DNA from: Elusimicrobiaceae bacterium
GTDB taxonomy: Bacteria > Elusimicrobiota > Elusimicrobia > Elusimicrobiales > Elusimicrobiaceae
DNA length: 64,000 nt
Assembly: GCA_016281355.1 (NCBI GenBank)
Contig: JAEEIL010000012.1
Coordinates: 1 to 64,000 of the forward strand
Direction: 5' to 3'
Position numbers and translations under genes: made by a program. Shown one piece after another: positions 1 through 64,000 of the stretch. The notes beneath the pieces are model-generated. The model made no database searches. It worked only from the letters and a program-made list of their open reading frames with translations, and was not told where the DNA came from. Each line of letters begins with the position of its first letter. The first letter of the stretch is position 1.

Positions 1-104
1 AAGGCCAAAACCGTTAAAAATATAGCTATTTTTTTGATACGGTTCCTGCTGGCGCGGCGCCTGTTAACGGGGCCTTTAAATCTTTTTTTTACCGGTGTGT
101 ACAT
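1..104 (-). CDS. Truncated N-terminus of a basic, membrane-anchored protein
   Basis: An ATG at 104 opens a frame that stays open to the window edge (34 codons seen). The visible peptide starts MYTPVKKRFKG, has a very basic stretch with about ten Arg/Lys up to residue 25, and then enters a hydrophobic run (IAIFLTVLA). This is the layout of a protein with a cytoplasmic basic tail followed by one membrane segment, as in FtsQ-type or secretion proteins, but the family cannot be named from so little. The ribosome binding site is weak (AAAAGAAAA). A TATAAT lies on the minus strand at 137-142. The GC-rich inverted repeats in 1-76 are explained by this coding sequence. Confidence 0.55.
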   Translation of the reverse strand, partial: MYTPVKKRFKGPVNRRRASRNRIKKIAIFLTVLA

Positions 105-136
105 TTTTCTTTTAGATAATAAATTTTTGTACTTAC

Positions 137-165
137 ATTATATAATATTAGTTTACTTTTTGGAA
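137..165 (-). promoter_or_regulatory. Candidate promoter of the truncated gene
   Basis: Minus-strand TATAAT at 137-142, with a weak -35 (TTCCAA) at 160-165 after a 17-base spacer. It lies directly behind the tRNA terminator and 33 bases before the ATG at 104. Confidence 0.4.
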
Positions 166-168
166 ATT

Positions 169-193
169 AAAAAAGGCTTGCTTGACAAGCCTT
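169..193 (-). terminator. Intrinsic terminator of the tRNA pair
   Basis: Perfect 8-bp stem AAGGCTTG/CAAGCCTT (173-180 with 186-193) with a 5-base loop, followed on the minus strand by TTTTAATTT. It sits just downstream of tRNA-Glu. Confidence 0.85.
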
Positions 194-203
194 AAAATAA
201 AAA

Positions 204-275
204 CGCCCCCTAGGAGAATCGAACTCCTCTCACCAGATTGAAAATCTGGTGTCCTAGCCGATAGACGAAGGGGGC
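204..275 (-). tRNA. tRNA-Glu (UUC)
   Basis: Read on the minus strand, the sequence folds as a complete 72-nt tRNA. The acceptor is GCCCCCT/AGGGGGC with G as discriminator. The anticodon stem CCAGA/TCTGG encloses the loop TTTTCAA with anticodon TTC. The T-arm is GAGGAGTTCGATTCTCC. The CCA end is not encoded. It lies four bases downstream of tRNA-Lys and is almost certainly co-transcribed with it. Confidence 0.97.
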
Positions 276-279
276 ATTT

Positions 280-351
280 TGCGCTCTGTGAGACTTGAAC
301 TCACGGCCTCCCGCTTAAAAGGCGGATGCTCTACCACTGAGCTAAGAGCGC
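280..351 (-). tRNA. tRNA-Lys (UUU)
   Basis: Minus-strand 72-nt tRNA. The acceptor is GCGCTCT/AGAGCGC with discriminator A. The D-arm is TAGCTCAGTGGTAGAGCA. The anticodon stem TCCGC/GCGGG encloses the loop CTTTTAA with anticodon TTT. The T-arm is GTGAGTTCAAGTCTCAC. CCA is not encoded. It is the first gene of the two-tRNA unit driven from 405-433. Confidence 0.97.
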
Positions 352-395
352 TTGAAAACGATTTTAAAGAGCAAAAAAATATTGGGTTTAAACCC

Positions 396-507
396 AACAC
401 CTATATTATAACAAATTTTTTAAAAGGTGTCCAGCATTTTATTTTGGTTGTTTTCAAACCGGGTGGAAAACCTGAAAAACCTAACACAAATATTATAGCA
501 AATTTTT
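396..507. repeat. Duplicated promoter-like segment
   Basis: Two near-identical 25-base segments lie about 87 bases apart, at 396-420 and 483-507, matching at 22 of 25 positions. Both carry a minus-strand extended -10 (TGTTATAAT and TGCTATAAT) inside AACAC...AAATTTTT. The second copy may be an extra tRNA promoter or a decayed duplicate. Confidence 0.6.
405..433 (-). promoter_or_regulatory. Promoter of the tRNA-Lys/tRNA-Glu unit
   Basis: Minus strand: -35 TGGACA (428-433), 17-base spacer, -10 TATAAT (405-410) preceded by TGT, giving an extended -10. The spacing to the tRNA-Lys 5' end (about 54 bases) suits a short leader removed by RNase P. Confidence 0.75.
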
Positions 508-1243
508 ATATGTTTAGGAAATCCCCGTCATAAGGTGCAAATGTTTTTGTAAAGTAAACACTTGCAGCAACTAGTGCCTCATCACGTTTTTCAAGCGTAT
601 CATAATCATCTGCTTTAAAATGGATTAAGGCTAAAAGTTTTGCTTTTGCTTCCGCTGCTGCTTGGGCTGCTTGCTCCGGTGTTAAGTGATGATTGCCCAT
701 TGGTTTGTTCGGTAAAAATGAACATTCCGTAATCATTAAATCAGCATTTTCGGAAAGTTTTATTAAGTTCTCGCAAGGGCCGCTGTCAAGTGCAAAAGTT
801 AAAATTTTGTCTTCCGCTGATATACGAAAGCCAACAGTTTTTACAGGGTGAACAAGCGGTAAATACTTGAGTTTAAAAGGTAAATTTTTGGCTTTGGAAA
901 GCGGCACAATTTCCGTCGGCATTTTTAAGTCTTTCGGTGCAGGCATATAAGGTAGGTGCATAACATTTTGCAGGTCAAGCATTGATGAATCTTCCACCAA
1001 AATTTTCATACCTTGTTTGAAATTAAAAAGCGGTAAAACTTGAAGGCCTTCAATATGGTCCATGTGTAAATGTGTGAGAAGCAAAAATATAGGTTTATCT
1101 TCTTTAATTAAATCATGTGTTTTATAGAAACCGCCACCGGCATCTAGGATAATGTAGGCATCTTTTGTTTCTGCCATTACGCAAGTGGAGTGGCCTGTAT
1201 GAGTATTAAACCAACCGTTAGTTCCCAAAAAAGTTATTTTCAT
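506..1243 (-). CDS. Metallo-beta-lactamase-fold hydrolase (RNase Z-like subgroup)
   Basis: This 245-residue cytoplasmic protein has the metal-binding motif T-H-L-H-M-D-H at residues 57-63. Further expected ligands lie in ALDSGP and in the late histidine of LIHFKADD. The beginning (KITFLGTNGW) and the HLHMDH form resemble ribonuclease Z and related phosphodiesterases, which cleave phosphodiesters with two zinc ions. The RNase Z exosite arm is not obvious, so a tRNA 3'-processing role is not shown, although the gene sits directly upstream of tRNAs that lack an encoded CCA. The ATG is preceded by GAGGT at a normal distance. The gene stands alone between the tRNAs and an intergenic repeat. Substrate unknown. 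Confidence 0.8.
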   Translation of the reverse strand: MKITFLGTNGWFNTHTGHSTCVMAETKDAYIILDAGGGFYKTHDLIKEDKPIFLLLTHLHMDHIEGLQVLPLFNFKQGMKILVEDSSMLDLQNVMHLPYMPAPKDLKMPTEIVPLSKAKNLPFKLKYLPLVHPVKTVGFRISAEDKILTFALDSGPCENLIKLSENADLMITECSFLPNKPMGNHHLTPEQAAQAAAEAKAKLLALIHFKADDYDTLEKRDEALVAASVYFTKTFAPYDGDFLNI

Positions 1244-1278
1244 AGTTACCTCAAATATGTATATTCTACAACTTTATA

Positions 1279-1430
1279 TTTTTGCCGTCAAAGTCTTTTT
1301 GGTAAATTTTGATTTTTCTTTTCCTAGAGTACCGCAAACTCACTCCGTTCGTTTTACTTCTTGGTACATGTCGTCAAAGAAAAATCAAAATTTCCTCAAA
1401 AAATACTTGCCGGGTTTTGGTGTTCGGTTT
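1279..1430 (-). repeat. Copy A of a dispersed structured intergenic element
   Basis: Read on the minus strand, this stretch shares ordered blocks with 59168-59318: AAACCG, GCAAGTATTTT, CTTTGACGAC, TACC-N-AGAAGTA, GGTA-Y-TCTAGGAAAAGAAAAAT, AAAAGAC and GCAAAAA. A perfect 15-bp inverted repeat (1304-1318 with 1379-1393) closes an internal loop and an inner GTACC/GGTAC helix. It fills most of the 314-base gap between the hydrolase and the next gene. The short open frame across it is not convincing as a protein. Confidence 0.75.
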
Positions 1431-1518
1431 GATTTTATTAAATCTACTGTGCGATGCGCAAATATACTCGTGCGCTACGGTTTCATGCACTCAAATTATC
1501 AAATAAGATAAATTAATT

Positions 1519-1527
1519 TGTTATAAT
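1519..1527 (+). promoter_or_regulatory. Extended -10 promoter
   Basis: TGTTATAAT at 1519-1527, 31 bases before the ATG at 1558. No clear -35 is visible, which fits an extended -10 promoter. Confidence 0.5.
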
Positions 1528-1557
1528 ATTGCATGTAACAAACAGGAGGAATTTTTG

Positions 1558-2253
1558 ATGCTTTATATATTTTTGATCATATTATTGTTAGCAGGTATAT
1601 TTTACGGTATAATTTCTTTGTTACTGGAGGCGTCTTCCCCCGCTGAAAAACTAGTGAAGCAAAAAGGTCATATTACCAATGTGATATTAGATAAACCGGC
1701 CGGGGATATAACTTTACCGCTTGAATTGCAACAGTTTGAAATCTTTCATATTAAAGGTGATTATATAACTGATGTATTTACACAACTTTGCGATAATAAT
1801 ACCTTATATTCTTTCTTGCTGCATGGTAAAACCTTCCACACTAAAATTGGATTATCTAATCCTATACCGGGCGCGGGAATAGTTGGCGAAACAGAAATTC
1901 GGTGTTGGTTGGGTAAACTTCCTATCGATTTACCAAATGTAGAAATATTTTACCGCCATGCTCCTAATGATGTGTCGCCGTTTTGCAGTCAAAAAATATT
2001 TTTATGCGGAAATAAGGAATGGGATGAAAAATATGTATTTGCAGGTGATCCGAAATTTATATCTTTTCTATCTCCTTCGCTTATCTCTTGGATGGAGAAA
2101 AATCGCTTAAATATAATGATTTCTTCTGGGTGGATGTTATTACTAGATGTTAAAAAATTTGCTATTCCAAATGATAATCAAACATGGCAAAATCAAATGC
2201 AAGATATGTCTGCTTGGATATCTCTGCAAGATATTATATTGAAAAATAAATAA
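1558..2253 (+). CDS. Unknown single-pass membrane protein
   Basis: 231 residues. The first 25 residues form one hydrophobic segment with almost no charge (LYIFLIILLLAGIFYGIIS), and the rest is soluble and mixed alpha/beta in look. I recognise no family. The start is the ATG at 1558, seven bases after a strong AGGAGGA; a TTG one codon earlier would lie too close. The gene is monocistronic: its own extended -10 precedes it and a strong terminator follows. Cysteines occur in the middle third (CWLGK, FCSQ, LCGN), which may matter if the domain is exported. Function cannot be assigned. Confidence 0.7.
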   Translation: MLYIFLIILLLAGIFYGIISLLLEASSPAEKLVKQKGHITNVILDKPAGDITLPLELQQFEIFHIKGDYITDVFTQLCDNNTLYSFLLHGKTFHTKIGLSNPIPGAGIVGETEIRCWLGKLPIDLPNVEIFYRHAPNDVSPFCSQKIFLCGNKEWDEKYVFAGDPKFISFLSPSLISWMEKNRLNIMISSGWMLLLDVKKFAIPNDNQTWQNQMQDMSAWISLQDIILKNK

Positions 2254-2284
2254 AATACAATTAGTGTAATTTAATGAGATAAAC

Positions 2285-2319
2285 ATTAATGCCCGCGCAA
2301 AAAGTACGCGGGCATTAAT
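2285..2319. terminator. Bidirectional terminator
   Basis: 13-bp perfect stem ATTAATGCCCGCG/CGCGGGCATTAAT with a 9-base loop, between two convergent genes. It serves the membrane-protein gene and acetate kinase. Confidence 0.8.
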
Positions 2320-2340
2320 ATTAAAATAATAAATTATCAA

Positions 2341-3696
2341 CTACTCCCCTAAAATTTCTTTGGGGGTGTTGATGATTGCTTTTCTCAAGAACGGTTTCTT
2401 AATTAATTCTTTCTTTAAAGATTCATCACGGAGTTTGTTCCTGTACTTAATACTTTCAAAAGAATAATGGAACTTGGTGTGTATATCATAAGTACCGTTG
2501 CAAATTGCGGCAACGTCTTCCGCAAAAACCGCTTCTTCATCAGTAGGAATTACAAAAACTTTTACTTTGGAATCTTCCGCGGAAATTAAACTTTCCGCAT
2601 TTCTTGTCATGGCGGCAAAGTTGCGTTCTTTATCAACTTTTATACCGAGATATTCAAGCCCTTCCAAAGATTTTTGCCTGTAAACCGGCCCGCGTTCGCC
2701 AACACCTGCGGTAAATACAACAGCATCAAGTTTGCCTTCTAAGGAAGCGGAATATGCACCGATATATTTTTTAATGCGGTAGGCTTCCATTTCAATAGCA
2801 AGTTTGCAACGTTCGTCACCCTTTTCGGCATTGATTTCGACATCGCGCCTATCTTGATATTTACCGGTTATACCTAGTACGCCTGATTTTTTATTTAAAA
2901 TTTTGTACATTTCGGCAGGTGCAATATTTTCGCGTTCCATCATTTGGAAAGCAACTGATGCGTCAAAGTCCCCACAGCGTGTACCCATTACTAAACCTTC
3001 AAGAGGTGTTAAACCCATAGAAGTATCAAAAGAAAGGCCGTTTTTAACTGCGTTCATGCTTGAACCGTTACCGATATGGCAAATAATTAAATTGCAATCA
3101 AATGGGTTTTTGCCGAGTAATGCGGCCGCACGTTTTGCATTATATAAATAGGAAGTACCATGGGCGCCGTATCTGCGCATTTGATATTTTGTATACCATT
3201 CATAAGGAAGTGCATACATATAAGAACTTGCCGGCATGGCTTGGTGCCAAGCGGTATCTGCAATAACGACATGTTTAATATTGGGCATTACGGAAATTGC
3301 TGCTTCCATACCCATAACATTTGCCGGGTTATGTAAAGGCGCAAGTTGTGCAATTTCTTTTAAATAGGCAATAATTTCCGGTGTAATAATTTCAGATTTA
3401 GCAAGTTTACCGCCATGAACTACACGGTGGCCTACTGCACTTATAACAGACATATCTTTAATAACACCGATTTTGGGATCAGTCAAAGAACTTAAAACTT
3501 TTTCAATACCCACTTTAAAATCAGGGCAATTAAAGGTAACTTCATATTTTTCTTTACCGGGGGCTTCTTGTGTCATTTGTGCATCTTGGTAGCCGACGCG
3601 TTCAATAAGCCCTACTGCTATATTCATTTTTTGGTCCCAATCAAAAAGATTGTATTTTATTGAAGAACTTCCGCAATTTAAGGATAAGATAATCAT
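2341..3696 (-). CDS. ackA: Acetate kinase
   Basis: Acetate kinase makes ATP and acetate from acetyl phosphate and ADP, the last energy-yielding step of acetate fermentation. Family signatures are in order: NCGSSSIKY at the N-terminus, GHRVVHGG near residue 90, HNPANVMG, DTAWHQ, CHIGNGSS, DTSMGLTPLEGLVMGTRCGD and FTAGVGERGP. The usual length is about 400 residues. This one has 451, with about 50 extra, mostly charged residues after the usual end (from about GTYDIHTKFH). The ATG has a CGGAGA site upstream. No phosphotransacetylase gene lies next to it here, and it is transcribed alone. Confidence 0.96.
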   Translation of the reverse strand: MIILSLNCGSSSIKYNLFDWDQKMNIAVGLIERVGYQDAQMTQEAPGKEKYEVTFNCPDFKVGIEKVLSSLTDPKIGVIKDMSVISAVGHRVVHGGKLAKSEIITPEIIAYLKEIAQLAPLHNPANVMGMEAAISVMPNIKHVVIADTAWHQAMPASSYMYALPYEWYTKYQMRRYGAHGTSYLYNAKRAAALLGKNPFDCNLIICHIGNGSSMNAVKNGLSFDTSMGLTPLEGLVMGTRCGDFDASVAFQMMERENIAPAEMYKILNKKSGVLGITGKYQDRRDVEINAEKGDERCKLAIEMEAYRIKKYIGAYSASLEGKLDAVVFTAGVGERGPVYRQKSLEGLEYLGIKVDKERNFAAMTRNAESLISAEDSKVKVFVIPTDEEAVFAEDVAAICNGTYDIHTKFHYSFESIKYRNKLRDESLKKELIKKPFLRKAIINTPKEILGE

Positions 3697-3774
3697 TTTA
3701 AATCTCCGTTTTATAGTATATATGTATATTTTACAATATTTGGCAAAGGTATAGCAGATTACCTATTTTAATTG

Positions 3775-3780
3775 TATAAT
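3775..3780 (+). promoter_or_regulatory. -10 box placed for a leaderless transcript
   Basis: A perfect TATAAT ends six bases before the ATG at 3787, so a start at the usual distance would fall on the A of the ATG. No Shine-Dalgarno and no good -35 are visible. Confidence 0.45.
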
Positions 3781-3786
3781 ATACTT

Positions 3787-4992
3787 ATGAAACTAAGTAA
3801 CACAGCAACCATAATAGGTGATTCACCTACACTTAAATTAAATGCAAAAGTTGCAGCATTAAGAAAGGAAGGCAAACCAATTGTTCATTTGGGCGGCGGT
3901 GAACCGGAATTTCCTGCCCCTATTGCTGCCGTTGAGGCTCTTGTTAAAAAAGCACAAAGCCGCAAAATAAAATATTCACCTGCTTCAGGTACTCCTGAAC
4001 TTAAAAAGGCAGTTACCAAATTTACCAAAGATGTTTACGGTATAGATATTGAAAACAAAAATGTAGTAATTTCAGTAGGTGCAAAACAGTCAATTTATGA
4101 TTTCTTGCTTTGTACGGTTAACCCCGGCGATGAAGTAATTTACCCCGTTCCCTATTGGGTAAGTTACCCTGAAATGATTAAACTTGTCGGTGGTGTTCCT
4201 GTAGAGGCACGCCCCTCAAAAGGGTTACAAATTACTTTAGAAGATTTACTTAAAAAAGTTACTTCAAAAACCAAAGGAATAATGATCAATACCCCAAATA
4301 ACCCAAGCGGTTTGATATATCCGGAAAGTTTTATCAAAGGTATTGTGGAATTTTGTGAACAAAAAAATATTTGGCTTTTGACAGATGATATTTATAACCG
4401 TCTTGTCTTTGATAACGGCAGTTATGTAAGCCCCTTTAAATATGCAAAAAACCCACAAAACATTTTGGCAGTTAACGGTGTATCAAAAGTATACGGTTTA
4501 ACAGGTCTTCGTATAGGTTGGGGCGTTTCTTACAATACGGAACTTATTGCCGCCATGGGCCGCATGCAAGCACAAACAACTTCTTGTAACAGTTCCTTGT
4601 GCGAAGCCGGCGCTTTGGGTGCTTTGGAAGGGGATCAAGGGGTTATTGATGAACTCCGTAAAAATTTAGAACACAACAGAAATGTTTTACTTGGGGAACT
4701 TGCAAAGATTAAAGATATTGAAGTTTTTACCCCGCAAGGAACATTTTATTCCTTTGTAAACATTTCCAAATACAACAAAAGTTCAATGGCTTTTGCCGAA
4801 TTTTTGCTTGATAAAATTTTATTATCTGTAGTACCGGGTGCAAACTTTGGGGTGGACGGTTATGTCCGCATCAGTTATTGCGCCAGCGAAGAAAATATTC
4901 GTGAAGGTTTAAGGCGCTTAATCTGGGCTTTAGATAAAAATGACACTGATCCTATACAGATCGGTGATAAATTAGTTAAAAAGGATTGGTAA
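3787..4992 (+). CDS. Class I/II aminotransferase (aspartate aminotransferase-like)
   Basis: 401 residues, fold type I PLP enzyme. N-terminal features of the aspartate/aromatic subgroup Ib are present (GGGEPEFPAP near 36-45 and KYSPASGTPELKKA at 62-75), with NTPNNPSG at 168-175 and the PLP-binding lysine in SKVYGLTGLRIGW (K234). It probably exchanges aspartate/oxaloacetate with glutamate/2-oxoglutarate. The start at 3787 matches the family N-terminus (KLSNTATII); an upstream TTG would add five odd residues. pckA follows two bases later, so transamination to oxaloacetate and its decarboxylation to PEP are likely coupled. Substrate specificity is inferred. Confidence 0.88.
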   Translation: MKLSNTATIIGDSPTLKLNAKVAALRKEGKPIVHLGGGEPEFPAPIAAVEALVKKAQSRKIKYSPASGTPELKKAVTKFTKDVYGIDIENKNVVISVGAKQSIYDFLLCTVNPGDEVIYPVPYWVSYPEMIKLVGGVPVEARPSKGLQITLEDLLKKVTSKTKGIMINTPNNPSGLIYPESFIKGIVEFCEQKNIWLLTDDIYNRLVFDNGSYVSPFKYAKNPQNILAVNGVSKVYGLTGLRIGWGVSYNTELIAAMGRMQAQTTSCNSSLCEAGALGALEGDQGVIDELRKNLEHNRNVLLGELAKIKDIEVFTPQGTFYSFVNISKYNKSSMAFAEFLLDKILLSVVPGANFGVDGYVRISYCASEENIREGLRRLIWALDKNDTDPIQIGDKLVKKDW

Positions 4993-4994
4993 GT

Positions 4995-6617
4995 ATGAAA
5001 AAGATTAATGCATGTGCTTATGAAAGCAAATATGGTTTAGATAATATCGGTATCAAAACAAATAAAACCGTATATTGGAACTTAACTACCGAAGAATTAT
5101 ATGAAATGGCCCTTGCCAAAGGTGAAGGTAACATAACTTATGGTGGCGCATTTTGTACGGAAACAGGCAAATTAACAGGACGTGCACCAAATGACAGATT
5201 TTTTGTCAAAACACCGGAAGTAGCAGATAAAATTTGGTGGAATAAAAGTAATAAACCGATAGATGAAAAATATTTCGATATTCTTTTTGAAAAAGCCAAA
5301 AAGTATATGGAAAACATTGATCTTTTTGTGAGAGATGCATATGTCGGTTCCGCAGAAGCTTCCAGAATGCCGATCCGCGTAGTTTCAGAATATGCATGGC
5401 ATAATATTTTTGCCCGCAATATGTTTATTCAACCTAAACCGGAAGAAAGGCAAAACATTATTCCGCAATTTACCGTTGTATTTTTACCTAATTTGAAAGC
5501 AGACCCCGCAACTGATGGTACCGAAAGTGAAACAGCAATCTTAATCAACTTTAACAAAAAGATTGTTTTAATTGCCGGTACTGCTTATGCAGGTGAAAGC
5601 AAAAAAGCAATTTTTACAGTAATGAATTATATGTTACCGCAAAGGGGTATTATGACAATGCACTGCTCTGCCAACGTCGGCAAAAATAATGACAGTGCCT
5701 TGTTCTTTGGCCTTTCCGGTACAGGTAAAACCACATTATCCGCTGATGTAAACCGTGGGCTTATCGGTGATGATGAACACGGTTGGGATAATGATGGCGT
5801 ATTCAATTTTGAAGGTGGTTGCTATGCAAAAGTTATTAAACTTTCTGCAGAAGCAGAACCTCAAATCTATGCAACAACGCACCGCTTTGGCACTATTTTG
5901 GAAAATGTCGTATTTGATGAAAACACCCGCACCTTGGACCTTGACAGTGCCGCTTTAACAGAAAACACCCGTGCATCTTACCCGCTTAATTATATTAGCA
6001 ATGCTGTTCCTTCAGAACGCGGGCCACATCCGAAAAATATTATCTTCTTAACTTATGATGCTTTTGGTGTTTTACCCCCGATTTCAAAACTTTCAAAAGA
6101 ACAGGCAATGTACCACTTTATCAGCGGCTATACCGCCAAAGTGGCCGGAACGGAAAAGGGCGTAAAAGAACCGCAAACAACTTTCAGCACATGTTTTGGC
6201 GGGCCTTTTATGGCATTACATCCTTCCAAATATGCCGAACTTTTAAAGCAAAAAATTGAAAAATATAACGCAAACTGCTGGCTCGTTAACACGGGTTTAG
6301 TAGGGGGCCCTTATGGTATTGGTAAGCGCATCAGTATTAAATATACCCGTGCACTTTTAAATGCTGCCTTAGATGGTAAACTTGCAAAAGTTAATTTTGT
6401 AAAAGATACAGTGTTTGGTTTTGAAATTCCTTGCGAATGCGAAGGTGTTCCGTCAGAAATTTTACAACCGGCAAATATTTGGCCAAATAAGGATGAGTAT
6501 TATAAAAAATACCAAGAACTTGCAGCAGCTTTCGTCAAGAACTTTGAAAAGTTTAAAGACGGTTGCTCTCAAGAAATTTTAAGTGCTGCACCTAAACTTG
6601 CAGAACTTGTTAAATAA
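4995..6617 (+). CDS. pckA: Phosphoenolpyruvate carboxykinase (ATP)
   Basis: 540 residues, the usual size of ATP-dependent PEPCK, which interconverts oxaloacetate plus ATP with PEP, CO2 and ADP. Visible signatures are the kinase P-loop GLSGTGKTTLS (around residue 240), the metal-binding GDDEHGWDNDG, FEGGCYAK, and LTENTRASYPLNYI. The ATG at 4995 overlaps the region just after the aminotransferase stop, with AAAGGA inside the end of that gene. In a fermenter the enzyme may run toward oxaloacetate as well as toward PEP; the sequence does not decide this. A SWIB gene follows after a short gap with its own AAAGGAG. Confidence 0.97.
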   Translation: MKKINACAYESKYGLDNIGIKTNKTVYWNLTTEELYEMALAKGEGNITYGGAFCTETGKLTGRAPNDRFFVKTPEVADKIWWNKSNKPIDEKYFDILFEKAKKYMENIDLFVRDAYVGSAEASRMPIRVVSEYAWHNIFARNMFIQPKPEERQNIIPQFTVVFLPNLKADPATDGTESETAILINFNKKIVLIAGTAYAGESKKAIFTVMNYMLPQRGIMTMHCSANVGKNNDSALFFGLSGTGKTTLSADVNRGLIGDDEHGWDNDGVFNFEGGCYAKVIKLSAEAEPQIYATTHRFGTILENVVFDENTRTLDLDSAALTENTRASYPLNYISNAVPSERGPHPKNIIFLTYDAFGVLPPISKLSKEQAMYHFISGYTAKVAGTEKGVKEPQTTFSTCFGGPFMALHPSKYAELLKQKIEKYNANCWLVNTGLVGGPYGIGKRISIKYTRALLNAALDGKLAKVNFVKDTVFGFEIPCECEGVPSEILQPANIWPNKDEYYKKYQELAAAFVKNFEKFKDGCSQEILSAAPKLAELVK

Positions 6618-6658
6618 TATAGTACAATATAAGAAAATAAAAACAAAGGAGAATTATT

Positions 6659-6910
6659 ATGGCAAAAGCAAACGCAACATTTATGAAACCGCTCACACCG
6701 AGCGCTGAACTCTCAAAGGTAGTTGGCTGCAATCCGTTACCGAGAACCGAAGTCGTCAAAAAACTTTGGGCTTACATCAAAACAAACAATTTACAAGATA
6801 CAAACAATAAACGCATGATCAATGCTGATGAAACTTTGAAATGCATTTTCGGCAAAAATCAAGTTAATATGTTTGAAATGACAAAAATTGTCAGCACACA
6901 TCTTAAATAA
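6659..6910 (+). CDS. Stand-alone SWIB/MDM2-domain protein
   Basis: 83 residues that are almost entirely one SWIB domain. Signature parts are FMKPLTPSAELSKVVG, LPRTEVVKKLWAYIK and NLQDTNNKRMINADETLKCIFG, ending with a MTKIVSTHLK helix. SWIB is known from eukaryotic chromatin remodelers and MDM2, and in bacteria from chlamydiae and a limited set of other phyla. There it is thought to bind DNA or basic proteins; chlamydial versions can be fused to topoisomerase. The start has AAAGGAG seven bases upstream. A strong terminator closes the unit. The target in this organism is unknown. Confidence 0.88.
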   Translation: MAKANATFMKPLTPSAELSKVVGCNPLPRTEVVKKLWAYIKTNNLQDTNNKRMINADETLKCIFGKNQVNMFEMTKIVSTHLK

Positions 6911-6924
6911 GTTGTTTAATTCAG

Positions 6925-6957
6925 CCCCCACGCCTATTAAGCGTGGGGGTATTTTTT
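6925..6957 (+). terminator. Intrinsic terminator after SWIB gene
   Basis: 9-bp stem CCCCCACGC/GCGTGGGGG with a 7-base loop, then TATTTTTT. Confidence 0.93.
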
Positions 6958-7020
6958 GCCTAATTTTTAAAAATAATGTAAAATGGCTACAAGGTTATTG
7001 AAGTTATTTTAGGGGGGATT

Positions 7021-7548
7021 ATGAAAAAGGAATATAAAACAGATATTAAAAACGTTGCATACGATTATAAAATTTCAGACTTTTTAAAACAATTAGATAA
7101 AGGCGCTTTTTTAACCACACAATATGCCGGGGAAAATAATGTCATGACTATCGGGTGGGCGCAAATCGGTATAATTTGGCGCAAACCCGTGATGACGGTT
7201 TTAGTTCGTAAAAGCCGCCATACAAAAACTTTACTAGACGGTTCAAAGGAATTTACTGTTTCCGTTCCTTTAAATTGCGATATGCAAAAAGAATTGGCAC
7301 ATTGCGGGACTGTTTCCGGTAAAGATGAAGATAAAATCTCCACACAAAAACTTAAAATACTTGAGAGTGAAAAAATAAACACTCCTTGTCTCGATATGCT
7401 TGGTTTACATTATGAATGTATGGTACTTTATCAAACGGAAATAAAACTTTCCGAACTTGATGAAATTGTCAATGATACTTGGTATCAAGACGGGGATACC
7501 CACACAATGTATATAGCCGAAATTGTTAATACCCGTTCCATAGAATAA
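7021..7548 (+). CDS. Flavin reductase-like protein (FMN-binding split barrel)
   Basis: 175 residues, similar in layout to flavoredoxin and RutF-type flavin reductases. LDKGAFLTTQYAGENNVMTIGWAQ is the flavin-binding strand region, followed by KPVMTVLVRKSRHTKTLLDGSKEFTVSVP, which is the typical P-x-x-x-V-x-x-x-x-x-T-x-x-x-I/L segment. The end, ECMVLYQTEI...YIAEIV, is also typical. Such proteins bind FMN and move electrons from NAD(P)H or reduced partners. The start follows AGGGGGG. It is monocistronic, with its own promoter region after the preceding terminator. The electron donor and substrate cannot be told. Confidence 0.8.
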   Translation: MKKEYKTDIKNVAYDYKISDFLKQLDKGAFLTTQYAGENNVMTIGWAQIGIIWRKPVMTVLVRKSRHTKTLLDGSKEFTVSVPLNCDMQKELAHCGTVSGKDEDKISTQKLKILESEKINTPCLDMLGLHYECMVLYQTEIKLSELDEIVNDTWYQDGDTHTMYIAEIVNTRSIE

Positions 7549-7553
7549 AAAAT

Positions 7554-7582
7554 TTGCATTTTCTCTTGTAATTTAATATACT
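7554..7582 (+). promoter_or_regulatory. Promoter of the pgm-eno operon
   Basis: TTGCAT (7554-7559), 17-base spacer, TATACT (7577-7582), 32 bases before the ATG at 7615. Confidence 0.7.
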
Positions 7583-7614
7583 CTAGTGGATAATTTACAA
7601 TTTCAGAGGTTTTT

Positions 7615-9096
7615 ATGGCAACAGATTTAAAATTTTCTACCGCCGGGTTTCGCGGCACTTTGGGTGAAACTGTAACCGCCCACAATATTTATCGTTTGGC
7701 TTGTGGTATTGCTGAACATATTTTTACCGATCCTTACTATGGTTTCGAAGGTGAAGGATATAAAAAACATTTAGCAGAAAAAGGCTTAAAATTTAAACGC
7801 CCGCTTGTTCTAGTCGGTGGGGATACACGTTTTATGTCCCAAAATCTTGCGGATGTAGTGTGTGATGTCTTAACCACAAAAGGTATAACAGTACGCCGTG
7901 CTAAATATCCTTTACCGACACCTGTTGCCGAATGGGCCGTATTAAATGAAGGTGCAGTGGGTGCAGTTGTTATTACCGCAAGTGAAGGTGAATATACACA
8001 AAACGGCCTTAAATGGATTTCATATTATGGCGGTATCGCAAACAATGAAGTAGTTTCAGATATCGAAGCGAAAACATTACCGGCTAATATGGTAACACGT
8101 TCAATTACTGAGTTCGGTTATAAAAATGCCGCTGTGGCCGAGCAAAATTTTAGAAACGAATACTTAAAACACTTAATGTCTTTCATTAATGTGAAAGCTA
8201 TTAAAAAGGCGAAGTTAAAAATAGGTATAGATCCTCTTTTTGGTGCTGCTGATAATTATTTTCGTGAGTTTTTAACTAAAATAGGCGGTGTTGAAATATA
8301 TGGTATTAATGAGGGACGTGATGTATTATTTGGAGGAACAGTTCCAAATGCCGGGCCTGTGTCTTTGAAAGATTTAAGTAAACTTGTCGTAAGTAAAAAA
8401 TTACACCTAGGTATTGCGTGTAACAGCGATTGTGATAAATTCGGTATTATTGGGCCGGACGGTGAGTGGATTTCCCCAAACCAAATTGCCCCTATTTTAC
8501 TTGAACACGTTATTTTGAAACGTAAACAACAAGGGCGTGTTTGCCGTAGTTTAATCACTACAAATTTGATTGACGAAGTTGCTAAAAGCCACGGCATGAC
8601 TGTAAGGGAAACACCTGTCGGTTTCAAATATATTAATGAACTAATGATTAGTGGGCAATATATCTTTGGTGCGGAAGAATCAGGCGGTATAGCAGTATCC
8701 GGAAACACACCGGATAAAGACGGTATTTTGGCTTGTATGCTCGTACTTGAAATGATTGCCATGAGCGGTAAAAATTTAAAACAGATTTTTAAAGATTTCT
8801 ACAAAAAGTACAAACCCTGTTATGATCAAAAAGTCAGTATCCCCAAAAAGGCTGTTGAAATAATGCAAATTATGGAGAAATTAAATTTAAGACCTCCACT
8901 CTCAATAAACAAAATGTCTGTTTGGCGTATTGATCAAAGTGACGGTTTTAAATTTATCTTAAAAAACGGTGCGTGGCTTGCTCTCCGCCCTTCAGGAACG
9001 GAGAATTTGATAAGAATTTACGCCGAAGCAAAAGATCCCAAACTTCCTGGTATCTTAATTGCTGAGGCTAAAAAAATAATTGCTAACTTATCATAA
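7615..9096 (+). CDS. Phosphohexomutase (phosphoglucomutase/phosphomannomutase family) with altered active-site motifs
   Basis: 493 residues, four-domain alpha-D-phosphohexomutase. The catalytic phosphoserine loop reads ITASEGEYTQNG (S123), not the usual TASHNP. The metal loop reads NSDCDKFG (N270 to K275) where D-x-D-x-D-R is usual, so the first Asp is Asn and the Arg is Lys. The sugar loop GAEESGGIA (E354, E355, S356) and the C-terminal phosphate loop RPSGTENLIRIY are normal. It should move phosphate between C1 and C6 of a hexose phosphate, feeding glycolysis or cell-wall precursors. First gene of a six-gene operon with eno. The sugar specificity is not decided by the sequence. Confidence 0.85.
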   Translation: MATDLKFSTAGFRGTLGETVTAHNIYRLACGIAEHIFTDPYYGFEGEGYKKHLAEKGLKFKRPLVLVGGDTRFMSQNLADVVCDVLTTKGITVRRAKYPLPTPVAEWAVLNEGAVGAVVITASEGEYTQNGLKWISYYGGIANNEVVSDIEAKTLPANMVTRSITEFGYKNAAVAEQNFRNEYLKHLMSFINVKAIKKAKLKIGIDPLFGAADNYFREFLTKIGGVEIYGINEGRDVLFGGTVPNAGPVSLKDLSKLVVSKKLHLGIACNSDCDKFGIIGPDGEWISPNQIAPILLEHVILKRKQQGRVCRSLITTNLIDEVAKSHGMTVRETPVGFKYINELMISGQYIFGAEESGGIAVSGNTPDKDGILACMLVLEMIAMSGKNLKQIFKDFYKKYKPCYDQKVSIPKKAVEIMQIMEKLNLRPPLSINKMSVWRIDQSDGFKFILKNGAWLALRPSGTENLIRIYAEAKDPKLPGILIAEAKKIIANLS

Positions 9097-9113
9097 ATAA
9101 TACGGGGGGTATT

Positions 9114-10379
9114 ATGAAAATTAAGGATATTTATACACGCGAGATTTTAGATTCGCGTGGGTTTCCTACTCTTAAAACGACTGTTGTCTTGGATGGGGGT
9201 TTTATAGGTATTGCAAGTGTTCCAAGCGGTGCTTCCACCGGTAGCCACGAGGCGTTGGAATTAAGAGATAAAGACAAAAATCGTTTTCTCGGTAAAGGTG
9301 TTTTAAAAGCCAAGAAAAATGTTGAGAAATTAAAAAAACATTTAGTTAACAAAAACTTTAAAAATGTTTTGGAAATAGATAAAGTTCTTTTAAAATTAGA
9401 TGGCAGTTCTAATAAAACCACCTATGGTGCAAATGCTATTTTAGGTATTTCTATGGCTGTTTTGCGGGCAGGTGCTGCAAGCAAAAATATGCCGCTTTAT
9501 AAATATTTAAGGCAGGTTTACGGCATTAAGGAAAAGCAATATCTTTTGCCTGTACCGATGTTGAATATTATTAATGGCGGCAAGCATGCAGACAGTGGTT
9601 TAGATATACAGGAATTTATGATTGTGCCGGCTTTTGCCAAAACTTTTAAGGATGCCCTTCGTGCCGCAAGTGAAACTTATCATACATTAAAATCTTTGTT
9701 AGCAAGTAAAAAAATGAGTGTTTCTGTCGGCGACGAAGGCGGTTTCGCACCTAAAATAAAAAAGCATGAAGACGCTTTAAAGATATTAGTGGAAGCTTCC
9801 AAAAAAGCAGGCTACCCTAAAATGCAAATCGCTTTAGATGCCGCTTCAAGTGAGTTCTTTAGAAACGGAATTTATTATTTTGAAGGTAAGAAACTTGATT
9901 ATAAAGGGCTTATACAAGTTTATAAAAATTGGGCAAAAAAATATCCGCTTATTTCTTTAGAAGATCCTTTACAGGAAGATGCCTGGCCCGCTTGGCAGTA
10001 CCTTACAAAAGAACTTGGGAAAAAATTAAATATTGTCGGAGATGATTTATTCGTTACAAACCCTATTCGCTTAAAACAAGGTATAACCGGTAAAATTGCA
10101 AATTCAATTTTGATAAAATTAAATCAGATAGGTACAGTTTCAGAAACGGTGCAAGTTATAAAAATGGCAAAACAAGCAAGATATTTGCCGATAATTTCAC
10201 ACCGTTCTGGTGAAACAGAGGATACTTTTATAGCAGATCTTGCCGTTGCAGTAAATGCAGGTGCAATTAAAACAGGTGCTCCGGCACGGTCGGAAAGAAC
10301 GGCCAAATATAATAGACTGCTTGAAATTGAAGAGGAATTAGGTAAAAAAGCAAAATATGCTGATTACTTTAAAAGATAA
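9114..10379 (+). CDS. eno: Enolase
   Basis: 421 residues; converts 2-phosphoglycerate to PEP. Family residues are all in place: PSGASTGSHEALELRD, IQEFMIVP, VGDEGGFAP, ALDAASSEF, SLEDPLQEDAW, VGDDLFVTN, the catalytic lysine in LIKLNQIGT, SHRSGETED, and IKTGAPARSERTAKYNRLL. The start has ACGGGGGG upstream. Its stop overlaps the ftsB start by one base, an arrangement (eno-ftsB) also seen in other bacteria. It shares the operon with the hexomutase. Confidence 0.98.
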   Translation: MKIKDIYTREILDSRGFPTLKTTVVLDGGFIGIASVPSGASTGSHEALELRDKDKNRFLGKGVLKAKKNVEKLKKHLVNKNFKNVLEIDKVLLKLDGSSNKTTYGANAILGISMAVLRAGAASKNMPLYKYLRQVYGIKEKQYLLPVPMLNIINGGKHADSGLDIQEFMIVPAFAKTFKDALRAASETYHTLKSLLASKKMSVSVGDEGGFAPKIKKHEDALKILVEASKKAGYPKMQIALDAASSEFFRNGIYYFEGKKLDYKGLIQVYKNWAKKYPLISLEDPLQEDAWPAWQYLTKELGKKLNIVGDDLFVTNPIRLKQGITGKIANSILIKLNQIGTVSETVQVIKMAKQARYLPIISHRSGETEDTFIADLAVAVNAGAIKTGAPARSERTAKYNRLLEIEEELGKKAKYADYFKR

Positions 10380-10657
10380 TGAAAATATTTAAAAATAAAC
10401 GTAATATTTTGTTGATTATTATCGCAATTTTGTTGGCGGTTTTAGTATTTAATGACAGCTTCTTCGCGTTATTGCATAACTCGCTTAAAATGCGTAATTT
10501 AAATGAAAAAATTGATGTACTTGACGCCGAATATGAAAAATTAAATGAAGAATATAACAAAATTCTTTCCGGTGATCGTTCTTTCTTGGAGGAAGAAGCC
10601 CGTGTTAATTATAATATGGCACGTGAAGGGGAAATAGAGTTTAGGATAAAAAAATGA
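10379..10657 (+). CDS. ftsB: FtsB/DivIC-like septum formation initiator
   Basis: 92 residues: a short basic cytoplasmic tail, one membrane helix (ILLIIIAILLAVLVF), then a coiled coil (MRNLNEKIDVLDAEYEKLNEEYNKI) and a short C-terminal part with LEEEARVNYNMAREGE. The last piece matches the DivIC/FtsB pattern (EE-x-AR-x-x-x-x-M-x-x-x-GE). The protein acts in the divisome with FtsQ/FtsL. The start overlaps the enolase stop by one base and the next gene overlaps by four, so it is translationally coupled on both sides. The gene symbol rests on topology, size and the eno neighbour. Confidence 0.85.
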   Translation: MKIFKNKRNILLIIIAILLAVLVFNDSFFALLHNSLKMRNLNEKIDVLDAEYEKLNEEYNKILSGDRSFLEEEARVNYNMAREGEIEFRIKK

Positions 10658-11280
10658 AAATATATACACTTATGTTAGGACCTATGTCCAATTGCACTTA
10701 TATCGTTGAAAACGAGGGGCAGGCAATTTTAATTGATCCCTCTTGGGATATGGCTGCGATTTATAAATTATTAGAAAATAAATCTTTAAAGCCGGTTGCT
10801 GTATTTTTTACACATGCGCATCAGGATCATATGACAAATGCCGATCAATTGCTTAAAAAATACGGTTTAAAGGGTTACTTGGAAGAAAAAGATGAAACGT
10901 TTTGTGAACTCCCTAATAATTTAATAGAGACCTATAAAGCACCCAAAGAATTTAAATTTGCAGGGCTGAATATAGAGGTTCTTTTAACACCCGGCCATAC
11001 ACGCGGTTCCGTTTGTATAAAGATAGATAATGTTTTGTTTACCGGGGATACTTTATTTGTAAATTCGGTCGGCAGAACAGATTTGCCAGGAGCTAACCCC
11101 GATAATTTAATTCAAAGTTTAACTATGCTTGCTGGATTACCGCAGGATACAGTAATTTATTCCGGGCATTCTTACGGTATAAATGACGGATTTAAAAGTA
11201 CTATCAAGCAAGAACTTGCCACAAACCCATATTTAAAAATGGCTAAGGAAAACCCTAAAATATTGGAGGATATGCTTTAA
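10654..11280 (+). CDS. Metallo-beta-lactamase-fold hydrolase, glyoxalase II-like
   Basis: 208 residues. The metal motif is T-H-A-H-Q-D-H (H54, H56, D58, H59), followed by TPGHTRGS, FTGDTLF and YSGHSYG. All seven usual ligands of the glyoxalase II/YcbL type are visible. The C-terminal substrate-binding domain of true glyoxalase II is absent, as in YcbL-type short proteins that hydrolyse thioesters. The gene overlaps ftsB by four bases (ATGA) and lgt by one base, so all three are translated together. The physiological thioester is not known. Confidence 0.85.
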   Translation: MKIYTLMLGPMSNCTYIVENEGQAILIDPSWDMAAIYKLLENKSLKPVAVFFTHAHQDHMTNADQLLKKYGLKGYLEEKDETFCELPNNLIETYKAPKEFKFAGLNIEVLLTPGHTRGSVCIKIDNVLFTGDTLFVNSVGRTDLPGANPDNLIQSLTMLAGLPQDTVIYSGHSYGINDGFKSTIKQELATNPYLKMAKENPKILEDML

Positions 11281-12029
11281 TGCATCCTTTTATACATATT
11301 TTCGGTTTTCCTATTCCTTCTTACGGCATAATGACGGCCTTGGCTTATGCAGCAGGCCTTTATTATTGTTATAAAGAACAAGCAAAACTCGGGCTTAATA
11401 AAGATAAAATTTTTGATCTTGTTTTTTGGATAGTTATCGGGGCTCTTGTCGGGGGAAAAGTATTTTATATTTGGTTTAATTTTGATAATTTTTTATCTTC
11501 AAATTTAACTGAAAAAATACGTTATGGTTTTGTTTTTTACGGTGGGCTTATAGGCGGTTTTACGGCAGGTTATATTTGGCTTAAAAGGTATAAACAGCCG
11601 ATATTGCCGGCACTTGATTTCTTTGCTGTACCGCTTGCACTAGGCCATGCAATCGGGCGTATTGGTTGCTTTTTAGCAGGTTGTTGCTATGGTAAAATTT
11701 CCCATAATTTCTTGGCTGTTAAATATACTGATCCTCAAAGTTTAGTACCCCATCATTTACATAATGTTGGCCTATATCCCGTACAACTTATGGAAAGTTT
11801 TGCTGTATTAATTTTATTTTTTATCTTGCTTTATTTCTACCAAAAACCTCATAAAAAAGGCGTAATTTTTGCAGGTTATTTGCTTGGATATGGGGTTATC
11901 CGTTTTGTGCTTGAATATTTTAGGTTTGACGATAGAGGGGCTGGTTTATTTGGGTTTTCGCCTTCGCAAATAATTGCTATAATTTTAATAGTTATATCGG
12001 TATTTTTATTTAAGAGAAAAGAAAAATGA
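11280..12029 (+). CDS. lgt: Prolipoprotein diacylglyceryl transferase
   Basis: 249 residues with seven predicted hydrophobic segments. It transfers diacylglycerol from phosphatidylglycerol to the lipobox cysteine of prolipoproteins. Signatures are GFPIPSYGIMTALAYAAG near the start, FYGGLIGGFTAGY, and GHAIGRIGCFLAGCCYG, the Lgt signature with a Cys-rich variant also found in other phyla. LYPVQLMES and GYGVIRFVLEYFR follow. Clients in this window include the lipoproteins at 28224 and 57560. Overlaps with both neighbours show tight operon organisation. Confidence 0.95.
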   Translation: MHPFIHIFGFPIPSYGIMTALAYAAGLYYCYKEQAKLGLNKDKIFDLVFWIVIGALVGGKVFYIWFNFDNFLSSNLTEKIRYGFVFYGGLIGGFTAGYIWLKRYKQPILPALDFFAVPLALGHAIGRIGCFLAGCCYGKISHNFLAVKYTDPQSLVPHHLHNVGLYPVQLMESFAVLILFFILLYFYQKPHKKGVIFAGYLLGYGVIRFVLEYFRFDDRGAGLFGFSPSQIIAIILIVISVFLFKRKEK

Positions 12030-12931
12030 GCGCAAAACAAGATATTTTAAAATATAACGGATTAAGGCCTGAAAGGCTTGATATTTTTGTGACGGAAAAC
12101 TTCCCCGAACACTCAAGGAATTTGATACAAAACTTAATAAAAAAAGGGCAAATTACGGTTAACGGTAAAACAGTAAAACCATCTTATCCCCTGGAAGAAA
12201 GTGACGAAATAAAAATAACTTGGCCTGTGATAAAAAATACATTACACATTAAGGATTTAATCATTTTCGAGGGAAAAAACTTTTTTGTAATCAATAAACC
12301 GGCAGGGCTGCTTGTTCATCCGCAAAGTCTTGCATGGGAAGAAAATAAAACTGCGCTTTTTGCTTCAGAGGAAACTTTGGTTTCGGCTATATATGCAAAC
12401 CCTCCTGCCAATTTTGATAAAAATATGCCACGCCTTGGCCTTGTTCACAGGCTTGACAAAGAAACAAGCGGAATAATGTTAATTGCCAAAAATGAGCGTT
12501 TCCAAAGTGCTATGATGGAAATGTTTGCAAACCGCGAAGTCCATAAAACTTATAATGCAATATGTTGCGGGGAAATGCCCCAAAAAGAAGGTTTAATTGA
12601 TGTCCCGATAGGACGCGAAGCAGGTGGCAGAATAAAGGCCTCACCCGTAGGTCGTGAAGCACAAACAAAATTTAAAGTCAAACACCAAAAAGGTAAATTT
12701 TATTGGGTTGAATTGCATCCTCTAACAGGCCGCACAAATCAGTTGCGTGTGCATATGAATTGGCTGGGTTGCCCTGTTTTGGGCGATTGGCTTTATAAAG
12801 GTGCAACAGCCCCTCGTTTGATGTTACATGCGCGTAAACTTGAATTTAAAAATCCTATAACACATAGGCAAGAGTGTTTTGAAGTGGAACCACCTAAAGA
12901 TTTTTTATCTGCCTGGAAAGAATTAAAATAA
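12026..12931 (+). CDS. rluD: RluD-family 23S rRNA pseudouridine synthase
   Basis: 301 residues. An N-terminal S4 RNA-binding domain (residues about 12-75, LDIFVTENFPEHSRNLIQNLIKKG) is followed by the RluA/RluC/RluD catalytic domain. The catalytic Asp lies in HRLDKETSG, and NKPAGLLVHPQ, GRTNQLRVH and LHARKLEF are also present. It converts uridines to pseudouridine in 23S rRNA; RluD itself modifies helix 69. Choice among RluA/C/D is by length and the S4 domain. It is the last gene of the pgm operon and ends four bases from the stop of a convergent gene, with no terminator between them. Confidence 0.88.
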   Translation: MSAKQDILKYNGLRPERLDIFVTENFPEHSRNLIQNLIKKGQITVNGKTVKPSYPLEESDEIKITWPVIKNTLHIKDLIIFEGKNFFVINKPAGLLVHPQSLAWEENKTALFASEETLVSAIYANPPANFDKNMPRLGLVHRLDKETSGIMLIAKNERFQSAMMEMFANREVHKTYNAICCGEMPQKEGLIDVPIGREAGGRIKASPVGREAQTKFKVKHQKGKFYWVELHPLTGRTNQLRVHMNWLGCPVLGDWLYKGATAPRLMLHARKLEFKNPITHRQECFEVEPPKDFLSAWKELK

Positions 12932-12935
12932 ATTC

Positions 12936-13988
12936 TTATTTCGGTAATCTGCCTGATAATAGTTCCGCAAAGGGGCGTGTCGGCTCAAGTTTAGCAAGAA
13001 CAATGCGAAGCGCTGCCGTCATAGGTACAGCCATGAACGCGCCCGGTATACCCCAAACAAGGCCCCAGAAGATCAAAGAACCTATTACAGCAACCGGGTG
13101 TAAATCTACACCGTCACCTAAGATTTTCGGCTCAATTAAACTGCCCAAAACGAATTGGATGATAGACGGAATAAGCAAAATCAAAACAAATTTTACACCC
13201 CACCCGAATTGCAAGTAAGCAATAGGCATAGGAATAATAACTGCTAAAACGGAGCCGATATTAGGTATAAAGTTAAGTAGTACCGTTAAGGCAGCGAACA
13301 TTATTGCTAAATCAAGCCCACATGTCGTATATACTACCCATACACAAAAACCGGTTATTACAGACATTATGATATGAATATATAAATAAGCAGAAACTTT
13401 ATTTTGAATTTCTTTAAGTAAATCATTAGTGATTTTTGTGCGCCCGCTACCAAGTAACATAAAAAATAAGAAGATAAATATTAAAAAGGAGTAAGAAATA
13501 AATGTCATAGCACCTGAGCCTACCCCCTTTAAAAATTTACCGTAATGTGGGACAGATAAAACCTCCCTTATACTTGTAAAATTAAGGAATTCTTCCGGGA
13601 CAGGTATTTGCAAACTCTTTAAAAATGCTGTGAAGTGGTTTAAAGCTTCAAGTACTTTTACCCGGTAGGTTAATGCTTCTTGGGCGAAGTTTGATATAGA
13701 GTTGGCAACAAAAATTATGGTAAGCACAAGAGGTACTAAAACAACAGTTGTTGCAATTAGGACACATAACCATTTAGGCCAACGTGTAAAGTATTTGATA
13801 TAACGGATGAGGGGGGTAATCATAGTGAAAACGAAGACCGATATCACCAAAGGTACTAAAATTGCACGCGTATAAATAAGCGCAATTATTATACATACAG
13901 ATGCAATAATTGTTAGGCAAAGGGTATTTATTTTATTATATGTGCTAACGGTTGCCGGTGCCGGTACTGATTTTGAAGATTTATTCAT
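12936..13988 (-). CDS. AI-2E family transporter (PerM/TqsA-like permease)
   Basis: 350 residues. About seven or eight hydrophobic helices in the AI-2E family arrangement: an early pair (LCLTIIASVCIIIALIYTRAILVPL), a long middle linker, then FMLLGSGR, the FIPNIGSVLAVIIPM motif and WGIPGAFMAVPMTAALRIVL near the end. Members include the TqsA exporter of autoinducer-2 and proteins that exchange Na+ for H+; most are unassigned. It is the last gene of the PTS operon and overlaps its upstream neighbour by eight bases. Transport substrate unknown. Confidence 0.85.
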   Translation of the reverse strand: MNKSSKSVPAPATVSTYNKINTLCLTIIASVCIIIALIYTRAILVPLVISVFVFTMITPLIRYIKYFTRWPKWLCVLIATTVVLVPLVLTIIFVANSISNFAQEALTYRVKVLEALNHFTAFLKSLQIPVPEEFLNFTSIREVLSVPHYGKFLKGVGSGAMTFISYSFLIFIFLFFMLLGSGRTKITNDLLKEIQNKVSAYLYIHIIMSVITGFCVWVVYTTCGLDLAIMFAALTVLLNFIPNIGSVLAVIIPMPIAYLQFGWGVKFVLILLIPSIIQFVLGSLIEPKILGDGVDLHPVAVIGSLIFWGLVWGIPGAFMAVPMTAALRIVLAKLEPTRPFAELLSGRLPK

Positions 13989-14457
13989 AATATTTTCTGA
14001 CCTCTTTTACTAAGGATATAAGTTGCTTTTCCAAATTTAAAAAATCATTATGGGCGATATCTATTATACCCCATTTTAAATTTAAAGAAGCAGCCGAAAC
14101 TTGCGGATCTAATATTTTGAACAGTGCGTCAAATTTCCTAATATTATTATTAAAGACATTACAAGATATCGCAAGTTCTTTTAGAGTAAGGGTTTCTTCA
14201 GTAGGGAAAATTTTTAAGCAATTGAAACGGAGTTCTTGTATAGAATCATATACGTTAAAAGCAAATTTTTGTAAAGCTAAAGCAAAATTTAAAAAATCTT
14301 GTTCAAAAGCAGTATCACGCACTTCAAATTTGCGTTTTTTTTGAACTAAGATTTTATCAAACCTGTCCTCAAGTACTTTGAAATCTTTTATCAATGAGGA
14401 AAAAAGTTTAATTTGTTCGTTAAATTCCGAGTTAAATGCTTTTAAGTTTTTTGTCAT
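13981..14457 (-). CDS. Small helical protein of unknown function
   Basis: 158 residues, highly helical, with alternating charged and hydrophobic residues and no membrane segment or signal peptide. I recognise no family. It overlaps the histidine kinase gene upstream by 26 bases and the permease gene downstream by eight, so the three are translated as a block. A helical protein directly after a sensorless kinase could be its phosphorelay or partner protein. No HPt motif is convincing: there is one histidine only (IAHNDF), near residue 134, not in a helical bundle centre. Function open. Confidence 0.65.
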   Translation of the reverse strand: MTKNLKAFNSEFNEQIKLFSSLIKDFKVLEDRFDKILVQKKRKFEVRDTAFEQDFLNFALALQKFAFNVYDSIQELRFNCLKIFPTEETLTLKELAISCNVFNNNIRKFDALFKILDPQVSAASLNLKWGIIDIAHNDFLNLEKQLISLVKEVRKYYE

Positions 14458-15244
14458 CAGCAGCTTTAGGGAAAACTAAAGAAATAATTGTCCCAACCCC
14501 ATATTGAGAACGAACAGTAATATTCCCGCCGTGTAAATTCATAATACGTTTAACTAAAGCGAGGCCCAGCCCCCAACCTTCAATTTGACCTGTAAAAAAG
14601 TCATCTATTTGATAGAATTTATGGAAAATTTTAGTTATATGCTCTTCCCTGATACCTACGCCGTTATCTGCTACAGCTAAAACATCTTTTCCGTTATCTT
14701 GGTAATAGAATAAACGTATCTTTTTAGATACATTATTATTGAATCTTATTGCATTGTCCACTAATTCCTCTATCGCAATAGCAAGCAAAGTTCCGTCTGC
14801 TTTTACGGTAGTATCATTTTCACATTTAACTTCTATAGTAGGCGCTTTTTTACGTATAGTATTGTCCGATGAAGTTATACTTATTGAATCATCTCTAAGA
14901 ATACATTTTGAAGATGTATCTGAAAATACTTTCCTTACATTTACATCTGTCTTTACTAAATCTTCCGGGAGTAAATCACTGATATTAGCGAACCTTACCA
15001 ACTTGTCAACCAAGACACTTAACTTTTCCCCTTGTTTATTGATATCTTCAAGTGCTTTTATGTTAAAAGAAGACATCTCTTCCGGTTTTACAGAGGAAAG
15101 AATTGCCTCAGAATAACCATTAATAATTGAAAGAGGTGTTTTTAATTTATGTGATACCAAAGATAATACCCTTGTGGCTGCATCTTTGGCGAGGGAATTA
15201 TCCCCTTCCGTAGAATGTTGTGCATGTTTTTCTTTTTCTTCCAT
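14432..15244 (-). CDS. Soluble sensor histidine kinase without sensory domain
   Basis: 270 residues. It goes straight into the dimerisation helix with the H-box LSLVSHKLKTPLS (phospho-acceptor H32), then a HATPase_c domain with N-box VDNAIRFNNN, G1 VADNGVGI, the F-box region KIFHKFYQIDD and G2 GWGLGLALVKRI. No membrane helix, PAS or HAMP precedes the H-box, so the input must come from a partner. No response regulator gene is next to it. It lies in the sugar PTS operon directly after the putative outer-membrane protein, which suggests a link to carbohydrate status, but that is inference. Confidence 0.9.
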   Translation of the reverse strand: MEEKEKHAQHSTEGDNSLAKDAATRVLSLVSHKLKTPLSIINGYSEAILSSVKPEEMSSFNIKALEDINKQGEKLSVLVDKLVRFANISDLLPEDLVKTDVNVRKVFSDTSSKCILRDDSISITSSDNTIRKKAPTIEVKCENDTTVKADGTLLAIAIEELVDNAIRFNNNVSKKIRLFYYQDNGKDVLAVADNGVGIREEHITKIFHKFYQIDDFFTGQIEGWGLGLALVKRIMNLHGGNITVRSQYGVGTIISLVFPKAADDKKLKSI

Positions 15245-15252
15245 AATTACCT

Positions 15253-16098
15253 CTAAAATAAATAATTTAACCCAACACCAAATAAGTCTCTATTAGTATG
15301 ATGTTTTTCAAATAGATGGTTGTATATTAAAGTTGTTACTAATTTTTCCGTAATCGGAATTATAGTTTTAATCATCACTGAATGCGCTATTAAATCATTT
15401 TCATAGTTAATATACTTATAACTTAATGTAGTTTTTGTACTGTTTTCAGTAGATAACCATGTAATGCTTCCACCTGTGGAAAAGCGCGGTAAATTTAAAA
15501 CATAATCTATCGTTCCCAAGTCAGCAAGTTCATTTTGATTCATGATACCGCCGAAAGCAGTTATATCGTTTACTTTATCCGGATATGTAAAAATATTTCC
15601 GTTAATATTAAAATTGTAAAGATTTGCGAAGTTGAAATTAAGCCCACCTTCAAAAGCCCACTGTTTAAAATTTTCTTTATTTAGAGGGGAGGTTCCTCTT
15701 GCCATATTTGCTTTTTGATTTGCAAAAGCAGTTTTTAAATAACCGCCGGCGTAAATATTATTTATATCATCACTTCTTAAAATGCCCTCAAGTTTTAAAC
15801 TCCCTCCATAAGCTGAAGCTTCATTGGCATCAGGGTACCAAAAAGGTACCAATGTTAGATCGACAATCGGGAAACTTAACATAAAAGGCAAATGAAAAGA
15901 ATAAATTTTGTCGTTTGAACCTTCATAATCGGTAAGATCAAAAATAAAACCTGCCGAAACTGTATCCCCTTCAAATATGCTTGCAGAAATTTCATTTTGC
16001 CAAAAACGAGAATTTTTAATAAATAAATCCCCCAAGTTAAAAGCAAATCCTGTTAGTGCCAAATTACAAAATACAAACAAACAAAATAACTTTTTCAT
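15253..16098 (-). CDS. Exported protein, probable outer-membrane beta-barrel
   Basis: 281 residues with a clear signal peptide (MKKLFCLFVFCNLALTGFAF). The mature part has many alternating aromatic/polar strands (NIYAGGYLKTAF, WAFEGGLNFNFANLYNFNINGNIFTY, TKTTLSYKYINY) and ends in GVGLNYLF. A terminal phenylalanine is the usual end of a barrel protein inserted by BamA. One base separates it from the EIICB gene, so it may be the sugar porin of this PTS operon. No family is recognised by name; the barrel call rests on pattern only. Confidence 0.7.
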   Translation of the reverse strand: MKKLFCLFVFCNLALTGFAFNLGDLFIKNSRFWQNEISASIFEGDTVSAGFIFDLTDYEGSNDKIYSFHLPFMLSFPIVDLTLVPFWYPDANEASAYGGSLKLEGILRSDDINNIYAGGYLKTAFANQKANMARGTSPLNKENFKQWAFEGGLNFNFANLYNFNINGNIFTYPDKVNDITAFGGIMNQNELADLGTIDYVLNLPRFSTGGSITWLSTENSTKTTLSYKYINYENDLIAHSVMIKTIIPITEKLVTTLIYNHLFEKHHTNRDLFGVGLNYLF

Positions 16099-16099
16099 T

Positions 16100-17527
16100 T
16101 TATTTCTCCATTATTTGATGTATCTCATCATTTATCAAATCTGCTTCCGGGCCAATAATCACCTGTACTATACCTTCTTTATTTATGACCCCTCTTGCCC
16201 CTAATGATTTTAGGGTTTCCGTATCAACCTTTGCGTTATCAAAAACTTCTAAACGCAGGCGTGTAGCGCAAGCACCCAAAGTTTTAATATTCTCTTTACC
16301 GCCTAAAGCAATCAGATATTTTGAGCCCCTTGAATCTTCTTCATTTGTTTGCACTTGCTTTTGGGTTGGTGGAACACTTTCCTGTTGGAATTGCGGTATT
16401 GTTTCCCTACCGGGTGTTTTCAAATTCCATTTGCGTATAGCAAACCTAAACAATAAGAAATATAAAATTCCGTAAATTACGCCGACAATAAGCATTAACC
16501 AAGGATTTGTGCTTATTCCGAAGTTCAAAAGATAATCAAATAAACCTGCTGAAAATGTAAAGCCGAGTTTAACGTTAAGTAAGTTCATGATTACCATACT
16601 TAAACCTGTTAAAACCGCATGCAAAACATATAGAGGGAAAGCTAAAAACATAAAGGCAAATTCTATCGGCTCTGTAATACCTGTTAAAAAGGAAGTTAAA
16701 GCAGCACTGATCAATATACCTGCAGTGGCTTTGCGGTTTTCTTTATAAGATTCCATTATCATCGCAAGTGCTGCAGCAGGCAAACCAAACATCATTATCG
16801 GGAAGAACCCTGCCATAAAGGCACCGGCAGTAGGATCCCCTGCGAAAAAGCGCCATAAATCGCCGTGTTTCATAACTTGCACACCGGCCTCAACAACACT
16901 GAAATCACCGAACTGAAACCAAATGAAGTTATTCAATACATGGTGCAAACCTAAAGGTATAAGTAAACGGTTTGCCACACCGAAGAAGAATAAACCTATA
17001 TTATTGCTTGCTATAACCCAATTCCCGAAACCGGATATTACATTGGAAATAGGCGGCCAAATATATGCGAAGATCAATGCATAAACAACCGCAAACAATC
17101 CTGTGATTATAGGCACGAAACGTCTGCCACCGAAAAATGCAAGAAATGGGGGAAGTTTAACTGCTTTGTATTTATTATAAAGTGTTCCTGCAGTTACACC
17201 CATAATAATACCGCCTAGCACCTGCATATCTATTTTGTCATTAAAAACTTTTATTCCCGCAGTCATAATCATATAACCTACGAAAGCGGATAATGCTGCT
17301 GCGCCGTGTTCTTCTTTGGAAAATCCTACCGCGACACCAAGGGCAAATATAATTGGGAGATTATTAAATACAGCATTTCCGGCAGCTGCTAAGAATTCGA
17401 TATTTAGCATATCCGGTTGACCGAATCTGAGAAGTAAACCGGCTATCGGAAGTACGGCAATAGGTAACATTAAAGATTTACCTAAAGTTACGAAAAATGC
17501 CGATATTTTTTTAAGAAAATCTCTCAT
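16100..17527 (-). CDS. PTS sugar permease EIICB, N-acetylglucosamine/glucose type
   Basis: 475 residues. The EIIC membrane domain (about residues 1-370) has the glucose-superfamily pattern. FLAFFGGRRFVPI and GVANRLLIPLGLHHVLNN are closest to what I know of NagE, and ITEPIEFAFMF is the substrate loop. A linker then leads to EIIB with the phospho-cysteine in LGACATRLRLEV (C420). No EIIA is attached; it is supplied by the fused upstream gene two bases away. The pair would form a complete phosphoenolpyruvate-to-sugar path. N-acetylglucosamine is the likelier sugar by resemblance, glucose not excluded. Confidence 0.88.
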   Translation of the reverse strand: MRDFLKKISAFFVTLGKSLMLPIAVLPIAGLLLRFGQPDMLNIEFLAAAGNAVFNNLPIIFALGVAVGFSKEEHGAAALSAFVGYMIMTAGIKVFNDKIDMQVLGGIIMGVTAGTLYNKYKAVKLPPFLAFFGGRRFVPIITGLFAVVYALIFAYIWPPISNVISGFGNWVIASNNIGLFFFGVANRLLIPLGLHHVLNNFIWFQFGDFSVVEAGVQVMKHGDLWRFFAGDPTAGAFMAGFFPIMMFGLPAAALAMIMESYKENRKATAGILISAALTSFLTGITEPIEFAFMFLAFPLYVLHAVLTGLSMVIMNLLNVKLGFTFSAGLFDYLLNFGISTNPWLMLIVGVIYGILYFLLFRFAIRKWNLKTPGRETIPQFQQESVPPTQKQVQTNEEDSRGSKYLIALGGKENIKTLGACATRLRLEVFDNAKVDTETLKSLGARGVINKEGIVQVIIGPEADLINDEIHQIMEK

Positions 17528-17529
17528 AA

Positions 17530-20025
17530 TTATAAATCGAACTCCTCTTTAACCATAGATCTAACCTCTCCGACACTTGTGCAAGTAAGTGCCTTTTGGG
17601 CCACCTTTTCACACTTTTTGATATCTAATTGACGAATTAAAGCTTTTATATCTGCAACTACACTGGGTACTACACTTAAGGCCCTTATGCCAAGGCCCAT
17701 AAGTAAAATAGCACCGGCGGGTTCACTTGCAACAGCACCGCAAACACCCACTGGAATATTTTTGGATTTAGCACCTCTTACAATAATATCAATCATTCTC
17801 AAAACAGACGGATTTAAACTGTCTGAGAGGAAATTTAAAGTAGGATGTGCCCTATCTAATGCCAATATATATTGGGTAAGGTCATTTGTTCCTATGGAGA
17901 AAAAGTCCGCTTCCTTTGCAAATTCATCAGCCATTATGGCGGCGGATGGCACTTCCATCATCATACCAACTGAAACTTTATCTATACCTAATTTCTCTTG
18001 TTCTTCTTTGACAAATCTCTTTACTGTTTTAATTTCTTCTATAAAGGTTACCATCGGTATCATTATCTTTGCTATCCCGTAGGGTTTTACCCTCATTATC
18101 GCGCGGAGTTGTGTCTTTAAAAGTTCCACATTTGCAAAAGAAGTTCTTATTCCGCGCCTGCCCAGAATAGGGTTTTCTTCCTGTATTTGCGGAATAAAAG
18201 GGATAGGCTTATCTGCTCCTACATCCAAGGTGCGGATAATAACCGGATGTCCTTTTTGCAAGTCGGCTATTTTTTGATAAATTTCATATTGTTCCTGTTC
18301 GGTAGGTGCTTTTTTGGCATTAGCAAATAAGAATTCCGTTCTTACTAATCCGATGCCTTGCGCACCTTGTTCTGCACTTTGTTTGGCTTGGTCTATTGTG
18401 CCGATATTGCCGCTTACGATTACCTCAACGCCATCTTTAGTTTTTGCCGCATCAAAAGCATGAAGCAAATTTTTCTTTCTATTTATTTTAAGCAGCTTAA
18501 CTTTTTGTTTTATCTCATTAATATTGGCGGGATTTACAGTAACAATACCGAGTTTAGAGTCCAAAATAATATCTTGCCCATTTTGAATTTCCAAAACTGC
18601 CGGGCCTGCCCCGATAATTGTAGGAAGCCCCAAAGTTTTTAACATTATTGAAACATGTGATAAAGCAGAGCCTTCTGCCATTACTACGCCTGTAACATGT
18701 TCATTAAGTTCTTTCAAATGATGTGATAAAAGTTCCTTTACGATTACTATTGTATCTTCTTTAAACTCAGGCAAAGAGTAATTATTGCCGGTTAAATCGG
18801 TTAAGATACGGGTTTCCAGGTCAATAAAATCAGCTATTCTGGAACGCAGTATATCATTGCCTGTATTTTTTAAAACATCTATAGCCCTTCTTACAGCAGT
18901 AGAAAATGCATAAGCAGCGCTATAACCTTTGGCTATTGCCTGGCGTGTTTCTTGTATTAAAAACGGATCTTCCAAAATAGTGATGTGGGCAAGCAAAATT
19001 TCTTCCCGATCTTTTTGCCCGTACACTGCATGGCGTTCTTTGTCTAATGTGCTTTTAACATGTTGCAAGGATGTTAAAAATTTTGACAATTCTTCTTCCG
19101 GACTTAAAGGGGTTTTTTCTTCTACTTTGAACTGAAGATCCTTGAGCACATAAGCCTTACCGATACTTAATCCGTCAAGGATACCGATACCTTTTATTTT
19201 GGTTTCCCCGGTTTTATTGAGTTTTACGGGTTCAATAATAGGATTTTGTTTTACAATGTTATTTTTTAAATCTTCGGAAATAAAAGTTTTAATTGTAGAT
19301 ACCGCAGCGTCTGCATTATCGCCGTAAGCTTTTATTTGAATTTTATCACCGTATTCTATTGCTAAGCCCAAAATCTCCACAACACTTTTTGCATTGGCCT
19401 GTTTATCGTCTTTCAACATAAAAACATTGGTGTTTTTAAAATTTTGTGCTTGTGCGGCTACTTCACCGGCAGGCCTTGCATGCAGACCCGTTTTATTTAA
19501 AATAGTAAACTTTTCAGTAGTAGCGGAACGTTCATCTTCAGAAATGTCTTCTTGTATTGCGGTATTATTTAAAGATATTTCAAAAATTTTATTTTGGATA
19601 TTTGTCTCCCCGAAATTCTCTTTTTTAAGGGTCACATCCAGGGGGGAGGCAACAACCATAATTACGGCGTTGCTGGGAATATATTTAGCTAAGAAATCCC
19701 TATCAAATTCAATTAATTTTTGGCCTCGTATTACTCTATCGCCTTCTTTAACGAAAGTTTTAAATCTTTGGCCTTTTAAAGATACTGAATCTACCCCGAT
19801 ATGTATCAATATTTCGAAACCGTCTTTTTCTAGGACAATTGCATGTAAGCATTTGTGTAAAGTTTTAACCACGGCATCCGTGGGGGCATATATAAAATTT
19901 TCTTCCGGGAGTATTATTACACCATCGCCCAACATTTTTTGGGCAAAGGCTTCGTCGGGAATTTGCGTGATATCCAGTGCCTTGCCTTTAATAGGGCTGT
20001 ACAACACTAAAGTTTTTAGATCCAT
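17530..20025 (-). CDS. Fused PTS phosphotransferase: EIIA(Glc)-HPr-Enzyme I
   Basis: 831 residues carrying all soluble phosphotransfer steps in one chain. EIIA(Glc) covers about 1-150 with the phospho-histidine in ILIHIGVDS (H75) and an accessory H61. HPr covers about 170-255 with GLHARPAG (H182). Enzyme I covers about 275-831 with EGSALSHVSIM (H457; most family members have GGxTSHxAI here), GLVRTEFLF, the PEP-site arginine in GRRGIR, SIGTNDLTQY and the cysteine in VGVCGA. The start at 20025 follows GAGAGG; an upstream start would add eleven residues without support. Similar fusions are known for fructose and GlcNAc systems (FruB, NagF). First gene of the operon. Confidence 0.92.
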   Translation of the reverse strand: MDLKTLVLYSPIKGKALDITQIPDEAFAQKMLGDGVIILPEENFIYAPTDAVVKTLHKCLHAIVLEKDGFEILIHIGVDSVSLKGQRFKTFVKEGDRVIRGQKLIEFDRDFLAKYIPSNAVIMVVASPLDVTLKKENFGETNIQNKIFEISLNNTAIQEDISEDERSATTEKFTILNKTGLHARPAGEVAAQAQNFKNTNVFMLKDDKQANAKSVVEILGLAIEYGDKIQIKAYGDNADAAVSTIKTFISEDLKNNIVKQNPIIEPVKLNKTGETKIKGIGILDGLSIGKAYVLKDLQFKVEEKTPLSPEEELSKFLTSLQHVKSTLDKERHAVYGQKDREEILLAHITILEDPFLIQETRQAIAKGYSAAYAFSTAVRRAIDVLKNTGNDILRSRIADFIDLETRILTDLTGNNYSLPEFKEDTIVIVKELLSHHLKELNEHVTGVVMAEGSALSHVSIMLKTLGLPTIIGAGPAVLEIQNGQDIILDSKLGIVTVNPANINEIKQKVKLLKINRKKNLLHAFDAAKTKDGVEVIVSGNIGTIDQAKQSAEQGAQGIGLVRTEFLFANAKKAPTEQEQYEIYQKIADLQKGHPVIIRTLDVGADKPIPFIPQIQEENPILGRRGIRTSFANVELLKTQLRAIMRVKPYGIAKIMIPMVTFIEEIKTVKRFVKEEQEKLGIDKVSVGMMMEVPSAAIMADEFAKEADFFSIGTNDLTQYILALDRAHPTLNFLSDSLNPSVLRMIDIIVRGAKSKNIPVGVCGAVASEPAGAILLMGLGIRALSVVPSVVADIKALIRQLDIKKCEKVAQKALTCTSVGEVRSMVKEEFDL

Positions 20026-20048
20026 AGTACCTCTCACTGTATATATAC

Positions 20049-20077
20049 AATTTAACATTTATTAGGGGCTTTGTAAA
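20049..20077 (-). promoter_or_regulatory. Promoter of the PTS operon
   Basis: Minus strand: TTTACA (20072-20077), 17-base spacer, TAAATT (20049-20054) preceded by TGT as an extended -10. The ATG follows 24 bases after the -10. Confidence 0.65.
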
Positions 20078-20113
20078 GAGGAATTTTACGCGTTCTTTCC
20101 CATCATATTTTTT

Positions 20114-20136
20114 GCAAACGCAAGTGAAGCGTTTGC
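20114..20136. repeat. Perfect inverted repeat before the PTS promoter
   Basis: GCAAACGC/GCGTTTGC around AAGTGAA, 8-bp arms. On neither strand is it followed directly by a T-run, so it is not a standard terminator. It lies 37 bases upstream of the -35 of the PTS operon and after the stop of the gene at 20150; it may be an operator or a structured transcript end. Confidence 0.55.
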
Positions 20137-20149
20137 ATGTTATTTTGCT

Positions 20150-21130
20150 TTATTGATTATTTATATTTTTTAATTTGAGTTCAAGTATTTTATCTTCGGG
20201 TATAAATGGGGAAATTTGGTTTAAATTTAAATTTGTTGCTACCAGGTCAAAAAGTTCCCCGTGGGGCAAACCCTGCATAATTCGGTTTTGTTTGTTTAAA
20301 TAAAATTTGGCGCTGTCAAGCAAAGCATCTTTTGGGGCAAGCCCAACGAGTTCACTACCCGTCACTTTAATATCAAATTTACTTGCGATGTTCTTACAAG
20401 TTTCGTATACCAAATACAAGGGGGCTTTTTTATAGTCCTCAATATTTATTGAAACCTGACAAAAACCGTACTCTTCTATATACCAACCCAAAGTTTTTAT
20501 GCCGGATAGTTTTGCGCGCAATTCTTTAGCGATTGTTTTCGCCAAGTTTAAATCTTTAGTATTAAGATTAATATTATAAGCGAGGAGGAAATTCCTTGCA
20601 CCGATACATAAAGCACCTGATTTTTTAACATTTTCTGTTAAGTTATTCGGGCCGAAATCAGGTGGACAAACTGTTAATTTTTCCATCAAGTTTTCATAAC
20701 CGCCCTTTCTTATAAAACTAAGTTCTTGGCGCTTTAAATTGCTTGCTGCGGCCCCATATAAGTATACCGGCACATCATAATTTTTTGCTATTTCCTGTGA
20801 TACATTTCTTGCTATTTCAGAGCAATCTTCAAGGGTTGTTTTTTTAAGAGGGATAAACGGGCAAACATCTACGCAGCCTATTCTGGGGTGCACACCGGAA
20901 TGTTTACGCATATCAATAAGTTCAATGCTTTTTTTAATTAAGGATAAGGCTGCATTAGGAATAATTTCTTTAGGAGCAGTAAATGTTATAACCGTCCTAT
21001 TTGCACTTTTACCCATTTCACATCCAAGTAGTTCTACCCCTTTTACGGATGTAAGTGCAGATAAAATTTGTCTAATCTTATTTTTGTCTGAGCCTTCACT
21101 GATATTAGGAACACATTCAATTAAATTCAT
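20150..21130 (-). CDS. Glutamate formimidoyltransferase
   Basis: 326 residues, matching the formiminotransferase N- and C-subdomains of FTCD: LIECVPNISEGSD at the start, NRTVITF, KHSGVHPRIGCVDVCPFIPL (catalytic-site histidine), and IGARNFLLAYNINLN. The cyclodeaminase part of the mammalian enzyme is absent. The enzyme moves the formimino group of N-formimino-glutamate to tetrahydrofolate, the last step of one histidine degradation route. No hut genes are visible nearby, so a pure one-carbon role is possible. The ATG lies three bases after the stop of the upstream gene, with no Shine-Dalgarno, so translation is probably coupled. Confidence 0.9.
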   Translation of the reverse strand: MNLIECVPNISEGSDKNKIRQILSALTSVKGVELLGCEMGKSANRTVITFTAPKEIIPNAALSLIKKSIELIDMRKHSGVHPRIGCVDVCPFIPLKKTTLEDCSEIARNVSQEIAKNYDVPVYLYGAAASNLKRQELSFIRKGGYENLMEKLTVCPPDFGPNNLTENVKKSGALCIGARNFLLAYNINLNTKDLNLAKTIAKELRAKLSGIKTLGWYIEEYGFCQVSINIEDYKKAPLYLVYETCKNIASKFDIKVTGSELVGLAPKDALLDSAKFYLNKQNRIMQGLPHGELFDLVATNLNLNQISPFIPEDKILELKLKNINNQ

Positions 21131-21132
21131 AA

Positions 21133-22623
21133 TTAGTCGAACCAAGGGTAAAATTTATCCCTGTTTTTTGTAAATATTACGGCAGATGCCGTTAACAAAG
21201 CAGCAGGGGAGAATGCTTGAGGTTTATCAATATCAATTTGGAAATTTGCGGTCGCACGTCTAAAAGAGAGTATTTTCCCTTTGCTTTCATTTTTACCGGT
21301 TATTAAGTAGTCGGTGCGTAGGCTGCCACCTAAGTGCCCGAATAATTTGCGTGCAAAGGCTTTGAGTAATGAACTCTCCGTTATGGTTGCAATTTGTTCG
21401 TCTTTTTCAAAGATTTTAAATTTTCTTTGAAAGAAAATTTTGCATGTTTCTATACGAAACACAACGGTGTAAGCACTGGTTAATACCAAATAGGAATATT
21501 TAAATAGGCCGTTATTCCTGCGTATGATTTTAAATAAAATTTTGCCTTTATCTGTGTAAACAAAAATAGGTGCGGGAAATAAAATATCAAGTATATATCC
21601 CCCGAGCATAAATATTAAACCAAATCCCGCAAACAAATAACATAAAGATAAAGCGGTATTAAACCAAATAGAAGAAGTAAAATCTTGCCTCATCAAAGAA
21701 TATATTATGAGGTGAAGTAATGTAAAAGAAATTGCCCCGTAAAATCCGTATTCCTTTAAGAAACTGCTCCAGCGTTGAGAAGTAATAATAAAATTATGAC
21801 CTTGATTGTCATATAATTTAAAAAACAAATCCGGTGAGCCGTATAAACGGGTACCTATTATCGGGTAGAAAGATTTTGGGTTCGTTTGCTTTTTATACAT
21901 AAGAGGTGAAAAAACAAAATTATAAACGAAGAAGAAAAACATAACCGAAAGGTATATAAAAACAAGAGAAGCAACAATAGTAAATTTCTTTGATATATAC
22001 GGTTTTTGATTTTTTGTTTCTTCCTGGGTTTTATTATCAGGTAAATTGTTTGGAAGAGGTTGCCACTCCGGCTTTTGTGCTTCCGGTGCAGAAATATTTT
22101 CTTCAACTAAATGGTCCTCATCAGTTATAAGCGGTAAGTCTTCAATTTCTTTGGGCTTTGGGGCTATGAAAGATAAATAAAGGTCGGCGTCAGTATTCGA
22201 TATACCGGAAAACTCTATTTTATATGCTTTGGAATCTGCCAAAAAATAACCTTCGGTGAAATTCGATCCGCCTGCAGTATAACTAAAATATAAATATGGA
22301 TCTAGGGTGGAAAATTCGCTTTTTTTAAGTTCTTCGCCGGAATAGGTATTTTTTGTTAATTTCAATTTTTTATTTTTTAATTGTTTTATTCTGGTATTTG
22401 CGGTATTTTCAAGGCAATCTAAATTATTACAATTTTCTAATTTAGATATAATGATTTTGTTGTTTCCTTTTTTTAAACTTAACACTTCATTTTTTACTGT
22501 TTTAACATTTTGCCATTTTTGTGGCAGTGATATAGTAAAACTTCCGTCTTTAGAGTTAAAAGACTTAGCAAAACAAGATAAACTTAATAAACAAAGAAAA
22601 ACTACAAACCCCAATTTCCGCAT
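21133..22623 (-). CDS. Unknown exported and membrane protein with soluble N-terminal domain
   Basis: 496 residues. A signal peptide (MRKLGFVVFLCLLSLSCFA) is followed by a periplasmic domain of about 150 residues starting FNSKDGSFTISLPQKW, a layout seen in PsbP-like and DUF1795-type domains. A Pro/Glu-rich linker and three or four membrane helices (about 215-350) follow, then a C-terminal domain of about 130 residues with repeated short strands. The C-terminal strand pattern (KGKILFKIIRR..., FKIFEKDEQIATI) recalls LURP-one/scramblase-like barrels, a guess only. It lies between a MATE exporter gene and the formimidoyltransferase gene. I do not recognise the protein as a whole. Confidence 0.65.
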   Translation of the reverse strand: MRKLGFVVFLCLLSLSCFAKSFNSKDGSFTISLPQKWQNVKTVKNEVLSLKKGNNKIIISKLENCNNLDCLENTANTRIKQLKNKKLKLTKNTYSGEELKKSEFSTLDPYLYFSYTAGGSNFTEGYFLADSKAYKIEFSGISNTDADLYLSFIAPKPKEIEDLPLITDEDHLVEENISAPEAQKPEWQPLPNNLPDNKTQEETKNQKPYISKKFTIVASLVFIYLSVMFFFFVYNFVFSPLMYKKQTNPKSFYPIIGTRLYGSPDLFFKLYDNQGHNFIITSQRWSSFLKEYGFYGAISFTLLHLIIYSLMRQDFTSSIWFNTALSLCYLFAGFGLIFMLGGYILDILFPAPIFVYTDKGKILFKIIRRNNGLFKYSYLVLTSAYTVVFRIETCKIFFQRKFKIFEKDEQIATITESSLLKAFARKLFGHLGGSLRTDYLITGKNESKGKILSFRRATANFQIDIDKPQAFSPAALLTASAVIFTKNRDKFYPWFD

Positions 22624-22655
22624 ATATTTATTATATAAAATTACGCAACTAATTA

Positions 22656-24026
22656 TTAGAACCTGTTTGAAAAAAAGAAGTTTTGCTTATGCTTGATAAA
22701 ATATCTTCTAAGCATATAACTGGAAAGCAATATCGATATCAAATCCGACACAGGTGTTGCAATAAAAACACCCTTTAAACCAAAAAATAAAGGCAAAATT
22801 AATACGGCAGGTATCAATAATAGAACTTGCCTTGAAAGGCTTAAAATTAAGGCTTTTAAAGGTTTGTTTGTCGCTTGAAAAAAGGCAGTCGTAAGTATTT
22901 GCATCGGTACAAGAGGCAACATGATATTAAAATACCTTAAAGCGCTTGATGCCATATTGATTAAAGCATCATCTGTAGAATTAAATATTGAAACAAATTG
23001 CCTTGCAAAAACTTCTGTTAAAATAAAGCCAATCGTAGTTGCAATAACACTCCAACGAACTGCCATTTTTAAAGTTTGTATAGCGGTATTATATTTCCTT
23101 GCACCATAGTTGTAGCCGACCAAAGGTTGTGCCCCCTGGCTGATACCGATAACCGGCATAATTATAATCGTGTTTATTGCAATAACTATACCCATTGCGG
23201 AAACTGCCAAATTGCCACCGTATTTTACAAGTGAGTGGTTTAAAATAATATTAAGCAAACTGTTTGCAAGCTGAAAAATAAATTGCGAAAAACCGATTTT
23301 TATGCCGTCCACAAACAAAATGAAATCAGCATTTAAATATTTTAGTTGTAGGCGGTATTTTGTCTTTTTACTAATTAGAAAAGCCATTACCCATGCTGAA
23401 GAACAAACTTGCCCGCATACTACTGCCCAAGCAGCACCTGCCATGCCCATATCAAAATAAAAAATAAACAAAGGGGCTAAAATTAAATTGATTATAGCAC
23501 CGATAATTTGCGTCGCCATTGCTGTTTTCGGATGTCCGCTTGAACGTATAAAATGGTTTAACCCTATGGTAACCATTGCCATAGCATTTGCTATGAGCAA
23601 GGGTTTTGTGTATGCAATTGCATAAGGTAGAATTTCCGATGTTGCACCGAATGCTACTAAAATATCTTCCAAAAATATATAGGAAATGATTAAGGCAAAT
23701 ATTGCAACCAAAGAAAGATATACTACTGCATTCCCCAAAGTATGGCGTGCTTTTTCTTCATCTTTTTTGCCTAAATATATTGAAAATAAAGCGTTTGAAC
23801 CTATACCGATAAGTACGCTTAAAGCCATGAATAAAATAGCAAGCGGAAAAACTATCGCAATACCGGCAATGCCTAATGCGCCAATAGATCTACCGATATA
23901 AATACGTGATATTATATTATGTAAAGCAATGACGAACATTCCGGCTACTGCCGGTGCTGAAAATTTGGTAAGTAATCTTGAAATTGTTCTATCTTTAAAA
24001 GGATTTTTTTCTGTTTTTGAACTCAT
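22656..24026 (-). CDS. MATE family efflux transporter
   Basis: 456 residues, twelve hydrophobic segments in two similar halves, as in MATE exporters of the DinF/NorM type, which extrude cationic or other compounds using Na+ or H+. Landmarks are SAPAVAGMFVIALHNIISRIYIGRSIG in the first helices, SVLIGIGSNALFSIYLGKKDEEKAR, and in the second half GISQGAQPLVGYNYGARKYNTA. The ATG at 24026 is chosen because the longer frame would start inside the terminator of the preceding gene. No clear ribosome binding site is seen. Substrate unknown. Confidence 0.92.
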   Translation of the reverse strand: MSSKTEKNPFKDRTISRLLTKFSAPAVAGMFVIALHNIISRIYIGRSIGALGIAGIAIVFPLAILFMALSVLIGIGSNALFSIYLGKKDEEKARHTLGNAVVYLSLVAIFALIISYIFLEDILVAFGATSEILPYAIAYTKPLLIANAMAMVTIGLNHFIRSSGHPKTAMATQIIGAIINLILAPLFIFYFDMGMAGAAWAVVCGQVCSSAWVMAFLISKKTKYRLQLKYLNADFILFVDGIKIGFSQFIFQLANSLLNIILNHSLVKYGGNLAVSAMGIVIAINTIIIMPVIGISQGAQPLVGYNYGARKYNTAIQTLKMAVRWSVIATTIGFILTEVFARQFVSIFNSTDDALINMASSALRYFNIMLPLVPMQILTTAFFQATNKPLKALILSLSRQVLLLIPAVLILPLFFGLKGVFIATPVSDLISILLSSYMLRRYFIKHKQNFFFSNRF

Positions 24027-24047
24027 AAAATAAGTTAATTTAGGCCC

Positions 24048-24082
24048 TAAAAAACCCACGCCTAAAAAAGCGCGCGGGTTTT
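24048..24082 (-). terminator. Intrinsic terminator after the DUF885-like gene
   Basis: On the minus strand the arms AAAACCC/GGGTTTT extend inward with GC pairs and are followed by TTTTTTAG. It separates the DUF885-like gene from the MATE gene. Confidence 0.8.
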
Positions 24083-24102
24083 AAAAAAGTTAATCATCCG
24101 AT

Positions 24103-25977
24103 TTAAAAATAAGTTAAAGTGAAATAACTATCAACATCTTTTTTAGCATAGGCTTTTGCTAAACTTTTCTCCAAACCAATCATAGGAATGCGGCCCAAAG
24201 AAAGAACTTTAGTGTGGAAAGTTACCAAATCAAAATCCTTTCCGAGTTTCTTTTTGTATTTCTTTTGCAAGCGTTCAAATTCTTTTGCACCGACTATGTA
24301 AGAAACTGCCTCAAAAGGATTTAATGCTAAATAATTTAAGTATGTTTTAGCTTCTTCTTCTTTTATTCCTGCTTCTATTATATAGTCTAAAGCGGAATCA
24401 AAATCTAATTCTTTTGTTTGTAATTTATAATCTACCGTAGCATAAATTGCTTTTTTATAATTAAACCAAAGGTAGTTTAATTCGTCTTCCTCTTTATCAA
24501 AGAAACCATTTTCATATGCGGTATCTAAAGCGTATTTGATCCAACCGTGTATATAGAAAATATCATTCGATAATTTATATAACAAGGAAGCATTTGCAGG
24601 TTCGATTGAATAAATTAAAAGTTGCCCCGGTGTTATAAATTCTGCCGTATTAAATTTTATTTTCCCATAATTATAATCTTTATAATATTTTTCATCTTTT
24701 TCCTGAATAATTTTGGTTGTTTTATTCTTTTTTCCTGTTTTACCTGTTACCTTGCTTACTTTAGTTATTTGCGGAACGGTAATTAAAATTTCCCCTGTAG
24801 GTTTTTGTGCCAAAGGAATAGGGGGGAATACAGTTATTTTGGATGGTCTTTCTTTAAAAAGTGACGGAGCTGGAGTAATTACGATAGGTAAAGAAAGAGT
24901 CGGGAAAAGTTTATTATCTACGAAAAATTGGTCCGTTGCCATTATTTTGTCAGAATATGCATTTAATATTTTGTTATTTTCCGGTGCATCTTTATATTGT
25001 TCATAAAGTAAATAATAATCTTGAGGATATACAGCTACTTGTCCGTTCAAGAATCTTTCATCTAATTCTTCTTCGTTTAGTGATGCAATAACTTGCTGAG
25101 CAATACCTTCTAATAAAGATTTTTGTGCTCGATCAAGATTATTTTTTAAAGTGCTTTTTAAGCTACCGTATCCTGAGAGCATATATACTTTTTTGTACAA
25201 ATATTCATAATCTTTTTTACCGATTCTGAAGTCCCCGTTATTTGGATCTCCTAATTTATTTTGTAAAAATGTTTTGTACTGCAACAAAGCTTTTTCCAAA
25301 TTTTTTGTTGCTTGATTAAATTGATTTTTTATTGTTTTATCTTCACTGATTTTTGATATTAATTCCGTTAAACCCGGAATAGCACCGATCTCAAGGTCTA
25401 TTTTTTCTATAGCTAATTTTAGATTTAAATCTGCCGGATTTTTGATATTTGCTTGTGCTTCTTTTAAAGTTTCCGGCATAATTTCTAAAAGCCTTAGAGA
25501 ATAATCTATACGTTTTTGCATGGGTAATGTGTTTTTTAGTAATACCTCATAAACCGTATTTAGCGGTTCTAAATACCATAAGGCATCAAGTTCTAATTTG
25601 TTTTTATTTTTGATATCAAAGTATTTTAGACCTATGAGTTCTTTTAAGGTGTAATAATCAGCCTGCGCAAAAGCCGATAATGAGTTAGGGCGAATATCAT
25701 TTAAAGTTTTAGATAAAGAATCTAATGCTTTGACTTTCTCTCCTTCATTGCGTGCATTGTGTTTGCTAATACTGACATCATAGTTATATAAATCCATGCC
25801 GATGGCGGCAACTTCTTCCTCATATAAAGCAGAAAGCATAGAAGTGTATTTGTTGGATAAAGCGAAAACTCTATCGTCGTTTACCAATAAGTTATCTTCC
25901 TTTGTCCCGGCAGTTGAAAGATTCCCCAAACTTAAAAAAACAGCAAAAAGTAAAAAAACACCCAACATCTTTTTCAT
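24103..25977 (-). CDS. Exported DUF885-like protein, probably a pseudopeptidase
   Basis: 624 residues with a signal peptide (MKKMLGVFLLFAVFLSLG). The C-terminal third has DUF885 hallmarks: a FITPGQLLIYSIEP stretch, then HGWIKYALDTAYENGFF (matches the family EGWALYAE), ATVDYKLQTKELDFDSA (matches V-D-x-x-L-H), and NPFEAVSYIVG...FDLVTFHTKVLSLGRIPMIGLE. Active family members carry an HExxPGHH zinc site; here that place reads SIEPANAS, the EGW glutamate is a histidine, and the later histidine is a glutamine. The protein therefore seems to keep the fold without the metal site. It is monocistronic with an extended -10 promoter and its own terminator. Confidence 0.75.
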   Translation of the reverse strand: MKKMLGVFLLFAVFLSLGNLSTAGTKEDNLLVNDDRVFALSNKYTSMLSALYEEEVAAIGMDLYNYDVSISKHNARNEGEKVKALDSLSKTLNDIRPNSLSAFAQADYYTLKELIGLKYFDIKNKNKLELDALWYLEPLNTVYEVLLKNTLPMQKRIDYSLRLLEIMPETLKEAQANIKNPADLNLKLAIEKIDLEIGAIPGLTELISKISEDKTIKNQFNQATKNLEKALLQYKTFLQNKLGDPNNGDFRIGKKDYEYLYKKVYMLSGYGSLKSTLKNNLDRAQKSLLEGIAQQVIASLNEEELDERFLNGQVAVYPQDYYLLYEQYKDAPENNKILNAYSDKIMATDQFFVDNKLFPTLSLPIVITPAPSLFKERPSKITVFPPIPLAQKPTGEILITVPQITKVSKVTGKTGKKNKTTKIIQEKDEKYYKDYNYGKIKFNTAEFITPGQLLIYSIEPANASLLYKLSNDIFYIHGWIKYALDTAYENGFFDKEEDELNYLWFNYKKAIYATVDYKLQTKELDFDSALDYIIEAGIKEEEAKTYLNYLALNPFEAVSYIVGAKEFERLQKKYKKKLGKDFDLVTFHTKVLSLGRIPMIGLEKSLAKAYAKKDVDSYFTLTYF

Positions 25978-26013
25978 AATCGTTAACCCTCTTTTAAATA
26001 AAGTTTCTCATAC

Positions 26014-26022
26014 ATTTTAACA
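26014..26022 (-). promoter_or_regulatory. Extended -10 promoter of the DUF885-like gene
   Basis: Minus-strand TGTTAAAAT, 36 bases before the ATG at 25977. The surrounding ATATGTTAAAAT is shared with the promoters at 44873 and 46528. Confidence 0.55.
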
Positions 26023-26120
26023 TATTTTTTGCAGTAAAACTAATAAAAATGTAAAATATCTTATACCTCCCTTTTTTAGCAAGAGGAAAATGGGAAGGGA
26101 TATTACTCTTGGAGGATTTT

Positions 26121-27077
26121 ATGTTGTTTTGGTTATTTCGTTGTTCAGCATTGATAGGGTTACCGTTGCTCACTTATGTCTTCTTACATAATTGGTATTC
26201 GGTTATCTTATCATTTTTGTTGGCATTAGTTTTAGTAGCAGCAGAATATTTTGTAAGAACTCTAAAATTTATGTCAATACTCATCGGAATTTTCGGTGCG
26301 CTTATCGGTTATGCAATTTTCTTAGTAGGCCAACACTTGGTAGTGCAAATGGCTTTGCCGGAAGTTTCTTCTTTTTGGCACTCTAATTCTTCCACAATTT
26401 CTGCAGTACTGACAATGCTTAGTGCCTGTATTTCTTTAATCAGTGCGCCTGAAGTTATGGGTATCAAACGTAAAGGGCGCCATATAAAAGTTGTGGATGC
26501 TTCGGCGTTAATTGATGGCCGTATTTATGATTTGTGTGAAAGTGGCTGTTTAACCGGCGAATTATTGATCCCGAGTTTTGTTGAAAAGGAATTATCTTCT
26601 TTAGCAAATTCTAAAGAGCCAACCGAAAAGGCGCGCGGCCGTCGTGGACAAGAAATTTTAAGGAAATTAAGAGACATAAGGGGTTTGCGAGTTTCTACTA
26701 CTTCAAGGGAAGGAAAAGGTACAACATCTCAACGTAAGATAGCATCCTTGGCGGACCACTATAAAGCATCTATAGTCACGGTTGATTTCGATGTAAATAA
26801 GGAAGGGGCAATTCTCAATTTGCCTGTTTTAAATATTTCGGATTTAACCCGTTCTTTAAAACCTGTGTTTTTACCCGGTACTCAAATTTCATTATTCGTT
26901 ATGAAGGAAGGTAAAGAAAAAGATCAGGGCATTGCTTACTTGGATGATGGTTCGATGGTCGTAATTGAAGGTGGTCGTAAGTTTATCGGTAAGCGTGCTG
27001 ATGCGGTAGTATATTCAATATTACAAACTTCAGCAGGAAAGATGTTCTTTACCCGTGTTTGTAACAGCGAAGAATAA
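26121..27077 (+). CDS. Membrane-anchored PIN-TRAM domain protein (YacL-like)
   Basis: 318 residues: four N-terminal hydrophobic helices (about 1-115), a PIN nuclease-type domain (about 130-240) and a TRAM domain (about 250-318). PIN acidic residues are seen in VVDASALIDGR, VEKEL and VTVDFDVNK. The family includes Bacillus YacL, and the following ispD-ispF and nearby cysS reproduce that neighbourhood. A ribonuclease role is inferred from the fold. The start is the ATG at 26121 after GGAGG; an in-frame TTG overlaps that site. It begins an operon running to 30655. Confidence 0.9.
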   Translation: MLFWLFRCSALIGLPLLTYVFLHNWYSVILSFLLALVLVAAEYFVRTLKFMSILIGIFGALIGYAIFLVGQHLVVQMALPEVSSFWHSNSSTISAVLTMLSACISLISAPEVMGIKRKGRHIKVVDASALIDGRIYDLCESGCLTGELLIPSFVEKELSSLANSKEPTEKARGRRGQEILRKLRDIRGLRVSTTSREGKGTTSQRKIASLADHYKASIVTVDFDVNKEGAILNLPVLNISDLTRSLKPVFLPGTQISLFVMKEGKEKDQGIAYLDDGSMVVIEGGRKFIGKRADAVVYSILQTSAGKMFFTRVCNSEE

Positions 27078-27739
27078 TGCTGAAAGATACTTCTGTAATA
27101 ATTGCAGCCGGTGGTAAAGGCACACGTATGGGGCGCCCGAAGCAATTACTGAAAGTAGCCGGCAAGGAAGTGTTGTTAAGAACTATTACAGTTTTTAAAA
27201 AGATTAAACGAGTTAAAGAGATTGTAGTAGTAACTACGCCGGAAACTTTTAAAGTCGTCAATGCAAAAATTAAAGGTTTAAAGTTTGCTCCGGCAGGTGT
27301 TGAAAGGATAGAATCTGTAAAAAATGGTTTAAAAGAAGTGTCCGGCGATACGAAGTTAATTGCAGTGCAAGATGGGGCACGCCCCTTGACGGATAAAGAT
27401 GATATAGAAGCTTGTTTAAAAGCAGCGCAGAAAAATAAGGCAGCGGTTTTAGGGGTATTTGTTAAAGATACGATTAAAACGGTAAAGAACGGTAAAGTTG
27501 TAAAAACTTTAAAAAGGGAAGAATTATTTGCAGCGCAAACACCACAATGTTACCACGCTGAAATCTTAAGGAGTGCCTTAAAAAAATATGGGAAAGAAAT
27601 TTTGGCAACAGATGAATCGCAGTTAGTTGAAAAACTAGGGGTTAACATTACGGCAGTAGTCGGCAGTTATAAAAACATAAAAATTACAACCCCGGAAGAT
27701 TTAATAATAGCGAGTGCTTTATGCAAAAAGAAGAAATAA
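27077..27739 (+). CDS. ispD: 2-C-methyl-D-erythritol 4-phosphate cytidylyltransferase
   Basis: 220 residues. Makes CDP-methylerythritol from CTP and MEP, the third step of the MEP isoprenoid route. Nucleotide-binding loop AAGGKGTRMGRPKQLL (residues about 10-25), VQDGARPL near residue 97, KDTIK, AAQTPQ and DESQLVE are typical. The start overlaps the PIN-TRAM stop by one base, and the end overlaps ispF by 19 bases, so the three are translated together. Confidence 0.96.
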   Translation: MLKDTSVIIAAGGKGTRMGRPKQLLKVAGKEVLLRTITVFKKIKRVKEIVVVTTPETFKVVNAKIKGLKFAPAGVERIESVKNGLKEVSGDTKLIAVQDGARPLTDKDDIEACLKAAQKNKAAVLGVFVKDTIKTVKNGKVVKTLKREELFAAQTPQCYHAEILRSALKKYGKEILATDESQLVEKLGVNITAVVGSYKNIKITTPEDLIIASALCKKKK

Positions 27740-28212
27740 AATTTGGTTTCGGTTATGATACACACCGTTATAAAAGAGGTTTAAAACTTTTTTTAGGCGG
27801 TGCACTTATACCCCATACCCACGGTATGCTTGGTCATAGTGACGGGGATTTGGTTTTGCATGCTATTTGTGATGCTGCCTTAGGTGCAGTTTGCGCCGGG
27901 GAAATAGGGGAGTATTTCCCTCCTACAGACAAAAGCATTAAAGGTATTTCAAGTGTTGTTATAACTAAAAAAATTTTAGGGATTTTAAAAAAGAAAGGTG
28001 CGAAAATTACCCATATGGATGTGACACTTGTTGCCGAAACGCCAAAAATGCGCCCGCATTATTTGACGATAAGAAAGTCTTTGGAATCAATTTTTAAAAT
28101 AGGGCTTGATAATATCAGTTTTAAAGCCAAAAGTCATGAAGGTTTAGGTGATATCGGCAAAGGTAAGGCACTTTCTTGCTTTGCTGCTGTCACTGTAAAA
28201 ATTAAAAAATAA
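27721..28212 (+). CDS. ispF: 2-C-methyl-D-erythritol 2,4-cyclodiphosphate synthase
   Basis: 163 residues. Forms the cyclodiphosphate from CDP-ME 2-phosphate, the fifth MEP step. Zinc ligands lie in GFGYDTHRY (D and H) and HSDGDLVLHAICDA. GEIGEYFPPTD, a variant of the usual IGxxFPPTD, and the C-terminal SHEGLGDIGKG are family signatures. It overlaps ispD by 19 bases. The intervening kinase IspE is not in this window. Confidence 0.96.
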   Translation: MQKEEIKFGFGYDTHRYKRGLKLFLGGALIPHTHGMLGHSDGDLVLHAICDAALGAVCAGEIGEYFPPTDKSIKGISSVVITKKILGILKKKGAKITHMDVTLVAETPKMRPHYLTIRKSLESIFKIGLDNISFKAKSHEGLGDIGKGKALSCFAAVTVKIKK

Positions 28213-28223
28213 AAGAGGGAAAA

Positions 28224-28769
28224 ATGAAACGTTTAACTTTATTAGTATTTACTTTAACACTACTTGCAGGTTGCAGTGATTATACTATGTCACGAAGATA
28301 TAAACAGTATTCCGGTATCAACTATCATTCTTATGAAGCTCCAAGCACTTATACTGAATTAAATTTGGAAGAAGGATATACTGAAGAAGAGGATACTTTA
28401 GAAATTCCGGAAGTAATAGAAATTACGGAAGAAGAAATTATTGAAAGCAGCAATCAAGCCTACGGGGAAGCTGTTGTAGTTATGGCAAGCAAAAAAATAC
28501 CTTTGAGTAAAAATGCAACCGGTGCAGATCTTGAACTTTTTCAAACTGCTTTAGATAAATCTTATAATGCTATACTTAAAAATTACAGGACACAAGGGTT
28601 TACTTATACTCTCTCACCCGCGGGAACTGTTAATCCTCTTTCCGTAATAAATGTTCAATGTTTGCTTAGTGAAAATTTTGCTAACACATCGGGTAAGAGG
28701 GTTTGTGATGCTTTTTTTGCGAAAATACCTGTAGAATATGAAAATATTAGGTTAAATAAACACGAATAA
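28224..28769 (+). CDS. Lipoprotein of unknown function
   Basis: 181 residues. Lipobox LLAGC gives a lipidated C17 after a 16-residue signal. Next is a short, acidic, low-complexity stretch (EEGYTEEEDTLEIPEVIEITEEEIIE, residues about 50-75) and a helical C-terminal half with two cysteines (VQCLL and KRVCD) that could form a disulfide. No family recognised. It sits between ispF and cysS with short gaps (11 bases before, one after), so it is co-expressed with housekeeping genes. Asp at +2 is absent: the residue after C17 is Ser, so outer-membrane sorting by Lol rules is possible. Confidence 0.8.
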   Translation: MKRLTLLVFTLTLLAGCSDYTMSRRYKQYSGINYHSYEAPSTYTELNLEEGYTEEEDTLEIPEVIEITEEEIIESSNQAYGEAVVVMASKKIPLSKNATGADLELFQTALDKSYNAILKNYRTQGFTYTLSPAGTVNPLSVINVQCLLSENFANTSGKRVCDAFFAKIPVEYENIRLNKHE

Positions 28770-28770
28770 A

Positions 28771-30147
28771 ATGCTAAAAATATATAATACTTTACATCAT
28801 AAAAAAGAAGAATTTATTCCTTTAAATCCTAAGGAAGCAACTTGTTATTGTTGTGGACCTACCGTGTATAACTATGCACATATAGGTAATTTGAGAACTT
28901 ATATTTTTGAAGATTTACTTATGCGTACGCTTCGTTATAGTTTACCTGTTAAACATATGATGAATATAACTGATGTCGGACATTTAACTTCCGATGCAGA
29001 TGCCGGTGAAGACAAAATGGCTCTTGCTTCTGTTCGTGAAGGTAAAAGTGCTTGGGAAATTGCTAAATTTTATGAAAAGAAATTTTTTGAAGATTTCGAT
29101 TCTTTAAACTGCCATCGCCCGAATATTACTGCACGTGCAACAGAGCATATCCCTGCCATGATAAATCTCGTCAAAACGCTTGAAGAAAAGGGTTATACCT
29201 ATAAAACTTCAGATGGTATTTATTATGATACTTCCAAATTCGCAGATTACGGTATTTTGATAAATAAAGCACACTTGGAAGGTTTAAAAACGGGTGCACG
29301 TGTCGATTTCGGGGAGAAAAGAAATGCCACAGATTTTGCTTTATGGAAATTTTCACCTACAGATAAAAAACGCCAAATGGAATGGTCCAGCCCTTGGGGT
29401 GTTGGTTTCCCCGGTTGGCATATAGAATGTTCGGCAATGGCCATGCAATATTTAGGGGAAACTTTAGATATTCACTGTGGTGGGATAGACCATGTTGCCA
29501 TACACCACACCAATGAAATTGCCCAAGCGCAAGCGGCAACAGGTAAACAATATGTTCGCTATTGGATACATGGTGAGTTTTTGGTAATGAGTGCTGGCAA
29601 AATGTCTAAGTCAGCCGGTACTTTTGTCACTTTAGATACTTTAAAAGAGAAAGGTTACAGCCCTCTTGATTACAGATATTTGTGCCTTGGTGCACATTAT
29701 AGAACGCAACTTGAATTTTCTTATGACAGTTTAGATTTTGCCAGGAAAAGCCGTCAAGGTTTAAAGGCTAAAATTGCAAACATCAAAGAATGTGCTAAAG
29801 AAATTACTCAAGAAACAAGTATTTTAAAAGAGTCAAAAAATAATTTTGTTTCAGCGATGGAAGATGATTTGAATACCGCTAAAGCTCTTTCTTTACTTTG
29901 GGATTTTATTAAGAGTGAGGCTAGTGTAGATGAAAAATTACAGTTTGTAAAATTTGCCGATACTTTTCTGGGGCTCAATTTGCTGGAAGAAGAAAAGAAG
30001 GAAATTTCTATCGAAGCAAAAAAACTTTTAGAAGAACGTGCTGAAGCCAGAAAACAAAAAGATTTTAAGAAGTCAGATGAACTCAGGGCAAAATTGCTTG
30101 CTATGGGAATTGTGGTTAAAGATACGCCCAGAGGTCAAGAATATTAA
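28771..30147 (+). CDS. cysS: Cysteinyl-tRNA synthetase
   Basis: 458 residues, class I synthetase. Zinc-binding and N-terminal region YCCGPTVYNYAHIGNLRTY with HIGN at 37-40, the WHIECSAMA zinc-site segment, HGGGID-like HCGGIDHVAIHHTNE, and KMSKSAGTF. The C-terminal DALR-type helices end with RKQKDFKKSDELRAKLL, a conserved helix of the family. It charges tRNA-Cys. One base separates it from the lipoprotein gene. The pilin gene follows after 16 bases. Confidence 0.97.
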   Translation: MLKIYNTLHHKKEEFIPLNPKEATCYCCGPTVYNYAHIGNLRTYIFEDLLMRTLRYSLPVKHMMNITDVGHLTSDADAGEDKMALASVREGKSAWEIAKFYEKKFFEDFDSLNCHRPNITARATEHIPAMINLVKTLEEKGYTYKTSDGIYYDTSKFADYGILINKAHLEGLKTGARVDFGEKRNATDFALWKFSPTDKKRQMEWSSPWGVGFPGWHIECSAMAMQYLGETLDIHCGGIDHVAIHHTNEIAQAQAATGKQYVRYWIHGEFLVMSAGKMSKSAGTFVTLDTLKEKGYSPLDYRYLCLGAHYRTQLEFSYDSLDFARKSRQGLKAKIANIKECAKEITQETSILKESKNNFVSAMEDDLNTAKALSLLWDFIKSEASVDEKLQFVKFADTFLGLNLLEEEKKEISIEAKKLLEERAEARKQKDFKKSDELRAKLLAMGIVVKDTPRGQEY

Positions 30148-30163
30148 AATTAGAGGAGAAATT

Positions 30164-30655
30164 ATGAAAAATAAAAAAGGTTTTACTTTAACTGAGATGA
30201 TGGTAGTCGTTATAATTATTGCAACACTTGCATCAATTGCCTACCCACTTTATAGTAGGGTGATTATGAAAGCAAGGGTTGCAGAGGCTATTTCTTTAGG
30301 GGAAATTATTCGCGAATCACAGCAGAGGAGTTTAGCAATAAATGGGCGTTATTTCGATGCATTTAACAATACTCATATTTCTGATAGAACCCGTTTAATA
30401 AAAGGTAATGATGTAACACTTTCCAACGGAAGATTGAAAAAAGGTTTATATACTATGAGTATTCTTGATGCTAATGGCGTAGATAACGGTTGTGTAAGAA
30501 TTGATTATGGTCAAACTGAAAATAACACGATATTTACTATATATATGCACGTAGAGGATAGTAAAATGTGGTGTATACAAACAGATGGTGGTACTAGAAT
30601 TTGTGATGCGGTAGCAGTGGATCCGGCAGCACCTAATATGGACTGTTCTAAGTAA
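30164..30655 (+). CDS. Type IV pilin-like protein
   Basis: 163 residues. A short basic leader MKNKKG is cut before F7 by prepilin peptidase, followed by the hydrophobic helix FTLTEMMVVVIIIATLASIAYP with the conserved glutamate at +5 (E11). The globular part has four cysteines near the C-terminus (NGCVR, MWCIQ, RICDA, DCSK), suited to disulfide loops. The start at 30164 follows TAGAGGAG; a longer upstream frame overlaps cysS and is not real. No pilus assembly gene is adjacent. Major or minor pilin or pseudopilin cannot be told. Confidence 0.9.
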   Translation: MKNKKGFTLTEMMVVVIIIATLASIAYPLYSRVIMKARVAEAISLGEIIRESQQRSLAINGRYFDAFNNTHISDRTRLIKGNDVTLSNGRLKKGLYTMSILDANGVDNGCVRIDYGQTENNTIFTIYMHVEDSKMWCIQTDGGTRICDAVAVDPAAPNMDCSK

Positions 30656-30697
30656 ACATTTTATATAAACTTACATAGGGATACATAGGGAAAAGAA

Positions 30698-32044
30698 ATG
30701 AAAAGGAACTTAGTAATTGCCTTAACGGTATTTTGTGCTATTACTCAAACAAACGGGCTTGATTTGTATGGTGTTTATGACAGTAAAGCACCTCAAGGTT
30801 GTATAGAAGCAAATTTGCAAAAGGAAGTCTCTTTGCCGGACTTAATGCAAGTTGCCATTTGCAATAATCCTGCCTTAAGTGCAGAGTATATGCTCCTTAA
30901 ATCAAAAGAGGCAGCTTTAGGGGCTTCAAAAGGGCAGTATTTACCGAACGTTACGCTTACCGGGCAAGGCACATTGCAGGAAAATAAAATTGAACATGTA
31001 GATGGTACCACAAGAAATGAACCTTACTCCGCAACCGCAAGTGCCCAATGGTTAATTTATGATTTCGGAGGGCGTTCTTCCCAAATTGGACAGAATAAGG
31101 CAATACTATCTGCTACAAATTATTCTTATAATGCTGCCTTGCAAGAATTGATTTTGAAAGTCAACAATGCTTATTTGAGTACTTTAAGTGCAAAGGCTTC
31201 TTTAGACAGTTATAAAGAAAGTAATAAAACTTACCAAAGGGCATATCAAGAATCTAAAAAACGTTATGACTTAGGTATGGTCACTTTAGTGGATAAATTA
31301 CAAGCCAAAACAAGTTATGAACAAAGCCAATTACAAGTGGTTAAAGCAGAAAATGCTTTACGTCAGGCTCAAGGTAATTTAGCTACTTTATTAAACTTAA
31401 ATCCATCTACAGAAATTAAACTTTCCGCAATAAAAGATGACGGTAAAATTACTAAATTACAAGCCGGGGATGAGATACAAAAACTTATGCAAGAGGCGTT
31501 AACTTCCCGCCCTGAATTAAAAGCAGGGGAAAGTTCTGTTTTGGCAAGTAAAGAATCAATAGGTTATGCAAGAACAGGTGCTTTGCCGTCGTTAAGTGCA
31601 ATTGCAAACGGTACTTACGGGGATAATTGGAAACATTCAAATCCATATAATCTTAATGGTGAAGTTGGTTTAAAACTTAGTTGGCCTTTATTTTCCGGTA
31701 TGTCTACAATGTATCAAATTGACCAGGCAAAATTTTTATATGAACAAAGCCAAAAAAACCTTGATAATCAAAAAAATGCTGTATTAAACGAGGTGTGGAG
31801 TTATTATCAAAATTATCAAACAGGTGTTAAGGCTTATGAAATCAGCAAACAAATTTTAGCTACCGCTGAAGAAAATTCGAGGGTGGCTTTCCGTTACTAT
31901 GAAGTCGGTAAAGTTGATATCTTGAATTTACTTACGGCAAATGCCCAATTAGCGGAAGCAAAACAAGGTGTAGTAAATGCCTTCTATGGCTTGCTTATGG
32001 ATAAAGCACAGCTATACAGAGCAGTAGGGAGATTGGAAAAATGA
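30698..32044 (+). CDS. TolC-family outer-membrane efflux protein
   Basis: 448 residues with a signal peptide (MKRNLVIALTVFCAITQTNG). Two outer-membrane-factor repeats are visible: the first from SLPDLMQVAICNNPALSAEY to about residue 230, the second from EIQKLMQEALTSRPELKAGES to the end. Each has long coiled-coil helices such as TYQRAYQESKKRYDLGMVTLVDKL and FRYYEVGKVDILNLLTANAQLAEAK. It forms the outer channel of the tripartite pump encoded by the next two genes, with a four-base overlap. Directly upstream, ACATAGGG occurs twice in tandem (30673-30690). Confidence 0.94.
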   Translation: MKRNLVIALTVFCAITQTNGLDLYGVYDSKAPQGCIEANLQKEVSLPDLMQVAICNNPALSAEYMLLKSKEAALGASKGQYLPNVTLTGQGTLQENKIEHVDGTTRNEPYSATASAQWLIYDFGGRSSQIGQNKAILSATNYSYNAALQELILKVNNAYLSTLSAKASLDSYKESNKTYQRAYQESKKRYDLGMVTLVDKLQAKTSYEQSQLQVVKAENALRQAQGNLATLLNLNPSTEIKLSAIKDDGKITKLQAGDEIQKLMQEALTSRPELKAGESSVLASKESIGYARTGALPSLSAIANGTYGDNWKHSNPYNLNGEVGLKLSWPLFSGMSTMYQIDQAKFLYEQSQKNLDNQKNAVLNEVWSYYQNYQTGVKAYEISKQILATAEENSRVAFRYYEVGKVDILNLLTANAQLAEAKQGVVNAFYGLLMDKAQLYRAVGRLEK

Positions 32045-33183
32045 ATAAACAAAAAATAATGGAAAAGATGTCTAAACTTGGAACTAAAAAGAATTTAACT
32101 CGGGGGGGGAAGATTTTAGCAATACTTCTCGTTGGTGTTATTTTAGGTTTTGTTATCGGCAGTAAATTTGTAGCGGCAAAGATAGCAAAAGCAATGGCTG
32201 CTATGAACAGGGAAGTTTATGTTACGGTCCAAGCTCCTAAAATTGAAAATGTAACTTTAAACAAAAAATATATTGCTAAAGTTGAGGCCATAAACGCTGT
32301 TGATATTAAACCTCAGGTTTCCGGCTACATTGAAGAAATTTTATTTGAAGACGGCTCAGAAGTTCAAGAAGGCCAAAGCCTTTATAATATTGAAAAGCGC
32401 CGCTATGCAGCAAATGTTGCAAGCGCAAAAGCAAATTTAATGCAAATCGAAAATGATTATAAAAGGCAACAGGCTTTGTATAAAGATAAAATGCTCCCCA
32501 AAGCAGAACTTGAAGTAGCTGAAGCAAATGTTGCTAAAGCCAAAGCTGCTTTAGATTTAGCGGAAGTTGATTTAGATCATGCAGATATAGAGGCACCTAT
32601 TTCCGGCCGCATAGGTAAAACTTTGGTAAGTAAAGGTAATTTTGTTGCAAGCGGCGGTGCAAACCTTGCCCGTATTGTGCAAATGCAACCGGTGCGTATC
32701 AGTATGTCTGTAACTGATAAAGAAAGATTAAATGCAGTTAGAGAAATGGCAAAAGGAACAGAATCTACTATGCATCTTCAGGCCCAAATTGCCGACGGTA
32801 CTATTATTGATATTGAGCCAAATAAAGTTTATGCTGATAATGAAGTCAGTACACAAACTGCAACGATACCGCTTTATATCGAATATCAAAATGCGGAAAA
32901 TCTTTTAATACCCGGTAATTTTATAAATATTTTAATTTCCGAAACTTCCTCTAAAGAAGAAATTACAGTCCCTCAAGTAGCGGTTGCACAAGACGGTAAC
33001 GGTAAATATGTTATGGTTATTAACGAAGATGTCGCCGAACAAAGATATGTAGAACTAGGGGATGCTTTTAAAGATCGTTTTGTAGTTAAAAACGGTTTAA
33101 CTGTACAAGATAAAATTGCCATTACCGGCGTCCAAAAACTCAGCAACGGACAAAAAGTTAAAGCTACGGAGGCTTTAGAATAA
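32041..33183 (+). CDS. RND efflux periplasmic adaptor (membrane fusion protein)
   Basis: 380 residues. One N-terminal membrane helix ([17 protein letters not shown], residues about 26-43), then the lipoyl/biotinyl half-motifs ([28 protein letters not shown] and [26 protein letters not shown]) flanking a coiled-coil hairpin ([18 protein letters not shown]...). Beta-barrel and membrane-proximal domains follow. It links the inner-membrane RND pump to TolC. Overlap with both neighbours (four bases and one base) shows a tight operon. Confidence 0.95.
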
Positions 33184-36100
33184 TGTTTTCAAAATTCTTT
33201 ATTGACAGGCCCCGTTTTGCTGCGGTTATTGCGATAGTAATGTCGCTAGCCGGTATAATTTGTGCGTGGAATTTGCCCGTCGCATTATATCCTGAAATTA
33301 CACCGCCGGAAATAAACATTAGTGTCATGTATCCCGGCGCCAGTGCAGACGTCGTATCAAAAGTTGTAGGTATACCTATAGAAAATGCCGTAAACGGTGT
33401 TGAAGATATGATTTATATGTCTTCAACTTCTTTTGACGGCAGATATTCTTTAAATGTTACTTTTAAAAGCGGTACAGATCCTGACATTGCGCAAGTTAAA
33501 GTGCAAAACCGTTTGCAACAAGCTACAGGTCAACTCCCCAGTGAAGTAACCAGGCAAGGGTTTTCCGTTCGCTCAAAATCTTCAAGTATTTTAGGTGTTT
33601 TAAGTTTTATTTCAGAAGACGATTCAATGACTGCCAATGATTTAAACGACTATGTTGAAGATAATGTTAAAAAGAATTTAAGTAAAGTTAACGGTGTAGG
33701 GGATGCAACGGTATATGGTGCAAAAAAGAGCATGCGCATTTGGCTTGATGCAGATAAACTTTCACTTCTCGGTCTACCTATATCAAGTGTAAAAAGTGCA
33801 ATAGCATCACAAAACTACATGCCTACTTTGGGTAAAATCGGTGCACGCCCAAATGATAACAGCGAACTTATCGTTTACCCTTTGCAGACACAAGGGCGTT
33901 TAAATACAGTAGAAGATTTTAAAAATATTATTATTCGTACAGATGAAGAAGGCGGCCTTTTAAAACTTGGTGATGTCGCTAAAATTGAAATCGGTATGGA
34001 AAGTTATTCTTTTGCAGGTAGTATTAACGGTAAAACTTCTGCAAATATGTCTCTTAGTTTAACTTCAGGTGCAAATGCTTTGTCTACCATGGCAGCCGTA
34101 AAAGAAGAGGTTGAGCGTTTATCCCAATTCTTTCCTAAAGGTTTGAAATATCAAGTAACCGTTGATACAACAGATTTTATCAATGAATCTGTACATGAAG
34201 TTATTTGGACTTTGTTTATAACTTTTATTTTGGTTGTTTTTGTATGTTATTTGTTCTTGCAAGATTGGCATGCCACTTTGGTTCCCTCAATTGCAATACC
34301 TGTTTCATTACTTGCGACTTTTATTGTAATTAAAGGGCTTGGATATTCAATTAATATGTTTACCTTGCTGGGGTTAGTACTTGCTATCGGTGTTGTTGTA
34401 GATGATGCTATTTGCGTCGTGGAGCGTGTTATTTTGCTTATGAGCCGCGAAAAAATGAACCGCTATGATGCAACAGTTCGTGCTATGCAGGAAATTTCCG
34501 GCCCGATTATTGCTACTACTTTGGTTTTGCTTGCCATTTTTGTGCCTATAGCATTTTTAGGCGGTATTACAGGTAAAATTTATCAGCAATTTGCTGTTAC
34601 AATTGCAACGGCTGTCAGCTTTTCTTCAGTTAATGCTTTAACATTATCGCCTGCAATTTGCGCCACAATGCTTACCGATATTAAGCCAACGCAAATAAGA
34701 GTTCTTATTTGGTTTAACGAATTTGTAGATTTTGCCCGTAATAAATATGCAGCTTTTGCCCGTTTAGTAGGCAGGCATATATTTTTGATATTTGCAATAT
34801 TTGTTGTTTTGGTTATTATTGCTTTCGGTACTTTTAAATTAAACAAAACATCATTTGTTCCTTCAGAAGACCAGGGCTTTGTTATGGCAAATATTCAATT
34901 GCCTGAAGGCGCGACTTTAGGCAGAACTGAAGAAATCACCAAACAATTTGCCGAAATTGCAAAAACTGAGCCCGGCATTAGGGATATTATAACTATAATG
35001 GGTTTTAGTTTTACAGGTGGCGCAGGTGAAAACGTTGCTATTGCTATGATTGCATTAAAGCCTTGGAGTGAACGCCCTAAAGCGGAGGATTCTTCCACCG
35101 CCATAGTAAACCGTTTGCAGGCAAAAACAATGGATATACCAGAGGCAGAATTCCAGCTAATGGAAATGCCTGCTATACCTGCTTTAGGTCTATCTGATGG
35201 TATGCAAATAAAAATACAGTCGCTTGAAAGCGGTGATTATAATCAACTTGATAATGCCGCCAAGAACTTTATCGCAAATGTAATGAGTTTACCGGAAGTT
35301 CGTTTTGGTTTCTCTGATTTCACTTCTAAAACGCCTAATATCTACCTTGATATTGACCGCACAAAAGCAGAAGCCATGAATGTCCCACTTTCAAGTATTT
35401 TCAGTACTATTGAAAATTATTTGGGTTCAGGTTATGTAAACGATATTAACTTGGGTACGCAAGTTAATAAAGTTATTGTCCAATCTGATTGGAAATACCG
35501 CAAGAACTTGCAAAGCATAAATAATATCTATGTTCCAAGTAATAAAGGAGCTATGGTGCCTTTGGGCGCTTTGGTTAATTTAAAAACAATTCTTTCTCCG
35601 CGTCAGATTGTACGTTATAACCAATATCCTTCAGCCGGTATTACCGTTATGCTTAAACCGGGTGCAAGTAGCGGCGAAGCAATGAAAAAAGTTGAAAATA
35701 ATGTTCATGAATTTTTACCCAAAGGTTATTCTTATGAATGGAGTGGTATCAGCTATCAGGAAAAACAAAACGAAGGCCAAATGGGTGTGTTGATTTTACT
35801 CGCTTTAGTATTTGCTTACTTGTTCTTGGTGGCGCAATATGAAAGCTGGAGTATACCAATGTCAGTTATGATGTCTGTCGTCGTAGCTTTGGCCGGTGGC
35901 CTTTTGGGGCTTATAATGATGGGTGAAACATTAAGTATTTATGCCCAGCTCGGTATAGTTTTGCTTATTGGTCTTGCTGCAAAAAATGCAATATTAATTG
36001 TGGAATTTTCTAAGGAAGAACGCGAGCGCGGAAGCAGTATTATACATGCTGCCGTTAAAGGTTTAAGGGAAAGGTTCCGCGCAGTTTTGATGACCGCGTT

Positions 36101-36290
36101 TACTTTTATTTTAGGTATTGCTCCTTTGATATTTGCAACGGGTGCCGGTGCAAACAGCCGTAGGGCAATCGGCAGGCCGGTATTCTGGGGAATGTTACTA
36201 GGAACTGTTTTAGGTTTGTTCATTATTCCGTTATTTTATGTATTAGTTCAAACATTAACGGATAAAATAATTAAAAAAAGAGCTAAATAA
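33183..36290 (+). CDS. RND multidrug efflux transporter (HAE1/AcrB type)
   Basis: 1035 residues, the normal size of HAE1 pumps. Twelve membrane helices with two large periplasmic loops: [20 protein letters not shown] opens the protein, [20 protein letters not shown] is the porter-domain signature, [20 protein letters not shown] is helix 4 with the proton-relay Asp pair, and the second half ends in [16 protein letters not shown]. It exports hydrophobic or amphiphilic compounds by proton antiport. The operon closes with a strong terminator. No local regulator gene is adjacent. Confidence 0.96.
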
Positions 36291-36308
36291 CTACTCATCT
36301 TTGAAAGT

Positions 36309-36349
36309 AAAAACCCCGAGTTTTGGTGTTATCCTTGACTCGGGGTTTT
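36309..36349 (+). terminator. Intrinsic terminator of the efflux operon
   Basis: 12-bp stem AAAACCCCGAGT/ACTCGGGGTTTT around a 16-base loop, the 3' arm giving the short T-run. Confidence 0.82.
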
Positions 36350-36382
36350 ATACAAAGTAGCTAGCAAGATATATTTATGGTC

Positions 36383-36411
36383 TTGACAACAGAGGAAATG
36401 TGTGTTAAACT
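36383..36411 (+). promoter_or_regulatory. Strong consensus promoter
   Basis: TTGACA (36383-36388), 17-base spacer, TAAACT (36406-36411) preceded by TGT. A consensus -35 and an extended -10 are combined, 20 bases before the ATG at 36431. Confidence 0.85.
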
Positions 36412-36430
36412 AGTACCATAGGAGTTGATT

Positions 36431-37390
36431 ATGAAAAATATTATATTAATGTTCAGTTTAATAATTTCTTTAGGCACATTTGCATGCGCCGATACTTTTG
36501 CGGATCTTCGGCGTGATATAAGGGCTAGTCTTAAGGAAAGTCCTATAGAGGCTGTTCAAAGAATCCTAAAAACTTATACAGGCAGTGACATTACAACTAA
36601 TGCCAATGTAATGAGAGCATTAAAGGAGATAATTCAATCTAAAAACGGAACCTTTAATGATTTCACGCGTGTGTATAATTACGCAGTTGATGCGGATTTA
36701 ATTCAGACCAAAAATGAAAATGGGGATGAAATAATCAGAAAAGATAGAGCAAATCTTTTATCTTGGTCTTTGGTGAAAGACAATATTTTTAATTATATCG
36801 CAGATGAATATTTTATTAACGGGGGTACCCCGTATGCGTTTATGATGGATATATTTGAATATTCTGATGTACCTCCTGAATTATCTAAAGTTTTTTATAA
36901 ATTACCTAAAAAATGGCAAGATGAATATACCACTTCAAAAAAGATGGATATTATCTATCGCTTTGTATATGATTACTGTGAATATAATTCATATCTCAGA
37001 GATTTTCTTACATTGGTAAAACCTGAAGAAATCTCTAATTCTTTTGACGCGAATACATTGTATATATTTTATGCAGGAGGTCGTGGCGTTTACGGTATGA
37101 ATGAAAAGTGCCAAGGAAAAACTAATGCTACGGAAACATTAATAAAAACTTTGAAAGATCCTGATAAATTAAAAGCAAAATATGGGGATAAGAGGATTCC
37201 TTTGTTAGCTTTATGGGCTTTAGAGAAATCTAAACATAACGAATATTTGGGCTTGACCAAAGTTTTGCTTGATAAAGGCAGTAATATTCGTGCCAAGATT
37301 GAAGTAGATGGTAAGTATAAAACTGTGTCACAAATTGTTGAAGAAAACGGTACTGAGGCCGCTATAGAACTTATACAGCGGTATAAATAG
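36431..37390 (+). CDS. Exported protein with a C-terminal ankyrin-like repeat
   Basis: 319 residues with a signal peptide (MKNIILMFSLIISLGTFACA). Most of the mature protein is helical and unrecognised. The last 70 residues read like ankyrin repeats (RIPLLALWALEKSKHNEYLGLTKVLLDKGSNIRAKI, then TVSQIVEENGTEAAIELIQRY), with the LLDKG-x-x-I pattern clear. The start is the ATG at 36431, six bases after GGAG. A near-consensus promoter and strong terminators on both sides make it a highly expressed single gene. A periplasmic protein-binding role is inferred from the repeat only. Confidence 0.72.
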   Translation: MKNIILMFSLIISLGTFACADTFADLRRDIRASLKESPIEAVQRILKTYTGSDITTNANVMRALKEIIQSKNGTFNDFTRVYNYAVDADLIQTKNENGDEIIRKDRANLLSWSLVKDNIFNYIADEYFINGGTPYAFMMDIFEYSDVPPELSKVFYKLPKKWQDEYTTSKKMDIIYRFVYDYCEYNSYLRDFLTLVKPEEISNSFDANTLYIFYAGGRGVYGMNEKCQGKTNATETLIKTLKDPDKLKAKYGDKRIPLLALWALEKSKHNEYLGLTKVLLDKGSNIRAKIEVDGKYKTVSQIVEENGTEAAIELIQRYK

Positions 37391-37426
37391 TATCACTGTA
37401 ATATTTGTTTTGATGATGTAAGAATA

Positions 37427-37460
37427 AAAGTTATCTCCCGTTCCCGGGAGATAACTTTTT
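37427..37460. terminator. Bidirectional terminator
   Basis: 13-bp perfect stem AAGTTATCTCCCG/CGGGAGATAACTT with A-run before and T-run after, between convergent genes at 36431 and 37474. Confidence 0.92.
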
Positions 37461-37473
37461 TATATCCAATTTA

Positions 37474-38001
37474 TTATTTTTTCTCTTCTTGCTTTCGCAT
37501 CGCTTGAAAAGCTAATTGTGCAAGTTTGCATTCTTTTACAGGTCTAAAATCCTTTTGGGATACTAATTCTTTAAAAGTCGAAAACCTTCCTTTACCTTCC
37601 CTATAACCGGTTTCTGCTACAATTTCGCCTGAAGATTTAAGGTACTGGGTAATTTTCCATTCGGTGTAATAATATGGGCCGTAATCATCATCATAAGCAT
37701 CATGAACATTTAAGGTATACACGTATATGCCATCAGATATGATATCCTCTGCTTCTATTTTATTATTGGTGACAATTTTATGCTCGTTGTATTCTTTGTG
37801 TTTTTTCTCTTGCTGTAAAATTTCTTGCTGTATGCAATTTTTAATATCAGATACTTTTGTACTATCTAAAACGATATCTGAAACAGTGAAAGTTATACCA
37901 TTTTCGGTAGTTTTTTTTGTTATCTCTTTACTTTCTTGAGCATTGATAAAAGTTGGTAATAAAAATACAGCTAAGCCAATTATAATTTTACTTAATTTCA
38001 T
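37474..38001 (-). CDS. Small exported protein of unknown function
   Basis: 175 residues with a signal peptide (MKLSKIIIGLAVFLLPTFINA). The mature part is mixed, with an acidic/aromatic patch (HDAYDDDYGPYYYTEW, residues about 107-122) and two cysteines (IKNCIQQ, VKECKLA). No family recognised. It has a GGAGATT ribosome binding site and shares a terminator with the convergent gene. It is divergent from the M23 peptidase gene at 38137, and the shared upstream region of 135 bases holds promoters for both. Confidence 0.68.
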   Translation of the reverse strand: MKLSKIIIGLAVFLLPTFINAQESKEITKKTTENGITFTVSDIVLDSTKVSDIKNCIQQEILQQEKKHKEYNEHKIVTNNKIEAEDIISDGIYVYTLNVHDAYDDDYGPYYYTEWKITQYLKSSGEIVAETGYREGKGRFSTFKELVSQKDFRPVKECKLAQLAFQAMRKQEEKK

Positions 38002-38136
38002 AGTAATCTCCTTACTTTCTATTTTAGTTTAAAAAATGAATTAACGCAAGTATAATTTAGTCCTAAACATATATGAGCCTTTAGACCTAGCAACAATACT
38101 ATACAAAAGCACTTTTAAATATGATAAAATTTAAGG

Positions 38137-39039
38137 GTGAAAAAGATTTCATTGTATAGTTTCCTTACAGAAAGTATGGAAATTGTTATAATTCCAAAAT
38201 TGTCACGTGGTTTTAAATTCACCGTGCGGCCTTATGTTGTTTGTTTGTTGGCTCTATTGTGGCTTGGTATTACACTTTATTCTTTCTTTGTGATTACCAG
38301 GGAAATCGATTATAATTTTGTTAAAGCCGATAATAAGGTTATGAAGGCTAAACTTGCAATGATTGCCGAAGAACTTTCAAATAATCGCAAATATTTAAAA
38401 CTTGCCCGTGATACGGACAAACAAATGCGCCAAATGCTTGGAATGAAGGGCGGGAAATTTATTAATATGCCCGGTGGTTTTGATGACGCTAAAGAAGAAA
38501 GACGAATTACTTTCAGTTCAATTTTTTCTAAAGAAAGTAAAGATATAAATGAACAAGAAATAAATGAAGTTTTTAAAGAAACAACCGCCGCTGCGGAAGA
38601 GCAACTTGCAAGTTTCCAAGAAATTGCCTGGTTTTATACAAACCAAAAAAACAGCAGTAACGCAAAACCTTCAATTAAACCGGCAAAAGATTATAGGGTA
38701 ACTTCGAGTTTCGGTTATCGTTTAAATCCTTTCCCATCGTATCATTATGGTATGGATCTTGCCGGTAAAGCCAATTCGCCGATTTACGTTACGGCAGATG
38801 GTGTCGTAAGGCAAACAGGCTGGGCTTTGGGCTATGGGCAGGCGGTTTTGGTAGATCACAGTTTTGGTTATTCAACATTGTATGGACATTTAGCGGATAT
38901 CCGCGTTAAAAAAGGCGACAGGGTTAAACGGGGCCAAGTTATTGCCAGTATGGGAACGACTGGTCGTTCAACCGGCGTACATTTACATTATGAAGTATGG
39001 AAAGACGGAACGCCCGTCAATCCTAAAGATTATTTATAG
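38137..39039 (+). CDS. Membrane-anchored M23 metallopeptidase (lysostaphin-like)
   Basis: 300 residues. One N-terminal membrane helix (PYVVCLLALLWLGITLYSFFVI), a coiled-coil spacer, and a C-terminal M23/LytM domain with zinc ligands in HYGMD, the later GHL and HLHYE. All active-site residues are present, so it is probably a peptidoglycan endopeptidase. The start is uncertain: a GTG at 38137 lies six bases after TAAAAT (a leaderless layout), while an ATG at 38176 would remove 13 residues. Bactofilin follows after eight bases, a pairing known to govern cell shape in other bacteria. Confidence 0.9.
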   Translation: MKKISLYSFLTESMEIVIIPKLSRGFKFTVRPYVVCLLALLWLGITLYSFFVITREIDYNFVKADNKVMKAKLAMIAEELSNNRKYLKLARDTDKQMRQMLGMKGGKFINMPGGFDDAKEERRITFSSIFSKESKDINEQEINEVFKETTAAAEEQLASFQEIAWFYTNQKNSSNAKPSIKPAKDYRVTSSFGYRLNPFPSYHYGMDLAGKANSPIYVTADGVVRQTGWALGYGQAVLVDHSFGYSTLYGHLADIRVKKGDRVKRGQVIASMGTTGRSTGVHLHYEVWKDGTPVNPKDYL

Positions 39040-39047
39040 GAGAGTTT

Positions 39048-39461
39048 ATGAGTTTTCTTGACAAAGAAGAAAGAGCAGGTGAATATACCTCAGTAATAAG
39101 CGAACAATGCCAATTCCAAGGCACATTAGATTTGCAGGGTTCCATCAGAATAGACGGTACCCTTGAAGGTAATATTGATAATGCCAAATTGGTTACCATC
39201 AGTAAAACCGGTGCAATGAAAGGTGATTTGTCCGGTTTAGGTGCTGTAGTCATCGGTAAAATGGAGGGTGATATTTGCGTAGAAGAAATTGAAATTTTAT
39301 CTGATGCATATTTAAAAGGCAATATCCGTACCAAAAGCATTTTAATTGAAAAGGGCGCCAAAGTTAATGCAACAATTACAGTAGTTACCGAAGATGAAGA
39401 AGACCCTAAAGGTGAAGAAATTATTGAAGAGAAACAAGATAAAAAGGAGAAGAAAAAATGA
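39048..39461 (+). CDS. bacM: Bactofilin
   Basis: 137 residues. A short N-terminal tail, a compact beta-helical DUF583/bactofilin core (SEQCQFQGTLDLQGSIRIDGTLEGNI...AVVIGKMEGDICVEEIEILSDAYLKGNI), and a charged Glu/Lys C-terminal tail. Bactofilins polymerise into cytoskeletal filaments and anchor wall enzymes; the M23 peptidase encoded just upstream is the expected partner. The downstream gene overlaps by four bases. Ribosome binding site TAGGAG. Confidence 0.93.
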   Translation: MSFLDKEERAGEYTSVISEQCQFQGTLDLQGSIRIDGTLEGNIDNAKLVTISKTGAMKGDLSGLGAVVIGKMEGDICVEEIEILSDAYLKGNIRTKSILIEKGAKVNATITVVTEDEEDPKGEEIIEEKQDKKEKKK

Positions 39462-40132
39462 TTTCTTTTTTTATCAAATATAGGAACCCCATCTTAATTA
39501 CCACTGTTATAATTTTTTTGGCAAGTATCGGTATTTTAGGGGCGGGTGTTATTGCAGATGAGTACGGTGCAAATGCTGTTTTAGCCAAAGTAGGTAATAC
39601 CAAAGTTAGATATAAAACTTTTGCCAATATTTATAATATGCAACGCCAACAATATATCAACGAAGGTAAAGAATTGACCGAGGAACAAGATAAACAACTT
39701 AAACAAGAAATTGTACAAAGTTTGGTCAGGCAAGAAGCCTTAAGCCAAGCTGCGGAAGATTTTGACATCGGCACAAGCAAAACAGAAGTTGCCTACACAA
39801 TTAAAAATATACCGATGTTTTCTCCGAATGGCGAATTTAATAAAAATGCGTATATTTACGTGGTGAGGAATCAGTTCCATGTAAATCCTGCTGAATTTGA
39901 AGAGGATTTAAAAAAGCAAATTTCCGTACAAAAATTCAAAAGGGTTTTAACTTTAAGTGCTTTGCCTACTTCTTTTGAAAAGGCCGTCTTAACAAAAGGT
40001 TCCGAGTTAAAAGAAGAAGAAAAGCAAGCTCTTGAAAGTTACATACTTGAACTTAAAGCTAATAGTTTTGCTGCTGCTTTCAGTGATGCTTTAAATGCTA
40101 AATACAAAACTACATTAGATATGCAGATTTAA
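39458..40132 (+). CDS. SurA/PpiD N-terminal-like membrane-anchored chaperone, no PPIase domain
   Basis: 224 residues. One membrane helix (ILITTVIIFLASIGILGAGVI) followed by the SurA_N-type helical region: LAKVGNTKVRYKTFANIYNMQRQQYINEG, then QEIVQSLVRQEALSQAAEDFDI, and MFSPNGEFNKNAYIYVVR (a PpiD-like MxNFKxDGxFDxxxY pattern). The parvulin domain that follows in PpiD/SurA is missing; the protein ends after about 190 further residues. It probably binds unfolded exported proteins without isomerase activity. It is in an operon with bactofilin and followed by a pilin gene, so pilin or envelope clients are plausible. Confidence 0.78.
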   Translation: MISFFIKYRNPILITTVIIFLASIGILGAGVIADEYGANAVLAKVGNTKVRYKTFANIYNMQRQQYINEGKELTEEQDKQLKQEIVQSLVRQEALSQAAEDFDIGTSKTEVAYTIKNIPMFSPNGEFNKNAYIYVVRNQFHVNPAEFEEDLKKQISVQKFKRVLTLSALPTSFEKAVLTKGSELKEEEKQALESYILELKANSFAAAFSDALNAKYKTTLDMQI

Positions 40133-40156
40133 GTCTAAAATATTAGGAGAAATAAC

Positions 40157-40735
40157 ATGTTTAAAAAAGGTTTTACCTTAATAGAAATGTTGGTTGTTGT
40201 GCTTATCATTGGTATTCTTGCTGTTTTTGCAGTACCGCAATATATGAAAACACTTGAGAAATCAAGATATTCGGAAGCAGCCGAACATTTACGCAGTATA
40301 TACTCAGCGGAGCATAAATATGCTCTTGATCATGGTAGATATGCGGAAAAGTTTGATGATTTATACCTTGATTTTTCCAATGTAGCTTTGGAAAGAAGCC
40401 AAGATGATTCCACAATTACTCTCCATCATTATGAAATTACATTAGAAAGTGCTAACGATAATATTCCTCTTGCTAAAGCAATAAGAAAAAAAGGCGGTAA
40501 TAGTATTTACGGTATATATAAAAATTTGCAAACAGGTGATATGCTTTGCGAAGATATGTTAGCAACAGATAATGTAACTTGCGATATGTTTGTCATTGGT
40601 AACACAGTTAAATCTTGCGGAGACGGAAGCATGGTTGGCGCAGGGGATGAATGCGTAGATTCCAGACAGGTAGAATGTGAATCACGCGGTTGCCCTTGGA
40701 ATTCTGTGACAGAGAAATGCGACTGCTATAGATAG
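40157..40735 (+). CDS. Type IV pilin-like protein with Cys-rich tail
   Basis: 192 residues. Leader MFKKG is cut before F6; the N-terminal helix FTLIEMLVVVLIIGILAVFAVP has E10 at +5. The core resembles PilE-type pilins (EAAEHLRSIYSAEHKYALDHGRYAEKFDDL). The last 80 residues carry eight to nine cysteines (DMLCED, VTCDM, KSCGDG, DECVD, VECES, RGCPW, EKCDC), suggesting a disulfide-knotted tip. Ribosome binding site TAGGAG. Last gene of the M23-bactofilin unit, closed by a strong terminator. Confidence 0.9.
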   Translation: MFKKGFTLIEMLVVVLIIGILAVFAVPQYMKTLEKSRYSEAAEHLRSIYSAEHKYALDHGRYAEKFDDLYLDFSNVALERSQDDSTITLHHYEITLESANDNIPLAKAIRKKGGNSIYGIYKNLQTGDMLCEDMLATDNVTCDMFVIGNTVKSCGDGSMVGAGDECVDSRQVECESRGCPWNSVTEKCDCYR

Positions 40736-40753
40736 CCTTTTCTGAGAGAAATT

Positions 40754-40788
40754 AAAACCCCCGTGTTGAAGCACGGGGGTTTTGTTGT
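40754..40788. terminator. Bidirectional terminator
   Basis: 12-bp stem AAAACCCCCGTG/CACGGGGGTTTT with a 6-base loop between the pilin gene and infB, followed by T-rich sequence. Confidence 0.92.
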
Positions 40789-40804
40789 TAAGTAAAATTA
40801 AATT

Positions 40805-42955
40805 TTACTCAGGTTTCGTAATACGGCGTGTGATGGTTTTCTTCTGTAAGCAAAGGACGGTGTCCCCGGCTTTTGTACCTCTAAAACCTTCAATCAAAAT
40901 ACCGCATTCATAACCCTTTTCGACTTCTTTGACATCATCTTTAAAGCGTTTAAGCCCACCGATTTTGCCTTTGTGAATTTGTTCGCCGCCACGCATAATT
41001 TTTGCATCAAAATTACGTGTGATTTTGCCTTCTTCGACATAAGAACCGGCAATAAAACCGGAACTTAAATCAAATACTTGGCGCACTGTTGCACGCCCGA
41101 CGACTTCTTCTATAATTTCAGGCTCAAGTAAGCCTTCCATTGCGGCCTTTAAGTCTTCCAAGAGTTCAAAGATGATATTATAGGTGCGTATTTCAATGCC
41201 TTCGCGTTCCGCTTCATCAGCAACTGAAGGCATAGTATTGACGTTAAATGCAATTATAACAGCATCACTTGCTTTGGCAAGCAGTAAGTCGGACTCGTTA
41301 ACGTCACCGGCTGCAGAGTGGATGACTTTAACTTGTACTTCATCGTTGCTAAGGCCTAAAATAGCATCTTTAATTGCCTCAATAGAACCTTGAACATCAG
41401 CTTTCAAAATAATTGCAAGTTCTTTAATTTTTTTACCGTCTGCACTCTTAAGATTTGTTAAAGAAACATGTTTTTGATGTTCAATATGTTCCGCTTTATG
41501 GGCAAGTTTGCGTTTTTCGGAAATATGTTTGGCTTCTTTATCGCTTTCTGCTACATATAAAGTTTCGCCTACGACAGGCGGCTCCCCGTTAATACCTAAA
41601 ACTTCAGCAGGGACGCTTGGCCCGGCACTTTGCATACGGTGTCCGTGTTCGTCAATTAAAGCACGCACTCTACCGTAAGTAGTACCTACGATAAACGGAT
41701 CACCGACTTTTAAAGTACCTTTTTGTACTAATACAGTAGCGACAACGCCCCTTTTATTATCACGTTTGCTTTCCAAAATTACGCCGACTGCTTTGCGTTT
41801 TGGGTTGGCTTTGAGTTCCATCATTTCCGCTTGTATTGAAACCATTTCTAGCAGTTTATCAATGTTAATACGTTTTTTAGCGGAAATTTCAACAAAAATG
41901 GTGTTTCCTTGCCATTCTTCCGGTACTAAACCGCGGCCGGCAAGATCTTGTTTAACTCTGTCAGGGTTTGCACCCGGCAAATCAATTTTATTGACAGCCA
42001 CAATAATGGGGGCTTTTGCACTTTGTGCATGGTTAATAGCCTCAATAGTTTGTGGCATAATACCGTCAGTAGCGGAAACAACCAAAATAACAATATCGGT
42101 TGCTTGTGCACCCCTTGCACGCATGGCAGTAAATGCTTCATGGCCCGGGGTATCTAAGAACGAAATATATCCGCGTGAAGTTTTAACCCTGTATGCACCG
42201 ATATGTTGCGTAATTGCACCAAATTCACCGGCAACTACGTTTGAATGGCGTATAGCATCAAGCAAACTCGTTTTACCGTGGTCTACGTGGCCCATAATTG
42301 TTACAACAGGTGCACGGGGTTCAAGATCAGCAGGATTATCTTGTTCTTGGGAAGCAATTTCTTCTTCCGCAAATTCTTGCGTTATTTCTGCTTTAAAACC
42401 ACATTCGGATAAAACAAGTTCCATCATATCCGGCTCAAGTTTTTGGTTAATGGTGGCAAAAATACCCATACCCATAAGTTTTTTGATGAAATCATTTATT
42501 TTAAAATCCATCTTTTCAGCAAGTTCTTTAATTGTAGGCTGGCCTAAAATTTTAATGACTTTTTCTTTGGGTTTATCTTCCGCTATAACAGCCTTTTCCT
42601 GCTGTTTTGGGGCAGGTGCTGCGGCTTTTGGGGTCGGATCAACCTTTGGGGCAGGTTTTACCTCGGGTTTAAATTCTTGTTTAACCTCAGGTTTAACTTC
42701 TACCGTAGGGGCCGGTTTAATTTCCGGTTTTGGCTCCGGCTTAATTTCTTTAACTTCCTGTTTTACAGGTGCCTCTTGCACAACTTTTTTTTCCTCAACA
42801 GCTTTTTTGGTTGCAGTTTTTTTGGCTGCCGGTTTTTTTACCGTTGCTTTTTTGGCAGTAGTTTTTTTAGCCGTAGTCTTTTTTGCCGTTGTTTTTTTAG
42901 CGGTTGTTTTTACTTTCTTTTCCGCGTCTTTACTTTGATTCTTCGCTGTTGTCAT
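40805..42955 (-). CDS. infB: Translation initiation factor IF-2
   Basis: 716 residues. An N-terminal tail of about 135 residues is built of short Lys/Ala/Thr repeats (AKKTTAKK) and Pro/Lys/Glu stretches. Then comes the IF2_N domain ([20 protein letters not shown]) and the GTPase domain with [20 protein letters not shown] and NKIDLP, followed by domains II-IV. The factor brings initiator tRNA to the 30S subunit. The ATG at 42955 follows GAGGAGG and overlaps the nusA end by 26 bases; a longer frame to 42988 has no support. Last gene of rimP-nusA-infB. Confidence 0.97.
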
Positions 42956-44327
42956 TTTGTGCCTCCTCGCTGGGCTGCTGGGAAGCATTTTCTTTTTCGG
43001 CTAAATATTTTTTTGCGCCTTCAATAATCTTTTCAGCAGTCTTTTCACCAACACCTTGAACGGTGGCTAAATGTTCAACACCTACGGAAGCAAGTTTTTC
43101 AACTGTAGTAAAACCGGCTTTGATTAAAACTTCCGCAAGTTTCGGGCCTATGCCTTCAACTTCGCTTAAAACGTCTTGTTTAAGTTGGCTTTCTTCCTGG
43201 CCTTGCTGTTTTTGTTGGCTTTCGCTCTTTACATCGATATCCCATCCGCAAACACGGCTTGCAAGGCGGATATTCTGCCAATCTTTACCTATAGCGATTG
43301 CCAGTTGGTCATCAGGAACGATGGCAAGGGCCTTTTTCTCTTCGTGGCTTTTAATTTTGACGGATAAAACTTTTGCAGGTGAAAGTGCGTTGATAATTGT
43401 GCTTGAAATATCATCACTGAAATTGATCAAATCAATTTTTTCACCGGAAAGTTCATTTGTTACGGCTCGGATTCTTATGCCCCTCATACCGACGCATGTT
43501 CCGATAGGGTCAATCTTGCTATCATTGCTTTTTACTACGACTTTAGCCCTTATGCCAGGGTCTCTGTAAATACCTTTGATTTCGATAATACCTTCATCTA
43601 GTTCCGGTATTTCAACTTTCATCAAACTTTGTAAAAATTCCGGGGAAGTTCTTGATAAAATGATATATGGCCCTCTTTGTGCTTTATCTAAGCGGTATGC
43701 GGCAGATTTGTAACGTCCTAAAGCAGGGTCCGCTTTTATATCCATATTGGCAAAATCTGCTTGTGTTAAGACGCGCATAATCATTGCTTTGATGCGGCCG
43801 CCGTGGGTATAACGTTCTTTCCTGATTTGTTCTGAATAAGGCAAAAGAGCTTCTGCTTTACCAAGGTCCACCACAATATCTTTGTCAGAGAATCTTCTTA
43901 CCAAACCGGTAACGACTTCACCTTCACGCGGTTTATACTCTTTATATAAGTTATCGCGTTCAATACCGCGTACTTTTTGTATTAATACTTGTTTTGCAAT
44001 TTGTGCGGCAATTCTTGAAAAGTCTTCAACATTTAATGTAATCACAATTTCTTGACCGACTTTGATTTTAGGGTTTTCTTTCTTTGCATCTTCTAAAGAG
44101 ATTTCAACTTCGGGGTTTGTAACTTCTTCGGTTACAACTAAAGTTTGATATGCTTCAATGGTGCCTACTTCCGGATCAATTTTTGCGGTAAGTAAAGCAG
44201 TTCTGCCGAAGTGTTTGCGGAGTGCAGAAATCAGTGCATCTTCAATAGTCTTAATTGTATCTGCACGGCTTATATTTTTTTCCCTTTCCAAACTTTCAAG
44301 GGCCATTATTAAATCTTTATTTTCCAT
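42930..44327 (-). CDS. nusA: Transcription termination/antitermination factor NusA
   Basis: 465 residues: N-terminal polymerase-binding domain (about 1-125), S1 domain ([28 protein letters not shown]), two KH domains ([25 protein letters not shown] and [16 protein letters not shown]), and a C-terminal helix-hairpin-helix repeat ([27 protein letters not shown], then [10 protein letters not shown]) with an acidic, Gln/Ser-rich tail. NusA promotes pausing and intrinsic termination. A terminator hairpin lies in the leader of this very operon (44827-44852). Confidence 0.97.
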
Positions 44328-44346
44328 TTTTTTAATCTCCTTTATT

Positions 44347-44805
44347 TTAAAAATCCGTTACGGGATCTAAATTTGCTTTTTTTACATTGTCATATGTAAA
44401 TGTAAATTTGTTTGTACCGTCATCAATTACAAAATCTTTATCTGTGGCACTTTCGATTAAACCTGTGAAACGGCCACGTTTTTCAAGTGGTGTTTTAAGG
44501 TAAATGCAGGCACGTTCGCCAACAAATCTTTTAAAATGTTCAGGTTTTTTAAGTACGCGTTTAATACCTGGGGAGGAAACCTCAAGTATATACGCACCTT
44601 CGATTAAATCTTCCATAGTTAAAACGGAGTCGATTTTTTTGGTTAAGAGTTCGCAGTCATTTAAACTTATACCGCCTTCTTTATCAACAAAGAATTGTAA
44701 AAGTTCTTTGCTTCCTTGATGTTGGATGATAAGGTCAATAAGTTCATAACCGTCTTGAAGAATGGCTTTATAAATTGTTTCTTCAATAATGTTTTTGCTT
44801 TGCAT
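44347..44805 (-). CDS. rimP: Ribosome maturation factor RimP
   Basis: 152 residues: N-terminal alpha/beta domain (ELIDLIIQHQGSKELLQFFVDKEGGISLNDCELLTKKID) with LEVSSPGIKRVLKKPEHFKRFVG, the RimP hallmark, and a C-terminal SH3-like domain. It helps 30S assembly. It is the first gene of rimP-nusA-infB, a conserved order. GGAGG lies six bases before the ATG. Confidence 0.96.
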   Translation of the reverse strand: MQSKNIIEETIYKAILQDGYELIDLIIQHQGSKELLQFFVDKEGGISLNDCELLTKKIDSVLTMEDLIEGAYILEVSSPGIKRVLKKPEHFKRFVGERACIYLKTPLEKRGRFTGLIESATDKDFVIDDGTNKFTFTYDNVKKANLDPVTDF

Positions 44806-44826
44806 AAAACCTCCTTTATTTCTAGC

Positions 44827-44852
44827 AAAAAAGCGGCTTTGAAAGCCGCTTT
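44827..44852 (-). terminator. Terminator hairpin in the rimP-nusA-infB leader
   Basis: Minus strand: AAAGCGGC/GCCGCTTT arms with a TTTCAAA loop, followed by a run of T (TTTTTT with the arm end). It lies between the promoter at 44873-44901 and the rimP ribosome binding site, about 15 bases after the expected transcript start. Confidence 0.75.
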
Positions 44853-44872
44853 GCGTGATGTGTTGATAATTT

Positions 44873-44901
44873 ATTTTAACATATTATACGCTTTAGGTCA
44901 A
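44873..44901 (-). promoter_or_regulatory. Promoter of rimP-nusA-infB
   Basis: Minus strand: TTGACC (44896-44901), 17-base spacer, TAAAAT (44873-44878) with TGT before it as extended -10. Confidence 0.82.
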
Positions 44902-44910
44902 ATTTTTTGC

Positions 44911-44953
44911 AAATAAAAACCCCCACCTTGTAAGAGTTACAATTTGTGGGGGT
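44911..44953 (-). terminator. Intrinsic terminator of the Cys-rich protein gene
   Basis: Minus strand: ACCCCCAC...TTGTAA paired with TTACAA...GTGGGGGT, then TTTTATTTG. The rimP promoter begins directly behind it. Confidence 0.85.
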
Positions 44954-44962
44954 AAATATTGT

Positions 44963-45619
44963 TTATTTGGTAGCTTTCTTGCTGCTGAGTTGTTTATTAT
45001 TGGATTGCACCGGTGTTTGTGTTTCGGATGTAGGTTTAGATGGTGTTTGGCCAGTTGGTTTTTGTACTGTAGTTTTCTTGTGGGTTTTAATTTTATGATT
45101 ACCATTACCACCATTATTACCATTACCACTGTTGCCTATATTGCCGCCATTGCCACCGTTACCACCGTTGCCGGCATTGCCGCCATTGCCACTTGGAACA
45201 TTACAACTGTAACCTTGCGGTACTTGGTTAGGATGCTGGATGGCATTACACTGTGTATAACAACTTTGTGAAGAGCCACTCATTGCACAATTAAGTTTGC
45301 ATATACATTTTACAGACCAAGGGTTCGGACCAAGTATACAGGCATTAGTGTAGCAGTTAGCCAAGATGGGATCTAGATGCGGTGCCTTTGGCGTATTAAG
45401 CCAACAACAATCTCTATCAAAATTAGTTTCACACTTTACCAAATGGCCGCTTCCATCACGTACCGGGCAAGTAAGACACCCTTTACGGCTTCCACCTGCC
45501 CAATTTTGATGTGAGAAAAATTCACAAGTTTCCGCAGGTAATTCTTGTGGATCCCATGTGTCTGCAAATGCAATACTACCTAATGAGATTGCAATTGCGA
45601 ATAACAAAAACTTCCTCAT
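44963..45619 (-). CDS. Exported Cys-rich protein with Gly/Asn repeat and Lys-rich tail
   Basis: 218 residues. A signal peptide (MRKFLLFAIAISLGSIAFA) is followed by a domain of about 120 residues holding 14 cysteines. Next is a glycine/asparagine repeat of GGN units (about residues 145-175) and a Thr/Lys/Pro/Gln tail. The cysteine spacing (CLTC, DCC, CIC, CYTQC) suggests a compact disulfide-rich fold, the flexible repeat a spacer, and the basic tail binding to a surface. No family recognised. The start at 45619 follows GGAGAG; it is a single gene with its own near-consensus promoter and terminator. Confidence 0.75.
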   Translation of the reverse strand: MRKFLLFAIAISLGSIAFADTWDPQELPAETCEFFSHQNWAGGSRKGCLTCPVRDGSGHLVKCETNFDRDCCWLNTPKAPHLDPILANCYTNACILGPNPWSVKCICKLNCAMSGSSQSCYTQCNAIQHPNQVPQGYSCNVPSGNGGNAGNGGNGGNGGNIGNSGNGNNGGNGNHKIKTHKKTTVQKPTGQTPSKPTSETQTPVQSNNKQLSSKKATK

Positions 45620-45657
45620 AATCACTCTCCTTAATATTTGAGTTTCACAACAGTATC

Positions 45658-45686
45658 ATTATAATAGTTTTTTTTTGTATTTTCAA
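45658..45686 (-). promoter_or_regulatory. Promoter of the Cys-rich protein gene
   Basis: Minus strand: TTGAAA (45681-45686), 17-base spacer, TATAAT (45658-45663), 39 bases before the ATG. Confidence 0.82.
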
Positions 45687-45695
45687 GGGGAAAAT

Positions 45696-46502
45696 TTATT
45701 TTTTAATGGGTTTAAGTGTAAATTTACTTGCCCCGGGGATTTTACGCAAGAGTCTTTTTAATGCACTATAAGATGCCCTTATACGGCGCAACAAAAAAGT
45801 TTTCTTCATTAGGTAATTTGTACTTAAATTGCGATACTCTGCATAGCAACGTATAAAATAACTCAATTTACGTTCACTAACCATTGTTGTGTATAAATTA
45901 TACGGTGCTTGGTCTTTACTTAAAGGTTTATTTTTAAAATTAAACCTGTTTACATCAATTAAAATAAAATGCCATTTTCCGTTTTCTTTCCGGCACAAAA
46001 TATTGCCTGGGGTATAATCGCGTGGGAATAGGCCTTTTTCATGTAATTTTGCGGTAAAAGCAGCAAATTCTTTAATGAATGATATGCCCGTACAAAAACG
46101 CACTTGCTTAAAGTCATCAAATTGATCACTGACAAAGTAAGAATAACGGATGATACCGTTCTGTTTTTCTATTATATAAGCATAAGGCCTTGGTGTTTCA
46201 AAACCGGCATTTAGTATCTTTTCAGCATTAATAAATGCGCTTACGCATTTTGGGGTGCGCAAACCTATGGAGTAAAAAATTCTGTTAATTATGGGTGGAA
46301 TGCAATATTTTTTTATATTGATTTTATGGCCATTAAAATCTACTACTTTAATTTGGTTGCGTGCAGCATATATGGTTGTACCTATGTTGTCAAAATTTTC
46401 CGGCAACTTTTTTAGGAATTCATCTGTTATGCCAAGTTCATCAGTATTATAAACTCGGTTTTTGTGAATAGTAAACACAGATTTACCTAATTTAATTTTC
46501 AT
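45696..46502 (-). CDS. Lipopolysaccharide kinase-like protein (InaA/KdkA/WaaP fold)
   Basis: 268 residues with a protein kinase-like fold. A Lys pair at 64-65 (NIKKYC), the catalytic-loop equivalent HEKGLFPRDYTPGNIL (D162, N167) and the metal aspartate in LIDVNRF (D183). This is the pattern of the InaA/Kdo-kinase/WaaP group, which phosphorylates sugars of the LPS core at the inner membrane. It has no signal or membrane helix. Monocistronic, with its own promoter, divergent from lon. The actual acceptor is not known. Confidence 0.78.
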   Translation of the reverse strand: MKIKLGKSVFTIHKNRVYNTDELGITDEFLKKLPENFDNIGTTIYAARNQIKVVDFNGHKINIKKYCIPPIINRIFYSIGLRTPKCVSAFINAEKILNAGFETPRPYAYIIEKQNGIIRYSYFVSDQFDDFKQVRFCTGISFIKEFAAFTAKLHEKGLFPRDYTPGNILCRKENGKWHFILIDVNRFNFKNKPLSKDQAPYNLYTTMVSERKLSYFIRCYAEYRNLSTNYLMKKTFLLRRIRASYSALKRLLRKIPGASKFTLKPIKK

Positions 46503-46527
46503 TTAAGACCCCTAATTTATATAGATT

Positions 46528-46556
46528 ATTTTAACATATTGAGTGCTACCCGTCAA
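46528..46556 (-). promoter_or_regulatory. Promoter of the LPS kinase-like gene
   Basis: Minus strand: TTGACG (46551-46556), 17-base spacer, TAAAAT (46528-46533) with TGT before it. The 15 bases AATATGTTAAAATAA are identical to the rimP promoter. Confidence 0.82.
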
Positions 46557-46593
46557 ATTAAAACTCGATAAATAATTGAGACTTCTGTTAAAA

Positions 46594-46602
46594 TGGTATA
46601 AT
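46594..46602 (+). promoter_or_regulatory. Extended -10 promoter of lon
   Basis: TGGTATAAT at 46594-46602, about 53 bases before the lon ATG at 46655. An in-frame ATG at 46610 lies close to the expected transcript start. Confidence 0.6.
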
Positions 46603-46654
46603 ATAAAAAATGCCCACGGGGCAAAAATTTTGTTTTATAAAAAAGGGGTGTAGT

Positions 46655-49111
46655 ATGGACCTTACAAATGATATTAAAAAAGAATCAATTTTTCCAAGTA
46701 GACTGCCGGCTATCGTTATTAGAGATGTAGTAATGTTTCCGGGCATGTCTTTGCCTATTTCGGTTGACAGAAAAAAATCTGTAATGGCAATAGAACTTGC
46801 ACTTGGTACTACGGGTAAATATGTCTTATCCGTTTCCCAAAAAATTGCGGAAATTGATGATCCTACTGCCGATGATATTTATAAATTCGGTGTACTTTCG
46901 GAAATTACACAATCTTTAAAAATGCCGGATGGCAGTATGAAAGTTTTCTTGCAAGGTTTATCCCGTGCAAAAATAAATAATTTGGCTTTTGATAATGTTG
47001 CAAAATGTTGGTTTGCGGAGGTAACTTATCCGCAAGATGACGCCGAGCCTAACCCGGAAATTAAAGCTTTAATGCGCCAAACTTTAGACCAATTTGAAGA
47101 ATATGCCATGGCCTCAAAACGTATTGCGATTGAAGGCGTCTCTTTTTTAAGGCAAATTGAAGACCCGTCAAAACTTGCCGACACTATTGCTTCAAATATT
47201 ATAGTTAAAACACAAGAACGTCAAAACATTTTGGAGGCTGTTAATGTTAAAGACCGTCTTGAAAAACTTTTAAAACTGCTTGCAAGCGAAGTAGAAATTA
47301 TTAATTTGGAAGAAAAAATTCATACTAAAGTAAGACGCCAAATTGATAAGTCCCAAAAGGAATATTACTTAAATGAGCAGATGAAGGCAATTCAAAAAGA
47401 ACTTCGTCAAAAAGATGATTTCCAAAAAGATTTAGATGATTTACGTGAAAAAGTCAAAAAAAATAATCTGCCGAAACAAGCAGCGGAAATTGCAAATAAA
47501 GAAATTGAACGCCTTAGCAAAATGGCGCCGTTTTCACCTGAATCAACTGTTTCAAGAACCTTTTTGGATTGGCTCGTAAATATGCCTTGGAATATTTCCA
47601 GCGAAGATGTTTTAGATTTGGAAAAAGCCAAAGCCGTATTGGAAGCAGATCACTTCGGGCTTGAAAAAGTTAAAGAGCGTGTTTTAGAATACCTTGCAGT
47701 TCGCCAACTTACAAAAAGTTTGCAAGGCCCGGTTTTGTGCTTTGTAGGCCCACCGGGAACAGGAAAGACTTCAATTGCAAAATCAATTGCTTCAGCCATC
47801 GGGCGAAAGTTTATAAGGATGTCCCTTGGCGGTGTACGTGATGAAAGCGAAATCCGTGGGCATAGGCGTACTTATATCGGTTCAATGCCGGGGCGTATTA
47901 TTCAGGGTATCAGCAAAGCCAAAACCAATAACCCCGTATTTTTGTTAGATGAAATTGACAAAATGGGATCAGATTGGCGCGGGGATCCGGCTGCCGCACT
48001 CCTTGAACTTTTGGATCCGCAACAAAATAAAGATTTTGTGGACCATTATTTGGATGTTCCTTTTGATGTATCAAAAGTAATGTTTATTACTACGGCAAAT
48101 TCTTTGGCTTCAATTCCTACAACCTTGCGTGATCGTTTGGAAGTTATAGAATTTTCCGGCTACACAAATTATGAAAAACGCGAAATTGCTACAAGATATT
48201 TAATACCCAGGCAATTAAAAGAACATGGTTTGAAAGATAATTTGCTTAAAATTGAAACATCTGCGCTTGACAGTATTATGCGCGATTATGTGCGTGAAGC
48301 AGGTGTACGCCGCTTTGAAAGGGAAATAGGTACAATAGCAAGAAAAGTTGCAAAAATGTACATTGAAAACAAGAAACCAGTAACGGTAACCAAAGATAAT
48401 TTGGAAAAGTTTTTAGGTATTCCCAAATATACAAATTTTGCGGCAGAAGAAAACGGCATAGGTATTTCTACCGGTCTTGCGTGGACTTCAGTCGGGGGGG
48501 AAACTCTTGCTATTGAAGCCACCACGTTTAAAGGCAAAGGCCGTTTAATTCTAACCGGTGCTTTGGGTAATGTTATGAAGGAAAGTGTTCAAGCCGCTTT
48601 AAGTTATGCCCGCGCAAAAGGGTATGGCAAAAAATTTGACTTTGATAAAAACGATATTCATATACACTTCCCCGAGGGTGCTGTTCCAAAGGACGGCCCA
48701 AGTGCCGGCACAGCAATTTGTACGGCATTAGTTAGTTTGATTACGGGTACCCCTGTTAAAAAAGGTATTGCCATGACAGGTGAAATTACCTTAACAGGGC
48801 GTGTTTTACCCGTAGGCGGAATTAAGGAAAAGTTTTTGGCTGCCTACCGTGAAAAAATTAATACTATCTTGTACCCGAAAACAAATGAAAAAGATGTTTC
48901 AGAAATACCGGAACAAATAAGAAAGGAATTAAACCTTATTCCGGTAACCCACATGGATGAAGTTGCAAAAGTCGTTTTCGGGAAAACAGAAAAATCAAAA
49001 GCAGCAAAAAAAGTAGTGAAAAAAGCGGTTAAAAAGGCTGTTAAAAAAGCAGTAAAAAAACCCGCAAAAAAGATTGTAAAAAAAGCAGTAAAACGAAGTA
49101 AAAAGAAATAA
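46655..49111 (+). CDS. lon: ATP-dependent protease Lon with basic C-terminal tail
   Basis: 818 residues: N-terminal LON substrate domain (SRLPAIVIRDVVMFPGMSLPI), a coiled linker, the AAA+ domain with Walker A GPPGTGKTS (K371) and Walker B FLLDEIDKMG, and the serine protease domain with catalytic S683 (DGPSAGTA) and a lysine near 726 (VGGIKEKFL). The last 35 residues are almost only Lys/Ala/Val (KKAVKKAVKKAVKK), unusual for Lon. The start has AAGGGGTG upstream. An in-frame ATG at 46610 would add 15 residues. mscL follows after 16 bases. Confidence 0.96.
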   Translation: MDLTNDIKKESIFPSRLPAIVIRDVVMFPGMSLPISVDRKKSVMAIELALGTTGKYVLSVSQKIAEIDDPTADDIYKFGVLSEITQSLKMPDGSMKVFLQGLSRAKINNLAFDNVAKCWFAEVTYPQDDAEPNPEIKALMRQTLDQFEEYAMASKRIAIEGVSFLRQIEDPSKLADTIASNIIVKTQERQNILEAVNVKDRLEKLLKLLASEVEIINLEEKIHTKVRRQIDKSQKEYYLNEQMKAIQKELRQKDDFQKDLDDLREKVKKNNLPKQAAEIANKEIERLSKMAPFSPESTVSRTFLDWLVNMPWNISSEDVLDLEKAKAVLEADHFGLEKVKERVLEYLAVRQLTKSLQGPVLCFVGPPGTGKTSIAKSIASAIGRKFIRMSLGGVRDESEIRGHRRTYIGSMPGRIIQGISKAKTNNPVFLLDEIDKMGSDWRGDPAAALLELLDPQQNKDFVDHYLDVPFDVSKVMFITTANSLASIPTTLRDRLEVIEFSGYTNYEKREIATRYLIPRQLKEHGLKDNLLKIETSALDSIMRDYVREAGVRRFEREIGTIARKVAKMYIENKKPVTVTKDNLEKFLGIPKYTNFAAEENGIGISTGLAWTSVGGETLAIEATTFKGKGRLILTGALGNVMKESVQAALSYARAKGYGKKFDFDKNDIHIHFPEGAVPKDGPSAGTAICTALVSLITGTPVKKGIAMTGEITLTGRVLPVGGIKEKFLAAYREKINTILYPKTNEKDVSEIPEQIRKELNLIPVTHMDEVAKVVFGKTEKSKAAKKVVKKAVKKAVKKAVKKPAKKIVKKAVKRSKKK

Positions 49112-49127
49112 GTGTGAGAGGATAAAA

Positions 49128-49586
49128 ATGATAAAAAAATTCATTAAAGAGTTCAAAGAATTTGCCGTAAAAGGCAATATGATTGACATGGCAGTCGGTA
49201 TCATAATCGGTGCTGCCTTTTCCGGTGTAGTTAATTCTTTAGTTAAAGATATTATTATGCCGCCGTTTAATTTAATAATGTCAAAAATAAATTTTTCCAA
49301 TTTATTTTTCACTATTAAAGACGGTGCCGATGTTGCAGGGCCTTATGCCTCAGTTGATGCAGCAAACCAAGCCGGTGCAATCATTTTAAACATCGGTGCA
49401 TTTTTAAACACATTGGTTAGTTTTTTAATTGTCGCAGTTGCTGTTTTTATGTTGATTAAAGCAATTAACAAACTTAAAAAAGCCCCGGCACCTGCACCTG
49501 TTAACACGAAAAAATGCCCTTATTGTAAAACTGATATTCACAAGGATGCAACCCGCTGCCCCAATTGTACTTCAGAAATTAAATAA
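49128..49586 (+). CDS. mscL: Large-conductance mechanosensitive channel with C-terminal zinc ribbon
   Basis: 152 residues. The MscL part is typical: a short amphipathic start, TM1 with GNMIDMAVGIIIGAAFSGVVNSLVKDIIMPP, a periplasmic loop, TM2 (IGAFLNTLVSFLIVAVAVFMLIKAINKL) and a Pro/Ala linker. The usual short C-terminal helix bundle is replaced by a zinc ribbon, CPYCKTDIHKDATRCPNC (C130, C133, C144, C147). The channel opens under membrane tension and releases solutes after hypo-osmotic shock. The gene follows lon and ends with a terminator. Confidence 0.93.
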   Translation: MIKKFIKEFKEFAVKGNMIDMAVGIIIGAAFSGVVNSLVKDIIMPPFNLIMSKINFSNLFFTIKDGADVAGPYASVDAANQAGAIILNIGAFLNTLVSFLIVAVAVFMLIKAINKLKKAPAPAPVNTKKCPYCKTDIHKDATRCPNCTSEIK

Positions 49587-49604
49587 GGCTTTTATTTGTT
49601 ACAT

Positions 49605-49634
49605 AAATACCCCTACGTCCTAGGGGTATTTTTA
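49605..49634 (+). terminator. Intrinsic terminator after lon-mscL
   Basis: 11-bp stem AAATACCCCTA/TAGGGGTATTT with a 5-base loop and T-run. Confidence 0.92.
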
Positions 49635-49644
49635 TTTGTGAGTC

Positions 49645-49673
49645 TTGTTTTAATAAGAAGAAAGAGCTATAAT
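49645..49673 (+). promoter_or_regulatory. Promoter of the giant pilin gene
   Basis: TTGTTT (49645-49650), 17-base spacer, TATAAT (49668-49673), 52 bases before the ATG; GGAGAA precedes the start. Confidence 0.8.
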
Positions 49674-49724
49674 TTAAATATGTAATGTCGTAAAACAGTG
49701 ATTCAAATTACGGAGAATTAAAAC

Positions 49725-51488
49725 ATGAGAATAAATAAAAAAGGTTTTACACTGGTAGAAATATTAGTTGCAGTAGTGATTATCGGTGTACTTGCAACAA
49801 TTGCAGTTCCGATGTATCAAACTGCGGTAGACAAGAGCCGATATACAACAATGATAGTGCCTGCCAGAAATTTAGCTAGTGCCCAGGAAAGATACTTAAT
49901 GGAAAATGGTCGTTATAGTTCAGATTTAGCTATGTTAGATGTGCATTTCGGTAAAGATGTTAATGGACGTGTTGATAGTATATCATCCGGGCTTACAGCC
50001 AGCATAGGGGATGATTCCGAGTACGAGTATGTTAAAGTTAGTAAAGAAGGCATGAATAACAACTATATAATTTACTTGGATAAAAGTGAAAATTTTTCAA
50101 ATGAAATACATTGTGAAGCGTTAAAAGATAACACTAGAGCAGAACGCCTTTGCAAAGAATTAGGGGGGGAAAGGATTCACGGTAGTTTAACGGATGGATA
50201 CAATACTTATGTGTTGTCAGGAAAAGGCAAAGGTGTTTCATATAGCATACTTTCTTCCATGAATGGAATAGTATGTGAAGAAAGTGAAAATAGCGGGAAA
50301 AAATCATGTGAAGTAACCAAGGTAAACAATTCCGTAATAAAAACAGTTTGTTCTAACTCTGCTGACCCTAAAACTTGTAAGTATTATATTCATGATGAGG
50401 ATGCCAATACTTGGGAATGTGATGCTGCTAAAAGCAAGTTGGCAGGTGATACCTGTATTGCCACAGGAACCGGTACATATTTAAAAAGATGGGATGAAGA
50501 CGGAAATAGAATAGAAGGACAATGTGATAGTTATGATACCAGCAAAAATGCATGTTCCCAATTAGCCGAACGCACATACAATAAGAGTGATACTAAAATA
50601 GAGGCAGACCGTCGTTATTGTGCGGAATATGATTCCGATGGGCGATGCCTTTCTTATAAACAAAACCAAGGATATGATTCATTCGGTACACATAATTCTT
50701 CAAACGATAAAGCTTTAGGTGATCGCGGTCAAGCAGGATCAATGGATTATGCAAGTTCTACAACTTATTGGACGCAGTTAAATTGTGCAACAGTTAATGA
50801 CGAAGGGGTTTGTACTTCTTACAAAGACGGTTGGTTTGCTACCGACGAATGGAATGAAAATAAGAAAAATATTTTTCATGAAGTCATGAATTGCAGTTCT
50901 ATAACAGCTGATAAACAATGTGCCGAAGTCAGTTCTTACACAACAGCACAAGGACAGTATACCCCAAAGGGGCAATTGGAGTATATGTCTGTTCGTGAAT
51001 GTTTGGCAAAAGACAGTTCAGGTAATTGCACCCAGTATTCACGTAACAGTAATTCTAACTATCAAGAGGCATATACATACGACAGCAACAATAAAACTAC
51101 TTCTTACTCTAAATATAATTGCGCTTCTACGGAAAATGCTACAGAATGTACACAGTACAGTTCCAGTAAAAATACAAGTTATGTTTGGAACGGTTCAGCA
51201 AGTAAAGCACTATCGGAAATTACAGTTGGTTGCGGTAAATATGATGCAAACAATAACTGTACTCAGTATTCTTCGGAAACAAGTACTTACAGGACCTATG
51301 CTTCTAATAATACTACCCAAACATCTTTTACCACTGTTAAATGTAATAAATATACCGGTTTAGTTTGTACAGGCGGTTACAAGGTAGTTTATACACCTAT
51401 TGTAAACGGTAAAGATGATCTCGCTAATAGAGTAACTATTGATAATTGTAGCAATGTCGATATGACAAACGGTCAATGTTTGGACTAG
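49725..51488 (+). CDS. Very large type IV pilin-like protein with C-x(7-9)-C repeats
   Basis: 587 residues, three to four times a normal pilin. Leader MRINKKG is cut before F8; helix FTLVEILVAVVIIGVLATIAVP has E12 at +5, followed by a pilin-like core to about residue 170. From about residue 267 the chain is a repeat array of cysteine pairs: 267/277, 299/308, 354/363, 390/399, 426/435, 466/475, 503/512, 540/548 and 575/585. Later units are 35-40 residues long. The pair is often followed by T-Q-Y or T-S-Y, and the stretch between pairs is Ser/Thr/Asn/Tyr-rich. Each pair probably closes a small loop, giving a stiff stalk or adhesin. Monocistronic with its own promoter and terminator. Function inferred. 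Confidence 0.88.
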   Translation: MRINKKGFTLVEILVAVVIIGVLATIAVPMYQTAVDKSRYTTMIVPARNLASAQERYLMENGRYSSDLAMLDVHFGKDVNGRVDSISSGLTASIGDDSEYEYVKVSKEGMNNNYIIYLDKSENFSNEIHCEALKDNTRAERLCKELGGERIHGSLTDGYNTYVLSGKGKGVSYSILSSMNGIVCEESENSGKKSCEVTKVNNSVIKTVCSNSADPKTCKYYIHDEDANTWECDAAKSKLAGDTCIATGTGTYLKRWDEDGNRIEGQCDSYDTSKNACSQLAERTYNKSDTKIEADRRYCAEYDSDGRCLSYKQNQGYDSFGTHNSSNDKALGDRGQAGSMDYASSTTYWTQLNCATVNDEGVCTSYKDGWFATDEWNENKKNIFHEVMNCSSITADKQCAEVSSYTTAQGQYTPKGQLEYMSVRECLAKDSSGNCTQYSRNSNSNYQEAYTYDSNNKTTSYSKYNCASTENATECTQYSSSKNTSYVWNGSASKALSEITVGCGKYDANNNCTQYSSETSTYRTYASNNTTQTSFTTVKCNKYTGLVCTGGYKVVYTPIVNGKDDLANRVTIDNCSNVDMTNGQCLD

Positions 51489-51514
51489 TATAATAATATA
51501 AATTCAAGATATTT

Positions 51515-51556
51515 GAAAAAGGAACTCTTCTCCTGTCACAAGAAGAGTTCTTTTTC
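51515..51556 (+). terminator. Intrinsic terminator after the giant pilin
   Basis: GAAAAAGGAACTCTTCT paired with AGAAGAGTTCTTTTTC around a 9-base loop, a near-perfect 16-bp stem with T-run in its 3' arm. Confidence 0.92.
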
Positions 51557-51602
51557 ATGTACAGTTATATTGGCTAAAATATGATACTAAAATTAAAATA
51601 CA

Positions 51603-51622
51603 AAAAATGCATTTGCATTTTT
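51603..51622. promoter_or_regulatory. Palindrome over a -35 box, candidate operator
   Basis: AAAAATGCA/TGCATTTTT with a two-base centre, a perfect 9-bp palindrome. It contains the TTGCAT -35 of the following promoter, so a protein bound here would block RNA polymerase. Confidence 0.55.
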
Positions 51623-51641
51623 GGGCGCGCTTTTGTATTAT
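51613..51641 (+). promoter_or_regulatory. Promoter of the multi-PAS gene
   Basis: TTGCAT (51613-51618), 17-base spacer, TATTAT (51636-51641), about 50 bases before the ATG at 51691. Confidence 0.7.
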
Positions 51642-51690
51642 AGTAATATAGTCAGTTGTCTAATGTGAATATTAAATAGGAGTTTTATTT

Positions 51691-54600
51691 ATGGCTCAAG
51701 ATAAAGAAAACAATTTCATGGATATTATAAAATCTCTATTTTCCCCGGCAAAAGCGGAAAACCAAAATAATGAAGGCGGTGCTATCTTTTTAAAACTTTT
51801 TGAGAACCTGCCCGCTGCAGTTTATGCAAGAGATAGTAAAAGCAATTTGCTTGTTGCCTCTGAGAGAGCAAAAGAAATACTTGGGCTAACGAATTCCGAC
51901 AACCCAAGTGTAATGTCAAAAGCATATATTAAAAAGGATGAAGAACTTGATAAAACCGTTCTAAATAACCAAAAATCTTTCGAAGAAAATATTACCTATA
52001 TCAATTCCCAAAATCATACACGCATTGCAACCATTAAAAAGATTCCTCTTACTTTAAAAGGTAAAAAACCAAATGTTGTGCTTACAATGATTGCAGATAA
52101 TACAGAGCGTGTTTCAAAAGAAACAGAAATTGTAAATTCTAAAGATCTTCTTAAAAGTATTTTGGATAATGCCCCTATGGCAATTTATACACGCGGTGCT
52201 TCCGGCGGTTTAACTTTCTGGAACAAGAAAACAATGGAAATGTTTGAAGATGATGAGGAAACCGTCGCCCGCCCAGGTGCGCACCCTATGCAAGATAAGA
52301 ACGAGGCGGCAAACTACCAAACTAGGGAAGAAGAAATTTTGCAAGAAGGTAAAGTCGTTGTATATCCTCAAGAACCATATACTACCAGAAATGGCAATAA
52401 ATTAATGCTTCACATAACAAAAATTCCAATACCCGCTTCAGGGGATACCCCGGAATGTGTGCTCAGTATCGTTCAAGATATTACCGAAAGTTATTTACAA
52501 GAGCAAGAAAATATAAAAAATCAGACTTTGATTCAAACTATTTTAAATAATGCTCCGCTTTCAATTCATGCCAGGGATAGCAAGGGAAATATTATCTTTA
52601 GAAATAAAAAATCCAGCGAAGTGCATGGTTTTAAATTAGGTGATGTACCGCATGAAAGCAAGGAACAAGTGGATTTTTATCTCCGACGTGAACAGAGCAT
52701 TTTTAAGGGTAAAAAAGTAGTTGTTTTAGGGGAAGAAGAATACACCGGTAATGACGGTAAAAAACGTATACTGCGTGCTGTGAAAGCCCCGATTTATGAT
52801 CAAAAAGATAATCCCTTAATGGTTGTTACTATCACTGAAGACGTAACCGAAAAGCATAAACAGGAACTTGAAGCCTTACATGCAAGGAATTTTTTGAATG
52901 AAATAATTGATAACTTGCCGGTTGCTTTGTATGCAAAAGATTATGAAGGTAAGTATATCTTATGGAATAAAAAATGTACGGAAATTTTCGGTAAAACTGC
53001 AAAAGAAGTTTTAGGCAAAACGTATTATAATGATTCCTTAAACCCGGAGCAAAAAGAATTTATTGCCATGCAAGATAGCAAAGTTTTTGATATGCGTAAA
53101 GAACTTGATATTCCGCAAGAACTTGTTTCTACCCAAAGCGGTGATATCAAAATTATGCATACTGTAAAAATGCCTTTATTTTATGAAGACGGCAGCCCCC
53201 ATTGTTTGCTTGCCATTTCAGAAGATATTACATTGAAAACCAAGATGGAAAAACAAGTTTATGAGGCTAAAACGCAATATTCTTTACTAGTTGAAAATTG
53301 TAGAGAGGGCATTTTAATTATTGAACAAGGTAAAGTGTCTTTTGCTAACAAAACTTTGCTTTCCTCCTTAAATTATACGCTTGAAGATATAGAAAACAAA
53401 CAGTTTCTTGACTTCATAGATAAAGGTAATAAAGCGGTAGCGGAAGAATTTTATGATAAAGTAAGTTCTCAAACGGCTTCCCAAGAATTTGTTACATTAA
53501 AACTTCGCGCGAAAAATGAAGATGTTGTAGAATTTGAAACTTCAGGTGTTCGTGCAAAATATTTGGGCAAACGTATCGTCATATTGTTTATGAGGAATAT
53601 AACGCGTGAACTTCATCAGGAAAATGAAGGTAAAGTAAGCAAAGATACAAAATTTAAAGCTGCCTTCGATTCCGTTAAAACACCACAGGTAATTTTGCAA
53701 CAAAACGGTTATATTTACGATATGAACCAAGCAGCACGCCGTTTGCTTGGCTTTACCCCGGAAGACAGGCCTCTTTACGGTAGCCTATATATTTTGCCCG
53801 GGTTTCCTTTACATGCACGCAGGGCATTAATGAACTTAGAACCATGTGATTTCGAGGGTGTAATAGATTTTGACAGACTTAAAAAAACAGTTAATGAACT
53901 TGTTAAAAAAGGTAGTTTAAAATTAGCGGTTAAAATGACCCCTTTTAATATCCGTGAGGGTATAAATAATAGATCTACCGCAGATTTCTTGCTTGAACTT
54001 ACACCTCTTGAAGACAGAAATATCACTACAGATGAAGTTTCTTCTGACCTTTCTTGGAATGATATTTTAGCATACAAAGACGGTGTTTTCCTTTGTTCCA
54101 AGAAGGGTGATATACTCAAATGCGACAAAGAAGCAGAACGCTTGTTAGGTAAAAATATAAATGATTTGAAAAAATCTAACGTCACTGATATTTTTAACAA
54201 GCAAGATTCTGATTATCTTAAAAAAGATATTAAAGAACTTTACGACCAAGGCACTCTTTCCAGCCGGGAATATACACTTTTAAAAACATACGGTGGGCTT
54301 ACTTTGGAATGTGAAGCTGTTTTGGCTAAAGAAGATAATTTCCTGTTGATATTCAGAAACAATACAGGTAAAAGGCAACTTTTAGAAGTTCTTGATGAAA
54401 GAACTGCCCATAACGAAGCGTTAAAACGTTGTTTGGGCGGGGTTATGTTAGAATGTTTATTAAACACTAAGAATAAAAAGAATTTTGCCTTTTCAAAGTT
54501 TACTAATGTTACACCCGAAGCCTGCACTTTAAGCGGTTATACCCGCCAGGAATTATCAAAACTCAGTTTGCTTAATTTAATGTGCGAGCCTGATGCAAAT

Positions 54601-56061
54601 AAAGCCGAAGAACAAAAAGCAGTTTCTTTATTGGATAATTATGCAGCGCTTTTATCTGAAGGTAAAACAGTTAATTTTGAAACAAAAATTTACTTTAAAT
54701 CACGTAAAACTGTTTGTGCTCTTATTTTAACTTTATATAAAACTGCCGGTGAGAACAGGGTTGTTATAATCATAAAGGAAATAGCCAAGGAACTTGAGAT
54801 AGCCCAAAATTTAGATGAAGCCAGCAAAGAACTTGAGGGTATCAAAGAAAGCCTTGAAGGTATTTATTTGAAACTAGATAATACCGGTAAAGTTATTTCC
54901 TGCGGAATCGGCAAAGGGAAGAAATTGGCCGGTTTAAGTTCTAAAGATGTTTTAAATAAAAAACTGGAAGATTTCTTATCTAAAAAAGAAGCAAAAAATA
55001 TGCAAGCGGCTTTAAAAGAGGTCTTTAAAAATAAAGATATTAAAAAGGGAAATGTCGCTGTTGATAAGGATGGGAAATCCTACCTTTATGAATATTCTTT
55101 ATCTGCAATCCCCGGTAAAAATGAAGCCCAAATGTTTATAAACAAAATAGATAATCGCAAAGGGTTTGAGGAAAGGGTTAAGCATTTGTATATGATCTTA
55201 AACCGCAAAGATACCAGCTTCGTAGATAATATGGATGCCATTTTAAGTTACGGAAATGAGGTCTTTAATTCGGAAGCTGCTTTAATATGCCATTTAAGCG
55301 GTGAAGATAAAGAAGATATCTTGGTCAATTATGTTACGGACAACAAGATTGATTTGGAACAAGGGCAGGAATTTAAAATAGGTGCTTGCTTAGAACCCGT
55401 TAAAGATGGGGAAATGGTTTCAATATCAAATTTCAAAAATTATAAGTGCAAAAAATGTTTGCATGCGGAAAATGATTTGCAAGGCATGTGGGCAGCCCCT
55501 TTGCTTATCAAAGGTAAAACAGAGGGTATAATTTGCTTTGTCAGCACTAAGAAAAATGAAATGCGCTTTGGCGATCAGGAAGAAAATTTAATGGCCTTAA
55601 TCTCCAATCTTATGAGTATGGCCCTTGAAACTCGTCGCGCTAAAAAAGCAACAAATAATAGTTTAACCACTATGCGGCACTTAATGAAAACTCTTGATGT
55701 CCCTGCTTTTATTACGGATTATGATTTAACCATCAAGAATGCAAATGATAGTTTATTTGCTTTGTTTGATATCCAAGATATGGCTGAATTGGATGATAGA
55801 GACATATTTTCTGCTTTTGCTTTTAATAAAGAAAAGGCAGAAGAAGGCTTTAATGATGCCCAAAGGACTTCAAAAGGCGGGGTTTTTGATTTCGTTTTTG
55901 AAGTTAAATTACCTGATTCCAAACGTCTTAATTTGCTTTGGCATGTCGTGGAAGTAAGGGATGGGCGCGGAAATATTCGCGGATATATGTTTGCTTCCGA
56001 AAATGTTAAGGATTTAGATTCTTTTAAATCAACCGGAAGGGAACGTTATCACGGCTTTTAA
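51691..56061 (+). CDS. Giant soluble multi-PAS/GAF protein without output domain
   Basis: 1456 residues, no signal peptide or membrane helix. About ten PAS units start near residues 32, 153, 280, 401, 529, 652, 788, 914, 1048 and 1328, with one GAF-like domain at about 1165-1315 that contains a CKKC cluster. The first four PAS units are similar to one another (FENLPAAVYARD, LDNAPMAIYTRG, LNNAPLSIHARD, IDNLPVALYAKD), with a spacing of about 122-127 residues, so they arose by duplication. No histidine kinase, GGDEF, EAL, HTH or methyl-accepting domain follows; the chain ends just after the last PAS. It may serve as a sensing scaffold for a separate kinase. Ribosome binding site TAGGAG. gdhA follows with its own promoter. 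Confidence 0.9.
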   Translation: MAQDKENNFMDIIKSLFSPAKAENQNNEGGAIFLKLFENLPAAVYARDSKSNLLVASERAKEILGLTNSDNPSVMSKAYIKKDEELDKTVLNNQKSFEENITYINSQNHTRIATIKKIPLTLKGKKPNVVLTMIADNTERVSKETEIVNSKDLLKSILDNAPMAIYTRGASGGLTFWNKKTMEMFEDDEETVARPGAHPMQDKNEAANYQTREEEILQEGKVVVYPQEPYTTRNGNKLMLHITKIPIPASGDTPECVLSIVQDITESYLQEQENIKNQTLIQTILNNAPLSIHARDSKGNIIFRNKKSSEVHGFKLGDVPHESKEQVDFYLRREQSIFKGKKVVVLGEEEYTGNDGKKRILRAVKAPIYDQKDNPLMVVTITEDVTEKHKQELEALHARNFLNEIIDNLPVALYAKDYEGKYILWNKKCTEIFGKTAKEVLGKTYYNDSLNPEQKEFIAMQDSKVFDMRKELDIPQELVSTQSGDIKIMHTVKMPLFYEDGSPHCLLAISEDITLKTKMEKQVYEAKTQYSLLVENCREGILIIEQGKVSFANKTLLSSLNYTLEDIENKQFLDFIDKGNKAVAEEFYDKVSSQTASQEFVTLKLRAKNEDVVEFETSGVRAKYLGKRIVILFMRNITRELHQENEGKVSKDTKFKAAFDSVKTPQVILQQNGYIYDMNQAARRLLGFTPEDRPLYGSLYILPGFPLHARRALMNLEPCDFEGVIDFDRLKKTVNELVKKGSLKLAVKMTPFNIREGINNRSTADFLLELTPLEDRNITTDEVSSDLSWNDILAYKDGVFLCSKKGDILKCDKEAERLLGKNINDLKKSNVTDIFNKQDSDYLKKDIKELYDQGTLSSREYTLLKTYGGLTLECEAVLAKEDNFLLIFRNNTGKRQLLEVLDERTAHNEALKRCLGGVMLECLLNTKNKKNFAFSKFTNVTPEACTLSGYTRQELSKLSLLNLMCEPDANKAEEQKAVSLLDNYAALLSEGKTVNFETKIYFKSRKTVCALILTLYKTAGENRVVIIIKEIAKELEIAQNLDEASKELEGIKESLEGIYLKLDNTGKVISCGIGKGKKLAGLSSKDVLNKKLEDFLSKKEAKNMQAALKEVFKNKDIKKGNVAVDKDGKSYLYEYSLSAIPGKNEAQMFINKIDNRKGFEERVKHLYMILNRKDTSFVDNMDAILSYGNEVFNSEAALICHLSGEDKEDILVNYVTDNKIDLEQGQEFKIGACLEPVKDGEMVSISNFKNYKCKKCLHAENDLQGMWAAPLLIKGKTEGIICFVSTKKNEMRFGDQEENLMALISNLMSMALETRRAKKATNNSLTTMRHLMKTLDVPAFITDYDLTIKNANDSLFALFDIQDMAELDDRDIFSAFAFNKEKAEEGFNDAQRTSKGGVFDFVFEVKLPDSKRLNLLWHVVEVRDGRGNIRGYMFASENVKDLDSFKSTGRERYHGF

Positions 56062-56081
56062 TAATATAAAATTTTTGTCGT

Positions 56082-56110
56082 TTGACTTTATGTCGTTATA
56101 ATGTTATCCT
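56082..56110 (+). promoter_or_regulatory. Promoter of gdhA
   Basis: TTGACT (56082-56087), 17-base spacer, TATCCT (56105-56110), 29 bases before the ATG. TGTCGTT occurs twice (56076 and 56091) around the -35. Confidence 0.68.
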
Positions 56111-56138
56111 ATATATAACAAAATAAGAAGAGGTGTAT

Positions 56139-57485
56139 ATGTCCAGTTATGTTCAAGATGTAATAGAAGCAGTAAAGAGAAAGGACCCGTCTGAAGCCCT
56201 TTTTCATCAGGCTGTTGAAGAAGTTTTAACTACTTTAAAACCTGTAATTGATGCAGATCCCAGATATAAAAAATATGCAGTTTTGGAACGTATGGTTGAA
56301 CCGGAACGTATTATAACGTTTCGTGTGCCTTGGTTAAATGATAAAGGTGAAATGCAAGTAAACCGCGGTTACCGTGTACAATTTAACAGCGCCATCGGGC
56401 CGTATAAAGGCGGTATGCGCTTGCATGAAAGTGTTACACTTGCCAGTTTGAAATTTTTAGGTTTTGAACAAACTTTTAAAAATTCTTTAACCGGTTTGCC
56501 TATGGGCGGCGGTAAAGGAGGTTCAGATTTCGATGCCCGCGGTAAAAGCGAAACGGAAGTCATGCACTTTTGCCAAAGTTTTATGTCGGAATTATACCGC
56601 CATATCGGGGAAAATACCGATGTCCCTGCAGGGGACTTGGGTTGCGGTGCTCGTGAAGTCGGTTATATGTTTGGGCAATATAGAAAACTTGCAAATAAAT
56701 TTGTCGGTGTATTTACCGGTAAAGGCGTAAGTTTCGGCGGTAGTTTAATTAGACCGGAAGCAACCGGTTTTGGTGTAGTTTATTTTGCTCAAGAGATGCT
56801 TAAACTCAATAAAGGTGAAGATTTTAAAGACAAAGTTTGTATTATTTCCGGTACAGGTAATGTGGGTATACATACCGCACAAAAACTTATGGAACTTGGT
56901 GCGAAAGTCGTCGGCTTTAATGATTATGACGGTGCAGTTTATGATAAAGACGGCCTTGACCAAGAAAAACTTGCCTTTCTTAAAAACCTTGTTTTCGTTA
57001 AGCGTGGCAGTTTAAGGGAATATGTAAAGAAGTTTACAAAAGCGGAATTCCACGAAGGTAAAAAAACTTGGTTTATTCCTTGTTATGCCGCCTTCCCAAC
57101 CGCTTGCGAAAACGAACTCAAAGACGAAGATGCCGCCACTTTGATTAAAAACGGTGTCAAACTTATCTGCGAAGGTGCAAATATGCCTTGTACTTTGGGT
57201 GCAGTCAAGCAATTTCAGGATGCAGGTGTTTTGTATTCCCCGGGTAAAGCATCAAATGCCGGCGGTGTAGGTGTATCAGGTTTGGAGATGACACAAAACT
57301 CCATCCGCTTATCTTGGCCTGCAAAGAAAGTTGATGAAGAACTCCATAACATTATGGTACATATTCACAATTCTTGTGTTGAAGCAGCAAAGGAATATGG
57401 AATGCCCGGTAACTATTTAGCCGGTGCAAATATTGCCGGTTTCAAGAAAGTGGCGGAAGCTATGATAGCCCAAGGCTTAGTTTAG
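56139..57485 (+). CDS. gdhA: Glutamate dehydrogenase (hexameric class I)
   Basis: 448 residues, typical for the roughly 450-residue hexameric enzyme that interconverts glutamate with 2-oxoglutarate and ammonia. GPYKGGMRLHESVTLASLKFLGFEQ and the catalytic lysine in LPMGGGKGGSDFD are clear, as are DVPAGDLGCGAREVGYMFGQY and the dinucleotide fold ISGTGNVGIHTAQKL. Choice between NADP and NAD is not certain from sequence. The ATG at 56139 follows AGAGG; a GTG two codons earlier is part of that site. Together with the aminotransferase at 3787 it can move nitrogen between amino acids and central carbon. Closed by a strong terminator. Confidence 0.97.
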   Translation: MSSYVQDVIEAVKRKDPSEALFHQAVEEVLTTLKPVIDADPRYKKYAVLERMVEPERIITFRVPWLNDKGEMQVNRGYRVQFNSAIGPYKGGMRLHESVTLASLKFLGFEQTFKNSLTGLPMGGGKGGSDFDARGKSETEVMHFCQSFMSELYRHIGENTDVPAGDLGCGAREVGYMFGQYRKLANKFVGVFTGKGVSFGGSLIRPEATGFGVVYFAQEMLKLNKGEDFKDKVCIISGTGNVGIHTAQKLMELGAKVVGFNDYDGAVYDKDGLDQEKLAFLKNLVFVKRGSLREYVKKFTKAEFHEGKKTWFIPCYAAFPTACENELKDEDAATLIKNGVKLICEGANMPCTLGAVKQFQDAGVLYSPGKASNAGGVGVSGLEMTQNSIRLSWPAKKVDEELHNIMVHIHNSCVEAAKEYGMPGNYLAGANIAGFKKVAEAMIAQGLV

Positions 57486-57503
57486 TTTTAACTGTAATGG
57501 CAA

Positions 57504-57534
57504 TAAAAAAGGCGCTCATTAGAGCGCCTTTTTT
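57504..57534. terminator. Bidirectional terminator after gdhA
   Basis: AAAAAAGGCGCTC/GAGCGCCTTTTTT with a 4-base loop, serving gdhA and the convergent lipoprotein gene. Confidence 0.93.
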
Positions 57535-57559
57535 AAAGTTGAATATTTTGCAATATTTT

Positions 57560-58042
57560 CTAAAACTGTGTATTAATAGGGCAGACTTTTACATCTTGCC
57601 TTTTTACAATTTTATTTTGTTGGTCAACTTCTATATTATATTCCAACCAATTTATTTTATCATCGCAAAGAGTTTTGTATGAATAAAGTTTATTTCCGTT
57701 TTGCATAGTATATTCATTTATAGGAATACCGTATTTTTGGGCATAGGAATCAAAATTCTTGCCTACTATATCACCATAATAAGGACAAGTACTAATTGTG
57801 GTTACTTTAACTATAATATTGTCAGGGGAAACTTCTTCTGTTGTTTTTTGCCAATTTATTTTATCGTTGCAACGTCTTTCATATTTATAAAGTGTATTTC
57901 CGTTTGGTAAAGTTTGCTGTTTACCTGCAGGATAACCGCAGGCAGGGCAACCGCATTTATTAAAATCTTTCCCTACCAAATTAAAACAGCAACCGGCCAA
58001 AACAGTTACTGCCATTAACGGTAAAATATATTTTATTTTCAT
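57560..58042 (-). CDS. Lipoprotein with a tandem-duplicated domain
   Basis: 160 residues. Lipobox LAGC gives lipidated C18 after MKIKYILPLMAVTVLAG. The mature part is two copies of a unit of about 65 residues: VGKDFNKCG...LPNGNTLYKYERRCNDKINWQ...STCP and VGKNFDSYA...MQNGNKLYSYKTLCDDKINWLE...KVCP. Shared positions include VGK-[DN]-F, NGN-x-LY-x-Y, C-[ND]-DKINW and a final CP; the two conserved cysteines of each copy could pair. No family name known to me. The start follows GGAGG at a normal distance; an upstream extension has no support. Confidence 0.8.
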   Translation of the reverse strand: MKIKYILPLMAVTVLAGCCFNLVGKDFNKCGCPACGYPAGKQQTLPNGNTLYKYERRCNDKINWQKTTEEVSPDNIIVKVTTISTCPYYGDIVGKNFDSYAQKYGIPINEYTMQNGNKLYSYKTLCDDKINWLEYNIEVDQQNKIVKRQDVKVCPINTQF

Positions 58043-58095
58043 AAAACCTCCTTGGTTTTTGTGTTGTTTTCTTATATTATAGCAAAAATATTTTA

Positions 58096-58124
58096 TTGCA
58101 AACAAAAGTCATTTTTGCTACCAT
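58096..58124 (+). promoter_or_regulatory. Promoter of the structured leader
   Basis: TTGCAA (58096-58101), 17-base spacer, TACCAT (58119-58124). The expected transcript start, near 58131, would place AAGGAG at the very 5' end of the RNA. Confidence 0.55.
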
Positions 58125-58130
58125 ATCTAA

Positions 58131-58408
58131 AAGGAGATTTATTTTAATGTAAGCCGGACAACGGCTTAAAAAAATTCAATCTGTTTTTGGAAACCTTGCA
58201 AAAGGTAAGCTTTTAGAAAATAAGGGCAAACAATAATTCTGAAAATAGTTCGTTACAGGTGTAAAATATCTTGGTTGATCCCCTAGATATTTTGCACCGA
58301 GTGTTTTTTGCGTTAGCAAAAAACCACGGCTATTATTGAAGGGTTATTATTGTTGCTCAGATATATTAGCCGTTTTTCATTGGCTAAATTTAATAGTGAG
58401 GACAAATT
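58131..58408 (+). promoter_or_regulatory. Structured leader with a start-stop element
   Basis: The 278 bases before the TPR gene hold AAGGAG (58131-58136) and, ten bases later, ATG directly followed by TAA (58147-58152); the frame then stays open for 27 codons to a TAA ending at 58236. Hairpins follow: 58151-58167 (AAGCCG/CGGCTT), 58258-58298 (17 pairs with one mismatch and one wobble), 58301-58327 (TTTTTTGC/GCAAAAAA) and 58326-58373 (ACGGCTA/TAGCCGT) with TTTT after it. TTAGCC at 58366-58371 can instead pair with GGCTAA at 58382-58387. I match it to no known riboswitch or RNA family. Confidence 0.6.
58326..58377 (+). terminator. Candidate conditional terminator before the TPR gene
   Basis: ACGGCTA (58326-58332) pairs with TAGCCGT (58367-58373), followed by TTTTC. 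The 34-base loop is long for a plain terminator, and a competing TTAGCC/GGCTAA hairpin exists just downstream. Confidence 0.45.
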
Positions 58409-58873
58409 ATGCCGGAAAATATTCAAATACAAATCAAAGAAGAAATAGAAGAGTTTACTAAACTAATAAAAAAATACCCGGATATATCAGATTTATATAT
58501 CGGCAGGGCTGTTTTGTATGCAAAAATCGGGGAATATGAAAAAGCCGTAAAAGATTATGAGGCTGCACATGAAGATTATATTTATGATATTGTTGCCGTA
58601 TGCCTAAGGCATAATTTAATCCGGGAAATTGAAAGGTTCTATACACAAAAGATAAATAAAGACAAAAACAATATCTTAAATTATATGAGCATGGCGCGTT
58701 TTTACAGGGCTATCGGTGAAAATCAAAAAGCACTTACCGATTGTGAGAGTATTTTAAAAATATCACCAAGTAATAAATTTATTTTAGAAATGAAACAGGC
58801 AATAATTAAAGAATTAAAAGAACAAGGCAAATATAGCAAACAAATGAAAAGCCAAAAGATATTTTTGACATAA
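58409..58873 (+). CDS. Small TPR-repeat protein
   Basis: 154 residues, soluble and all-helical. Two or three TPR motifs can be read: DLYIGRAVLYAKIGEYEKAVKDYEAA (about 31-56) and NYMSMARFYRAIGENQKALTDCESILKISPSN (about 92-123), with the usual A/G and Y positions. TPR proteins bind other proteins; no catalytic part is present. No signal peptide, so it acts in the cytoplasm. GTGAGG lies eight bases before the ATG. A complex leader precedes it and a palindrome-rich non-coding region follows. Partner unknown. Confidence 0.82.
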   Translation: MPENIQIQIKEEIEEFTKLIKKYPDISDLYIGRAVLYAKIGEYEKAVKDYEAAHEDYIYDIVAVCLRHNLIREIERFYTQKINKDKNNILNYMSMARFYRAIGENQKALTDCESILKISPSNKFILEMKQAIIKELKEQGKYSKQMKSQKIFLT

Positions 58874-58881
58874 ATAAAACC

Positions 58882-58912
58882 AAACCGTATACGCAAATCT
58901 AGTAAGTATTTT
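58882..58912 (+). repeat. Partial copy B of the dispersed element (5' block only)
   Basis: AAACCG-N7-AAAYCTAG-YAAGTATTTT, the same 5' block as in the copies at 59168 and 1430 (minus). The CTTTGACGAC and TCTAGGAAAAG parts do not follow; a different GC-rich hairpin does. Confidence 0.6.
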
Positions 58913-58917
58913 TTATT

Positions 58918-59160
58918 GTCGCCACCCACGTGCTTTGTCACGCGGGCGGGAGACGACTGAGCAAACGTAGTTTGCTCGTCAAGAGGGGGGTATAAATAAG
59001 GTAATCTTTGATTTCACAGATAACCCCCACCCGTCAAGCAAAAATAAATTTTTGCTTGCCACCCTCCGCCCTTTCTTATTTTTGCTGACGCAAAAATAAA
59101 ACGACAAAGGGTGAGGAAAATAAGAGGAAGAAATTTTGATTTTATCTGCGACAGATAAAA
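58918..59160. repeat. Cluster of five palindromes between TPR and glmU genes
   Basis: Within about 240 non-coding bases I see five hairpins: 58918-58957 (GTCGCC-x-CCCACGTG region, imperfect), 58959-58977 (GAGCAAAC/GTTTGCTC, perfect), 59036-59057 (AAGCAAAAAT/ATTTTTGCTT, perfect), 59076-59099 (TTATTTTTGC/GCAAAAATAA, perfect) and 59140-59160 (TTTTATCTG/CAGATAAAA, perfect). CCGCCCTTT and AAAGGGTGAGG flank the fourth and can extend it. No open frame here looks coding. Confidence 0.7.
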
Positions 59161-59167
59161 CAAAGAC

Positions 59168-59318
59168 AAACCGAGTGCACAAACCTAGCAAGTATTTTGG
59201 TGATAATTTAAATTTTATCTTTGACGACGAATACCCAGAAGTATAGGAGCGAAGCGATTTTTGGTATTCTAGGAAAAGAAAAATTTAAATTAGCCCAAAA
59301 GACGCCGCTAGCAAAAAA
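59168..59318 (+). repeat. Copy C of the dispersed structured element
   Basis: Blocks in order: AAACCG (59168), GCAAGTATTTT (59188), CTTTGACGAC (59219), TACCCAGAAGTA (59232), GGTATTCTAGGAAAAG (59263), CAAAAGAC (59296) and GCAAAAAA (59311). A 12-bp arm AATTTAAATTTT (59205-59216) pairs with 59280-59291, and an inner helix GAATACC/GGTATTC (59229-59235 with 59263-59269) closes a 27-base loop. The same order and folding are found on the minus strand at 1279-1430. Confidence 0.8.
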
Positions 59319-59362
59319 TGTCAATTGCAAAACATTCCTATTTTAAAATTCGCATTAAAATT

Positions 59363-59371
59363 TGGTATAAT
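59363..59371 (+). promoter_or_regulatory. Extended -10 promoter of glmU-prs-rplY
   Basis: TGGTATAAT at 59363-59371, 32 bases before the ATG at 59404. Confidence 0.6.
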
Positions 59372-59403
59372 GTATGTATATTAAGGCAAGAGTAAGGAGA
59401 ACT

Positions 59404-60786
59404 ATGGTAGCCAACTTATCAGTCCTAGTCCTTGCAGGCGGCAAGGGCACGCGCATGAAATCCGCCACACCTAAACCATTACATAAAATTTTCGGTTTGC
59501 CGCTTTTGGCACACATTTTACAAACTGCAGATGCGCTTAAACCGTCTGCTAATGTCGTTTTATGCGGCCATCAGGCTGATATTTTAGAAAAAACCGTCAA
59601 AGAAAATTATAAAAATTGGGGTATTAAAGCAGATTTAAAATTTGCTCTGCAAAAAGTTTTAAACGGCAGCGGTTCAGCTGTAAAATATGCAATGCCGGCA
59701 CTAAAAAAATATAAACAAGTTTTAATTTTAGCCGGCGACGCCCCCTTAATTGAGGCCGACACCTTAAAACAACTTGTCAAACACCATAACAATAAAAAAG
59801 CCTCTTGCACCGTCTTAACCGTTGAAGTTCCAACCCCCAAAGGTTATGGCCGCATTGTTAAAGAAAATAATATCATAAAAATTGTTGAAGAAAGCGAAAC
59901 CGATTCTAAAACCGCACCGATAAAAGAAGTAAATTCCGGCATGTACATTTTTGAAATTAAAGACCTTGAAAAGGTTTTAAAACTTTTAAAACCTCAAGGC
60001 CCAAAGCAAGAATATTATTTAACCGATACTTTGGCTTTGCTCCAAAAACAAGGCAAGAAAGTGGAAATTTTTAAAGCCGCAGATTATAAAGAGGCCATGG
60101 GCATAAATTCCAAAAAGCAGCTTGCCGAGGCCGCACAAGCAATGCGCGAAAAAATCAATAATAAATTAATGGATGCGGGCGTAATTTTAATTGATCCGCA
60201 AAATACTTATGTTGATAAAACCGTCAAAATAGGGGCAGACACGGTAATCTATCCAAACTGCTATATTTACGGTAAAACGGTTATTGGGGAAAATTGTAAA
60301 ATCGGCCCAAATTGCTGGATAGAAAATTCAAAATTTGAAAATAATGTTGATGTCAAAATGTCTTGCTACATTTTGGACAGTTATTTAAAAGAAGGTGCGC
60401 AAACAGAACCTTTTGCCAAACTCCGCCCTCAAACGGTGGTGGGTAGTATTGCCAAAATCGGCAGTTTTGTGGAAATTAAAAAGTCCACAATCGGCAAAGG
60501 TTCAAAGGTGCCGCACCTTTCGTATATAGGGGATACGGTTATGGGCGCAAATGTCAATATCGGTGCCGGCGCAATAACCTGTAATTACGACGGTAAAAAT
60601 AAACATCAAACTATTATAGGGGATGATGTCTTCGTCGGTTCAAACACAAATTTTGTTGCACCTGTTAAAGTTGGCGCGGGCGCGAAAATCGGTGCTGGTT
60701 CAACGATAACAGAAGATATACCTGCCAAAACTTTGGCAATAGCCAGGGCAAGGCAAGTTAATCTCAAAAACAAAAAAGGAAAATAA
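59404..60786 (+). CDS. glmU: Bifunctional GlcNAc-1-phosphate uridyltransferase/glucosamine-1-phosphate acetyltransferase
   Basis: 460 residues. The N-terminal uridyltransferase domain (about 1-230) has VLAGGKGTRMKSATPKPLHKI, GDAPLI and EVNSGMYIF. The C-terminal left-handed beta helix (about 250-460) has hexapeptide repeats (VIYPNCYIYGKTVIGENCKIGPNC) and the acetyltransferase site (KLRPQTVVG...EIKKSTIGKGSKVPHLSYIGD...NYDGKNKHQT). It makes UDP-GlcNAc for peptidoglycan and LPS. The start at 59404 follows AAGGAGA; an in-frame ATG at 59374 overlaps the promoter. First gene of glmU-prs-rplY. Confidence 0.97.
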   Translation: MVANLSVLVLAGGKGTRMKSATPKPLHKIFGLPLLAHILQTADALKPSANVVLCGHQADILEKTVKENYKNWGIKADLKFALQKVLNGSGSAVKYAMPALKKYKQVLILAGDAPLIEADTLKQLVKHHNNKKASCTVLTVEVPTPKGYGRIVKENNIIKIVEESETDSKTAPIKEVNSGMYIFEIKDLEKVLKLLKPQGPKQEYYLTDTLALLQKQGKKVEIFKAADYKEAMGINSKKQLAEAAQAMREKINNKLMDAGVILIDPQNTYVDKTVKIGADTVIYPNCYIYGKTVIGENCKIGPNCWIENSKFENNVDVKMSCYILDSYLKEGAQTEPFAKLRPQTVVGSIAKIGSFVEIKKSTIGKGSKVPHLSYIGDTVMGANVNIGAGAITCNYDGKNKHQTIIGDDVFVGSNTNFVAPVKVGAGAKIGAGSTITEDIPAKTLAIARARQVNLKNKKGK

Positions 60787-60787
60787 A

Positions 60788-61741
60788 ATGAACGACCCTA
60801 TTGTACCCAGGGAACTAAAAATATTCACATGTAATGCAAACCGCACTTTGGCGGAAAAAATTGCAAAACATTTAGGCAAAGAACTCGGCTCTATGCGTGT
60901 TGAGCGTTTTGCCGATGGCGAAATTGATGTCCAGGTTACCGAAAGCGTACGCGGCGCTGATTGTTATGTTATCCAGCCTACCTGCCCGCCCGTTAATGAA
61001 AACTTAATGGAACTTTTAATCACCCTTGATGCCTTAAAACGCGCCTCCGTTGCACGCGTTACCGCAGTTATGCCTTATTACGGTTATGCCCGTGCTGATA
61101 GGAAAAGCAGCCCGCGTGTACCAATAACGGCAAAACTTGTGGCCAACCTTCTTACAATGGCCGGTGCCGATAGGGTAATGGCTATGGATTTGCACGTCGG
61201 CCAGATACAAGGTTTCTTTGATATTCCGGTGGACCATTTAAGGGCGCGCGGTGTGTTTTTAGATTATTTCCTTAAAAATAAACCAAAAGATTTGGTAATA
61301 GTCTCCCCTGACGTAGGCGGGGTGGAACGCGCAAGGCGTTTTGCCGCCCGCATGGATGCAGGTTTGGTTATTATTGATAAAAGACGCCCCAAGAAAAATG
61401 AGGCAGTTGTTTATAACGTAATCGGCGATGTTAAAGATAAAACTGCTATTATTGTTGACGATATCGTTGATACAGCCGGTACTTTAACAGTAGTTGCAAA
61501 CAAAATAAAAGAAAGCGGTGCTAAGAAGATTTATGCCGTCGCAACACACGGCGTTTTGTCCCGTGACGGTGTAGATAAAATTGAGGCTTCTGCCTTAGAA
61601 AAGCTTTTTATTACCGATACTTTACCGGAAGAAAACCGTAAACAAAGTTCTAAAATACAAGTGCTTTCAATAGCACATATTTTGGCAGATGCCATCAGCC
61701 GTAACCATGATGGCCGTTCAATAAGTGAAATGTTTAATTAA
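60788..61741 (+). CDS. prs: Ribose-phosphate pyrophosphokinase
   Basis: 317 residues. Makes PRPP from ribose 5-phosphate and ATP for nucleotide, histidine and tryptophan synthesis. ELKIFTCNANRTLAEKIAKHLG at the start, RFADGEIDVQ, the flexible-loop region YYGYARADRKSSPRVPITAKLVA, DLHVGQIQGFFDIPVDHL, and the PRPP loop VDDIVDTAGTL are all present. One base follows the glmU stop, a common gene order. Confidence 0.98.
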   Translation: MNDPIVPRELKIFTCNANRTLAEKIAKHLGKELGSMRVERFADGEIDVQVTESVRGADCYVIQPTCPPVNENLMELLITLDALKRASVARVTAVMPYYGYARADRKSSPRVPITAKLVANLLTMAGADRVMAMDLHVGQIQGFFDIPVDHLRARGVFLDYFLKNKPKDLVIVSPDVGGVERARRFAARMDAGLVIIDKRRPKKNEAVVYNVIGDVKDKTAIIVDDIVDTAGTLTVVANKIKESGAKKIYAVATHGVLSRDGVDKIEASALEKLFITDTLPEENRKQSSKIQVLSIAHILADAISRNHDGRSISEMFN

Positions 61742-61773
61742 ATTTAATATAAAAATAGTTGGAGGAAGTACAA

Positions 61774-62463
61774 ATGCAAAAAGTAAAAATTAATGCTCAG
61801 CCTAGAGAAAAGGCCGGCGTTCGCGGGGAACTCTCAAAAATCAGAGCCCAAAAAAATATTCCGGCAGTCTTATACGGTGAAGGTTTAGAACCTATTTCTA
61901 TAACCGTATCTCAAAAAGATTTGGCTGAAATTCAAAAAGCAGGCAGCAATGCTATCGTCGAAATTGCCTTACCTAAAGGTAATGAAAATGCTATTATCAA
62001 AGAAGTTCAATATCATGTTGTAACCGACAGTCCGATACATATTGATTTCCAAAGAATTTCTATGGATAAACCGCTTGAAACCATTGTTCCTATCGTCTTG
62101 AAAGGCGATTGTGCTTGGGTTAAAGAAAACGGCGGTATCGTGGACCATACAGTCCGTGAAGTTTCAATCAAATGTTTACCTGCCGATATTCCGCATGAAA
62201 TTGATGTCGATATTACCGGCTTAACATTGGATAAACATGTAACTTTAGCCGATTTGGTCGCCCCTAAAGGTGTTACCATCTTGGGTGAAGCTGACAGAAT
62301 GATTGTACACATCATGATTCCGCGTGAAGAAGTCGTTGCAGCACCTGCTGCCGCAGCCGCCGGAACTGAAGCCGCACAACCTGAACTTTCTGCCACAAAA
62401 GGTAAGAAAGAAGAAGAAGGTGCAGCTGCCGCAGGTGATAAGAAACCTGCAGAAAAGAAATAA
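61774..62463 (+). CDS. rplY: 50S ribosomal protein L25 (general stress protein CTC type)
   Basis: 229 residues. N-terminal 5S rRNA-binding L25 domain (about 1-95: QPREKAGVRGELSKIRAQKNIPAVLYGEG) followed by the TL5/CTC beta domain (about 100-185: ETIVPIVLKGDCAWVKENGG...IKCLPADIPHEIDVDIT) and a low-complexity Ala/Glu/Lys tail ending in KKPAEKK. The ATG at 61774 follows GGAGGA. In many bacteria pth follows prs-rplY; here a terminator and an unrelated secreted-protein gene come next. Confidence 0.95.
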   Translation: MQKVKINAQPREKAGVRGELSKIRAQKNIPAVLYGEGLEPISITVSQKDLAEIQKAGSNAIVEIALPKGNENAIIKEVQYHVVTDSPIHIDFQRISMDKPLETIVPIVLKGDCAWVKENGGIVDHTVREVSIKCLPADIPHEIDVDITGLTLDKHVTLADLVAPKGVTILGEADRMIVHIMIPREEVVAAPAAAAAGTEAAQPELSATKGKKEEEGAAAAGDKKPAEKK

Positions 62464-62485
62464 TTTTTTAAAATTATTCTTTAAT

Positions 62486-62522
62486 AAAACACCCGTGGAG
62501 GTTTTCCTTGCGGGTGTTTTTT
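62486..62522 (+). terminator. Intrinsic terminator of glmU-prs-rplY
   Basis: AAAACACCCG/CGGGTGTTTT with a 15-base loop and T-run. Confidence 0.9.
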
Positions 62523-62546
62523 ATTGTTTAATTTCAGTGGGTTGGT

Positions 62547-62592
62547 AAAAATGAAAATAGGTCCTTTGGAAAAATGAAATTAGGTCTTTTGG
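62547..62592 (+). repeat. Two adjacent 23-base direct repeats
   Basis: 62547-62569 and 62570-62592 match at 21 of 23 positions; each reads AAAAATGAAA-W-TAGGTC-Y-TTTGG. They abut without spacer, lie upstream of the secreted metalloprotein gene, and are about two helical turns each, as expected of a tandem operator. Confidence 0.7.
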
Positions 62593-62647
62593 CCCTTGTT
62601 GTTTACATAGGAAACTTTTACAATTATGGAAAGAGGACTGTCAAAAT

Positions 62648-64000
62648 ATGAAAAAACTAATTATTGGCGTTGTCGGTATGGTGTTCGGATCATGTGTTTT
62701 TTGCCAATCTATAGTTCAGCAAAAATATCATTTCCCTTCTGTCGCAGAAGCACAAAAAGTTTTTGCACAGGGTAGCAAATTGCTTTTCGGTAAACAAAGC
62801 AAGGAAGTATCTTTGGAAGATTTGTCCTATCAAAACATTTATTCAAAAAAACAAGAGCCACAATCTCCATCACTCTTGTTTGAATTATCACAAATTAGGA
62901 AAGGCAATAGACATGATGTCCTTAAATATTATGGAGGAATCATTAGGTCGTCAGTTGAAAAAAATCAATATAACCAAGATTTAAAACATTATCAGGATTT
63001 TTACAATCAAATTGTTTGGAAAAAAGATGGTTCCCCGGATTTAACTAAGGCAGCCACGATGAAAGCCTATTTAGCCTTTTATAATTTAATTTTAAATAAT
63101 AAGCCGTCAAGGCCGGAAATAGGCCGTATAGATGAACACTTCCCTTTATTGGGTGAACATTCGGAAGCTTTCGCTAAATTGCAAGAACGATTCGGCAACA
63201 ATGATGCTTACTTATCTTTTACCTTATCGATCAGTATGGTAAGAGGTGTTACTACAATGATTCCTAGGGCAGATTCTAAAAAGGCTGAAAAAATTGCCAA
63301 ACAAATTTTATATAACGATTTGCAAAAATACGATATGACTACGGAACAAATTGATAAGTGGCTTGAAGTTGCTACTTCAGAAAATGGCAAGGCGATTTTA
63401 GATGAAAGCGAAAGTAATGGAATAATGGGGCAAGTTTCTTCAGGATCTGAGTGGTATTGTTTGATTTTCCTACGTCCGCAAAATAAATTGTTAGTCGTAG
63501 ATAAGTTCGAGTATGTACCGTTTGGTTTAATTGCTTTACATGAATTTGAACATGCAAAAGATTTATTTCCAGGCAGGGAAAGAGATTTAGAAGATTCTCT
63601 AAGTGAATTACCGACTTATGTAATGGAAATAGTTATGTTAGATAATATTTATCGTCAAATTCATAATATTCCGGATACACAATTGGTATCATATAAGCAT
63701 GGTGATGAATCAATAAACTTAGGGGAAATAGCTGATTTATTCCGCAAACTTTCCAAAAAGTATCATACCGATAATTGGCCTGAACTTTTACTTACACCGG
63801 AAGCAACTACTTATATTAACAATGTGTACAAAAAACAAACAGAAATTGCCGGGCGTCTGGTATTACAGCGTCAGTATGGTGTTAATGTCGATTTAATATC
63901 AGAAGATAAAATACAAGAAGTCGGTAGGCAAGTCATACACGAAATGTATTTAGAAGAGATGTTTCGAAATACAAACCGTACAGGTAAAGTTATTCCCCAA
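62648..64000 (+). CDS. Secreted putative zinc metalloprotein, truncated by the window end
   Basis: The frame is open from the ATG at 62648 to base 64000 (451 codons, no stop). A signal peptide (MKKLIIGVVGMVFGSCVFC) is followed by a helical region with no recognised family, and at residues 298-302 the zincin motif H-E-F-E-H, in the segment LIALHEFEHAKDLFPG preceded by small hydrophobics. Acidic residues follow at a suitable distance (DLEDSLSELPTYVMEIVMLD), one of which could be a third ligand. This is the pattern of a zinc-dependent peptidase. AGAGG lies 12 bases before the start, and a weak TTGTTG-N17-TACAAT promoter at about 62597-62625. Peptidase activity is inferred. Confidence 0.75.
   Translation, partial: MKKLIIGVVGMVFGSCVFCQSIVQQKYHFPSVAEAQKVFAQGSKLLFGKQSKEVSLEDLSYQNIYSKKQEPQSPSLLFELSQIRKGNRHDVLKYYGGIIRSSVEKNQYNQDLKHYQDFYNQIVWKKDGSPDLTKAATMKAYLAFYNLILNNKPSRPEIGRIDEHFPLLGEHSEAFAKLQERFGNNDAYLSFTLSISMVRGVTTMIPRADSKKAEKIAKQILYNDLQKYDMTTEQIDKWLEVATSENGKAILDESESNGIMGQVSSGSEWYCLIFLRPQNKLLVVDKFEYVPFGLIALHEFEHAKDLFPGRERDLEDSLSELPTYVMEIVMLDNIYRQIHNIPDTQLVSYKHGDESINLGEIADLFRKLSKKYHTDNWPELLLTPEATTYINNVYKKQTEIAGRLVLQRQYGVNVDLISEDKIQEVGRQVIHEMYLEEMFRNTNRTGKVIPQ

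What the first reader, a model, noticed from the sequence alone, without database searches (positions are those of the whole stretch)
59168..59318. Dispersed structured element with covarying arms (copy C)
Seven short blocks recur in the same order here and on the minus strand at 1279-1430, 58 kb away. The arms differ in sequence but remain complementary: AATTTAAATTTT/AAAATTTAAATT here, AAATTTTGATTTTTC and its complement there. The inner helix changes from A-T to G-C next to a constant TACC/GGTA. Between the helices the unpaired CTTTGACGAC and TCTAGGAAAAG are unchanged. Constant loops with changing arms suggest selection on a folded RNA or a protein-bound DNA hairpin, not simple duplication. 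I match it to no named RNA family.
Basis: partly seen in the sequence, partly recalled or inferred. Interest (0 to 1): 0.8.

Follow-up and report, generated by a model that had tools for sequence, protein, structure and literature searches.

The report
Mobile DNA-hairpin repeat marking gene swaps
This is one copy of an apparently undescribed family of dispersed, hairpin-forming repeats in Elusimicrobium-type gut bacteria; the copies keep a strict folded shape and constant loop, come and go between species, and sit where neighbouring accessory genes are exchanged, so they look like mobile recombination sites rather than an RNA gene.

Summary
The element at 59168-59318 is one of about 14 good copies in its own 1.5 Mb genome and belongs to a family found in 29 of 341 genomes of its phylum (close relatives are named Elusimicrobium/Elusimicrobiaceae MAGs). 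Copies share a long A+T helix, a constant purine internal loop (GACGA/TAGGA) and an apical GAGC-GNA-GCGA hairpin. Covariation is strong: 14 of 38 pairs changed on both sides in 11 copies (0/500 shuffles), 29 of 38 across subfamilies. Rfam has no match. G-U pairs are scarce and hardly commoner than A-C (26 vs 21 of 1425 cells), many copies lie between divergent genes, and orthologous sites without the element exist; this favours a mobile DNA hairpin over an RNA. Copies adjoin the same core genes in different species while the upstream accessory gene differs (12 of 14 pairs), and 18 of 61 units follow a left half-copy, mostly ending at the GACGA loop. Best reading: a non-autonomous DNA-hairpin element cut in trans at that loop, working like an integron attC or REP site but lacking their defining features. 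The enzyme is unknown.

The parts
59155..59344 (+). complete A-type unit (copy C): left end, hairpin, right end
   Evidence: flank consensus of 42 copies; empty sites
59155..59173 (+). conserved left end ATAAAACAAAGACAAACCG (family consensus ATAAAGCCAAACCG)
59185..59311 (+). hairpin core; outer stem CTAGC 59185-59189 with GCTAG 59307-59311
59201..59222 (+). left long A+T arm, pairs with 59275-59292
59275..59292 (+). right long A+T arm
59223..59228 (+). constant internal loop, 5' side GACGAC; point where upstream half-copies end
59270..59274 (+). constant internal loop, 3' side TAGGA
59230..59268 (+). inner stem AATACC/GGTATT with its apical part
59247..59257 (+). apical hairpin GAGCGAAGCGA (GNA loop flanked by GA/GA)
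   Evidence: N free, neighbouring pair G-C or A-T
59313..59344 (+). conserved right end (family consensus AAAA..TGCAAATTTCCTATTT)
59129..59153 (+). remnant of a left half-copy ending in the GACGA motif (GCGACA here), immediately before the unit
   Evidence: score 21, control maximum 10.5, ends at GACGA+3
58874..58913 (+). truncated left end of another copy, directly after the stop codon of the TPR gene
   Evidence: the G002 relative of that gene is followed by a full unit (L119)
58409..58873 (+). accessory TPR-like gene upstream of copy C; sits at another locus in G002 with its own element
   Evidence: TPR domain of the G002 relative
59404..60786 (+). downstream core gene (glmU-like), promoter-like site 59342-59371
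   Evidence: gene name from reading the translation, not tested
1281..1414 (-). second copy in the window (hairpin core)
1555..2253 (+). accessory 232-aa gene next to the second copy; gene and element both absent from the orthologous G002 site

Best explanation
The element is a non-autonomous mobile DNA hairpin. In single-stranded form (replication, DNA uptake) the top strand folds into a long A+T stem interrupted by a purine internal loop (GACGA/TAGGA, likely sheared G-A pairs) and capped by a GNA hairpin. An enzyme acting in trans recognises this shape and cuts or joins at the GACGA side of the loop. New units and accessory genes are thereby joined at existing copies, so copies end up as recurrent junctions between a fixed core gene and an exchangeable accessory gene. 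Shown: the family, the fold, covariation, the constant loop, element-free sites, breakpoints clustered at GACGA, different upstream genes at the same site. Inferred: single-stranded DNA as the active form, enzymatic cutting at GACGA, the unit as a recombination site. Unknown: the enzyme.
For: Copies dispersed and variable between species: with model R1 four same-genus relatives (G001, G005, G008, G011) have none. Element-only differences at orthologous sites: L008, L009, L010, L011 versus G002; gene plus element missing: L013, L014 versus G002, L004 versus G014. At the L009 site G002 lacks exactly the hairpin while both conserved ends remain. 14 cross-species pairs share the downstream gene at 82-97% identity; upstream DNA is unrelated in 12, against roughly 4 of ~44 other gene junctions in the window versus G002 (rough count). 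Members of one TPR gene family carry an element about 20 bp after the stop codon at several unrelated loci. 18 of 61 units are preceded by a left half-copy, at least 13 ending at GACGA +3 to +8. At the rnpA-like site G004 carries the left half of the G000 element type, ending at GACGAC, followed by a different full unit; G002 has only that second unit. 94% of cells pair with 271 two-sided changes but few G-U and nearly as many A-C. The top strand folds better than the bottom in 94 of 110 copies.
Against: No enzyme found: Y1 transposase absent from G000, G002, G003, G014; only XerC/XerD-like tyrosine recombinases shared; reverse transcriptase and IS110 not correlated. No target-site duplication seen. 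At the half-full junctions the old right half is missing, which no simple insertion explains. Gene differences between species also occur without an element (e.g. window 36.3-37.9 kb, 49.6-51.6 kb). Several insertions carry no gene.
Confidence: 0.5

Rival explanations
1. Plain MITE/REP-like palindromic repeat: a selfish non-coding element spread by an ordinary transposase (perhaps now lost); its association with variable genes only reflects that both tolerate the same non-essential sites.
For: Multi-copy, intergenic, non-coding, presence/absence; element-only insertions (L008-L011); nested copies; several subfamilies and a second unrelated repeat beside copy C.
Against: No inverted-repeat ends plus target duplication in A units; outer arms vary freely while remaining complementary, unlike transposase-bound ends; half-copies end at one loop position; same site, different gene in 12 of 14 pairs.
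Confidence: 0.25
2. Homologous-recombination islands: repeats without their own mobility that give homology for exchange of accessory genes after natural transformation; arms kept complementary by hairpin-templated replication errors.
For: Same downstream gene and element, different upstream gene; no dedicated enzyme found; the element type also switches at one site (A in G000, B in G002 or G014).
Against: Element-only gains at otherwise collinear sites; fixed breakpoint at GACGA; a constant non-complementary loop would be erased by palindrome correction unless selected.
Confidence: 0.13
3. Structured RNA: a small RNA or mRNA-end element (3' UTR stabiliser, regulatory RNA), selected for its fold and loop.
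For: Strong covariation and constant loops; top strand folds better than bottom; some copies lie just after a stop codon or between closely spaced co-oriented genes.
Against: G-U about 2% of cells and not clearly in excess over A-C; about a third of copies between divergent genes; no promoter-like site before copy C; no Rfam match; absent from several close relatives at otherwise collinear sites.
Confidence: 0.12

Closest known systems
Integron attC sites and gene cassettes
   Same: Structure conserved rather than sequence, constant unpaired bases in a hairpin, variable apical part, site next to the stop codon of an accessory gene, different genes at one site
   Different: No RYYYAAC/GTTRRRY boxes, no tyrosine recombinase beyond the XerC/XerD type that tracks the elements, dispersed single sites rather than arrays, about 25-bp A+T stem
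REP/BIME sequences with RAYT transposases
   Same: Dispersed intergenic hairpins, sometimes in inverted pairs, probable single-strand recognition
   Different: Much longer; no Y1 transposase in four element-rich genomes
Palindromic intergenic MITEs such as Correia/NEMIS or ERIC
   Same: 100-200 bp palindromic intergenic repeats with presence/absence variation
   Different: No transposase-type ends with target duplication in A units; constant purine loop; arms covary
Rickettsia palindromic elements
   Same: Palindromic repeats with many divergent subfamilies
   Different: Here intergenic, not inserted in frame within genes in the copies examined

Membership tests
Integron attC | RYYYAAC and GTTRRRY boxes at the hairpin base | tested here: not met
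   0 of 42 copies with both on either strand, no more than in shuffled flanks
Integron attC | IntI-type integrase in trans | tested here: not met
   G020, G010 and G023 carry only two PF00589 proteins yet many elements; an integrase in missing genome parts or elsewhere is not excluded
Integron attC | ssDNA hairpin recognised by structure with constant unpaired bases | tested here: inconclusive
   fold and constant loop shown; recognition cannot be tested here
Integron gene cassette | site abuts the end of an exchangeable gene | tested here: inconclusive
   met for many copies, not for element-only insertions
REP/RAYT | Y1 (PF01797) transposase in the genome | tested here: not met
IS200/IS605-derived element | Y1 transposase partner | tested here: not met
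IS110 bridge RNA | DEDD IS110 transposase | tested here: not met
   none over the cut-off
Retron ncRNA / group II intron / DGR | reverse transcriptase in element-bearing genomes | tested here: not met
   present in three of nine element-bearing genomes searched, absent from G020 and G294
MITE | non-coding, multi-copy, presence/absence | tested here: met
MITE | terminal inverted repeats with target duplication and a parent transposase | tested here: inconclusive
   none seen in A units; only four protein families were searched
Known RNA family (Rfam 15) | match above gathering score | tested here: not met

The most novel reading that the evidence does not exclude
An integron-like gene-exchange system without an integron integrase: dispersed single-stranded DNA hairpins in Elusimicrobiota act as site-specific junctions, cut at the GACGA side of a purine internal loop, through which pilin-like, TPR, ankyrin and other accessory genes are swapped next to core genes.
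Probability: 0.25. Interest if true: 0.85.

Novelty: new variant of a known kind. Interest (0 to 1): 0.62.

Why it matters
If these hairpins are recombination sites, part of a phylum of gut bacteria has a gene-shuffling route that integron and transposon annotation misses. Even as a selfish repeat it is an unusually clean case of a palindrome whose arms change freely while a non-complementary loop is held constant, useful for separating selection on DNA structure from RNA structure (the G-U versus A-C test).

Tried and rejected
RAYT/IS605 partner, integron-type or other dedicated tyrosine recombinase, reverse transcriptase, IS110: none tracks the elements. attC boxes not found. Rfam at gathering score and at relaxed E-value: chance hits only. 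No copies in viral, phage or plasmid collections. Literature on Elusimicrobi-/Endomicrobi- palindromic repeats: nothing relevant in the library searched. G-U excess on one strand was tried as a strand test: weak on A copies (29 vs 15), nearly balanced on the wider set (26 vs 21), so not used to choose a strand. The idea that the upstream halves are an RNA switch was dropped, since they do not match the downstream right arm (reading).

Full report
What is there. The finding at 59168-59318 is copy C of a ~200 bp unit. The hairpin core runs from an outer stem (CTAGC/GCTAG here, other complementary pairs in other copies) through a T-run/A-run and a long A+T helix, to a constant internal loop (5' GACGA(C), 3' TAGGA), an inner stem (RTACC/GGTAY) and an apical GAGC-GNA-GCGA hairpin in which N is free. 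Flanks conserved in 42 copies give a left end ATAAAGCCAAACCG and a right end TGCAAATTTCCTATTT. The own genome holds 14 strong copies and two of a diverged subtype.

Covariation. On 11 copies 95.9% of cells pair, 14 of 38 pairs have two-sided changes, 0 of 500 shuffles reach the covariation score, and sliding the partners by one column drops pairing to 55-63%. On 39 copies from several genera and a second family 94.4% pair, with 271 two-sided changes in 29 pairs, against a shuffle maximum of 92 changes in 24 pairs (that alignment was fitted to the model, so it leans to the structure).

DNA or RNA. G-U cells are 26 and A-C cells 21 of 1425; in A copies 29 and 15 of about 1511. From general knowledge structured RNAs carry clearly more G-U. 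This scarcity suggests arms kept in strict Watson-Crick register, as a DNA hairpin under selection or hairpin-templated repair would do. The loop is not complementary and yet does not get corrected, so it is probably selected. The purine loop exists on one strand only, and that strand folds better in 94 of 110 copies by nearest-neighbour RNA energies, so the active form is probably single-stranded with fixed polarity; part of that energy difference comes from the loops themselves.

Mobility. Orthologous sites without the element: L008, L009, L010 and L011 versus G002 (element alone); L013 and L014 versus G002 and L004 versus G014 (gene and element both missing). At the L009 site G002 keeps both unit ends and lacks only the hairpin, consistent with precise loss between short repeats at its base. 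Names given to neighbouring core genes (glmU, dnaJ, ppdK, rnpA, cdsA) come from reading the translations and were not tested.

Gene exchange. At the glmU-like site the species differ: TPR gene plus A unit (G000), another gene plus B unit (G002), another gene and no unit (G014), no element in G007, G001, G008 and G011. Across 61 copies, 14 cross-species pairs share the downstream gene and 12 of them have unrelated upstream DNA. Upstream genes by Pfam: seven of 20 examined carry the N-methyl pilin motif; others have TPR, ankyrin, subtilase or His-phosphatase domains, and several are unknown. Gene differences without elements also occur, so the link is an enrichment and the background count is rough.

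Breakpoint. In 18 of 61 units a left half-copy lies directly upstream, scoring above shuffled controls, and in at least 13 its similarity ends 3 to 8 bases after the start of GACGA. The sequence that follows is the left end of the next unit. The missing right halves are not explained.

Distribution. Model R1 finds the family in 29 of 341 genomes of the phylum, in family f1 and in f21. In f21 and genus g2 the same core (TTTTTGAGGAAATTTT.../...AAAATTTACCAAAAAG with GACG/AGGA) is enclosed in a further inverted repeat of about 30 bp that differs between copies yet stays complementary, with a CCC-GAA-GGG hairpin beside it. The named records are Elusimicrobium/Elusimicrobiaceae MAGs, at least one from water buffalo rumen; one isolated match in a Saprospiraceae MAG is probably chance.

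Verdict. Real, widespread in its phylum, absent from Rfam and from the literature searched; most likely a non-autonomous mobile DNA hairpin that marks, and possibly mediates, accessory-gene exchange. It works like an attC or REP site but fails the tested defining features of both.

Noticed in passing
window 59062-59136: A different short repeat lies between the TPR gene and copy C; some 15 places in G014 match it at 87-88% identity, nearly all with identical scores.
   Followed up: no
window 49615-51612: A 587-aa gene (49725-51488) is absent from the collinear G002 site (69 bp there) with no element nearby.
   Followed up: no
L014 (1477-1609), L045 (1702-1833), L113 (3624-3755), L010 (1473-1600): B-type units share the core loop with A units but have different outer arms and extra GC-rich side hairpins; L010 is an A-left/B-right hybrid.
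   Followed up: partly
L045, L063, L065: Pairs of elements in inverted orientation about 70-170 bp apart, recalling BIMEs.
   Followed up: no
L260, L262: In G116 the outer inverted repeat starts on the stop codon of the upstream reading frame and ends a few bases before the likely ribosome-binding site of the next gene.
   Followed up: partly
L072, upstream of 1501-1632 (minus strand): Tandem left halves, each ending in GACGAC and followed by (A/G)TAAAA...AAAGCCAAACC, precede a full unit.
   Followed up: partly
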